A DNA stretch of 41,112 nt from an uncultured Ignavibacteriales bacterium. GTDB lineage: Bacteria > Bacteroidota > Ignavibacteria > Ignavibacteriales > Ignavibacteriaceae. Both the position numbers and the translations under genes were made by a program. The first letter of the stretch is position 1. Every line of letters starts with the position of its first letter. The DNA lies in contig CALLZX010000131.1 in assembly GCA_937858935.1 (NCBI GenBank), forward strand, positions 1 through 41,112, given 5' to 3'. The notes below the pieces were generated by a model. That model saw nothing but the letters and a program-made list of their open reading frames with translations. It ran no database searches and was not told the DNA's origin. This document shows positions 1-41,112 of the stretch, one piece after another.

Positions 1-2152
1 TAACTCATTACACATGATGGTTGACTCTGGTGCTAGAGGATCGCAAGAGCAGGTAAGACAGTTGGCAGGTATGAGAGGTTTGATGATGAAACCTCAAAAG
101 ACTCTTTCAGGTCAGGCCGGTGAAATTATCGAAAATCCTATTGTTGCAAACTTTAAAGAAGGTCTTTCTGTATTAGAGTATTTTATCTCAACACACGGTG
201 CAAGAAAAGGTTTGGCTGATACTGCTTTGAAAACTGCAGATGCAGGTTATCTTACAAGAAGATTAGTTGATGTTGCCCAAGACGTTATTATTTCTGAAAT
301 AGATTGCGGTACTATCCTAGGTATTGAAATCAAAGCTTTGAAAGATGTTGAAGAAGAAAGAGAACCACTAGCAGAACGTATTACTGGAAGATTCGCGCAA
401 GAAGATGTTTATGATCCCCGCACGGACGAGGTGATTATTGAGGCTGGTAATATTATAACTGAAGAAATTGCTGAAAAGATTGAAGATGCAAGTATTGATA
501 CAGTTTATATTAGAACTGTATTAACATGCGAATCTAAGCGCGGTGTATGTTTGAAGTGTTATGGTAGAAATCTTACAACTGGAAAACCGGTTGAGATTGG
601 TGAAGCAGTTGGAATAATTGCTGCACAATCTATAGGTGAGCCTGGAACCCAGTTAACACTTCGTACATTCCATCTTGGTGGTACCTCTTCAAGAATTGCA
701 TCACAATCTCAAGTAGAATCTAATATTGATGGTATAGTAAAATTTGAGAAAGTAAGTGCTGTAGAAAAAACTGAAAAAGATCCATTTGGTGGTGCTGATG
801 TTAAAATTAGCGTTGTTACCGGCCGAAGAGGATTGATAGAACTTTATGATGATAACAACAGACAGCTTAAAAAATATGACGTACCTTATGGTGCTGAACT
901 ATTGGTAAAAGATGGTCAGAAGATTAAGAAGAGACAACCTCTTTACAATCACGATCCATATAATGCAGTAATACTTTCTGATATTCTTGGTCGAGTGAAA
1001 TTTGTCGATCTTGTTGATGGAATTACATTGCAACAGGTAACTGATGATCAAACAGGACATGTGCAAAAAGTTGTAATCGAATCAAAAGATAAGAATCTTA
1101 CACCAAGTATACTGATTGAAAATTCTGATGGAGTAAAGAAATCTTTTAACCTTCCAATACGAGCATATTTGTCTGTTGAAGAAGGAGAAAATATTTTAGC
1201 TGGTACAATTCTCGCAAAAATATCCAAGCAAACTACCAAGAGTAGAGATATTACAGGTGGTCTTCCAAGAGTAACTGAATTATTCGAAGCTCGTAGTCCA
1301 CATGAATCAGCCGTCGTTTCAGAGATAGAAGGATTTGTAAAATTTGGTGCACGCAAAAAAGGTTCACGAGAAATTCTAGTAAGTGCCCCGGATAAATCTG
1401 ATGAGAAAAAATATAATGTTCCTTTACAGAAACATATTCTTGTTCAAGAAGGTGATGAAATTCCCGCAGGTGAAAAAATAACTGATGGTCCAATTAACCC
1501 TCATGATATTTTAGCAATTAAAGGTACCAGTGCTGTTCAGGAATATCTTGTAAATGAAATTCAAGATGTTTACAGACTTCAGGGTGTTAAGATTAATGAC
1601 AAACATATTGAAGTTATTGTAAGGCAGATGTTGCAGAAAATAAAGATTGTATCTCCTGGTGATACACGATTCCTTGAAGAGGATATTGTGGATAGAATTG
1701 AATTCATTGAAGAGAATAGCAAAATTGTAAATTTAGCTTACGTTGAAGATAAGGGTGATTCCAAACTTAAAAATGGACAGCTTATTCTAAAATCGAAGTT
1801 GAGAGAATTCAATACCGACCTTAAGAAGAAAGAAAAGAAAGAAATAGTTGCTAGAGATGCAGAACCTGCAACCTTTGAGCATATCCTTCTGGGAATCACA
1901 CAGGCGGCTCTATCAACCGAAAGCTTCATTTCGGCAGCATCATTCCAGGAAACCACTAAAGTGCTCGCTAATGCTGCTACAGAGGCCAAGGTAGACCATT
2001 TGTTAGGATTAAAAGAGAATGTTGTGATGGGTCATCTAATTCCAGCTGGTACTGGAATCAAAAAGTATAGAAATATAATTTTGGAGAGTGAAGAATTAGA
2101 AATTCCTGAGGAAAAAGAGGAAGAAAAAGAACTATCAGCAACTGATTTGTAA
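1..2152 (+). CDS. rpoC: RNA polymerase beta' subunit, C-terminal part (5' end outside window)
   Basis: This is the beta' subunit of RNA polymerase, which carries part of the catalytic centre. The reading frame is already open at the window edge (first complete codon at 2), so only about the last 716 residues are present; the catalytic NADFDGD metal site lies upstream, outside the window. Visible parts are the bridge-helix segment ([17 protein letters not shown]), the second zinc site (an isolated Cys in SEIDCGT, then [11 protein letters not shown]), and the trigger-loop start LRTFHLGG. About 190 residues then separate this from [16 protein letters not shown], the place and size expected for the SI3-type insertion in the trigger loop. 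The C-terminus ends in a Glu-rich tail. It is followed by a 150-bp gap that contains the rpsL promoter, so rpoC is probably the last gene of an rpoB-rpoC unit. Identity is certain from the motifs. Confidence 0.98.
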
Positions 2153-2230
2153 ATTAAATCGGTAATAGTTGCTGTTTCTCAGGCTAATTGACAATAATAA
2201 CAGTTAAAAATAAAAATAATTTCAGTTTTC

Positions 2231-2261
2231 TTGACAAAATTTAAACTGAAAACTATATTTG
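2231..2261 (+). promoter_or_regulatory. Probable promoter of the rpsL (str/S10/spc) operon
   Basis: TTGACA at 2231-2236 is followed after 17 bp by TATATT (2254-2259), a near-ideal sigma-70-like promoter. The same bases also fit the Bacteroidota primary-sigma consensus: TATATTTG (2254-2261) is an exact TAnnTTTG element, and TTG (2231-2233) lies 20 bp upstream of it. The expected start site is about 5-8 bp downstream, leaving a leader of roughly 35 nt before the rpsL GTG. It sits in the only sizeable gap between rpoC and rpsL. The match is seen directly; the activity is inferred. Confidence 0.7.
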
Positions 2262-2302
2262 AAATCTGAATTTTTTTGAAGAAGTAATTTTTAGGAGATT
2301 TT

Positions 2303-2689
2303 GTGCCCACGATAAATCAACTTGTTAGAAAAGGTAGAGTTAGAATTTTATCTAAAAATAAAGCTCCGGCTTTAGATGCATGTCCTCAGAAGAGAGGTGT
2401 ATGCACAAGGGTTTATACAACTACACCAAAAAAACCTAATTCTGCTCTTAGAAAAGTTGCAAGAGTTAGGCTTACAAAAACAAATGTTGAGGTAACAGCT
2501 TATATTCCGGGTGAAGGTCACAATTTACAGGAGCATTCGATTGTTATGATTCGTGGTGGTAGGGTTAAAGATTTGCCAGGTGTTAGATATCACATTATAC
2601 GTGGTACACTTGATACAAGCGGAGTTGCTGACAGAAAAAAAAGTCGTTCAAAATATGGTACAAAAAAACCAAAAGCGAATAAAAAATGA
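2303..2689 (+). CDS. rpsL: 30S ribosomal protein S12 (uS12)
   Basis: S12 sits at the decoding centre of the 30S subunit and helps set translational accuracy. The 128-aa product has the family hallmarks [13 protein letters not shown] (about residues 39-51) and [15 protein letters not shown] (about 84-98); the lysines linked to streptomycin response elsewhere (K43/K44 and K89 here) are unchanged. The start is GTG, chosen because [11 protein letters not shown] must follow the initiator and because AGGAG (2293-2297) lies 5 nt upstream. It is the first gene of the str cluster. Its stop overlaps the rpsG start (ATGA), which indicates translational coupling. The tail is Lys-rich ([10 protein letters not shown]). 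Confidence 0.98.
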
Positions 2690-3153
2690 GAAAAAGAAGA
2701 GCCGAAAAGAAATATTTAAAACCTGATCCAAAGTTTAATGACATTCTGGTTTCAAAATTTGTTAATTGTGTAATGTATGACGGAAAAAAGGCTGTTGCCA
2801 GAAATGTTATTTATGATGCATTTTTGTTGATAGAAGAGAAAACAAGCAAACCAGGTTTGGAAGTATTCAAAAAAGCTATATCTAACGCTCAGCCTATGAT
2901 AGAGGTTAGAAGTCGTAGAGTTGGTGGAGCAACATATCAGGTTCCTACAGAAGTTAGACCTGAAAGAAGAATAGCATTAGCAATGAGATGGATTAAAAAT
3001 TACTCAAGAACCAGAGGCGAAAAATCTATGTCTGCTAAATTAGCTTCAGAGTTAATAGCGGCATCAAATGGTGAAGGTTCTGCCGTTAAGAAAAAAGAAG
3101 ATGTTCACAAAATGGCCGAAGCTAATAAAGCTTTTGCTCACTTTAAATGGTAA
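2686..3153 (+). CDS. rpsG: 30S ribosomal protein S7 (uS7)
   Basis: S7 is the primary assembly protein of the 30S head and binds the 3' major domain of 16S rRNA; it also contacts the E-site tRNA. The 155-aa length is usual. Family sequence is seen in [19 protein letters not shown] at the N-terminus, [20 protein letters not shown] in the middle and the [15 protein letters not shown] end. The ATG overlaps the rpsL stop by 4 nt (ATGA), so it should be translated by coupling with S12, and there is no separate promoter. In other bacteria S7 represses its own operon mRNA at this junction; whether that happens here cannot be told, because the intercistronic spacer used for that in E. coli is absent. 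Confidence 0.98.
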
Positions 3154-3175
3154 TGAAAGAATTGATTAGGAATTA

Positions 3176-5272
3176 ATGGCAAGTAAAGTTAAAATAGATA
3201 AAGTTCGTAACATTGGTATTATGGCACATATTGATGCTGGTAAAACTACCACTACTGAGAGAATATTATTCTACACTGGTAAGTTGCATCGAATTGGTGA
3301 AGTGCATGATGGCGCAGCAACGATGGATTGGATGGAGCAAGAAAAGGAAAGAGGGATTACTATTACAAGTGCTGCCACTACTTGTTATTGGAATGATCAT
3401 CAAATAAATATTATTGACACTCCAGGTCACGTTGATTTTACCGTAGAAGTTGAAAGATCACTGAGAATTTTAGATGGTGCTGTTGCTCTTTTTTGTGCTG
3501 TGGGTGGTGTTGAACCACAATCTGAAACAGTTTGGCGTCAAGCAGATAAATATGGTGTACCTAGAATGGCATTCATCAATAAGATGGATAGAACAGGTGC
3601 AGATTTTTATCATGCAGTCGAGATGATGAGAGAGCGACTAGGCGCAAATGCAATTCCGATCAATCTTCCTATTGGTGAAGGTGATTTATTTGTTGGAGTA
3701 ATTGATTTAATTCATTTCAATGCAAGAATGTTTCATGAGGAATCTTTTGGATCTACTTTTGACGAAATTGCAATTCCACATGATCTCCTAGAACTTGCTA
3801 CAAAATATAGAACACAAATGTTAGAAGCTGTATCAGATGTTGATGATACACTTTTAGAAAAGTATTTAGAGGGGAAAGAGATTAGTGCTGATGAAATTAG
3901 AACTGTTCTCAGAAGAGCTACAATTGAATTAAAAATAATCCCGGTTTTATGTGGCTCAGCGTTTAAGAATAAGGGTGTTCAGAAATTATTGGATTCGGTA
4001 GTAGATTTTCTTCCTTCCCCAATTGATTCACCGGACATTGAAGCGCATCATATAGGTTTAAATGATATTGTTAAAAGAAAGATTAGTGAAGATGAACATT
4101 TTACTGCTTTAGCTTTTAAGATTATGACGGATCCATTTGTAGGCAAACTTACATTTTTTAGAGTCTATGCTGGATCATTAAAATCAGGATCATACATTTA
4201 TAACTCTATCAGCGGCAAGAAGGAAAGAATAAGTAGACTTTTACAAATGCATGCTAATCATAGAGAAGAGATTTCGGAAGTTAAAGCTGGAGATATTGCA
4301 GCAGCAGTTGGTTTGAAATATACGAGAACTGGTGACACATTATGTGCTGAAGAAGATCCTGTAGTAATGGAAAGAATAGTTTTTCCAGAACCAGTTATTC
4401 AAATAGCTATTGAACCAAAAACAAAAGCTGATCAGGATAAATTATCTGATGCTTTATCCAAATTATCTGATGAAGATCCTACATTTAAAGTTAAAGTTGA
4501 TGAAGAAACAGGGCAAACATTAATTAGTGGAATGGGCGAACTTCACTTGGAAATTCTTGTTGATAGAATGAGACGCGAATTTAAAGTTGAGGCTAATGTT
4601 GGTAAACCTCAGGTTGCTTATCGCGAAACAATTACTCAAAGCGTTCAAGCGGAAGGTAAATTTGTTAAGCAGTCTGGTGGTCGTGGAAAGTTTGGTCATG
4701 TGTGGATAGAGTTAATTCCGAATGAAGTTGGTAAAGGTTTTGAATTTATAAATGGAATTGTTGGCGGTGTAGTTCCAAAAGAGTATATACCTGCAGTTTC
4801 TCATGGAATTCAAGATGCAATGAAAAATGGAGTAATTGCAGGTTTTCCAATGGTTGATATAAAAGCTAGACTCTACGATGGTTCTTATCATGATGTTGAT
4901 TCCGATGAAATTTCGTTTAGAGTTGCAGGGTCTATGGCCTTCCAAGCAGGAGCTAAAAAAGCAAATCCTGTTTTACTTGAGCCAATAATGGGTGTAGAAG
5001 TGGTTACACCTGAAGAGTATTTGGGTGATGTAATGGGTGATTTGAATTCCAGAAGAGGTAAGATCGAAGGATTTTCTGCTAGAAAAGATGCTCAAGTGAT
5101 TAAGGCTCATGTACCTTTGTCAGAAATGTTTGGATATGCCACAGTATTAAGATCAATGAGTCAAGGCCGAGCGATTTATTCAATGCAGTTTGATCATTAT
5201 GCCTCAGTACCTAGATCAATTGCGGAAGAAATTTCTGAAAAAACATTAGGAAAAAAATCAGCAGCAAACTAA
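3176..5272 (+). CDS. fusA: Elongation factor G
   Basis: EF-G is the GTPase that drives translocation of tRNA and mRNA through the ribosome. At 698 aa it has the normal bacterial length. The GTPase motifs are intact: AHIDAGKT (17-24), RGIT switch I (59-62), DTPGH (81-85) and NKMD (135-138). Domain III is marked by [10 protein letters not shown], and the domain IV loop with [12 protein letters not shown] is present. It is a canonical, full-length translocase rather than a divergent second EF-G copy, as expected from its place between rpsG and tuf. The start ATG ([15 protein letters not shown]) lies 22 nt after rpsG without a clear Shine-Dalgarno, so it probably depends on coupling or an unstructured leader. 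Confidence 0.98.
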
Positions 5273-5318
5273 TAACTGGATTAAAAAAACTTAAAAAAAT
5301 TTATTAAAGGAGAATTCG

Positions 5319-6524
5319 ATGGCTAAAGAAAAATTTGATAGGAGTAAACCTCACGTTAACGTAGGAACAATTGGTCACGTAGATCATGGAAAAACCACAT
5401 TAACCGCTGCCATCACAATGGCTCTCGCTAGAAAAGGCTTATCAGCAATAAGAACTTTTGATAGTATTGATAATGCACCTGAAGAGAGAGAAAGAGGAAT
5501 TACAATTGCAACAGCTCACGTTGAATATTCAACTGCTAACCGTCACTACGCACACGTAGACTGTCCTGGTCACGCTGATTATGTTAAAAACATGATTACA
5601 GGTGCTGCTCAGATGGATGGAGCAATTTTAGTTGTTGCTGCAACTGATGGTCCTATGCCTCAAACAAGGGAGCACATTCTCCTTGCTCGCCAGGTAGGTG
5701 TACCAAGAATGGTTGTATTTTTAAATAAAGTAGATATGGTTGATGATCCAGAATTAATTGAATTAGTTGAAGAAGAATTAAGAGATTTGTTAACTCAATA
5801 TGAATTTCCTGGCACCGAAATTCCAATTATAAAAGGATCAGCATTACAAGCTTTAGAAGCCGGTTCATCAAACGCAGAAATTACAGATCCAAGATATAAT
5901 TGTATTTGGGAACTTATGGATGCTGTCGACAGCTATATCCCAGTACCTGAAAGACATTCAGATAAACCTTTCCTAATGCCAGTTGAAGACGTTTTCTCAA
6001 TTACTGGTCGTGGTACAGTTGCTACTGGTAGAGTTGAAAGAGGTCAGGTTAAGATTCAGGAAGAAGTTGAATTAATAGGATTAGGCTTACACAAGAAAAC
6101 TGTTGTTACCGGTATTGAAATGTTTAGAAAAGAATTAGATCAGGCTATGGCTGGAGATAATGCTGGTATATTGTTAAGAGGTGTTGATAAAAATGAGATT
6201 GAAAGAGGAATGGTTCTTGCAAAAACAGGTTCAATAACTCCTCATACAAATTTTGAAGGTTCAGTTTATGTTCTTTCAAAAGATGAAGGTGGAAGACATA
6301 CACCATTCTTTAATGGGTATAGACCACAGTTTTACTTCAGAACAACAGATGTTACCGGTGTTGCTACATTACCAGAAGGTACAGAAATGGTTATGCCTGG
6401 TGATAATGTAAATTTGTCGATTGAATTAATTGCACCTATCGCTATGGAAGAAAAATTAAGATTTGCTATTCGTGAAGGCGGTAGAACTGTTGGTTCTGGT
6501 GTTGTTACAAAGATTATTAAATAA
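5319..6524 (+). CDS. tuf: Elongation factor Tu
   Basis: EF-Tu brings aminoacyl-tRNA to the ribosomal A site as a GTP complex. The 401-aa protein has GHVDHGKT (19-26), RGITI switch I with T62, DCPGH (81-85) with the catalytic His, and NKVD (136-139); domains II and III follow, including the FRTTDVTG and [10 protein letters not shown] segments. A strong AAAGGAG sits about 6 nt before the ATG, fitting very high expression. Its place directly between fusA and rpsJ matches the classical str operon order; in many Bacteroidia tuf is instead with the secE-nusG genes. It is followed by a perfect hairpin (6554-6579). Confidence 0.98.
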
Positions 6525-6553
6525 TTAGTTAAAAATTATTTAGTGTTGCTCTT

Positions 6554-6582
6554 GAAAAGGGAGTTAAAACTCCCTTTTCTTA
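6554..6582 (+). terminator. Hairpin terminator or attenuator between tuf and rpsJ
   Basis: GAAAAGGGAGTT (6554-6565) and AACTCCCTTTTC (6568-6579) are perfect inverted repeats, forming a 10-12 bp stem with a small loop; the descending arm contains TTTT and is followed by TTAT. It looks like an intrinsic terminator, but no clear promoter fits in the 27 bp left before the rpsJ start, so partial read-through (attenuation) or an mRNA-processing/stabilising role is more likely than complete termination. Confidence 0.7.
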
Positions 6583-6609
6583 TCTAATTTAATATAAGGA
6601 GTTGATTAA

Positions 6610-6918
6610 GTGCCCGGTCAAAAAATAAGAATTAAATTGAAATCGTACGATCACATTTTGATTGATAAATCTACCGAGAAGATTATTAAAACGGTTAGAA
6701 GTACTGGTGCGGTTGTTTCAGGACCAATTCCACTGCCAACCAAAAAAACGATTTATACTGTTTTACGTTCTCCTCACGTCGATAAAAAGTCTAGAGAGCA
6801 ATTTGAAACAAGGGCGCACAAAAGAATAATCGATATCCATAACTCAAACAACAAAACCGTAGACTCATTAAGTAAATTGGATATTCCTGCGGGCGTTGAT
6901 ATTGAGATTAAGCTATAA
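6610..6918 (+). CDS. rpsJ: 30S ribosomal protein S10 (uS10)
   Basis: S10 belongs to the 30S head and, as NusE, also takes part in transcription antitermination with NusB. The 102-aa product carries the expected [29 protein letters not shown] core (residues about 37-65). The start is GTG, since [14 protein letters not shown] is the normal N-terminus, and AAGGAG (6596-6601) lies 8 nt upstream. It opens the S10 section just after the tuf hairpin. Its stop codon overlaps an ATG that begins an alternative start of rplC. Confidence 0.97.
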
Positions 6919-6935
6919 TGAATATTGGAGATAAG

Positions 6936-7559
6936 ATGTCTGGCATAATTGGTAAAAAATTAGGAATGTCTAATATCTTCGGTAAAGACGGAGAAATTAT
7001 ACCTGTTACTGTTATTCAAGCAGGACCATGTATGGTTGTAAATATTAGAACAAAAGAAAAAAATGGTTATGAAGCTTTTCAATTATCGTTTGGTGAAAGA
7101 AAAGAAAAACACACTTCTAAACCATTAGCTGGTCAATACAAAAGCAGCGGAATCAAACCTGCAACTCTTTTAAAAGAGTTTAGAAATTTTACTGCTGGTG
7201 ATTATAAAGTAGGTGATCAGATTGGTGCCGACTTTTTTGTTGAAGGTGAAAAAATTAAAGTACGTGGTAAAAATAAGGGTAAAGGATTTCAGGGTGTAAT
7301 GAGACGTCACAATTTTGGTGGAGTTGGTGGAACAACTCACGGACAAAGTGATAGACTTAGAGCTCCTGGTTCTATCGGTTCCAGTTCATATCCTTCAAGA
7401 GTATTTAAGGGTATGAAAATGGCAGGCAGAATGGGTTATGAAAATGTAACCATTCAAGGATTAAAAGTAGTTAAAGTTATTCCAGAACAAAATTTAATTT
7501 TTGTTAAAGGCGCTGTTCCTGGTGCCGTGAATACAATTTTAGAATTGATTAAGAAGTAA
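6936..7559 (+). CDS. rplC: 50S ribosomal protein L3 (uL3)
   Basis: L3 is an early assembly protein whose loop reaches the peptidyl transferase centre. Core motifs are IIGKKLGMSNIF at the start, QAGPC, GKGFQGVMRRHNFGG and the THGQSDRLRAPGSIGSSSYPSRV stretch. Two starts are possible. The ATG at 6918 overlaps the rpsJ stop (TAATG) and would add six residues (MNIGDK). The ATG at 6936 has GGAG (6927-6930) 5 nt upstream and gives MSGIIGKKLGM, matching the usual L3 N-terminus, so I chose it (207 aa). The upstream ATG could still assist coupling. Confidence 0.96.
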   Translation: MSGIIGKKLGMSNIFGKDGEIIPVTVIQAGPCMVVNIRTKEKNGYEAFQLSFGERKEKHTSKPLAGQYKSSGIKPATLLKEFRNFTAGDYKVGDQIGADFFVEGEKIKVRGKNKGKGFQGVMRRHNFGGVGGTTHGQSDRLRAPGSIGSSSYPSRVFKGMKMAGRMGYENVTIQGLKVVKVIPEQNLIFVKGAVPGAVNTILELIKK

Positions 7560-7572
7560 TTCGGTTAACAAA

Positions 7573-8220
7573 ATGACGCTTGATGTTTTAAAAATAGATG
7601 GATCAAAATCGGGTGATAAAATAGATTTATCCGATAGCATTTTTGCAATTGAACCTAACGACCACGCTATCTACTTATCTGTTAAGGCTTACTTAGCAAA
7701 CCAAAGACAAGGCACGTCCAAGTCTAAGGAAAGAGGAGAAGTTAGAGGCGGCGGTAAAAAACCTTGGAAGCAAAAAGGTCGTGGCGGCGCTCGTGCCGGC
7801 ACTTCACGCTCTCCATTATGGGTTGGTGGTGGAACTATTTTTGGTCCTCGCCCAAGAGATTATAGACAGGATCTTCCTAAAAAAGTTAGAAGATTAGCTC
7901 GTAAATCTGCTTTTAGTTATAAAGTTAAAGATTCACAACTTTTAATAGTTGAAGATTTTAATATCGATCAGCCAAAGACAAAAGAATTTTCTAAAATTCT
8001 TAACGCATTAAAAGTTAATGGTAAAAAAATTCTTTTACTTACAGAAGCTAACAATCCTAACGTTTACAAATCAGGAAGAAATATTCCTAAAGTAAAAGTA
8101 TTAGAAGCATCCAAAGCATCTACATATGATTTGTTAAATAACCAGGTATTGATTTTACAAAAGAGTGCAGTTAAGGAAATTGAAAAAACATTTGCTGCAA
8201 GTGCAGAGGTGGTAAGTTAA
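7573..8220 (+). CDS. rplD: 50S ribosomal protein L4 (uL4)
   Basis: L4 binds 23S rRNA and its long loop lines the peptide exit tunnel. The 215-aa protein contains the Gly/Arg-rich loop RGEVRGGGKKPWKQKGRGGARAG (about residues 55-77) and the following SPLWVGGGTIFGPRPRDY, both diagnostic. In E. coli L4 represses the S10 operon and can cause transcription termination in the leader; the tuf-rpsJ hairpin upstream could be examined for such a role, but nothing in the sequence proves it. No strong Shine-Dalgarno precedes the ATG, which lies 13 nt after rplC. Confidence 0.97.
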   Translation: MTLDVLKIDGSKSGDKIDLSDSIFAIEPNDHAIYLSVKAYLANQRQGTSKSKERGEVRGGGKKPWKQKGRGGARAGTSRSPLWVGGGTIFGPRPRDYRQDLPKKVRRLARKSAFSYKVKDSQLLIVEDFNIDQPKTKEFSKILNALKVNGKKILLLTEANNPNVYKSGRNIPKVKVLEASKASTYDLLNNQVLILQKSAVKEIEKTFAASAEVVS

Positions 8221-8222
8221 TT

Positions 8223-8519
8223 ATGAATAATATTTTGGTACGACCGCTTATTACAGAGAAAATGACTAACATTAGTGCCGCTCAGGCTGGCAAATATGGT
8301 TTTTTAGTTAGTCCAAAAGCAAATAAAATTGAAATTAAAAAAGCAATTGAAAAAAAGTTTGATGTTCACGTTGTGGAAGTTAGGACTATAAATCATCCGG
8401 GAAAAATAAAATCACAGTTTAGAAAAAGCGGACGATTTGAAGGTAGAACTGCACGATATAAGAAAGCCATCATTACTCTAAAAGAAGGCGAAAAAATTGA
8501 ACTTTTTGAGCAAGTATAG
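8223..8519 (+). CDS. rplW: 50S ribosomal protein L23 (uL23)
   Basis: L23 lies at the exit of the peptide tunnel and is a docking site for trigger factor and SRP. The 98-aa product has the family pattern ILVRPLITEKMT at the N-terminus, YGFLVSPKANKIEIKKAIEKKFDV in the core and a C-terminal TARYKKAIITLKEGEKIELF strand. It begins 2 nt after the rplD stop, indicating tight coupling. Length and order are normal. Confidence 0.97.
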   Translation: MNNILVRPLITEKMTNISAAQAGKYGFLVSPKANKIEIKKAIEKKFDVHVVEVRTINHPGKIKSQFRKSGRFEGRTARYKKAIITLKEGEKIELFEQV

Positions 8520-8540
8520 GATAGGAAACAGGATTATATA

Positions 8541-9365
8541 ATGGGAATTAAAAAATTAAAACCAACTACTCCAGGTGCACGATTTAGATCTAACTCTACT
8601 TTTGAAGAGATTACTAAAACAACACCTGAAAAATCTCTTACTGCTTCAATTAAAAAATCAGGCGGAAGAAATAATCTTGGACATATTACAACAAGATTTA
8701 TTGGTGGCGGGCATAAAAGAAGATATAGAATTATAGATTTTAAGAGAAACAAACCTGGTATTCCAGCAAAAGTATTCTCTATTGAATATGATCCTAACAG
8801 AACATGCAGAATAGCTTTGCTTCATTACGCTGATGGTGAGAAAAGATATATTCTTGCTCCAGAAGGTTTAAAAGTTGGAAGTAAAATTATATCGGGTCCT
8901 GGTAGTGATATTATAGTTGGTAACGCACTTCCATTAAAGGAAATGCCGCTTGGTAGTTTTGTTCATAACGTAGAAATGAAACCTGGGAAAGGTGGACAAC
9001 TTGGCAGAAGTGCTGGAACGTCCATTCAGGTTATGGCCAAAGAAGGAGATTTTGCACAGTTAAAAATGCCTTCAGGCGAAGTTAGATTGATAAGGCTAGA
9101 GTGTATGGCAACGTATGGTGTTGTTGGAAATTCCGAACATGAAAATTTAAGTCAGGGTAAGGCTGGAAGAAACAGATGGCGTGGAATTAGACCAAGTGTC
9201 AGAGGCGTTGCAATGAATCCTGTTGATCACCCAATGGGTGGCGGAGAAGGTAAAACCTCAGGTGGTGGACATCCAGTTTCTCCTTGGGGACAAAAAGCTA
9301 AAGGTTTGAAAACCAGAAAAAGAAAAAAAGAATCTAATAAACACATTATTAAAAGACGCAAGTAG
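8541..9365 (+). CDS. rplB: 50S ribosomal protein L2 (uL2)
   Basis: L2 is one of the most conserved 50S proteins, needed for subunit association and peptidyl transferase activity. The 274-aa protein shows [11 protein letters not shown] at the N-terminus, [13 protein letters not shown], the [20 protein letters not shown] segment and the C-terminal [21 protein letters not shown] region that holds the conserved His near the catalytic centre. The C-terminus is strongly basic ([18 protein letters not shown]). It starts 21 nt after rplW, and rpsS follows after 17 nt. Confidence 0.98.
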
Positions 9366-9382
9366 TAATTAGAGAGTAACTT

Positions 9383-9667
9383 ATGCCAAGATCCGTAAAA
9401 AAAGGTCCTTTTCTTGATTATAAATTAGCTGAGAAAATCAAAAAGCTGAATGATACTAATCAGAAAAAAATTATTAAGACCTGGTCTCGTTCATCAACTA
9501 TTTTTCCAGATTTTGTCGGTCATACAATTGCAGTTCATAATGGTAATAAAATGATTCCTGTTTATGTTACTGAAAATATGGTTGGGCACAAACTTGGTGA
9601 ATTTTCTCCAACAAGAATTTTCAGAGGTCATCCGGGTACAAAAGCAGAAAAAGCATCTAAAGGATAA
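9383..9667 (+). CDS. rpsS: 30S ribosomal protein S19 (uS19)
   Basis: S19 is part of the 30S head and contacts S13 and the A-site finger region. The 94-aa protein has the conserved [15 protein letters not shown] start, [22 protein letters not shown] in the centre and [18 protein letters not shown] near the end. Length is normal; the ATG lies 17 nt after rplB with only a weak GAGAG upstream. Confidence 0.97.
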
Positions 9668-9686
9668 ATAATAGGATTTGAAATTA

Positions 9687-10031
9687 ATGGAAGCTAGAGC
9701 AATAAATAGATATATAGGTTCATCACCGCGAAAAATGAGATTGGTAATTGATCTTATTAGAGGAATGCGTGTTGATAAGGCTTTGGAAGTATTACACTTT
9801 TCATCTAAACATTCATCAAAAGATGCTGAAAAAACTTTAAGATCAGCAGTTGCAAATTTGTTGAATTCAGATGATGCAACAAGAGTTGAACCTCAAGATT
9901 TGTATGTAAAGGAAGTTTTTGTAGATCAAGGACCTACAATTAAAAGAATATCACCAGCACCAATGGGACGTGCGTACAGAATCAGGAAAAGATCCTGTCA
10001 TTTAACTGTCATTGTTGCAAGTAAAGTATAA
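9687..10031 (+). CDS. rplV: 50S ribosomal protein L22 (uL22)
   Basis: L22 has an extended beta-hairpin that lines the exit tunnel near the macrolide site. The product shows SSPRKMRLVIDLIRG (helix 1), the AVANLLNSDDA segment and the hairpin PTIKRISPAPMGRAYRIRKRSCHLTVIV. I chose ATG 9687 (MEARAINRYIG, 114 aa) with AGGA 10 nt upstream. A TTG three codons earlier (9678) is in frame but has no better ribosome-binding site and adds only MKL. There is no insertion or deletion in the hairpin tip, so nothing suggests macrolide resistance. Confidence 0.96.
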   Translation: MEARAINRYIGSSPRKMRLVIDLIRGMRVDKALEVLHFSSKHSSKDAEKTLRSAVANLLNSDDATRVEPQDLYVKEVFVDQGPTIKRISPAPMGRAYRIRKRSCHLTVIVASKV

Positions 10032-10047
10032 TTAAGGAGATAGATTT

Positions 10048-10689
10048 TTGGGACAAAAAACACACCCCGTAGGATTTAGAGTTGGAGTCATTAGAGGTTG
10101 GGATTCTAACTGGTATGAAAATAAAAGTTATGCTACCAAATTAAAAGAGGATGACAAGCTTCGTACTTATGTTAGAAGCAGATTAAAGAAGGCGGGTATA
10201 TCCAGAATAGTTATTGATAGGACTTCAAAGAATATTATTTTGACAATTCATACTTCAAGACCTGGAGTTGTAATTGGTAAAAGTGGTAAAGAAATTACTC
10301 AGCTTGAAGAAGAATTAAAGAGAGTTACGAATAAAGATGTAAAAGTCCAGATCTCCGAGATTAAAAGACCTGAATTGGATGCTTACTTAGTTGCTGAAAA
10401 TATTGCAAGCCAGCTTGCAGGAAGAGTTTCATTCAGAAGAGCAATGAAAACTTCTATAACCGCCGCTATGAGAATGGGTGCTGAAGGTATTAGAATTATG
10501 TGTGCTGGAAGACTTGGCGGTGCAGAAATGGCAAGAACTGAACAGTATAAAGAAGGTAGGATTCCACTTCATACTATCAGAGCCGATATAGATTATGCAA
10601 ATGGTAGAGCCGAAACAATTTATGGTTCTATTGGAATTAAAGTTTGGATTTGCCGTGGAGAAATTCTTGGCAAAAGAGTCACTGAATAA
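10048..10689 (+). CDS. rpsC: 30S ribosomal protein S3 (uS3)
   Basis: S3 lies at the mRNA entry channel and takes part in mRNA unwinding. The 213-aa product begins [20 protein letters not shown] and contains a KH domain with [10 protein letters not shown] (the GxxG loop), then [21 protein letters not shown] and [11 protein letters not shown]. The start must be TTG: the next residues GQKTHP are the universal S3 N-terminus, and AAGGAG (10034-10039) lies 8 nt upstream. It is one of four TTG-started ribosomal protein genes here. Confidence 0.97.
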
Positions 10690-10712
10690 AATCGCTTAGG
10701 AGTTTTTTTCTT

Positions 10713-11129
10713 ATGTTAATGCCAAAAAGAGTAAAATACAGAAAATCACAGCGCGGAAGAAGAGCGGGTAAAGCTTATAGAGGTAGTTCCGTTGCTTTTG
10801 GAGATTTTGGATTAAAAGCTATGGAACCAGCGTGGATTACAAGCAGACAGATTGAAGCTTGCCGTGTTGCTCTTACTAGGAAAATGAAAAGAGATGGTAA
10901 GGTTTGGATCAGAATTTTTCCTGATAAACCAGTTTCTAAAAAACCTCTTGAAACAAGAATGGGAAAAGGAAAAGGCGGTCCAGAGTTTTGGGTTGCTGTT
11001 ATAAAACCAGGAAGAGTAATGTTTGAAGTTGCCGGCATTACCAAAGAGTTAGCAAGTGAAGCTTTGAAGTTATGTTCACACAAACTTCCTATTAAAACTA
11101 AAGTTGTAAGCAGACCAGATATTGATTAA
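10713..11129 (+). CDS. rplP: 50S ribosomal protein L16 (uL16)
   Basis: L16 organises the A-site region of the 50S subunit. The 138-aa protein has [19 protein letters not shown] at the N-terminus, [28 protein letters not shown], and [24 protein letters not shown]. The ATG at 10713 was preferred to the one at 10719, because family members start ML-x-PKR and because AGGAG (10698-10702) lies 10 nt before it. The spacer between the two is a poly-T stretch. Confidence 0.97.
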
Positions 11130-11146
11130 TAAAAGAATTATAGAAA

Positions 11147-11380
11147 ATGAAATTATACGAAATTAAAGAAATGACAAGTGATGAACTTGTAAAGAGAATT
11201 GACGAAGAAGAAAAAAATTTAGTTGACCTTCGTTTCTCTCATCAGCTTAAACAGTTGAACAATACATCTAAACTTGCACTTGCTAAAAAAGATATAGCTA
11301 GAATGAAAACTATTTTGACTGAGAGACTGAAAGCAGATAAAGTAGCTCAAACAGACAACAAGGAAGGAGCTAAAGCTTAA
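11147..11380 (+). CDS. rpmC: 50S ribosomal protein L29 (uL29)
   Basis: L29 is a small two-helix protein beside L23 at the tunnel exit. The 77-aa product starts [18 protein letters not shown] and has the coiled [36 protein letters not shown] core typical of the family. It carries about 12 extra residues at the C-terminus ([14 protein letters not shown]), slightly longer than the usual 65 aa. rpsQ begins 2 nt after its stop. Confidence 0.95.
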
Positions 11381-11382
11381 AG

Positions 11383-11640
11383 ATGGAACAACGTACTTTA
11401 AGAAAAACAAGAATAGGTGTAGTAGTTAGCAGTAAAATGGATAAAACAATTACTGTTGCAATTGAAAGAAAAGTTCCTCATCCTATATATAAAAAGTATT
11501 TTAAGAAGACTACTAAGTTGATGGCTCACGATGAAAAGCAGGAATGTGGTTTAGGTGATAAAGTTAAAATTATGGAAACTCGCCCGCTCAGCAAGAATAA
11601 GAGATGGCGCCTTGTAGAAATTGTTGAAAAAGCCAAGTAA
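11383..11640 (+). CDS. rpsQ: 30S ribosomal protein S17 (uS17)
   Basis: S17 is an OB-fold primary binder of 16S rRNA. The 85-aa product has the conserved [23 protein letters not shown] start, [19 protein letters not shown] and [28 protein letters not shown] end. The ATG directly follows rpmC, and rplN follows after 14 nt. No anomaly. Confidence 0.97.
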
Positions 11641-11654
11641 GGAGATTTTATAAG

Positions 11655-12023
11655 ATGATTCAAGAAGAAACTAATTTAATTGTTGCGGATAATTCTGGCG
11701 CAAAGCGAGTACGATGTATCCGTGTACTTGGCGGTAGTGATAGAAAATATGCTACTGTTGGTGATACAATAGTTGTCTCTGTAAAAACTGCAATACCGAA
11801 TGGAACAGTTAAAAAAGGCGAAGTATCACGTGCGGTAATTGTTAGAACTAAAAAAGAAGTTAGAAGAAAAGATGGATCTTATATTAGGTTTGATGAAAAT
11901 GCTGCTGTGTTAATAAATAATCAGAATGAACCCAAGGGAACCCGTATTTTTGGACCTGTTGCAAGAGAATTAAGAGAGAGACAGTTTATGAAAATAGTTT
12001 CTTTAGCACCAGAAGTTATATAA
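11655..12023 (+). CDS. rplN: 50S ribosomal protein L14 (uL14)
   Basis: L14 lies at the subunit interface and forms inter-subunit bridges. The 122-aa protein has the universal [22 protein letters not shown] start, [15 protein letters not shown], and the C-terminal [34 protein letters not shown] sits about 10 nt before the ATG. It opens the spc section; no separate promoter can be seen in the 14-nt gap after rpsQ, so it is transcribed with the S10 genes. Confidence 0.98.
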
Positions 12024-12036
12024 GGATTTTGGATAA

Positions 12037-12363
12037 ATGAAAATAAGAAAAAATGATAGTGTAATGGTTATTGCCGGAAATGATAAGGGCAGAACCGGAA
12101 AAGTATTAAAAGTATTTCCTAAAACTTCACGAATAATAATTGAAGGTATTAATCTTAGGAAAAGGCATACAAAGCCTACTCAAAGAGCACCACAAGGTGG
12201 AATTCAGGAAAAAGAAGCTCCAATTCATTCATCTAATGTTATGATTCTTGATCCAAAATCTAATGAACCTACTAGAATTGGTGCTAGAGTGATTTTAGAT
12301 GAAAAATCAGGTAAAAAGAAAATTGCCAGAGTTAGTAAAGTATCTGGTGAAATGATTCCTTAA
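12037..12363 (+). CDS. rplX: 50S ribosomal protein L24 (uL24)
   Basis: L24 is an assembly initiator of the 50S subunit. The 108-aa product has an N-terminal KOW motif ([23 protein letters not shown], about residues 6-28) and the [25 protein letters not shown] stretch typical of the family. It is normal in length and place, with AAGGA 11 nt before the ATG. Confidence 0.97.
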
Positions 12364-12393
12364 GTAAATTTAATTTATTAGAGTTGTATAGAA

Positions 12394-13041
12394 ATGGCTG
12401 AAAAGAAAACCAAAAAATCAGATAAAGAACCGCAGAAAAAAGGAGCAACTAAAGATGCACCTGCTGCGAATGAAAAAGAAATTAGGATTACACCTAGACT
12501 TGGTGAGTTCTATAAAAAGGATATTGTTCCAGCTTTAACTAAAACTTTTAATTATAAAAGTATTATGCAGGTTCCTAAGCTTGATAAAATAGTTATTAAT
12601 ATGGGCGTTGGTGCTGCTGTTGCTGATCAAAAAATTATGGAAGAAGCTGTAAAAGTACTTGAAACAATTGCTGGTCAAAAGGTGAGCGTCAGGAAGTCTA
12701 AAAAAGATATTTCAAATTTTAAGTTGCGCGTAAATACAAATATTGGTGCAATGGTAACTTTGAGAAAAGAAAGAATGTACGAGTTTCTTGATAGACTTAT
12801 AAACGTTGCTTTACCTCGTGTAAGAGATTTTAAGGGATTATCTGATAAATCATTTGACGGTAGAGGAAATTATACGCTTGGTGTTAAAGAGCAAATTATT
12901 TTTCCGGAAATAAATGCAGATAAAATTACACGTGTTATGGGTATGGATATTACTCTTGTTACATCTGCAAATACTGATAATGAAGCTTTTGAGTTATTAA
13001 AAGCATTTGGAATTCCATTTAGAAAAAAAGAAGATAAATAA
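12394..13041 (+). CDS. rplE: 50S ribosomal protein L5 (uL5) with an N-terminal extension
   Basis: L5 binds 5S rRNA and forms part of the central protuberance. The family core starts near residue 34 ([15 protein letters not shown]) and runs through [45 protein letters not shown] and a [11 protein letters not shown] segment. In front of it lies an extra, low-complexity, Lys/Ala-rich stretch of about 33 residues, so the product is 215 aa instead of about 180. No ATG, GTG or TTG with a ribosome-binding site was noticed at the core boundary, so the ATG at 12394 is retained. The extension may be a disordered rRNA-binding tail. Confidence 0.95.
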
Positions 13042-13059
13042 GGATTTAAAGGAGATTTA

Positions 13060-13329
13060 ATGGCAAGACTTAGCATAATTGCCCGTGATGCAAAAAGAAG
13101 AAAACTTAATGAAAAGTTTAAAAAGCTTAGAGAAGAACTTAAAGAAAAAGGTGATTACGATGCATTGCAAAAGCTGCCACGCAACTCATCTCCTGTTAGG
13201 TTAAAAAATCGTTGCATGTTTACTGGTAGAGGAAGATCATACTATCGTAAATTTGGCGTATCTAGATTAGTTCTCAGAGAGATGGCTCTCAGAGGTGAGA
13301 TTCCAGGATTAAAAAAATCAAGTTGGTAG
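13060..13329 (+). CDS. rpsN: 30S ribosomal protein S14, zinc-free long form (uS14)
   Basis: S14 belongs to the 30S head. At 89 aa, with a central segment ([24 protein letters not shown]) and only one Cys, this is the long C-minus form, not the short zinc-ribbon form. The C-terminal [30 protein letters not shown] is fully conserved. AAAGGAG (13048-13054) lies 5 nt before the ATG. The zinc-free S14 contrasts with S4 and L36 in the same window, which keep their zinc cysteines. Confidence 0.97.
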
Positions 13330-13341
13330 GAGTTAATAATT

Positions 13342-13737
13342 ATGCCCGTTACTGATCCGATTTCAGATTTTTTGCTACGAATTAGAAATGCTTCGAAAGC
13401 AAAGAAATTAAGAGTAGAGATTCCTGCTTCAAAAATGAAGCAAGGGTTAGCTGAAATTCTAAAGAAAGAAAGTTTCATTCACGATTATTCTATTGTTGAA
13501 GATAGCAAACAAAATGTTATTAAGATTCAATTAAAATATCGAGACGGTTCCAGTGCTATAACCGGAATGAAAAGAATTAGCAAACCTGGATTACGTATTT
13601 ATAAAGATGCAACAGAACTGCCTAGAGTTCTTAATGGTTTAGGAACTGCTATAATTTCAACTTCTAAAGGGCTAATGACTGATAAAGAAGCAAGAAGTCA
13701 ATCAGCTGGTGGTGAAGTAATTTGTTATATCTGGTAA
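13342..13737 (+). CDS. rpsH: 30S ribosomal protein S8 (uS8)
   Basis: S8 is a primary 16S rRNA binder and the spc-operon autoregulator in E. coli. The 131-aa product has the family start [32 protein letters not shown], the [25 protein letters not shown] segment and the end [32 protein letters not shown] lies about 9 nt before the ATG. No E. coli-like S8 target could be recognised by eye in the L5-S14 spacer. Confidence 0.97.
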
Positions 13738-13758
13738 TTATTTTGATGGAGAATTAAA

Positions 13759-14298
13759 GTGTCGAGAATTGGAAAAAAAATAATTGAGATCCCAAAAGGC
13801 GTTACTGCTACGTTTGATGGTGGAATTGTTAAAGTTAAAGGCCCTAAAGGTGAACTTCAGAGAGCACTTCATCCAAACATGAAAATTGAAATGCAAGATG
13901 CTCAGATTGAAGTTAAACGACCTGATGACCTAAAACATAATAGAGCATTACACGGATTAACAAGAGCTTTGATTCAGAATATGATTCTTGGCGTTAATGA
14001 AGAGTATAAAAAAGATTTAGATATAGTTGGTGTTGGTTATAAAGTTGAATTAAAAGGAACTAACCTTTTAATGAATATGGGATACTCACATCCTATTTAT
14101 TTTATTCCACCGGCAGAAATTAAAATTGAAGCTACCACTCCTACACATATTGTGGTATCAGGAATTGATAAACAATTGGTTGGACAGGTTGCTGCTAAAA
14201 TAAGATCGATAAGAAAACCAGAACCTTACAAAGGTAAAGGTATCAAATACTCTAACGAGCAGATTGTAAGAAAAGCCGGCAAGACAGCAGGTAAATAA
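13759..14298 (+). CDS. rplF: 50S ribosomal protein L6 (uL6)
   Basis: L6 lies near the factor-binding site of the 50S subunit. The 179-aa product has two repeated domains, starting SRIGKKIIEIPKGV, with VKGPKGELQRALHP and RALHGLTRALIQNM in the first and IRSIRKPEPYKGKGIKYSNEQI at the end of the second. The start is GTG (13759), fixed by the N-terminal SRIGKKII and a GGAG 7 nt upstream. Length is normal. Confidence 0.97.
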   Translation: MSRIGKKIIEIPKGVTATFDGGIVKVKGPKGELQRALHPNMKIEMQDAQIEVKRPDDLKHNRALHGLTRALIQNMILGVNEEYKKDLDIVGVGYKVELKGTNLLMNMGYSHPIYFIPPAEIKIEATTPTHIVVSGIDKQLVGQVAAKIRSIRKPEPYKGKGIKYSNEQIVRKAGKTAGK

Positions 14299-14320
14299 TT
14301 CTAATGGAGTTTAGACCAAA

Positions 14321-14686
14321 ATGATTAAGCGAAATACAAATTCAAGATTAAGATCAAAAACAAGAATAAGAAAGAAAATTTCTGGTACAACGGAAGTTCC
14401 AAGACTTACTGTTTATAGAAGCCTTAACCAGATTTATGCACAGATAATTGACGATTCAACAGGTAGCACATTAGTTTCTGCATCTTCTTTATCAAAAGAA
14501 CTTGCTGAGGAAATTAAAAACTCTAAAGGTAAGATTTCCAAAGGAAAACTTGTTGGAAAACTAGTTGCAAAAAAAGCATTAGAGATAAAAATATCAAATG
14601 TAGTATTTGATCGAAATGGTTACAGATATCACGGACGAATTCAGGCTATTGCTGAAGGTGCTCGTGAAGCCGGATTAAAATTTTGA
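14321..14686 (+). CDS. rplR: 50S ribosomal protein L18 (uL18)
   Basis: L18 binds 5S rRNA together with L5. The 121-aa product begins [23 protein letters not shown] and contains [31 protein letters not shown] and the conserved [25 protein letters not shown] end. Its stop is only 2-5 nt before the acceptor stem of a tRNA gene at 14691, so the 3' end of this coding region would be close to an RNase P cut. Confidence 0.97.
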
Positions 14687-14690
14687 TAAT

Positions 14691-14764
14691 TGCCGGATCG
14701 TCTAATGGTAGGACTACGCCCTTTGGAGGCGTCTGTAGAGGTTCGAATCCTCTTCCGGCAACCA
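14691..14764 (+). tRNA. tRNA-Gln (anticodon TTG), inside the spc operon
   Basis: A complete cloverleaf can be folded by hand. The acceptor stem is TGCCGGA (14691-14697) with TCCGGCA (14754-14760). The D arm is GTC/GAC around a TAATGGTAG loop. The anticodon stem is ACGCC/GGCGT around the 7-nt loop CTTTGGA, which places TTG at positions 34-36. The T arm is AGAGG/CCTCT around TTCGAAT. The discriminator is A, followed by an encoded CCA (14762-14764). The U1-A72 pair is a feature of glutamine tRNAs, and UUG reads CAA/CAG. It lies between rplR and rpsE on the same strand with no obvious promoter of its own, so it is probably cut from the ribosomal protein transcript. Confidence 0.93.
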
Positions 14765-14809
14765 AAGTGTTAAGAAAATTTATTTAATAAAGATTGTTTG
14801 GAGATTTAT

Positions 14810-15322
14810 TTGAAAGCTGTAAAATCAACTGATACTGAAGGACTTAAAGAAAAAGTTGTTCACATTAACAGAGTTGCTAAAGTTGTTAAAGGTGGACGCA
14901 GATTCAGCTTCAATGCCATAGTTGTTGTTGGTAACGGAAATGGTGTAGTTGGAGTAGGGCTAGGTAAAGCTAATGAAGTTACCGATGCAATTTCTAAAGG
15001 AATTGATGATGCTAAAAAAAATGTAGTTAAGGTATCGATCATTAAAGGAACTGTAGCTCACGAAATTTTAGGTAAATTTGGAGCAGGTAAAGTTTTATTA
15101 AAACCAGCATCACCAGGTACAGGATTAATTGCAGGCGGCGGAGTAAGAGCAGTTTTAGAAGCTGCCGGCATAACCGATATTCTTACAAAATCGCTTGGAT
15201 CAAGTAATCCACACAATCAGGTTAAAGCAACACTTGATGGTCTGTTAAAGCAGATTGATGCACGAAAAATGGCTTCAAAGAGAGGCATTACTATAAAAGA
15301 TTTGTTTATTAGTTCGAACTGA
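14810..15322 (+). CDS. rpsE: 30S ribosomal protein S5 (uS5)
   Basis: S5 acts in translational fidelity and mRNA entry. The product shows [75 protein letters not shown] and [16 protein letters not shown]. The start is a TTG. The one at 14810 ([10 protein letters not shown], 170 aa) has GGAG (14800-14803) 6 nt upstream, while the in-frame TTG at 14798 would overlap that GGAG, so 14810 is preferred. The upstream neighbour is the tRNA-Gln gene, with 45 nt between the tRNA end and this start, so the S5 message may begin at a tRNA 3'-processing site. Confidence 0.95.
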
Positions 15323-15333
15323 GGATAGGAAAA

Positions 15334-15519
15334 ATGACAAAAATTAAAATTACTCAAACTAGAAGTATTATCGACAGGCCTAAAAATCAAAAAGCTACAA
15401 TTGAAGCTTTAGGTTTAGGCAGACCAAATTGGGTAAAAATTCATAATGATACTCCTCAGATAAGAGGGATGGTACAAAAAGTAATTCACTTGGTTAAAGT
15501 AGAAGAATTAAAAGATTAG
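15334..15519 (+). CDS. rpmD: 50S ribosomal protein L30 (uL30)
   Basis: L30 is a small 50S protein. The 61-aa product (MTKIKITQTRSIIDRPKNQK, then ALGLGRPNWVKIHNDTPQIRGMVQKVIHLVKVEE) matches the family over its whole length. It lies 11 nt after rpsE and 12 nt before rplO, the usual order. Confidence 0.96.
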   Translation: MTKIKITQTRSIIDRPKNQKATIEALGLGRPNWVKIHNDTPQIRGMVQKVIHLVKVEELKD

Positions 15520-15531
15520 TAAGGTTTTATA

Positions 15532-15990
15532 ATGGATATATTAAGCAATCTTAAATACGCAGCAGGTTCGAGAAAAAATCGTAAAAGAGTTGGACGTGGT
15601 GAAGGCTCAGGACACGGAAACCAATCTACCAGAGGTATGAATGGTCAAATGTCAAGATCTGGTGCTAAACATAAAGCATGGTTTGAAGGCGGTCAGATGC
15701 CTCTTCAAAGACGCGTTCCAAAATTTGGATTTACAAATATTTTTAAAATAGAGTATCAAGTTGTTAATCTAAATTCTCTACAAAAATTGGTTGATGCAAA
15801 AGTTATTAAAGATCAGACATTGAATGCTGAAGAATTGAAAAAAATTGGATTAGTTTCAAGTTCAAAAAAACCAATTAAGGTTCTTGGTAAAGGCGAAGTT
15901 AAGTCCAAATTAAACTTAGCAGTTAATGATTTCAGTAAATCAGCTCAGCAAAAAATTGAAGCAGCTGGTGGCACTATCACTAAGATATAG
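15532..15990 (+). CDS. rplO: 50S ribosomal protein L15 (uL15)
   Basis: L15 is a late-assembly 50S protein. The 152-aa product has the Gly/Arg-rich N-terminus RKNRKRVGRGEGSGHGNQSTRGMNGQ, then FEGGQMPLQRRVPKFGF, and a C-terminal globular part with VLGKGEVKSKLNLAVNDFSKSAQQKIEAAGG. It lies 11 nt before secY, as usual. Confidence 0.96.
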   Translation: MDILSNLKYAAGSRKNRKRVGRGEGSGHGNQSTRGMNGQMSRSGAKHKAWFEGGQMPLQRRVPKFGFTNIFKIEYQVVNLNSLQKLVDAKVIKDQTLNAEELKKIGLVSSSKKPIKVLGKGEVKSKLNLAVNDFSKSAQQKIEAAGGTITKI

Positions 15991-16001
15991 TACAAAAACA
16001 G

Positions 16002-17336
16002 ATGTCAAGATTTACAGATACATTCAGAAATATTTTTAAGATTCACGAACTAAGACAGCGTATTTTATATACTTTGGCTCTTTTGTTCATAGTTCGTTTA
16101 GGATCACATTTAACAATCCCGGGTGTTGATGCAGTTTTACTTTCAGAAAGTATGAAGAATTCTTCATCAGATAATCTTTTTGGATTATATGATCTTTTTG
16201 TTGGTGGAGCGTTTTCAAATGCTGCAATATTTGCATTAGGAATTATGCCATACATCTCAGCATCAATTATTCTCCAATTGATGGGTGCAGTTGTTCCTTA
16301 CTTCCAGAAATTACAACAAGAAGGTGAAGAAGGAAGAAAAAAGATTACTCAGTTAACCAGATATGGAACTGTGCTTATTTCTGCTATGCAGGCTTGGGGT
16401 GTTACTGTAAAATTATTAAATACTCAATTTCAAGGATTGTCAATTGTTCCTCAGCCGGTTCAAGGGATTGGTTGGGTTATCTCAACTATCATAATTCTTA
16501 CTGCCGGAACAATGTTTATGATGTGGATGGGTGAGCAGATTACAGATAAAGGAATAGGTAATGGTATTTCACTTATTATATTTATTGGAATTGTAGCTCG
16601 TTTTCCGCATGCAATTTTTGATGAAATTAGATTAATATCAGCAGGCCAAAGATCAATTATTATTGAAATAATTATAATTGCTTTTATGTTCTTTATCATC
16701 GCAGGAGTTGTTTTAGTAACGCAAGGTACAAGAAAAATTCCTGTCCAGTATGCTAAAAGAGTTGTTGGAAGAAAAGTTTATGGTGGTGTAACTCAGTATA
16801 TTCCTTTGAGAGTTAATACTGCTGGAGTTATGCCAATTATATTTGCACAATCAATAATGTTTATTCCTACAACGGTATTATCGTTTTTCCCTGATAATGA
16901 ATTTTTACAAATGGTTGCCGGTTGGTTCCAATATCAGTCACCAATTTACTCAACTATATATGCTTTGATGATTATCTTCTTTACTTATTTTTATACTGCA
17001 ATTGCTTTTAATCCAAAAGATGTTGCAGATAATATGAAAAAGCAGGGTGGATTTATTCCTGGAATTAGACCTGGAAAACAAACATCAGAATTTATTGATA
17101 ATATTTTAACTAAAATTACATTACCAGGTTCAATATTTTTAGCGATTGTTGCAATACTACCAGCATTTGTTGGAGCTTGGGGTGTCTCAGGAAACTTCGC
17201 CCAGTTTTTTGGCGGTACTAGTTTATTGATTATTGTTGGCGTCGCTCTGGATACTTTACAACAGATAGAATCGCACTTATTAATGAGACATTATGATGGC
17301 TTTATGAAATCTGGTAAGATAAAAGGTCGCAGATAA
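16002..17336 (+). CDS. secY: Protein translocase channel subunit SecY
   Basis: SecY is the pore of the Sec translocon in the inner membrane. The 444-aa protein has about ten hydrophobic segments, including LYTLALLFIVRLGSHLTIPG (TM1, with the plug region after it), IMPYISASIILQL, MMWMGEQITDKGIGNGISLIIF, GVMPIIFAQSIMFIP, and the C-terminal FIPGIRPGKQTSEFIDNILTKITLPGS segment, all conserved. Cytosolic loop positives (QGTRKIPVQYAKRVVGRK) fit SecA and ribosome contacts. It is co-transcribed with rplO and followed by map after 6 nt; the adk gene often found between secY and map is absent. Confidence 0.97.
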   Translation: MSRFTDTFRNIFKIHELRQRILYTLALLFIVRLGSHLTIPGVDAVLLSESMKNSSSDNLFGLYDLFVGGAFSNAAIFALGIMPYISASIILQLMGAVVPYFQKLQQEGEEGRKKITQLTRYGTVLISAMQAWGVTVKLLNTQFQGLSIVPQPVQGIGWVISTIIILTAGTMFMMWMGEQITDKGIGNGISLIIFIGIVARFPHAIFDEIRLISAGQRSIIIEIIIIAFMFFIIAGVVLVTQGTRKIPVQYAKRVVGRKVYGGVTQYIPLRVNTAGVMPIIFAQSIMFIPTTVLSFFPDNEFLQMVAGWFQYQSPIYSTIYALMIIFFTYFYTAIAFNPKDVADNMKKQGGFIPGIRPGKQTSEFIDNILTKITLPGSIFLAIVAILPAFVGAWGVSGNFAQFFGGTSLLIIVGVALDTLQQIESHLLMRHYDGFMKSGKIKGRR

Positions 17337-17342
17337 GATTTT

Positions 17343-18104
17343 GTGATTTTAATAAAATCAAAAAAAGAGATTGATTACATAAGAGAAAGCTGTAGAATTG
17401 TTGCAGAAACACTTCAGCTTCTCAAAGCAAATGTTAAACCGGGGATAACAACTTTAGAGTTAGATAAGATTGCTGAAGATTATATCAGAAGCAATAATGC
17501 ACTGCCAGCATTCAAAGGTTATTCACAAGGCGGCGCACCTGGTTTTCCTGGTTCAATTTGTTCTTCTGTTGATGATGAGGTTGTTCACGGTATCCCGTGT
17601 TCAAGAACGCTAAAAGTTGGTGAAATTGTCTCTCTGGATATTGGTGTTCTTAAAAATGGGTTTTTCGGAGATGCAGCGTTAACAGTTGCAGTTGGAAATA
17701 TCTCAGATGATAAAACAAGGTTAATGGAAGTTACTGAACGTTCTTTACAACTTGGAATTGAGCAAGCTATTGCTGGAAACAAAGTTCACGATATCTCAAA
17801 TGCTGTACAGGTTTATGTTGAAGCAAATGGATTTTCTATAGTAAGAGATCTTTGTGGTCATGGTGTAGGAAAGTTTTTGCACGAAGATCCTTCAATCCCA
17901 AACTTTGGAAGAAAAGGAACCGGACCAAAACTGAAAAATGGAATGACCCTTGCAATTGAACCGATGGTAAATGCTGGAAAGTATGATGTAATTACATCTG
18001 AGGATGGATGGACAATAATAACTGCTGATGGTTCGACTTCAGCACATTTTGAACATACAATTTTGATAAATAATAATTTGCCGGAAATATTAACAATTTG
18101 TTAA
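17343..18104 (+). CDS. map: Methionine aminopeptidase, type I
   Basis: This enzyme removes the initiator Met from nascent proteins in the cytosol. All expected catalytic residues are present in the 253-aa product: H82 (VHGIP), the metal ligands D99 (SLDIGV), D110 (GDAALTV), H173 (CGHGVGKFLHE), E206 (AIEPM) and E237 (FEHTI), plus H180. There is no N-terminal zinc-finger extension, so it is the simple type Ia form. The start is GTG at 17343, six nt after secY, giving the usual MILIKSKKEIDYIRES N-terminus. infA follows with no gap. Confidence 0.97.
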   Translation: MILIKSKKEIDYIRESCRIVAETLQLLKANVKPGITTLELDKIAEDYIRSNNALPAFKGYSQGGAPGFPGSICSSVDDEVVHGIPCSRTLKVGEIVSLDIGVLKNGFFGDAALTVAVGNISDDKTRLMEVTERSLQLGIEQAIAGNKVHDISNAVQVYVEANGFSIVRDLCGHGVGKFLHEDPSIPNFGRKGTGPKLKNGMTLAIEPMVNAGKYDVITSEDGWTIITADGSTSAHFEHTILINNNLPEILTIC

Positions 18105-18323
18105 ATGGCTAAACAAGGTCCGATTAAAATAGATGGTATCATCACAGAAACATTACCTAATGCAACATTTAGGGTAAAGTTAGATAACGGACATGAAATT
18201 CATGCTCATATATCCGGAAAAATGAGAATGCACTTTATAAAAATATTAGTAGGAGATAAAGTCTCAATCGAACTTTCTCCTTATGATCTGACTAAAGGCA
18301 GAATTACTTACAGGTATAAATAG
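18105..18323 (+). CDS. infA: Translation initiation factor IF-1
   Basis: IF-1 binds the 30S A site during initiation. The 72-aa OB-fold protein has [42 protein letters not shown] and ends [12 protein letters not shown], the full canonical pattern. Its ATG follows the map stop directly (TTAAATGG), so it is translationally coupled to map. Its location between map and rpmJ is the classical one. Confidence 0.97.
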
Positions 18324-18334
18324 GAATAATTAAA

Positions 18335-18448
18335 ATGAAAGTTAGAGCATCTGTTAAGAAGATTTGCGATAAATGTAAAGTTATTAAACGCAAGGGTGTT
18401 GTAAGAGTTATCTGCAAAAACCCAAAACACAAACAACGTCAAGGTTAA
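18335..18448 (+). CDS. rpmJ: 50S ribosomal protein L36 (bL36), zinc form
   Basis: This 37-aa protein reads [20 protein letters not shown], followed by [17 protein letters not shown]. The zinc ligands C11, C14, C27 and H32 are all present (C-plus type). It lies 11 nt after infA and 18 nt before rpsM, the standard place. Confidence 0.97.
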
Positions 18449-18466
18449 AAACAAAGGAGTATATCA

Positions 18467-18850
18467 TTGGCTCGTATAGCTGGAGTTGATTTACCAAAAA
18501 ATAAAAAAGTGTTGTACGGCTTACAATACATCTATGGCATAGGTGAGCATACAGCAGCAATAATTTTAGAAAAAGCTAAAGTTAGTCCCATTAAAAAAGT
18601 TTCCGATCTTACAGAAGAAGAGGTTGCTGAAATTAGATCGGTGATAACTGCTGAATACAGAGTTGAAGGAGCCTTGCGTTCAGAAGTACAGCAGAATATT
18701 AAGAGACTAATGGATATTGGTTCATATCGCGGTGTTAGACACCGTAAGAGTCTTCCTGCAAGAGGACAGAGAACAAGAACAAATTCCAGAACCAGAAAAG
18801 GTAAAAGAAGAACGGTTGCCGGTAAGAAAAAAGCACCATCTAAGAAATAA
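18467..18850 (+). CDS. rpsM: 30S ribosomal protein S13 (uS13)
   Basis: S13 sits at the top of the 30S head and contacts the P-site tRNA and the 50S subunit. The 127-aa product begins [25 protein letters not shown] and contains the [35 protein letters not shown] signature; the C-terminus is Lys-rich. The start is TTG at 18467, fixed by the N-terminal ARIAGVDLP and AAAGGAG (18453-18459) 7 nt upstream. It opens the alpha section. Confidence 0.97.
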
Positions 18851-18876
18851 TGTTTGACAATACGGAGATTTAAGAA

Positions 18877-19263
18877 TTGGCTAAAACTGTAAAAAAGGTA
18901 AAGAAAAAAGCACACGTTGATTCCAACGGTGTTGCTCATATAAAAGCAACTTTTAACAACGTTCTTGTTACAATAACTGATATATATGGGAATACAGTTT
19001 CCTGGTCATCAGCTGGTAAGAACGGATTTAAAGGGTCAAGAAAAAACACACCATTTGCTGCACAAGTTTCAGCAGAAGCAGCAGCTAAAGAAGCGTATGA
19101 TTTAGGAATGAGAAAAATCGAAGTTTTTGTAAAGGGACCTGGTTCCGGTAGAGAAGCAGCGATAAGAGCTTTACACACTGCTGGTTTAACAATTTCATCT
19201 ATAAAAGATGTTACACCTATTCCTCACAACGGATGCAGACCACCTAAGAAAAGAAGAGTTTAA
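18877..19263 (+). CDS. rpsK: 30S ribosomal protein S11 (uS11)
   Basis: S11 lies on the 30S platform near the E site. The 128-aa product has [44 protein letters not shown] and the C-terminal [17 protein letters not shown], which are diagnostic. The start is TTG (18877) with GGAG 10 nt upstream; the N-terminus [17 protein letters not shown] is typical, and no ATG is available nearby. It lies 26 nt after rpsM. Confidence 0.97.
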
Positions 19264-19282
19264 TATATTGGAGATTCATTAA

Positions 19283-19909
19283 ATGGCAAGATATACTGAT
19301 TCAGTTTGTAAATTATGTAGAAGAGAAAGACAAAAGCTTTTCCTAAAAGGACAGAAATGTTTTACGGAAAAATGTCCTATCGAACAAAGAAACTATCCTC
19401 CAGGACAACACGGGTTATCTAGAAGATCCAAAGTATCTGAGTATGGAGTTCAGTTGAGAGAAAAGCAGAAAATAAAAAGATCATATGGTTTGTTAGAAAC
19501 TCAGTTTAGAAATTATTTTGAGAAGGCTACCAGCCAAAAGGGCAGAACTGGTGAAAACCTGATTAAGCTTCTTGAACGACGATTAGATAATGTTGTTTTC
19601 AGACTTGGATTTGCATCATCCAGAAAACAAGCACGACAACTTATAACACATAGACATATTATTGTAAACAATACACTTGTTGATATTCCTGCTTACTTAT
19701 TAAAAGCAGGTGATGTTATTCAGATAAAAGACAAAAGTAAAAAATTAGATGCAATTCATAATTCACTGAAGAGAGTAAAAGATAACACGTACGGTTGGCT
19801 AACTGTTGATAAAGCCACACTTTCTGGTACATTTGTGCAAATTCCAGAAAGAGCAGATGTTCCATTGAATGCTAATGAACAATTAGTAGTTGAGCTTTAC
19901 TCGAAATAA
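19283..19909 (+). CDS. rpsD: 30S ribosomal protein S4 (uS4), zinc form
   Basis: S4 initiates 30S assembly and lines the mRNA entry. The 208-aa product has an N-terminal zinc-type knuckle (C9, C12, C26, C31), then [25 protein letters not shown], and an S4 RNA-binding domain ([34 protein letters not shown]). Length is normal. GGAG lies about 9 nt before the ATG. In E. coli S4 represses this operon; no leader structure could be assigned here. Confidence 0.97.
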
Positions 19910-19941
19910 AATTTTTAATTAGAATAAGATAGAGGATAATA

Positions 19942-20937
19942 ATGAGCGTATCATCTTTAAAGATGCCAGAAGCTGTTGTTCTTGATGAAGCCAATTACAC
20001 GAACTCGTTTGGAAGATTTACACTGCAACCACTTGAAAGAGGTTACGGTGTTACTTTAGGCAACTCCCTGCGCAGAGTACTTTTATCATCGCTGCAAGGT
20101 GCGGCTATAACTTCTGTTAAGTTTAGCGGAGTGTTGCACGAGTTTACTACAATTGAAGGAGTTGTTGAAGATGTTTCTGAGATTATTTTAAATCTCAAAC
20201 AAGTGAGAATGAAATTTCTTTCTAAGAAACCAAATAAGATTGATATTTCGTTATCAGGCGCTTACGAATGGACAGCTGCTGACATTCAAAAAGCTAGTAA
20301 TGAGGTTGAAATATTAAATCCTGAATTACACATCGCAACACTCAACAAAAGTGCAAAACTTGATATCGAAATTCGAGTTGGCAAAGGTGTTGGATATATT
20401 CCTGCCCAGGAAAATATAGTAACTGATCAAACTATTGGAGTAATTCCGATTGATTCCATTTTTACACCTATAAAACTTGCAAAATATGAAGTTGAGAATG
20501 TTAGAATTGGTGATAAAAATGATTTTGAAAAATTAACATTTGAAATTACAACTGATGGTTCTATAACTCCGGATGATGCTCTTACTCAGGCAGCTAAAAT
20601 TTTAAGAGAGCATGTTCAATTATTCATAAATTTTGATATTGAACAAGAAGAAGAACAAAATGTTAGTCAAAAAGACAGTGAATCCGAGAGAATTAAAAAA
20701 ATACTATTAACCCCGGTTGATGATCTTGAATTAAGCGTTCGATCACACAATTGTTTAAAAGCTGCTAACATCAAAAATTTAGCAGAGTTAGTTAGAAAAG
20801 ATGAGCAGGAAATGCTCAAGTTCAGAAATTTCGGAAGAAAGTCCTTAGCAGAGTTAATGGAAATAGTTGAAACTCTTGGTCTTGATTTTGGAATGGATGT
20901 AGATAAATATATTAAAGAAGATTCTGAATCACATTAA
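19942..20937 (+). CDS. rpoA: RNA polymerase alpha subunit
   Basis: The alpha subunit dimerises to nucleate RNA polymerase and contacts activators and UP elements. The N-terminal domain (about 1-235) contains RFTLQPLERGYGVTLGNSLRRVLLSSLQGAAITSVKFSGVLHEFTTI. After an acidic linker (NFDIEQEEEQNVSQKDSESE), the C-terminal domain starts near residue 255 and holds LELSVRSHNCLKAANIKNLAELV and the FRNFGRKSLAELMEIVETLGL helix, so the R, N, C, G, K, S and E residues of the DNA-binding determinant are recognisable. The 331-aa length is normal. AGAGGA precedes the ATG. Confidence 0.98.
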   Translation: MSVSSLKMPEAVVLDEANYTNSFGRFTLQPLERGYGVTLGNSLRRVLLSSLQGAAITSVKFSGVLHEFTTIEGVVEDVSEIILNLKQVRMKFLSKKPNKIDISLSGAYEWTAADIQKASNEVEILNPELHIATLNKSAKLDIEIRVGKGVGYIPAQENIVTDQTIGVIPIDSIFTPIKLAKYEVENVRIGDKNDFEKLTFEITTDGSITPDDALTQAAKILREHVQLFINFDIEQEEEQNVSQKDSESERIKKILLTPVDDLELSVRSHNCLKAANIKNLAELVRKDEQEMLKFRNFGRKSLAELMEIVETLGLDFGMDVDKYIKEDSESH

Positions 20938-20954
20938 TTTAGATAGGTTGCTCA

Positions 20955-21449
20955 ATGAGACATGGCGTTAAAGGAAGAAAATTAGGCAGAACAGCAAGTC
21001 ATAAATCTGCACTGCTCAATGCATTAACAACTTCCCTCTTAAAGTTTAAGAGAATTAAAACTACTGAAGCAAAAGCTAAAGAAGCAAGAACTTTTGTTGA
21101 AAAATTAATTACAAAAGCTAAAAAAAATGATCTTCATGTTAAAAGACAAATAATGTCGCTTATACATGATAAAGATGTTGTTAAAGAGCTTTTTGCTGAA
21201 ATCATTCCTAAAATTGGTGAAAGACCAGGTGGTTATACAAGAGTTGTAAAACTTGGCAATAGAAATGGTGATGCTGCACCAATGGCTATTTTGGAATTAG
21301 TTGATTACAATGATGTAGCTAACAAAAAAGCTGAAGAACATAAAGCTAAACGCGAATTGAAGGCTAAAGATAAAGCTGATAAAAAAGGAAGTGACGGAAT
21401 CGAAGAAGCTACAGTTGTTGAAGAAAAAACTTCTAAAAAAAGTAAATAA
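20955..21449 (+). CDS. rplQ: 50S ribosomal protein L17 (bL17) with a charged C-terminal tail
   Basis: L17 lies near the tunnel exit. The core begins MRHGVKGRKLGRTASHKSALLNALTTSLLK and includes RIKTTEAKAKEARTFVEKLIT and the RPGGYTRVVKLGNRNGDAAPMAILELVDY end of the usual fold at about residue 118. A further 45 residues of Lys/Glu/Ala-rich, low-complexity sequence bring it to 164 aa; such tails are common in Bacteroidota L17. It is the last gene of the long ribosomal block and is followed by a strong terminator (21472-21504). Confidence 0.97.
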   Translation: MRHGVKGRKLGRTASHKSALLNALTTSLLKFKRIKTTEAKAKEARTFVEKLITKAKKNDLHVKRQIMSLIHDKDVVKELFAEIIPKIGERPGGYTRVVKLGNRNGDAAPMAILELVDYNDVANKKAEEHKAKRELKAKDKADKKGSDGIEEATVVEEKTSKKSK

Positions 21450-21471
21450 AATAAAGTTAATTTGATTATTG

Positions 21472-21504
21472 AAAGAGTAATCGGAATCCCGGTTACTCTT
21501 TTTT
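21472..21504 (+). terminator. Intrinsic terminator of the ribosomal protein block
   Basis: AAAGAGTAATCGG (21472-21484) and CCGGTTACTCTTT (21489-21501) pair over 13 bp (one T-G wobble) around the loop AATC, followed by further T residues to 21504. It is the clearest Rho-independent terminator in the window. Its T-run ends 3 nt before the ATG of engB, leaving no room for a normal ribosome-binding site for that gene. Confidence 0.88.
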
Positions 21505-21507
21505 ATT

Positions 21508-22092
21508 ATGTTTGAAAACCAAAAATTTATAGCATCAGTTTTCAGTACTGCTGAACTGCCGAAAGAAAGACTTCCTGAAGTTGTTTTATGTGGCAGATCT
21601 AATGTTGGTAAATCTTCCTTTATCAATTCTCTTTTTAACAGAAAAAATCTTGCAAAAACAAGTTCAACCCCCGGTAAAACAAGATCGATTAATTATTACA
21701 ATATAGATTCAAAGTTCTATGTAGTTGATTTGCCTGGTTATGGTTATGCAAAAATCAGTCAATCGGAAAGAAAAAAATGGGGAAATCTTATTAATGATTT
21801 TTTTTCTGTCTCAAAGCATATACAATTAACTATCCATCTAATTGATAGCCGGCATCAGCCAACAGAATTGGATATAACATTTAACGATATGCTGAGAAAA
21901 TTGGATATACCTTACATAGTTTTACTAAATAAATCAGATAAGCTAAAACAGTCGGAATATTCCATAGCAAAGAAAAAAGTTATTGGCACATTTCCGGAAC
22001 TAATACTGAACGAAAATCTTTTTTACTTTTCATCGATAAAAGGCACTGGAAGTAAAGAAATTAAAAAACTCCTTACCGCATTATTTTATTAA
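21508..22092 (+). CDS. engB: Ribosome-biogenesis GTPase EngB/YsxC (YihA family)
   Basis: EngB is a small GTPase needed for 50S assembly. The 194-aa product carries G1 GRSNVGKSS (29-37), the G2 region STPGKTRSIN (53-62), G3 DLPGYG (74-79), G4 NKSD (141-144) and a G5-like FSSIKG near the C-terminus. The N-terminus MFENQKFIASVFSTAELPKERLPEVVLCGRS aligns with family members from residue 1, so the ATG at 21508 is accepted. It lies 3 nt after the terminator T-run of rplQ and has no visible Shine-Dalgarno; its translation may depend on read-through from rplQ or on a leaderless or very short message. Confidence 0.94.
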   Translation: MFENQKFIASVFSTAELPKERLPEVVLCGRSNVGKSSFINSLFNRKNLAKTSSTPGKTRSINYYNIDSKFYVVDLPGYGYAKISQSERKKWGNLINDFFSVSKHIQLTIHLIDSRHQPTELDITFNDMLRKLDIPYIVLLNKSDKLKQSEYSIAKKKVIGTFPELILNENLFYFSSIKGTGSKEIKKLLTALFY

Positions 22093-22100
22093 ATAGTTTA

Positions 22101-22108
22101 TATCTTTG
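22101..22108 (+). promoter_or_regulatory. Possible Bacteroidota-type -7 element before the GAF protein gene
   Basis: TATCTTTG is an exact TAnnTTTG match in the 90-bp gap between engB and the next gene. No good TTTG or TTGACA is found 19-21 bp upstream (that stretch is the end of engB), so only half of a promoter is supported. If used, it would give a leader of about 70 nt. Confidence 0.35.
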
Positions 22109-22182
22109 TTAATCAGAGTTTGTAATTTTTTTAACATAGATATATATTAACTTAGTATTAATCATCTGTAAAACTATTTCTA

Positions 22183-24039
22183 ATGGATAAAAGACAAAAA
22201 AAAAGAATACTCATTTTTTTAATCGTTCCTATACTTGCAATTCTTCTTTTTATTACAGATGACCTATTAATTCGTGTCATAACAATTGCTGTTATAATTA
22301 TCTATGTTGCTTTTATTATATTCTTAAGAGATTCAGTACGATTTGATGGGCGTTATTCTATAAATGAAAAAGATGAAATTGATGATGAATATAGTATACC
22401 TGCAGTAAGCGACCATGATGAATCATTTAAGATAGTTTCCAAAACTTCAAAAGTTGAAGTAATAACTTCTGATAATTATATACCTGAATTCAAATCACCT
22501 AAAACAACACTTATTCCACCGGATCTTAGAGAACGATTTGAAGAAATTGCAAATGAATCTTTACCCCCAGAACTTGGACATGATGGACAGTTTTCATTTG
22601 CATTGGAAAAAATGTTAACAGTTATTAAAGATGCATACTCTGCCCACACAGCCATTTTTTTCTGGTATAACAAGAAAAAAGAAAAATTAACAATTGAGAA
22701 ATTTGTTTCTGCATCCCCGAATGAAATAGCAAAAAGAAAATTTGATATTGAAGATGATATTTTAAGTAAGATCGTTCAAAAAGGTGAACCGGAACTATTA
22801 AGTGATATCTCCCCCGCAGCGGAATCTGATGTGATAAGATATTATGATAAAGCACAAGGAATAAGAAGCTTTGTCGGTGTCCCTCTATTTTATGAAGGAT
22901 CGTTAATAGCAATAATTGCAGTTGATGCAAAAGTTGGTGATTTATTTGGAATAGAAACTATTTATTCTCTTGGAAGATTTGTTCGAGTTATCACCATGAT
23001 AATTCAAATCTTTGAAGAGAAGCATTCTGATTCTATTTCGCAGCAAAGATTAAAGGGTTTACTAAATCTTATCGGACCTGAGACTAATTTTGATACTGAA
23101 GATGGTGTACTGGTATCTATGCAAAACGCACTAAGTGATTTAGTTGAATGGGACGCATTTGTTTTTGTTTACTTTAAACCTGTTGAACAAAAGTTCGAGG
23201 CATTTAGAGTTACCAATAAGACGTCTTTAAAGTACATTGGGCAGGGTTTACAAATTGATCTCTCAGGGACATTAGTTGGTAAGGCAATACTTTCAGGTCT
23301 TCCAGTTAAAATTGATGACACAGCGCAGGATAGCTATAAAAGATTTTCAAAATCTGAGGACTTAACTTTTGACGGATCTTTTATGGCAATTCCACTTATG
23401 TATGGAACCCAAAACTTTGGTGTGCTGTGTTTTGAAAGTTTGAAAAAAAATATTTATACAAACTCTGACGTAAAGTTTCTAAATAATTCTGTTCATATTA
23501 TTTCATATATAATTTATTCACATTCATCTCAAACTCTTATTAAAAGTCTGATTGCACTTGATCTTGAAACTAGAGCTTTAAATCTTGAAACATTTAAAGA
23601 AAGGTTGAGTGCTGATCTTTATAAAGCACATTCATTAAATGTTCCGGGAGCATTAGCTTTGGTAAAGATAGATGAATTTCTGGAACAAGAGTCCTTATTT
23701 GATGGTGATCCATTACCAAAAGTTCTAAAGGTTGTTGCTGAATCGATAGCTAAGGAAATGACACCACTTAACATTTTTGGCAGAATTGATGAAAAACTTT
23801 TTGCAGTTTACTTCTTTAACACTGATGCAAAAAATGTTTTTATATGGGCAGAAAAACTGCGTGTTAAAATAGCTAGAAAACCAATAGCTATCGTCTCAAA
23901 ACAAAATACTTATACTGTCTCAATTGGTGTTGCATCAACACATGGAAAACTTGATACCGATGAGGTTTTCAATAATGCAGAGTTAGCTTTACAAAAAGCT
24001 CTTGAAAAAGGCGGAAACGCTGTAAGAAATATTAACTAA
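22183..24039 (+). CDS. Membrane-anchored tandem GAF protein with degenerate GGDEF domain
   Basis: The 618-aa product starts with a basic stretch and two hydrophobic segments (about residues 9-48), then a charged linker, two GAF-like domains (about 135-270, with FVGVPLFYEGSLIAIIAVDA; and about 290-450, with GSFMAIPLMYGTQNFGVLCFES) and a C-terminal domain (about 455-618) with the fold pattern of GGDEF proteins, ending in TVSIGVAS and ALQKALEKGGNAV. The GGDEF signature is replaced by DEKLF at 536-540 (in GRIDEKLFAVYF), so diguanylate cyclase activity is very unlikely. It may be a sensor or scaffold that binds a ligand through GAF and signals without synthesis. No effector gene lies beside it; engB and deoB flank it. 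Confidence 0.8.
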   Translation: MDKRQKKRILIFLIVPILAILLFITDDLLIRVITIAVIIIYVAFIIFLRDSVRFDGRYSINEKDEIDDEYSIPAVSDHDESFKIVSKTSKVEVITSDNYIPEFKSPKTTLIPPDLRERFEEIANESLPPELGHDGQFSFALEKMLTVIKDAYSAHTAIFFWYNKKKEKLTIEKFVSASPNEIAKRKFDIEDDILSKIVQKGEPELLSDISPAAESDVIRYYDKAQGIRSFVGVPLFYEGSLIAIIAVDAKVGDLFGIETIYSLGRFVRVITMIIQIFEEKHSDSISQQRLKGLLNLIGPETNFDTEDGVLVSMQNALSDLVEWDAFVFVYFKPVEQKFEAFRVTNKTSLKYIGQGLQIDLSGTLVGKAILSGLPVKIDDTAQDSYKRFSKSEDLTFDGSFMAIPLMYGTQNFGVLCFESLKKNIYTNSDVKFLNNSVHIISYIIYSHSSQTLIKSLIALDLETRALNLETFKERLSADLYKAHSLNVPGALALVKIDEFLEQESLFDGDPLPKVLKVVAESIAKEMTPLNIFGRIDEKLFAVYFFNTDAKNVFIWAEKLRVKIARKPIAIVSKQNTYTVSIGVASTHGKLDTDEVFNNAELALQKALEKGGNAVRNIN

Positions 24040-24074
24040 TCTTTTTCTCTCTCATTTTATTTCATGCAACTATT

Positions 24075-25238
24075 ATGAATAACTTTTATATTATCGTACT
24101 TGATGGTGTTGGTGTAGGTGAGTTACCGGATGCAAGTTTATACAGCGATAACGGCAGTAATACTCTGGGTAATATCGCTAGAGAACTCAACGGATTACAT
24201 CTTCCAAATTTTCAAAATCTAGGAATCGGAAATGTAATTCCAATCAAGGGGTTAGATAGCATAGCTAACCCGATAGCTTCATATGGTAAGATGTGTGAAC
24301 TTTCTAAAGGTAAGGATAGTACAACAGGGCATTGGGAAATAAGCGGTTTGTTTGTGGATACTGATTTTGATTACTTCCCAAATGGTTTTCCTGAAAACAT
24401 CATTGATAAATTTTTACAGACAACAGGATGCAAAGGATTTCTCGGTAACAAAGCCGCCTCAGGTACCGAAATAATTAAAGAATTAGGTGATGAGCATGTA
24501 AAAACGGGTTTTCCTATCATTTATACCTCGGCAGATTCAGTTTTTCAAATCGCAGCTCATCAGGATGTTATTCAACTTGAAAAACTATATGAAATTTGCG
24601 ATAAAACAAGAAACAAAGTTTTGATACATCCATTGAAAGTTGGAAGAGTTATTGCACGACCCTTTCTTGGTAATAGCGGAAGTTATGAAAGAACAGTTTA
24701 TAGAAAAGATTATTCATTAGATCCTCCATCAGAAACAGTACTCGATCTTTTAACGAAGAATAAAATTAATACCGTTGCAATTGGAAAAATTAATGATCTA
24801 TTTAACTATCGTGGAATATCTGTCGAGGTAAAATCCAAATCTAATAGAGAGGGATTTGATCAGCTAATAAAGGCTTCTAAGGAATATCATAGTAGCCTGA
24901 TTTTTATTAATCTTGTTGATTTTGATGTCTATTACGGACATCGAAATGATGTTGAAGGATTTGCAAATGCATTAAAAGAATTGGATAACTTTTTACCAGA
25001 GTTTCTTGAAAATCTGCATCAATCTGATAGAGTAATATTTACAGCAGATCACGGTAACGATCCAACAACACCAAGTACCGATCACAGCAGAGAGTATGTT
25101 CCTGTTTTGTATTTCGGAAAAAATAAACCAGTTACAAATTTAGGAATCAGAAATACTTTTTCTGATGTTGGCAAAACAGCAGCAGAATATTTTAATGTTA
25201 AAAATGTTTTAAAAGGAACAAGTTTTTTGAATGAATAG
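24075..25238 (+). CDS. deoB: Phosphopentomutase
   Basis: DeoB interconverts ribose-1-phosphate and ribose-5-phosphate (and the deoxy forms) in nucleoside salvage. The 387-aa product belongs to the alkaline-phosphatase-like superfamily: the first metal ligand is in IIVLDGVGVGELPDA (D10), then DNGSNTLGN, GKDSTTGHWEISGL, FVNLVDFD-like INLVDFDVYYGHRND, and TADHGNDPTTPSTDHSREYVPVL near the end. Length matches the family. Its last 8 nt overlap the ATG of the small gene at 25231, so a PIN pair is translationally attached to this metabolic gene. Confidence 0.96.
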   Translation: MNNFYIIVLDGVGVGELPDASLYSDNGSNTLGNIARELNGLHLPNFQNLGIGNVIPIKGLDSIANPIASYGKMCELSKGKDSTTGHWEISGLFVDTDFDYFPNGFPENIIDKFLQTTGCKGFLGNKAASGTEIIKELGDEHVKTGFPIIYTSADSVFQIAAHQDVIQLEKLYEICDKTRNKVLIHPLKVGRVIARPFLGNSGSYERTVYRKDYSLDPPSETVLDLLTKNKINTVAIGKINDLFNYRGISVEVKSKSNREGFDQLIKASKEYHSSLIFINLVDFDVYYGHRNDVEGFANALKELDNFLPEFLENLHQSDRVIFTADHGNDPTTPSTDHSREYVPVLYFGKNKPVTNLGIRNTFSDVGKTAAEYFNVKNVLKGTSFLNE

Positions 25239-25422
25239 TCCTAATGATATAATTCCTGATAATAATATGGAATTAAAAATTGATAAAGAATTATTAGAAC
25301 ACATTATTGAGATTCAGGATTTACCAGAAAAAGTTGTTTTAAAGTTTTTATCAGCCGCGGGTTCTCTCGCTTCAACCAATTTTGGAAAGAAAAATTTAAA
25401 GAGCAATGAAGAAGATTCCTAA
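25231..25422 (+). CDS. Small hypothetical protein, possible antitoxin partner of the PIN protein
   Basis: This 63-aa product is acidic in its first third and ends in a basic segment (NFGKKNLKSNEEDS). I do not recognise a family. It overlaps deoB by 8 nt at the start and the PIN-domain gene by 17 nt at the end, the tight arrangement usual for small antitoxin genes before VapC-type toxins. A second in-frame ATG (25267, MELKIDKELLEHII) would give a shorter protein. A predicted helical core (ELLEHIIEIQDLPEKVVLKFLSAAG) is visible; no ribbon-helix-helix or AbrB motif was seen. The antitoxin role is inference from position only. Confidence 0.6.
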   Translation: MNSPNDIIPDNNMELKIDKELLEHIIEIQDLPEKVVLKFLSAAGSLASTNFGKKNLKSNEEDS

Positions 25423-25792
25423 ATATTTGTTAGAGACTGATGTGCTTTTAGAATACTTGGTACAATATGAGCTTGATAAAGAGTCATATTTGGTAAAACT
25501 GATGCAAGAGGGAATCTGTTTCACTTCTGTACTAAATGCATCAGAATTATTTATGTTTGCAAATTCTGATTATGAAAAGGAAAAAGTAAGAGATTTATTG
25601 AATGCACTAAAAGTTCTTGGATTACACTCACGGTATAGTTTGAGTATTCCAAATTATATGAATAACTTTAAGAATATCCGTGATGCTTTGTTTTACATCT
25701 TAGCTGAACAAAATAGATTATCGATTGTTAGCCTAAATCCTGAAAAATATTCAGGTTTAAGCGTAAAATCAGTTCACCCTGATACCATCTAA
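25406..25792 (+). CDS. PIN-domain protein, VapC-like
   Basis: The 128-aa product has the layout of a PIN ribonuclease: the N-terminal strand YLLETDVLLEYL with D12, the TSVLNASELFMFA segment with E47, and the NIRDALFYILAEQNRLSIVSLNPEKY segment with D93, and N111 near the place of the fourth acidic residue. Three of four expected metal-binding acids are therefore present. PIN toxins of the VapC type cleave RNA such as tRNA or the sarcin-ricin loop. The start overlaps the preceding small gene by 17 nt. Downstream is a 155-bp gap and the primary sigma factor gene. Identification rests on motif pattern, not on a search. Confidence 0.72.
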   Translation: MKKIPKYLLETDVLLEYLVQYELDKESYLVKLMQEGICFTSVLNASELFMFANSDYEKEKVRDLLNALKVLGLHSRYSLSIPNYMNNFKNIRDALFYILAEQNRLSIVSLNPEKYSGLSVKSVHPDTI

Positions 25793-25889
25793 ATGCCAAT
25801 TAGAAACAGGTAAATTAACTTGGCTCTTTATTTTAAATCATTTCATCTCTATTTTTAATCAAAGTAAAGATTATTTAATAGTTATGCAT

Positions 25890-25918
25890 TGATTGCTACC
25901 TGAATATTTTATTACTAT
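25890..25918 (+). promoter_or_regulatory. Possible promoter before the primary sigma factor gene
   Basis: In the 155-bp gap between the PIN gene and the sigma gene, TTGATT (25890-25895) is followed after 17 bp by TACTAT (25913-25918). The match to TTGACA/TATAAT is moderate, and no TAnnTTTG was found. An AGGG (25937-25940) lies before the sigma ATG. The rest of the gap is AT-rich without other recognisable structure. Confidence 0.3.
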
Positions 25919-25947
25919 CAGCTCAATAAAGCCTTAGGGATAATAAA

Positions 25948-26802
25948 ATGAGAATAGTTAAACAATTTACAAATCGGGAAAATCAATCATTAGATAAATA
26001 CCTTCAGGAAATTGGCAAGGTTGAATTGCTGACACCTGAGCAGGAAATTGAACTTGCAATTCGCATGAAAAAAGGCGACCAATCAGCAATGGAATTGCTT
26101 ACAAAAGCCAATCTACGTTTTGTTGTTAGTGTTGCAAAACAATATCAAAATCAGGGCTTATCACTTGGTGATCTAATTAATGAAGGTAATTTAGGTTTAA
26201 TTAAAGCCGCTAGACGATTTGATGAAACACGCGGATTTAAGTTTATTTCCTATGCTGTTTGGTGGATAAGACAATCAATTTTACAAGCTTTGGCCGAGCA
26301 ATCACGAATCGTACGACTTCCATTAAATCGTGTTGGTGCGCTTAATAAAATTGGGAAAGCATATAGTAATCTAAAACAGGAATTTGAAAGAGAACCTAGT
26401 CCCGAAGAAATAGCTCAGGCACTTGAGATGGATGTTGATGAAATTTCAAATGCGATGAAGATTTATGGAAAACAGGTTTCTGTAGATGCCCCATTTTCCT
26501 TAGGTGATGAAAATAGTTTGTTGGACGTTATTCAAAACGATGAACAACCATCTCCTGATAATGAATTGATTTCAGAGTCGTTAAAAACTGAAGTTAAAAG
26601 TGTTCTGGCAATTTTACCTGATCGTGAAGCTGAAGTAATAAGATTGTACTTTGGTTTGGACGGTGAGTATCCGATGACTCTTGAAGAAATTGGTGATAAG
26701 TTTAATTTGACTAGAGAAAGAGTTAGACAAATAAAGGAAAAAGCTATCAGGAGATTGCGACATAATTCCAGAAGCAAAATCTTAAAATCTTATCTTGGAT
26801 AA
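25948..26802 (+). CDS. rpoD: Primary RNA polymerase sigma factor, short Bacteroidota type
   Basis: This is a sigma-70 family factor of 284 aa without region 1.1 or the non-conserved insertion, the form used as housekeeping sigma in Bacteroidota. Region 1.2 is [20 protein letters not shown]; region 2 runs from [30 protein letters not shown] to [24 protein letters not shown] (2.3-2.4); region 3 starts with [15 protein letters not shown]; region 4 holds [29 protein letters not shown] as the helix-turn-helix. The region 2.4 sequence matches Bacteroidota sigma-A, whose known promoters are TTTG / TAnnTTTG, and a good example precedes rpsL here. The next gene begins 3 nt after its stop. Confidence 0.93.
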
Positions 26803-26805
26803 TTG

Positions 26806-27480
26806 ATGATTAAAATTAAATTCTTATTTATTTCTGCAATGTTTATTGGTGGGATAATTTCATTTGGTTGTTCTAGTTCGTCTGGTAATTTACGATATGG
26901 GGATAATAGTAAATCTACTGTGATAAATGATAATGATTCATTTTCTGATGATTCTTCTTTTGTGCTTGATGATAAAGAGGTTTCTGAATTCCAAGATCCA
27001 AGCGACTTACCAGAAAATGAATCCAAAATCGACTTAACTGAGTTGATGAAGAACCTTGATCAGAAATCTTCTGGTTCAGATGGTGAAGCATTGCTTTCTT
27101 CCAAAAGAGAATTAATGCTGATGGAAATAATAAGATATTTAAATACTCCTTATAAGTATGGTGGAAATTCTTTAAATGGAATTGATTGCAGCGCATTTAC
27201 TCAAAGTGTTTATAAAAATTCCTGGCTGCTTGATCTTAACCGCTCAGCCAGAGAACAGTATCAGCAGGGGATTGTAATTGATGACAGAACAGCATTGGAA
27301 TTTGGTGACTTGGTTTTTTTTAATACACGTAGACGAGTAAAGCCAGGACACGTTGGAATATATATAGGTGATAATTTATTTGCACATGCATCATCTAAAT
27401 TAGGGGTAACAATTTCTTCCCTCGAGCACGATTATTATAATAAAAGATATATGGGCGCTCGAAGGATTGATGAACAATAA
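26806..27480 (+). CDS. NlpC/P60-family lipoprotein, putative peptidoglycan endopeptidase
   Basis: NlpC/P60 enzymes cut peptide bonds in peptidoglycan stems. The 224-aa protein has a lipoprotein-type signal ending GIISFGC, with C22 as the likely lipidated residue, then a Ser/Asp-rich linker to about residue 85, and a C-terminal catalytic domain with YKYGGNSLNGIDCSAFTQSVY (catalytic C128) and KPGHVGIYIGDNLFAHAS (catalytic H182). It should be attached to the outer membrane on the periplasmic side. The ATG at 26806 is preferred to a TTG one codon earlier. It begins 3 nt after the sigma factor stop, so the two are co-transcribed, and it ends before a convergent terminator. Confidence 0.9.
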   Translation: MIKIKFLFISAMFIGGIISFGCSSSSGNLRYGDNSKSTVINDNDSFSDDSSFVLDDKEVSEFQDPSDLPENESKIDLTELMKNLDQKSSGSDGEALLSSKRELMLMEIIRYLNTPYKYGGNSLNGIDCSAFTQSVYKNSWLLDLNRSAREQYQQGIVIDDRTALEFGDLVFFNTRRRVKPGHVGIYIGDNLFAHASSKLGVTISSLEHDYYNKRYMGARRIDEQ

Positions 27481-27502
27481 AATACCTTGGAATATTTAAA
27501 TA

Positions 27503-27533
27503 AAAAAAGCTGTTCACATTGAACAGCTTTCTT
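27503..27533. terminator. Bidirectional terminator between the NlpC/P60 gene and nrdJ
   Basis: AAAGCTGTTC (27506-27515) and GAACAGCTTT (27521-27530) form a perfect 10-bp stem with the loop ACATT. A run of A residues at 27502-27508 gives a T-run on the minus strand, suiting nrdJ, and TTTCTT follows on the plus strand. The two genes converge here. Confidence 0.82.
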
Positions 27534-27557
27534 ATCATCTAAAGATGTTTAAGCAAT

Positions 27558-30500
27558 TTAACTACATCCGGTTGTAGAACCGCAAGTCATACACTTCAAA
27601 CAAGTTCCATTTCTAACCATAGTTATACTTTGACATTCCGGACATATATCACCAGTATAACCATTCTCGATTGCTTGTTTAACTTTTGTAGTCATACTAT
27701 TTACAGCATGTGTTCTTTCTTGAGTTGCAGTTACTTTTGATCCTGGAGCATAGTTGAATTTTTCAGGATGATCTTTATCAAGTTCTACAAGACGTTCACT
27801 TATTATTTCTTCACTCTCAAATTCTGGCTCACTTAGTTTTTTAACAATACCTCTTGATGCTTTAGAAGTAATTTCATCTGTATCAACGTGTGAAAGATCA
27901 TTTCTGCCAAGATATGTAACCGCAAGTTCTCTGAAAATATAATCAATTACAGATGTAGCCATTTTAATTTTATCATTACCTGTTACGATTCCGCTTGGTT
28001 CAAATCTAGTGAATACAAATGCATCTGTGAACTCTTCCAAAGGAACGCCGTGCTGCAATCCCAATGAAATTGAAATTGCAAAACAATTTATCAAACTTCT
28101 AAATGAAGCACCTTCACGATGCATATCAATAAAGATTTCACCTAATTGCCCGTTATCATATTCACCAGTTCTAATATAAACGGATTGACCATTTATTTTA
28201 GCTTTTTGTGTATAACCAGATCTTCTATCAGGTAATCTTCTTCTCTTTGCTATGTATCTGTGAATAATTTTTTCTGCAACTTTAACAATGTCATTTTTCT
28301 CTTTTTCTTCCATTATTGCTTCAATATCTTCATCACTCATAGTATTAAGTGGTTGGGATAATTTTGATCCATCACGATAAAGAGCGTTTGCCTTAACACC
28401 TAGTTTCCAGCTTTGCATGTAAGCATCTTTAATATCTTCAACACCTGCGTTGCCAGGTAGATTAATTGTCTTTGATATTGCGCCTGAGATAAATGGCTGC
28501 GCTGATGCCATCATTTTAATGTGAGCAAGAGGACGAATAAACCGTGTTCCTTTTTTACCACATTTATTTGCACAATCAAAAATTGAATAATGATCATGTT
28601 TGAGAAATGGGGCACCTTCAATTGTCATTGTTCCACAGACATAATCATTAGCAGATGAGATTTCTGTTTTGGAAAAACCAAGTTTACTTAAGACATCAAA
28701 ATCAAATGAGTTTATTTCGTCCTCATCAAATCCCAAAGTTTTAATTAAGAAATCTGTACCGAGTGAAAATTTGTTAAATGCAAAAGTTATATCAAAAACA
28801 GATGGAAGAGATTTGTCTATTTTCGTAACCATTTCATCTGTGAATCCTTTTGCTTTTAAGGATTGAGGATTAATGTAAGGACAGCCATCCAACGAACCAG
28901 ATCCTTTTGCATATCTTATAATTTCACTTATTTGATCTTTATTATATCCCAATTTTTCTAGTGCAGGTGGAATAGATTGATTGATTATTTTGAAGTATCC
29001 CCCGCCAGCTAATTTTTTAAATTTTACTAACGCAAAATCAGGTTCAACTCCTGTAGTATCGCAATCCATTACCAGTCCAATTGTACCAGTAGGCGCTATC
29101 ACGGTCACTTGAGCATTTCTGAACCCATATAACTCGCCAAGTTCTACAGCTTTATCAGCGTCTTCTCTGGCTGCTTTAAGAAGATCTGAAGGGCAGTATT
29201 GAGGATTAATTCCAACAGGATAAATTGTCAATCCTTCATATTCTTCATTTGGTACATTATACGATGCTCGACGATGATTCCTGAGTACTCGTAACATGTT
29301 GTATTTATTTTCTTCATATCTTGGGAAAGGTCCGGCTTGTTTTGCTAATTCCGCAGAAGTAGCGTATGAAGTCATATGCATAATGGACGTTAATGCACCA
29401 CAGATCGCAAATCCTTCACGGCTGTCATAAGCAATTCCCTGAAGCATTAATAAAGTTCCCAGGTTTGCATAACCTAAGCCGAGTGTTCTGTATTCATAGC
29501 TTAATTGGGCAATTTCTTTACTTGGAAATTGTGCCATCAAAACACTTATCTCAAGAACCATTGTCCAGATTCTTGTTGCATGTCTATATGATTGAATGTT
29601 GAATGCATGTTTTTCAGTATCATAAAATTTTACAAGATTCAATGATGCCAGATTACAAGCTGTATCATCCAAGAACATATATTCGCTGCAGGGATTAGAT
29701 GCTTTTATTTCACCACCAGCAGGACAGGTATGCCACTCGTTTATCGTGGTATGATATTGAATTCCAGGATCGGCGCAGGACCACGCTGAATATGCAATTT
29801 GATCCCATAAATCTCTAGACTTTAAAGTTTTGCAAGGTTTAGGATTTCTTTTTTCTTTCTTTGCTTTTCTTTTTTCGGTTCGCCAGTAAAGATTCCAATT
29901 TCCATCATTAAGAACTGCTGTCATAAATTCGTTAGTAACACGTACGGAGTTATTAGAATTCTGACCGGATACAGTTGCATATGCTTCTGAATTCCAATCA
30001 GTGTCATATATAGGAAACTCAATAGATTTAAATCCTAATTTTGCAAGATGTATAACTCGTTCAATATAATTATTAGATATCTGTGCTTTTCTTGCTTCTA
30101 AAACAGCATAGCTTAATTTCTTATTAAGCTTTTTATTGAATCGATCATTTTCAGGATGTTCATCATAACAAGCTTTCATAATATTGTTAAGATGAAGATT
30201 ACATAATTTTGAACCAGCAACAATTGCAGCAACTTTTTGTTCTTCAATAACTTTCCAATTAATGTATTCTTCGATATCCGGATGATCGAGATCCAGAGTT
30301 ACCATTTTGGCCGCGCGTCTTGTTGTTCCACCAGATTTAATTGCTCCTGCCGATCTATCTCCAATTTTTAAGAACGACATTAGACCTGAAGATTTCCCTC
30401 CACCGCTTAAAGATTCATTTGAACCTCTTAATTCAGAAAAATTGGATCCAGTACCGGAACCATATTTAAATAATCGTGCTTCACGAACCCAAAGATCCAT

Positions 30501-31142
30501 GATGCCACCTTCGTTAACTAAATCATCACTAACTGATTGGATGAAACATGCATGTGGTTGTGGATGTGTATAAGCATCTTCTGATTTAGTGAGTTCCCCA
30601 GTTTGATAATCAACATAGAAATGTCCTTGTGATGGTCCAGTAATACCATAAGCCCAATTTAATCCTGTGTTAAACCACTGAGGGCTGTTCGGTGCTGCCA
30701 TCTGATTTGCGAACATATACATCAATTCATCATAGAATGATTTAGCATCCTCTTCAGAATCAAAGTAACCGGCTTTCCATCCCCAGTAAGTCCATGTTCC
30801 TGATAATCGATGAAACACTTGTTTAGAATCTGTTTCTGAAGTAAACCTATCATTTTCAGGAAGTTCTTGTAATCTTTCTGAATCAGCAACCGAAGGCTGC
30901 AGCCATTTTGGAACCCCTTTTTCGTTGACTTTTTTAAGCAGTTTTGGAATGCCTGCTTTTCTAAAATACTTTTGCGCAATAATATCTGTGGCAACCTGTG
31001 ACCACTGCTTTGGCACCGAAACATTTTCCATTCTAAAAACACTTGAACCATCAGGATTTTTAATTTCAGATGTTCTTTTAGAAAATTCAAAAGATGATAG
31101 AGGATCCTTTCCCTGTGCGGTAAAAAATCTGTTAATCTGCAT
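27558..31142 (-). CDS. nrdJ: Adenosylcobalamin-dependent (class II) ribonucleoside-diphosphate reductase
   Basis: Class II reductases make deoxyribonucleotides from ribonucleotides with a B12-derived radical and need no oxygen. The 1194-aa product contains the reductase core: HACFIQSV with substrate-site C199, [16 protein letters not shown], the NPCSE motif (483-487) with the thiyl-radical C485 and E487, and the P-loop-like [20 protein letters not shown] segment. The C-terminus is Cys-rich (GDICPECQ, then [15 protein letters not shown]), fitting the redox-active or zinc-ribbon tail of long NrdJ proteins. GGAGAG lies 4 nt before the ATG on the minus strand. No nrdA/B or nrdD/G is in the window, so whether this is the only reductase is unknown. 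Confidence 0.95.
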
Positions 31143-31563
31143 CCAACTCTCCAGAGGATAGACTAGTTAATAAAAAAAACTATTTATATTATTTAAGGAT
31201 AGAAGTGATCCGGGATTTTTGAATGATGGTTTGTATAATAAAAAACCTAATATTTTTGTCACATCATTCATCATTAATTCACATCAGAAACTATTAAAAA
31301 AAATTATAAATAAAAAATAGAAAGCGTAGTTAATATATATTTTTTTGATCACTTAATTTTCAAATCGAAAATGAAAATAATTTGTTAAAAAAACAAATTA
31401 AATTTTATACAACTTACTCTTGACAATAAATTAATTTTAGCATCATTAGGAAATCTCAACTTCTCTATCAAAAATAATTACCGCTCAAAATAAATATCTC
31501 TTTTAATTATCGATTAGTTACTATCTTTATCATGATTTTAATCAATTTTTTGAAAGAATTATA
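31143..31563. other. 421-bp intergenic region between divergent nrdJ and the ABC gene set
   Basis: This AT-rich stretch separates two divergent units and holds no gene that I can see. It contains a candidate nrdJ promoter (31235-31262, minus strand), an inverted repeat around it (GAATGATG 31221-31228 and CATCATTC 31262-31269), a 9-bp AT-rich palindrome (TAATTTGTT at 31378-31386 and AACAAATTA at 31392-31400, loop AAAAA), and TTGACA at 31420-31425 on the plus strand with no good -10 element at the right distance. No cobalamin riboswitch core and no NrdR-box pair were recognised by eye. Confidence 0.6.
31235..31262 (-). promoter_or_regulatory. Candidate promoter of nrdJ
   Basis: Read on the minus strand, GTGACA (31262-31257) is followed after 16 bp by TATTAT (31240-31235); each differs from the sigma-70 consensus by one base. 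It would give a leader of about 85 nt before the nrdJ ATG at 31142. An inverted repeat (31221-31228 and 31262-31269) brackets it, which could be an operator. No TAnnTTTG form was found, which weakens the call for this organism. Confidence 0.35.
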
Positions 31564-32484
31564 TTGAACGGCGATAAAATAATCGAGATTAACTCATTAA
31601 CTAAAGACTTTAAAGATTTACGCGCTGTAAACAGTCTTAATCTTAATGTTTTTGAAGGTGATGTGTTTGGATTTTTAGGCCCAAACGGAGCGGGTAAAAG
31701 TACAACCATAAGAATGCTTTTATCTCTAATAAAACCTACTGAAGGCAGTATTAAGCTCTTTGATAAAACACTCGAAAAGAATCGTATAGAAATTCTAAAA
31801 AGGATAGGGGCTATTGTAGAAAAACCTGATTTCTACGGTTATTTATCGGCTTATAAAAATCTGGAAATTCTTGGAAAAATTTCCGGTAAGGAAATAAGTA
31901 AAAAAAGAATTATGGAAGTACTCGAGCTTGTTGGATTGAGTAAACGTTATAAAAGTAAAGTTAAAACTTTTTCACACGGAATGAAGCAAAGACTAGGATT
32001 AGGACAAGCACTGCTTCACAATCCTGATTTGATAATACTCGATGAACCAACAACTGGTTTGGATCCACAAGGGATGAAAGAAATTCGTGATCTTATTTTA
32101 TATTTAAGCAAAGTGGAAAAGAAAACAATTTTTCTTTCTTCGCACATACTGCACGAAGTAGAACTTGTAGCAAATAGAATGATCATAATAAATAAAGGAA
32201 CAACAAAAGTTGAGGGATATGTTCAGGATTTACTAAATGCAAAGAAACTTAAAGTATCGTTTGAGGTAGATGATGAAGAAAAGACCATTAGTCTTTTAGC
32301 TCAATCAGATTGGAAAAACAAACTTGAATCGAATGCAAAAACTGTGTTTATGTTCTCGCTTGAGAATGATGAAATAGCTAATCTCAATAAATATCTTGTT
32401 GAAAATGGCATTGCGGTTAGTGCTGTTATTCCAACAAGATCACTTGAGGATTATTTCTTAAAAATTACTGATGAGGTTGTATAA
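31564..32484 (+). CDS. ABC transporter ATP-binding protein, ABC-2 type (CcmA/NatA family)
   Basis: The 306-aa ATPase should energise the membrane protein encoded next. Walker A is GPNGAGKST (39-47), the signature is FSHGMKQRLG (136-145), Walker B is LIILDEP (156-162) with the D-loop TGLDPQG, and the switch His is in SSHILHE (H194). The C-terminal 90 residues lack catalytic motifs, as usual in this subfamily. The start is probably TTG at 31564 (MNGDKIIEINSLTKDF), as no ATG fits; there is no strong Shine-Dalgarno. Its stop overlaps the permease ATG by 1 nt (TAATG). The substrate cannot be deduced. Confidence 0.92.
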   Translation: MNGDKIIEINSLTKDFKDLRAVNSLNLNVFEGDVFGFLGPNGAGKSTTIRMLLSLIKPTEGSIKLFDKTLEKNRIEILKRIGAIVEKPDFYGYLSAYKNLEILGKISGKEISKKRIMEVLELVGLSKRYKSKVKTFSHGMKQRLGLGQALLHNPDLIILDEPTTGLDPQGMKEIRDLILYLSKVEKKTIFLSSHILHEVELVANRMIIINKGTTKVEGYVQDLLNAKKLKVSFEVDDEEKTISLLAQSDWKNKLESNAKTVFMFSLENDEIANLNKYLVENGIAVSAVIPTRSLEDYFLKITDEVV

Positions 32485-33323
32485 TGTTGACACTTATCCA
32501 GATTGAATTGTATAAAATTTTTAAGAAATGGCGAACCTATATCGGATTTATGGCAATTGGTGTCCTGGTTCCAATTATTCATACAGCAATGGTGTTTGAG
32601 GGTAAAGATACGCTCAATTTTATGACAAGAAATATTCAAGATTCCTTTGTCTTTGTTGGAAACTTATTAAATGGATATTTAGTCTCGTATTTAATTTTAA
32701 CCAGCCTCGCTGTACATATTCCATTTTTAATTGCCCTTGTTGCAGGCGATTTACTGGCCGGTGAGGCCACAGCTGGAACTTATAGGATGTTAATAACTCG
32801 TCCTATTTCGCGAACGCAAATAATTACTTCAAAGTTTTTAGCAGGAATTATTTATACGAATCTTTTAATTCTCTGGCTTGCTGTTATGAGTTTGGTTGTT
32901 GGGCTGATAATATTCGGAACTGGCGAACTTTTAGTAATCAGTAATCAAACCGTAATAATATTTGAAAAGAGTGATATTCTTTGGCGATTCCTCTTAGCTT
33001 ATGGTTTTGCGTCACTTGGAATGTCTGTAGTTGCAAGTCTTGCATTTTTATTTTCTTCCCTAGTTGAAAATTCTATCGGTCCAATCGTAAGCACAATGGC
33101 AGTAATAATTGTTTTTATTATTCTATCAGCAATAAATGTCGATTTTTTTCAAACGATTAAACCATACTTGTTCACAAACTATATACTTTCGTGGCGATTA
33201 TTTTTTGATGATCCTGTCGATTTTGCAGAACTGATAAAGGCTACTTCAATACTTGCAGGGCACATAGCATTTTTCTTTTTACTAGCTCTCTTTTTGTTCA
33301 AACGTAAAGATATACTTACATAA
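32484..33323 (+). CDS. ABC-2 type transporter permease
   Basis: The 279-aa product has about six hydrophobic segments (starting GFMAIGVLVPIIHTAMV, then SYLILTSLAVHIPFLIALVA, IIYTNLLILWLAVMSLVVGLIIF, ASLGMSVVASLAFLFSSL, IVSTMAVIIVFIILSAI and GHIAFFFLLALFLF). After the second segment lies GDLLAGEATAGTYRMLITRPISRTQIITSKFLAG, the cytosolic motif typical of ABC-2 permeases of the NatB/YhaP-like group. It is translationally coupled to the ATPase (TAATG overlap), so the two form one transporter; a LolA-like periplasmic protein gene follows after 12 nt. Confidence 0.9.
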   Translation: MLTLIQIELYKIFKKWRTYIGFMAIGVLVPIIHTAMVFEGKDTLNFMTRNIQDSFVFVGNLLNGYLVSYLILTSLAVHIPFLIALVAGDLLAGEATAGTYRMLITRPISRTQIITSKFLAGIIYTNLLILWLAVMSLVVGLIIFGTGELLVISNQTVIIFEKSDILWRFLLAYGFASLGMSVVASLAFLFSSLVENSIGPIVSTMAVIIVFIILSAINVDFFQTIKPYLFTNYILSWRLFFDDPVDFAELIKATSILAGHIAFFFLLALFLFKRKDILT

Positions 33324-33335
33324 TATGAGGACAAG

Positions 33336-34043
33336 ATGAAATTATTAATCGGTTTATTTTTAGTTCTAGTTCAATTTGGTTTTTCTCAATCAAAAGATCC
33401 AAATGAAATAATAAATGCAGTAATTACAAACTTTAATAAAGTAAATGATTACCAGGTTGATGTGAACATTAAAGTTGATGTTGAGTTTATTAAGGTTCCT
33501 GAAACAAAAGCTAAAATTTATTTTAAACAACCGGATAAAGTTCATCTTGAAGCTGAGGGATTTGCAATGCTTCCTAAAAACGGAATGGAATTTTCACCTT
33601 CTACATTGTTAAAAAAAGATTACACTGCAATTTATGAGCAAGATGTTGAATTAAACGGATTTAAAACATCAATAGTTAAGGTAATCCCTCTTGGAGATCA
33701 AGGGGAAGTAATTCTTTCAACATACTGGATTGATCAGAAGAAACAAGTTATTAGAAAAGTTGAATCAACTACAAAAACTAACGGCACTTTTACTATTGAT
33801 TTTACTTATGACGATAAAATAAAATATCCGCTCCCTGCTAAAATTGTTTTCGCCTTTAATATGGATAAGATGAATATTCCGGCAACGATTAGCGGGGAAA
33901 CGAACAATGAAAAACCTGAAAAAAAAAATAAGAATTCTGATACAAGAACTAAGGGAAAGGTAATTGTCAATTACTCAAACTATTTAGTTAATAAAGGTGT
34001 TCAGGATTCAGTTTTTGAAGAAAAGAATAAAAAGACTAAATAA
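33336..34043 (+). CDS. Secreted LolA-like protein
   Basis: The 235-aa product has a cleavable signal peptide (KLLIGLFLVLVQFGFSQS, cut likely near residue 18-20) and a mature part resembling the LolA/LppX beta-barrel fold: DPNEIINAVITNFNKVNDYQVDVNIKVD, then KAKIYFKQPDKVHLEAEGFAMLP, and YWIDQKKQVIRKVESTTKTNGTFTIDFTYDD. It ends in a Lys-rich tail (VFEEKNKKTK). Such proteins bind lipids or lipoproteins in the periplasm. Being 12 nt after the ABC-2 permease, it may carry or sense a lipid moved by that transporter; this is inference. It is not a clear orthologue of E. coli LolA, so no symbol is given. Confidence 0.75.
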   Translation: MKLLIGLFLVLVQFGFSQSKDPNEIINAVITNFNKVNDYQVDVNIKVDVEFIKVPETKAKIYFKQPDKVHLEAEGFAMLPKNGMEFSPSTLLKKDYTAIYEQDVELNGFKTSIVKVIPLGDQGEVILSTYWIDQKKQVIRKVESTTKTNGTFTIDFTYDDKIKYPLPAKIVFAFNMDKMNIPATISGETNNEKPEKKNKNSDTRTKGKVIVNYSNYLVNKGVQDSVFEEKNKKTK

Positions 34044-34223
34044 TATGATTAAAATTCAGCGGCGGTTGGTCTTAGTTTGAGGAAAAACTAATCTATCTTA
34101 AAGTACTCTGGATTTTTTTTAACCCCGCTAAACTTAAATATTCCCGGAGCAAAATATTATTCACACCTAACCAAAAAAAGTCATTTAGCGGTTGTATAAA
34201 AAAAATGGGATGATAACTAAGTG

Positions 34224-34667
34224 CTAATCAATTACAATTTCAACAATTTTATTATTATCACTAAATCTAAATTTTGCGTCTTCCCAGTCAGGCGGGCCAA
34301 ACAATCCACTAGCATTATTTGAAAAGCCATAATCTTCAACCGGAATGCCGAGAATATTCGTATTCAAATCATCATTAGCATCTTCATCGTGAAAAGCCTT
34401 TACCGCATAATCACCATAAGGTAAATCTTCAATCTCAATAGTTGCTGTATTACTTTCTATTGGAATTGTTTTGCCAATAAATGGTGATTTATGATTCTTA
34501 TAATTTGCATCAGAATTACATAATGCAATTTTTACATTACCATTGTTAGAACTCAAACCGTTAAACTTAATAATTAGCTTTCCTTTCTTTCTGCCTCCAT
34601 CTGAAGAAAAGTTAAGCGTTGAAAAACTAAATATTAAAACGAACAAAAAATAAATGATGCGCTTCAC
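34224..34667 (-). CDS. Secreted DUF2141-family protein
   Basis: The 147-aa product has a signal peptide (RIIYFLFVLIFSFSTLNFSS) and a beta-rich domain with the DUF2141 pattern: GKLIIKFNGLSSNNGNVKIALCNSD, IEIEDLPYGDYAVKAFHDEDANDDLNTNILGIPVEDYGFSNNASGLFGPPDWEDAKFRF. The HDEDANDDLNTN stretch is a conserved acidic loop that could bind a cation. The function of the family is not established. It is the last gene of the minus-strand run, 18 nt after fabF. A 180-bp gap without clear structure separates it from the convergent LolA-like gene. Confidence 0.88.
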   Translation of the reverse strand: MKRIIYFLFVLIFSFSTLNFSSDGGRKKGKLIIKFNGLSSNNGNVKIALCNSDANYKNHKSPFIGKTIPIESNTATIEIEDLPYGDYAVKAFHDEDANDDLNTNILGIPVEDYGFSNNASGLFGPPDWEDAKFRFSDNNKIVEIVID

Positions 34668-34685
34668 GAATAATCCTAATAATTG

Positions 34686-35942
34686 TTACTCATACTTTTT
34701 AAAAATTACCGATGTATTATGACCACCAAAACCAAATGCATTACTTAATGCATAATTAACTTTTCTATCCTGTGGCTTATTAAATGTATAATTTAAATCA
34801 CAATCAGGGTCAGGATTTGCAAAGTTAATAGTTGGTGGTATCTTATCATTTACAACAGCAAGAATTGATGCTATTGCTTCAACTGCACCAGCTGCACCCA
34901 ATAAATGTCCTGTCATACTCTTTGTTGATGAAACATTTAATTTATATGCATGTTCTCCAAACACTTTTTTAATCGCTTTAGTTTCACCAATATCTCCAAG
35001 TGGAGTAGATGTTCCGTGCATATTTACGTAATCAATTTCTTCAGGTTTAATTTCTGCTTGTTCAATCGCCATTTTCATAGATAAAATTGCTCCAGTACCT
35101 TCAGGATGGGGGGCTGTAATGTGATGTGCATCAGCTGATAGCCCAGCACCAATAATCTCACAATAAATTTTAGCATTACGTTTTAAAGCGTGTTCAAGTT
35201 CTTCAAGAATCAAAGCACCTCCGCCTTCGCCCATAACAAATCCATCTCTTGTTGAATCGAATGGACGGCTTGCTGTTTCAGGTGAATCATTTCTAGTTGA
35301 GAGTGCTCTATTTGCATTAAATCCACCCATCCCTAATTCTGATATCGAAGCCTCACTACCGCCGGCAACCATCACATCAGCCATCCCAAATTTTATCAAA
35401 AGAAAGCTATCTATCATATTATTGTTTCCGGTAGCACAAGCAGAAACTGTGCAATAATTTGGGCCACGGAAACCATGTTGCATAGAAATATGTCCGGCTG
35501 CAATATCTGGAATGAGCATAGGAATAAAGAATGGAGAAATCCTTCCTGGTCCTTGTTCACGATTAGTTACGGCCTGATCGTAAAAAGTTTGAATACCGCC
35601 AATTCCGCTCCCAAAAATAACACCTACCCGATTTTTTTCATCTTCAGATAGAGTTTCGGGTTTTAAGTTTGAATCTTCAATAGCTTGTTGTGATGCAACC
35701 AATGCATATTGGGCAAAAGGATCTAATCTTCTTGCAGTTTTTTTATCAAGAAATTTTAATATATCAAAATCTTTTAGTTCGCAGGCAAATTTTGTATCAA
35801 CCCTTGAAGTATCAAATTGCTTAATCATAGCAGCGCCGCTTTTAGATTCCATCATACCACTCCAGAATTCATTTACAGTTAATCCGATTGGGGTTAAAGC
35901 TCCCATCCCTGTTACAACTACTCTTCTGTTTTTGTTAGACAT
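34686..35942 (-). CDS. fabF: Beta-ketoacyl-ACP synthase II (FabF)
   Basis: FabF elongates acyl-ACP in fatty acid synthesis by condensation with malonyl-ACP. The 418-aa product has the catalytic triad: C169 (TVSACATGNN), H309 (VNMHGTSTPLGD) and H346 (STKSMTGHLLGAAGAVEA, with K341). The N-terminus RRVVVTGMGALTPIGLTVNEFW and the C-terminus NAFGFGGHNTSVIFKKY are typical. It is not preceded by acpP here, unlike in many genomes; the 130-bp gap upstream (35943-36072) contains no ORF for an acyl carrier protein and probably holds its promoter. Confidence 0.97.
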   Translation of the reverse strand: MSNKNRRVVVTGMGALTPIGLTVNEFWSGMMESKSGAAMIKQFDTSRVDTKFACELKDFDILKFLDKKTARRLDPFAQYALVASQQAIEDSNLKPETLSEDEKNRVGVIFGSGIGGIQTFYDQAVTNREQGPGRISPFFIPMLIPDIAAGHISMQHGFRGPNYCTVSACATGNNNMIDSFLLIKFGMADVMVAGGSEASISELGMGGFNANRALSTRNDSPETASRPFDSTRDGFVMGEGGGALILEELEHALKRNAKIYCEIIGAGLSADAHHITAPHPEGTGAILSMKMAIEQAEIKPEEIDYVNMHGTSTPLGDIGETKAIKKVFGEHAYKLNVSSTKSMTGHLLGAAGAVEAIASILAVVNDKIPPTINFANPDPDCDLNYTFNKPQDRKVNYALSNAFGFGGHNTSVIFKKYE

Positions 35943-36072
35943 TTAGATCCTCTTATAAGATTAAAAATTTAAGTTCTTTTGATATTTTTGAAGCGTAAAA
36001 ATAATGAATTTAAAGTAAAAGCTTAAGCGAAAGTTGATACACTAAATTGATTGAAATGGCAAAGAATAAATC

Positions 36073-36540
36073 TTAAAATTTATCAGAAGTAAGTCTGAAT
36101 ATTGTCCAATCATCTAATGGTTTAGCGCCAATTTTTTTGTAAAAATCAATTGCAGACTCATTCCAATCCAAAACAGACCATTCTACCCGGCCATAATTTC
36201 TTTCTTTAGCGATTGAAATGATTTTATCTAGCAGCATCTTCCCAATTCCTTTGCCACGCATTTCTGGTTTTACGTAAAGATCCTCAAGATAAATTCCAGG
36301 TTTGCCAAGAAAAGTTGAAAAGTTTTTATAGAATAAAGCCTGTCCCACTATTTCACCATTAAACTCAGCAAGAAGAATTTCTACAAATCTATCTTCACCA
36401 AATAATGTATTACGCAATTCATTTTCTGTGGTATTTATTTGATCAGCAAGTTTTTCAAATTCGGCTAATTCCTTTATAAGTGCAAAGATTGCCGGAACAT
36501 CGTTTTCATTTGCTGTGCGGATTAAGAATTTATTATCCAT
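36073..36540 (-). CDS. GNAT-family N-acetyltransferase, diamine/spermidine acetyltransferase-like
   Basis: The 155-aa protein has the GNAT fold pattern: FLIRTANENDVPAIFALIKELAEFEKL, YLEDLYVKPEMRGKGIGKMLL with the acetyl-CoA loop RGKGIG, and EWSVLDWNESAIDFYKKIGAKPLDDW. The order and the words ALIKELAEFEKL and WNESAIDFYKKIGA resemble the SSAT (SAT1/SAT2) group, which acetylates diamines, polyamines or thialysine. Substrate specificity is not certain. It begins 5 nt after the DUF3298 gene stop in transcription order, indicating coupling. Confidence 0.85.
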   Translation of the reverse strand: MDNKFLIRTANENDVPAIFALIKELAEFEKLADQINTTENELRNTLFGEDRFVEILLAEFNGEIVGQALFYKNFSTFLGKPGIYLEDLYVKPEMRGKGIGKMLLDKIISIAKERNYGRVEWSVLDWNESAIDFYKKIGAKPLDDWTIFRLTSDKF

Positions 36541-36545
36541 AATTT

Positions 36546-37295
36546 TTAATTTGTTGGAAATGGAAGATTCTCTTTCAATATATCTTTTATCTTTTCAAAT
36601 GGAATTTCCGCAGTAACTTCACCCATTACCCAAGGACCAATTTCGTAAGGATCAAACTGAAGAACGAGCACACCTGGTTTGATATAAAAATCCTGATCAT
36701 TCAGAATTTCAATTTCATCCTCAAACAATCCGGCTTCTATCAATGAATTTGCTTCATACTTTTCCAAAATCGCCTGCTCACATTCAAATGCTAAGAGATC
36801 AAATGAGTCATCTTTGATAATATCTTTAAGTGTTAATACGCTGCCATCTTTCATTAAAATGTTGTAACCAAGTGCAAAATAATTTCCATGCGCACCGCCT
36901 GTAAATTGATAATGACTTAATGCGATACTTATAAATTCTTTAGAGTTATATTCTACCTGAAATCCTGTTTCAAAAGTAAATTGCATCTCAGTACCGAACT
37001 CTAAAAAGTATGATGAATCCGTTTGCAGCTCATCAAACCATGCAATTGACTGTTTAAATTCTTCTTCCAGGAACAAATTAACTTTATTCTCTATCTCAGC
37101 ATTTTCAAAGTTTATTATTTGCGGAAAATCAATATTAATAACTACTGTGCTATCTGAATTGCTACTAGAGTAATTGACAACTTTTGTTTCTACCGTATCA
37201 ACTCTGTTATAACTAATGTTTTTAATGAGTAAACATTCTGCAAGAATAAAATTAGTGGAAATAATTAAAAGGAATATAAAAAGTACTTTTTTCAT
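36546..37295 (-). CDS. Secreted DUF3298-family protein
   Basis: The 249-aa product has a signal peptide (KKVLFIFLLIISTNFILAEC), then a beta-rich N-terminal part resembling the DUF4163/PdaC-type region (NFENAEIENKVNLFLEEEFKQSI), and a C-terminal DUF3298 domain with the hallmark TGGAHGNYFALGYNILMKDGSVLTLKDI and a closing PGVLVLQFDPYEIGPWVMGEVTAEIPF. A Cys right after the signal (AEC) could also be a lipoprotein site, though the lipobox is not convincing. Members are extracytoplasmic and some are linked to peptidoglycan modification; no function is claimed here. Confidence 0.82.
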   Translation of the reverse strand: MKKVLFIFLLIISTNFILAECLLIKNISYNRVDTVETKVVNYSSSNSDSTVVINIDFPQIINFENAEIENKVNLFLEEEFKQSIAWFDELQTDSSYFLEFGTEMQFTFETGFQVEYNSKEFISIALSHYQFTGGAHGNYFALGYNILMKDGSVLTLKDIIKDDSFDLLAFECEQAILEKYEANSLIEAGLFEDEIEILNDQDFYIKPGVLVLQFDPYEIGPWVMGEVTAEIPFEKIKDILKENLPFPTN

Positions 37296-37317
37296 TTATA
37301 TAGAACCTTTCACACGT

Positions 37318-37890
37318 TTAAGATTCAGTGCGTTTAATTTTTCTTTCATCTAAATACTTTTCTAAATACAAAACACCGGAAGAGAATAGATAACCAAATG
37401 CCAATCCAATCACTGCGCCGCCGAAAATATCTGAAGGGTAATGCAATCCTAAATAAACTCTGGAGATTGAAATTAAGGCTGCGCCGATAAACAGAACCCA
37501 CTTTAAGTTGGGAAATAGTCTATAAAAGAAAATTGCCGCTGCAAAATTATTAAGTGCATGATTTGATGGAAATGAATATGAACCTGTACATCCAAGAGGA
37601 GTTAAAACATCAGCTAAAGCATTGCATGGACGAGGTCTTGCAAAATATTCTTTCAATAATCTATAACCGGTCTGATCAGTGGCAACAATTAATAAAAGAA
37701 CTCCTAAAACGGCAAGTTTACCTTTTCTGCCTCCCTTAACAAAACTAACTCCGAGTAGAATTACATAGGTTATATACCAGTTATTTACATTTGTTATAAT
37801 GGAAAAAAACTTGTCCAGAAATCCAATGGAAAGAGTATGATTGAAGAAGTAGAAAATTGCCAGATCGATTGAATACAAAAAATCTATCAT
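37318..37890 (-). CDS. PAP2-family membrane phosphatase
   Basis: The protein is a type 2 phosphatidic acid phosphatase-like enzyme, probably acting on undecaprenyl pyrophosphate or another lipid phosphate at the periplasmic side. The motifs are KEYFARPRP (motif 1), SFPSNHALN (motif 2, with Asn in the usual Gly place of PSGH) and SRVYLGLHYPSDI (motif 3), with several hydrophobic segments. The ATG at 37890 (MIDFLYSIDLAIFYFF, 190 aa) matches the usual start and leaves about 100 bp for divergent promoters. An in-frame ATG at 37947 would add a hydrophobic 19-residue segment but leaves only 40 bp before the divergent kinase gene. The start choice is uncertain. Confidence 0.88.
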   Translation of the reverse strand: MIDFLYSIDLAIFYFFNHTLSIGFLDKFFSIITNVNNWYITYVILLGVSFVKGGRKGKLAVLGVLLLIVATDQTGYRLLKEYFARPRPCNALADVLTPLGCTGSYSFPSNHALNNFAAAIFFYRLFPNLKWVLFIGAALISISRVYLGLHYPSDIFGGAVIGLAFGYLFSSGVLYLEKYLDERKIKRTES

Positions 37891-37987
37891 GTAAAATATT
37901 TTCAAAATTGTTATTGTTAAGATAGAAATGATAAACCAATTTATCATAAAAATTATGTAGATTTATTGTGGACTTTATGAGCAAAAG

Positions 37988-40615
37988 ATGAAGGACGAAA
38001 AATCTCTTATAGATTTTATTTATAACCCAAAGTTACCTTTAGTGAAAGCGAGGTATGATCGTATCAAAGAAGAATCAGGTAAATATTTAGTTACACCATT
38101 AAAGGTGATTGCATTGATGGTTGCCATTTCAGGCATCTTTGCAATGATATTTGAAGTTCGTCATCACGCCGAATTTGCATTTGAAATTTATTTTGTGAGA
38201 CTGATTGCAACCCTTATCTCGTTTATAATATTGATTTTTCTCAATTCTAAAAATGCAATGCGGTACTCTATTCCGCTTGTGCACATTCTTCTTCTCACAA
38301 TTATCGCTTCATCCGCTTTGATGATATTGTTAATGCCTAATTCTCTAATTGTTAATTCCCAGATAGTTGGGTTAATGATATTTACATCAGCAATGTTTCT
38401 TAATTGGGAAATTAAGAATCAGATTCTTGTTGCAATTTATTATAACATTGTTTTTGCTGTTGCCATTCTATTTAATGATCAGAAAATATATTTTTTACCA
38501 AATATGTTCGAATCCCTGATCTTTGTTCTATTCCTTAGTTTACTTTCTGTTGTTGGCAGCGCAATAAATTTCAGAATGCGTTTACAGGTTGCAGAAAATG
38601 CCTTGCGTGTTGAACAATCAGAAAAAAAATTCAGAGCAATATTTAATAATTCTTCAGACGGAATTTTTCAATCTACAACAGATGGGGATTTTCTTACAGC
38701 AAATGAATCATTGGTAAAGATGTTAGGACACGAAACTTTGGATGATCTTATTATTACAAGGGTAACTGACTATTATAAAAATAAATCTGACAGAGACAGA
38801 TTATTAGCTGAAGTAAAAAAGCATGGGTTTGTTGAAAATTTTATTACAACACTTGTTGATAAACATAAAGATGATATTAATGTTAAAATGAATGTGCGTT
38901 ACGTTACTGATGATATATCGGGCAGGAAATTTTTAGAAGGTACTATTCGTGATGTATCGATGGAAGTATTGGCTCAGCATTTACGTGAACAAGTTGAGAT
39001 TGAACTTAAAACTGAAAAAGAAAAATCTGATGCTCTCGCTAAAGAAGCAATGAAGTTAAGCACCGCAAAAAGCCGGTTCCTTGCTAATATGAGTCACGAA
39101 ATCCGTACCCCAATGAATGGTATTATTGGATTTTTAGCCCTTATTGAAAACGAATCTTATCAAAACCAGGAAGAACTAAAACAATTTATTCGCAGTGCTA
39201 AAGTATCTGCCGAATCTTTGCTGGATACTATAAATGCGGTTCTGGATCTTTCAAAAATTGAAGCGGGAAAAATTGAACTTGAAAATCTAAACTTCAATCT
39301 TAAAAAAGTAGTTACTCAGGCTATTTCAATTGTAAGCCCTAAAGCAAAAGAAAAATCTTTAAATGTTACTTACGAATTACCTGAAGATGGGAATCTAAAT
39401 TTTATCGGTGATCCTACAAGAATAAGGCAGATATATCTTAATCTTTTAAGCAATGCAGTTAAGTTTACCAAAGAAGGCGAAATTAAAATTGTTGTTAAAA
39501 CTAGTGAGCTTGAGAAAGGTAAATTTAGATTAAGTACTTCTATATTTGATTCAGGAATAGGAATTCCCGCTGATAAAATTAAAGAGTTGTTTAAACCATT
39601 CTCACAGATTACTGGGGCTGAGGGAAACAGTTTAGGCGGAACCGGTCTAGGTTTAGTTATTTGTAAAGAGTTTACAAATCTTATGGAAGGTGATATCTCT
39701 GTAAACAGCATTGAAGGTGAGGGAAGCAGGTTTGATTTTCAAATAGTTGTTCAAGAACAAGGATCGGATCAAACTGCAGAACAAATTGAAGAAGAGAAAA
39801 AAGCTTTGGCTGAGATTGAAGAGCCACAGTTTACCGATGCCGATATTAAACTTCATATTCCTAAAAGAAAAGGTTTTAAACTTCTTCTTGCAGAGGATAA
39901 TCTTATAAATCAAAAAGTTGCAATTAGAACACTTAACTCTGCTGGTTATGAAGTTGATGCTGTAATGAATGGTGAACAGGCAGTTCGAGCACATACACAG
40001 AATCATTATGATTTAATTCTTATGGATGTGCAAATGCCGGATGTTGATGGATTTGCTGCAACTAAAATGATAAGAGCCTTACCGGAACCAAAAAATAAAA
40101 TTCCAATTATCGCAATTACTGCTCATGCACTTATTGGCGATCGTGAAAAATGTATTGAAGCCGGTATGGATGAATATGTTCCAAAACCAATGGTTGCCCG
40201 TGATATTATTAGATTGATAGACCACTTCTTAAAAATTGATTATACTGATAATAAAAAGAATAAGGATGATATTTACGATTTAAGATTATTTGATTTTACC
40301 AGGCTAAAACAAATTAGCCTTGGTGATGAGATTTTTGAAAAAGATCTGCTAACAGATTACCTGATTGATGCAGAACATAAACTGCAGTTACTTCGCGATC
40401 TTCATTTAACCAGTGAAGTAAAAAAAATTATTGATATGGCTCATACACTAAAAGGATCCAGTTATTCTGTTGGTGCAAAATTGGTTGGTGATGAAGCGCT
40501 TGGTATTGAACTTTCCGCAAAGAATAATGATCTTGGAAATGTTGAGGAAAGACTGACCAAACTGGCAAAATCAATTAGAGAAACTAGAGAAGTTCTTAAG
40601 AATAAAATTACTTAA
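37988..40615 (+). CDS. Hybrid histidine kinase with PAS, receiver and Hpt domains
   Basis: This 875-aa membrane sensor has about six N-terminal hydrophobic segments (residues 36-195), a PAS domain (about 210-330, FRAIFNNSSDGIFQSTTDGDF), a coiled linker, a HisKA domain with MSHEIRTPMNG (phospho-acceptor H370), a HATPase domain (N box LNLLSNAVKFT; G boxes DSGIGIP and GGTGLGL), a receiver domain (LLAEDNLINQKVA; D680 in LILMDVQMPDVDG; KP motif VPKP) and an Hpt domain (H819 in MAHTLKGSS). All phosphorelay elements are thus in one protein, but no output regulator gene lies nearby. The sensed signal is unknown. It is divergent from the PAP2 gene and followed by a hairpin terminator. Confidence 0.93.
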   Translation: MKDEKSLIDFIYNPKLPLVKARYDRIKEESGKYLVTPLKVIALMVAISGIFAMIFEVRHHAEFAFEIYFVRLIATLISFIILIFLNSKNAMRYSIPLVHILLLTIIASSALMILLMPNSLIVNSQIVGLMIFTSAMFLNWEIKNQILVAIYYNIVFAVAILFNDQKIYFLPNMFESLIFVLFLSLLSVVGSAINFRMRLQVAENALRVEQSEKKFRAIFNNSSDGIFQSTTDGDFLTANESLVKMLGHETLDDLIITRVTDYYKNKSDRDRLLAEVKKHGFVENFITTLVDKHKDDINVKMNVRYVTDDISGRKFLEGTIRDVSMEVLAQHLREQVEIELKTEKEKSDALAKEAMKLSTAKSRFLANMSHEIRTPMNGIIGFLALIENESYQNQEELKQFIRSAKVSAESLLDTINAVLDLSKIEAGKIELENLNFNLKKVVTQAISIVSPKAKEKSLNVTYELPEDGNLNFIGDPTRIRQIYLNLLSNAVKFTKEGEIKIVVKTSELEKGKFRLSTSIFDSGIGIPADKIKELFKPFSQITGAEGNSLGGTGLGLVICKEFTNLMEGDISVNSIEGEGSRFDFQIVVQEQGSDQTAEQIEEEKKALAEIEEPQFTDADIKLHIPKRKGFKLLLAEDNLINQKVAIRTLNSAGYEVDAVMNGEQAVRAHTQNHYDLILMDVQMPDVDGFAATKMIRALPEPKNKIPIIAITAHALIGDREKCIEAGMDEYVPKPMVARDIIRLIDHFLKIDYTDNKKNKDDIYDLRLFDFTRLKQISLGDEIFEKDLLTDYLIDAEHKLQLLRDLHLTSEVKKIIDMAHTLKGSSYSVGAKLVGDEALGIELSAKNNDLGNVEERLTKLAKSIRETREVLKNKIT

Positions 40616-40649
40616 ATAAATTTAAAACCAATTTTTCAGACATTGTTTT

Positions 40650-40667
40650 CCTGAGCGAAGTCGAAGG
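40650..40667. repeat. Repeat-like intergenic motif
   Basis: CCTGAGCGAAGTCGAAGG (reverse complement CCTTCGACTTCGCTCAGG) is close to a short GC-richer motif that I recall as scattered in intergenic regions of several Bacteroidota and other genomes. Only one clear copy is seen in this window, so the repeat status is based on general knowledge and remains uncertain. It stands out from the AT-rich surroundings and lies between the kinase gene and its terminator hairpin. Confidence 0.4.
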
Positions 40668-40683
40668 ATGAATGCGATTGTAG

Positions 40684-40732
40684 AATATTATTGCCACACT
40701 TCGAAAGGCGCAGTGTGACAATAATATTTTTT
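40684..40732 (+). terminator. Long imperfect hairpin terminator after the hybrid kinase gene
   Basis: AATATTATTG-C-CACACT (40684-40700) and AGTGTG-A-CAATAATATT (40712-40728) pair over 16 of 17 positions (one C-A mismatch) around an 11-nt loop, and TTTT follows (40729-40732). It can end the kinase transcript. For the convergent aminotransferase there is no T-run on the minus strand, so it is mainly a plus-strand signal. Confidence 0.75.
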
Positions 40733-40745
40733 ACAATGAAACGCT

Positions 40746-41112
40746 CTAATTAAAATCCTTCAACACTTTTCTGATAATGCCAACAGCCAAATCAATTTCA
40801 TCTTTTGTTATAACTAGTGGAGGTGCAAATCTTATAATATCACCGTGAGTTGGTTTTGCGAGCATTCCATTTTCTTTTAATGCAACACAAACATCCCACG
40901 CAGTTTTTCCGCTCTTTGCTGGCTTGATTACAATTGCATTCAACAATCCTTTACCGCGCACTAAAGTAAGATGTTCAAACTCATTTACCATTTTCTGAAC
41001 TTCTGATCTGAAGTAAGCACCCATTGCAAAAGCATTTTCTGCAAGTTTTTCTTCAATCAAAACCTCTAATGATGCGATTGCAACTTTACAAGCTAACGGA
41101 TTTCCACCGAAT
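40746..41112 (-). CDS. rocD: Ornithine aminotransferase, C-terminal part (5' end outside window)
   Basis: Ornithine aminotransferase converts ornithine and 2-oxoglutarate to glutamate semialdehyde and glutamate with PLP. Only about the last 121 residues are in the window; the frame stays open to the edge, reading [69 protein letters not shown] and the helix [14 protein letters not shown] follow, the characteristic C-terminal pattern of this enzyme; the RFAPPLVI Arg binds the substrate carboxylate in class III transaminases. The PLP lysine lies upstream, outside the window. A related class III aminotransferase cannot be fully excluded, but [14 protein letters not shown] favours OAT. Confidence 0.88.

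Follow-up and report, generated by a model that had tools for sequence, protein, structure and literature searches.

A predicted rpsL promoter in a lineage outside Bacteroidia reads as sigma-70-like and as Bacteroidota-type in a single register

Promoters of Bacteroidota have been called dramatically different from those of the sigma-70 type, and the failure of E. coli genes to be expressed in these bacteria is attributed to this difference (PMC6847099, in the sections cited). Among the closest described systems is the sigma-ABfr promoter of B. fragilis, B. thetaiotaomicron and F. johnsoniae, which combines TTTG at -33 with TAnnTTTG at -7. In flavobacteria, according to the cited portions of two studies, the box TAHHTTTG extends from -12 to -5 (PMC6847099, PMC9723704), and transcription of F. 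johnsoniae starts 4-5 nt past this box (PMC6847099). For E. coli, the excerpted part of a third study describes open complexes as stabilised by G at nontemplate position -5, and sigma region 1.2 as being in contact with the discriminator at its upstream end (PMC4496709). Two further systems serve as points of comparison: the canonical sigma-70 promoter, TTGACA-N17-TATAAT, and the rRNA-type promoters of E. coli, such as rrnB P1, with control through the discriminator.

The window analysed here, i.e., the whole stretch of 41,112 nt, belongs to a lineage to which we give the presumptive label Ignavibacteria-like. Among the literature matches listed, which were open-licence papers, there was no work on the promoter consensus of Ignavibacteria-like or Chlorobi lineages. 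The preliminary description had proposed that bases 2231-2261, upstream of rpsL, satisfy the sigma-70-like and the Bacteroidota consensus at once, and this is borne out by the window sequence: the same bases read as TTGACA-N17-TATATT and as TTG-N20-TATATTTG. The site matches 11 of the 12 sigma-70 consensus bases, the best score of 16 promoter-like sites on both strands of window positions 1-6000, and it fits TAHHTTTG (-12 to -5), with TATATTTG at 2254-2261 and a base other than G at both H positions. Because TTG-N20-TA is the canonical 17-nt spacer in another notation, the two consensus readings share one register; thus, as far as the bases go, the "dual" match is a single register read twice and not two promoters. 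The hexamer ends 43 nt ahead of the rpsL GTG codon, and the encoded protein is 97% identical to that of the nearest other genome of the genus.

Compared to the canonical sigma-70 promoter, the site has the exact TTGACA, the 17-nt spacer and five of six bases at -10; it differs in having T in place of A at the fifth -10 base, a substitution shared, by exact TATATT, with 71 of 72 family orthologues, and TAnnAT shows no excess in the genus. Compared to the sigma-ABfr promoter, the likeness consists in TAnnTT with T at -8, in TG at -6/-5, and in a short sigma factor of the same type whose region 2.4 stretch equals that of two Flavobacterium-like genomes, whereas the full TTGACA at a fixed 17-nt spacer sets the window site apart, as does the optional status of TG in the family. 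At the place of the -33 TTTG (approximately), the window has CTTG rather than TTTG, and the genus strongly prefers TTG at N20; by contrast, the -33 motif is described as weak in F. johnsoniae in the cited parts of two papers (PMC6847099, PMC7366714). Taking the distance of 4-5 nt cited above for F. johnsoniae, the start of transcription in the window is predicted at 2266-2267, on the conserved C-Y, which would put the G of TTTG at -5. The features are collected in the table.

Table. Features of the rpsL promoter region and the sigma factor gene in the window
Feature	Coordinates	Strand	Conservation or remark
-35 element TTGACA	2231..2236	+	TTGAC in 68/72 family orthologues
17-nt spacer	2237..2253	+	TTG-N20-TATATT in 71/72 family orthologues
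-10 hexamer TATATT (TAnnTT type)	2254..2259	+	71/72 family orthologues; peak of TTG-N20-TAnnTT in the genus
TG, last two bases of TAnnTTTG; expected at -6/-5 (discriminator, upstream end)	2260..2261	+	
Conserved start region ATCTG (GTCTG in most relatives)	2264..2268	+	predicted transcription start 2266-2268
Conserved AA plus T-run, start of the leader	2269..2277	+	
Shine-Dalgarno-like AGGAG	2293..2297	+	SD-like motif in 70/72 family rpsL upstreams
rpsL (ribosomal protein uS12), GTG start	2303..2689	+	
Primary sigma factor, Bacteroidota type, 284 aa	25948..26802	+	

RpsL was found in 73 of the 80 family genomes, and 72 upstream sequences were counted (G185 was left out, and second places in G183 and G189 were not used). 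TTGAC-N18-TATATT occurs in 68 of the 72, as does the looser TTGAC-N18-TAnnTT, for which shuffled sequences gave a mean of 0.1. TTG-N20-TATATT is found in all sequences except one (L233), where a -10-like element and GTCTG are still present. A second conserved block, GTCTG in 45 of 70 sites and a variant of it in the others, occupies positions 11-15 (the hexamer starting at position 1), is conserved nearly as well as the hexamer itself, and is mostly followed by AA and a run of T. The combined pattern TAnnTT-N4-R-N-C-Y is present in all 72 upstream sequences, compared to 5.2 in shuffles. Judged by this conservation, the rpsL promoter is real, and it is through place and conservation that its motif rises above chance. 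The T-run directly past the predicted start (window 2269-2277) is kept through most of the family; slippage, for example, is conceivable there.

The two bases that complete TAnnTTTG behave differently from the hexamer. The TTTG ending is found in only 26 of the 72 orthologues and is thus not conserved: among 70 family sites, position 7 from the start of the hexamer is T in 38, A in 28 and G in 4, and position 8 is G in 43, A in 14, T in 9 and C in 4. Within the genus, each of the six genomes examined carries TATATTTG; in other genera of the family, an otherwise like promoter has TATATTAG, TATATTTA or a similar sequence. T-6 G-5 is therefore far from near-invariant, and the suggestion that TTTG is a fixed part of the rpsL promoter is not supported.

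The promoter grammar of the genus was studied in two samples, about 434 kb of the own genome, in which the window is contained, and 800 kb of another genome of the genus; a simple gene caller yielded 601 upstreams, of which 590 were retained after removal of shared sequence. In these 590 sequences, TTG-N(s)-TAnnTT showed a sharp peak at s = 20, with 69 sites versus 23.7 at control spacings (P = 3e-14), and the peak was independent of the start rule (75 vs 24.1, or 76 vs 25.9). In the first spacing profile, the rise at N20 was seen on both strands (44 forward, 20 reverse), as is expected where divergent upstreams are included; in non-divergent upstreams, TTG-N20-TAnnTT was found 35 times forward and 7 times reverse, with a control mean of 15.0. 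There was no such preference for A at the fifth base of the -10 element: in the genus samples, TTG-N20-TAnnAT was not in excess (18 vs 17.8), and TATAAT occurred 66 times forward versus 71 times reverse, so that an A-fifth-base -10 is not the preference of this lineage. The full TTGACA is rare, with six peak sites in the genus samples.

The extended form TTG-N20-TAnnTTTG was found 20 times in the 590 upstreams, versus 2.9 at controls. TG follows the hexamer in 20 of the 69 peak sites versus 41 of 332 control sites (p = 0.0009), which corresponds to approximately 38% of the excess sites, and the column counts in the genus agree, with a deficit of A and an excess of T at position 7, and an excess of G at position 8. 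TAnnTTTG occurred 81 times forward and 40 times reverse in non-divergent upstreams of the own genus, with 49 expected. A genome-wide consensus lacking TTTG had been named as the outcome that would speak against the proposed promoter; in the consensus check run on these upstream samples, TTTG was above chance. The genus thus appears, on these counts, to combine a Bacteroidota-type -10 element with the canonical spacing and often to append TG, suggesting that the extra TTTG match may be common but optional in the lineage.

It should be noted that whole-genome pattern counts with a reversed-pattern control proved uninformative: the loose TTG-N20-TAnnTTTG was not enriched in the whole genome (81 vs 86 for the reversed pattern), and TTGACA-N17-TAnnnT was found 34 times versus 71. 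A number of the loose-pattern matches are antisense to a repeated coding motif close to QNYPNPFNPS (e.g., G000:C90:3516-3546 and G000:C425:28541-28571), which we take to resemble a type IX secretion tail. A de novo search for a two-block motif by expectation-maximisation, run on the first 377 upstreams from three seeds, led to no promoter motif, and spacing profiles were used instead.

An explanation that assigns more weight to the two extra bases is that selection has turned TTTG into a functional component of the rpsL promoter in the genus, in which case it would not be optional there. The presence of TATATTTG in all six genus genomes and the excess of TG after the -10 element genome-wide both point in this direction; however, six close relatives are not independent, and other genera of the family, with TATATTAG or TATATTTA in a like promoter, and the overall fraction of TG, argue against it. 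We consider this explanation unlikely, although it survives better than the alternatives below.

Outside the family, the balance of the promoter elements at rpsL changes. For this comparison, 14 loci from the order (family f2) were used, together with 47 loci from the rest of the class and 48 loci of named Bacteroidia. The rest-of-class count represents 47 of 50 loci at hand, taken from 122 class places outside families f1 and f2 (L268, L280 and L285 were dropped as being without a recognisable start; L273, a 90-nt fragment, was kept). The named Bacteroidia were picked by title from 80 loci, excluding L039 and L044, which are titled Sphingomonadales, and leaving out L031, titled Bacteroidetes bacterium, which is closest to the own lineage (74% DNA identity). 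TTGAC-N18-TAnnTT, found in 68 of 72 family loci, is present in all 14 order loci, in 24 of 47 from the rest of the class, and in 1 of the 48 named Bacteroidia; conversely, TAnnTTTGC is found in 1 family locus, in none from the order, in 6 from the rest of the class, and in all 48 named Bacteroidia. The rpsL promoter of these named Bacteroidia has the reverse emphasis: TAnnTTTGC is kept, and TTGAC is nearly absent. In the same 48 loci, TTG stands at N19-21 before TAnnTTTG in 38, exactly N20 before TAnnTT is found in only 9, and R-N-C-Y is present by pattern in 30, which indicates that the register and the identity of the start region are looser in this set. Common to nearly all groups is the hexamer itself, with TAnnTT in 188 of 189 picks of the site finder and TAnnAT in none, in a scoring that favours T at the fifth base by one point. 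Among 12 further loci of the phylum (L401-L414), TTGAC was found in none and TTTGC in three; eight of the 12 come from the FMO-bearing family and have TACATTGG-like forms. The rpsL promoters of this family (L405-L407, L410-L414) read TACATTGG, TACTTTGG or similar, followed by GTCC, and represent a third form of the same site.

These differences raise the question of a trade-off between the -35 element and TG. TG at rpsL, present in about a third of the family loci, occurs in 1 of 14 order loci, and of the 11 TG cases in the rest of the class, 7 belong to three families in which TTGAC was not seen (f8, f15 and f20). Among class promoters beyond the own family, TG is present in 4 of 40 with TTGAC versus 8 of 21 without it (p = 0.016), a statistic that ignores relatedness and that stands on a site finder rewarding -35 quality and C13/Y14. 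Within the genus, the trade-off is absent: TG follows the hexamer in 10 of 36 sites with TTGA and in 11 of 39 with another TTG (p = 1.0), and in 4 of 8 genus sites with TTGAC. The trade-off, clear between groups and absent inside the genus, may thus be regarded as a lead and no proof; between groups, it fits the mix-and-match view of promoter elements, as presented in the cited part of PMC5333181.

Two genomes of the phylum were compared with the genus genome-wide. G264, whose rpsL region has 82-86% DNA identity to the best four named Flavobacterium loci and is hence termed Flavobacterium-like, belongs to the same phylum as the window lineage and to another class, in agreement with the earlier surmise that the lineage may sit outside Bacteroidia. 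In non-divergent upstreams of G264, TAnnTTTG occurred 51 times forward and 14 times reverse, with 17 expected, which is stronger than in the own genus, and no TTG spacing peak was found in this genome. Shine-Dalgarno-like sequences are commoner in the window lineage, with 181 of 602 upstreams versus 4 of 234 in G264 by one start rule without SD scoring, and 238 of 601 versus 52 of 248 with SD scoring. G277 (GC 58%) belongs to the FMO family, all three tested members of which encode the FMO protein of green sulfur bacteria; TAnnTTTG was found there 3 times forward and once reverse, with 3.9 expected (5 and 3 with another start rule), counts that the high GC keeps small, and TATATT 10 times forward versus 2 reverse.

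The form of the rpsL promoter recurs at rRNA genes of relatives. A 16S rRNA gene could be located in 4 of the 10 genomes tried, none of these being among the three from the own genus. Upstream of them, 7 of 13 pattern matches have the full form and are described here, the other six being without it, and the nearest match in each of the four loci is among the seven. These promoter-like sites have TTGAC (TTGCA in one), a spacer of 17 nt (18 in one) and TAAGTT or TAAATT, and four bases past the -10 element follow GTCCG, GCCCT, GACTG, GCCCG, AGCTG, GTCTG or GTCCG, so that they resemble the rpsL form including the C-Y start region. In two of the four loci (L469-L472), the sites are in tandem. The resemblance suggests that rRNA and rpsL may be under shared control through the start region, a signature whose occurrence at both kinds of genes in this group is comparable to E. 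coli rRNA-type promoters; by analogy with rrnB P1, control by ppGpp or the initiating nucleotide can be conjectured. A matrix of the whole rpsL/rRNA form (-35, -10 and start region) reached 24.0 bits at one and 22.2 bits at the other of the two rpsL promoters in 1.23 Mb of genus samples, where no other gene with an rpsL-type form scored above 13.5 bits; reversed sequences gave more matches than the real ones at every threshold shown, with six above 16 bits. The rpsL/rRNA form is therefore not a general class in the genus. An earlier pattern requiring G at position 11 gave 18 matches and skips rpsL of the own genus, and in the upstreams of tmRNA and RNase P RNA (30 loci each), inspected by eye, no consensus promoter was seen at a fixed distance.

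The preliminary description was right that the window encodes a primary sigma factor of the Bacteroidota type (see the table). The protein is short and without region 1.1, with only a brief stretch ahead of the part resembling region 1.2. Among the 14 genomes compared, a 31-residue stretch of region 2.4 is shared without change by 10, across class boundaries, and four others of the phylum deviate from it; the stretch is the same in the window, in both Flavobacterium-like genomes of family f34 and in both FMO-family genomes compared. Region 2.4 thus cannot explain the difference in emphasis between the window genus and Flavobacterium, and the earlier appeal to this region as the source of a TAnnTTTG preference finds no support, the same stretch being present in the FMO family, where TAnnTTTG is not clearly enriched in the small counts of G277.

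A second primary-type sigma factor, 71% identical to that of the window, is encoded in the own genome (G000:C440:9831-10688), in one same-genus genome and in one of the same order (G119:C1:957690-958547, i.e., L192:7690-8550, and G113:C1:2123859-2124716). If these two similar factors formed two holoenzymes, one preferring -35-rich and the other TTTG-rich forms, the double match at rpsL could serve both of them. The second copy in G000, G119 and G113 is what such a division would call for, but the region 2.4 stretch of the G119 paralogue has only conservative changes relative to that of the window, and G032 (family f3), a class relative, has the TTGAC form at rpsL with a single sigma copy, which makes this explanation very improbable. 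Least credible, to the point of being nearly negligible, is a chance match in A+T-rich DNA: promoter-like sites in window positions 1-6000 are not above chance (16 vs 20.0 in shuffles, sd 4.6) and the loose pattern shows no genome-wide enrichment, but the near-constant occurrence of TTGAC-N18-TAnnTT at invariable spacing in the family, against almost none in shuffled sequences, refutes chance for the -35/-10 pair, and only the TG by itself could be fortuitous.

Two other candidates in the same region were tried and rejected. An inverted repeat around the -35 element (TTTCAGTTT / AAACTGAAA) was considered as an operator; of 70 family sites, 3 have an exact arm of 9 nt and 54 one of at most 5 nt. 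A structure in the leader RNA was dismissed, there being no stable fold (z = +1.17); the only Rfam match over the gathering score in the window is a tRNA at 14691.

In our view, the site of the rpsL operon is, quite probably, a strong housekeeping (sigma-A) promoter of an intermediate type, in which "sigma-70-like" and "Bacteroidota-type" would be two emphases of one architecture. We define the components of this putative architecture as follows: (i) the promoter type of the lineage would pair TTG(A) as the -35 element with TAnnTT as the -10 element across a spacer of exactly 17 nt, and approximately one-third of the promoters would add TG at -6/-5; (ii) the Bacteroidota box TAnnTTTG (-12 to -5) would be the same -10 hexamer with two discriminator bases, which is the simplest understanding of the extension given the effect of the -5 G and the contact of the discriminator with region 1.2 in E. 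coli (PMC4496709, in the part cited); (iii) rpsL and the rRNA promoter-like sites of the relatives would be strong versions, which have TAnnTT, a conserved R-N-C-Y at about -2 to +2 and, for the most part, TTGAC. From group to group in the phylum, the emphasis at rpsL shifts from the -35 element (TTGAC) to TG plus the C after the hexamer in Bacteroidia. Polymerase carrying the sigma factor of the window, or its paralogue, would start at 2266-2268; the G at -5 may act through sigma region 1.2 as it does in E. coli, and -35 and discriminator contacts may compensate for each other. Of the relation between the two promoter forms that the preliminary description had hoped to see, the intermediate position of the lineage is retained, and the parts assigned to a fixed TTTG and to region 2.4 are not.

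It is possible, though we hold this more doubtful than not, that the rpsL promoter preserves a stepwise change from a canonical -35/-10 promoter to the Bacteroidota -7 promoter, in which T at -8, shared by nearly all groups examined, came first, and weight was then transferred from the -35 element (TTGAC) to the discriminator (T-6 G-5 C-4) with region 2.4 unchanged. If this is true, the change lies in sigma region 1.2, in core RNA polymerase or in accessory factors, and the window lineage is a living intermediate. These results argue against inferring a TAnnTTTG preference from sigma region 2.4 alone and offer a practical guide for the choice of promoters in uncultured relatives, and an intermediate grammar within the same phylum would provide a natural series in which the part of the polymerase responsible for the shift in specificity could be sought.
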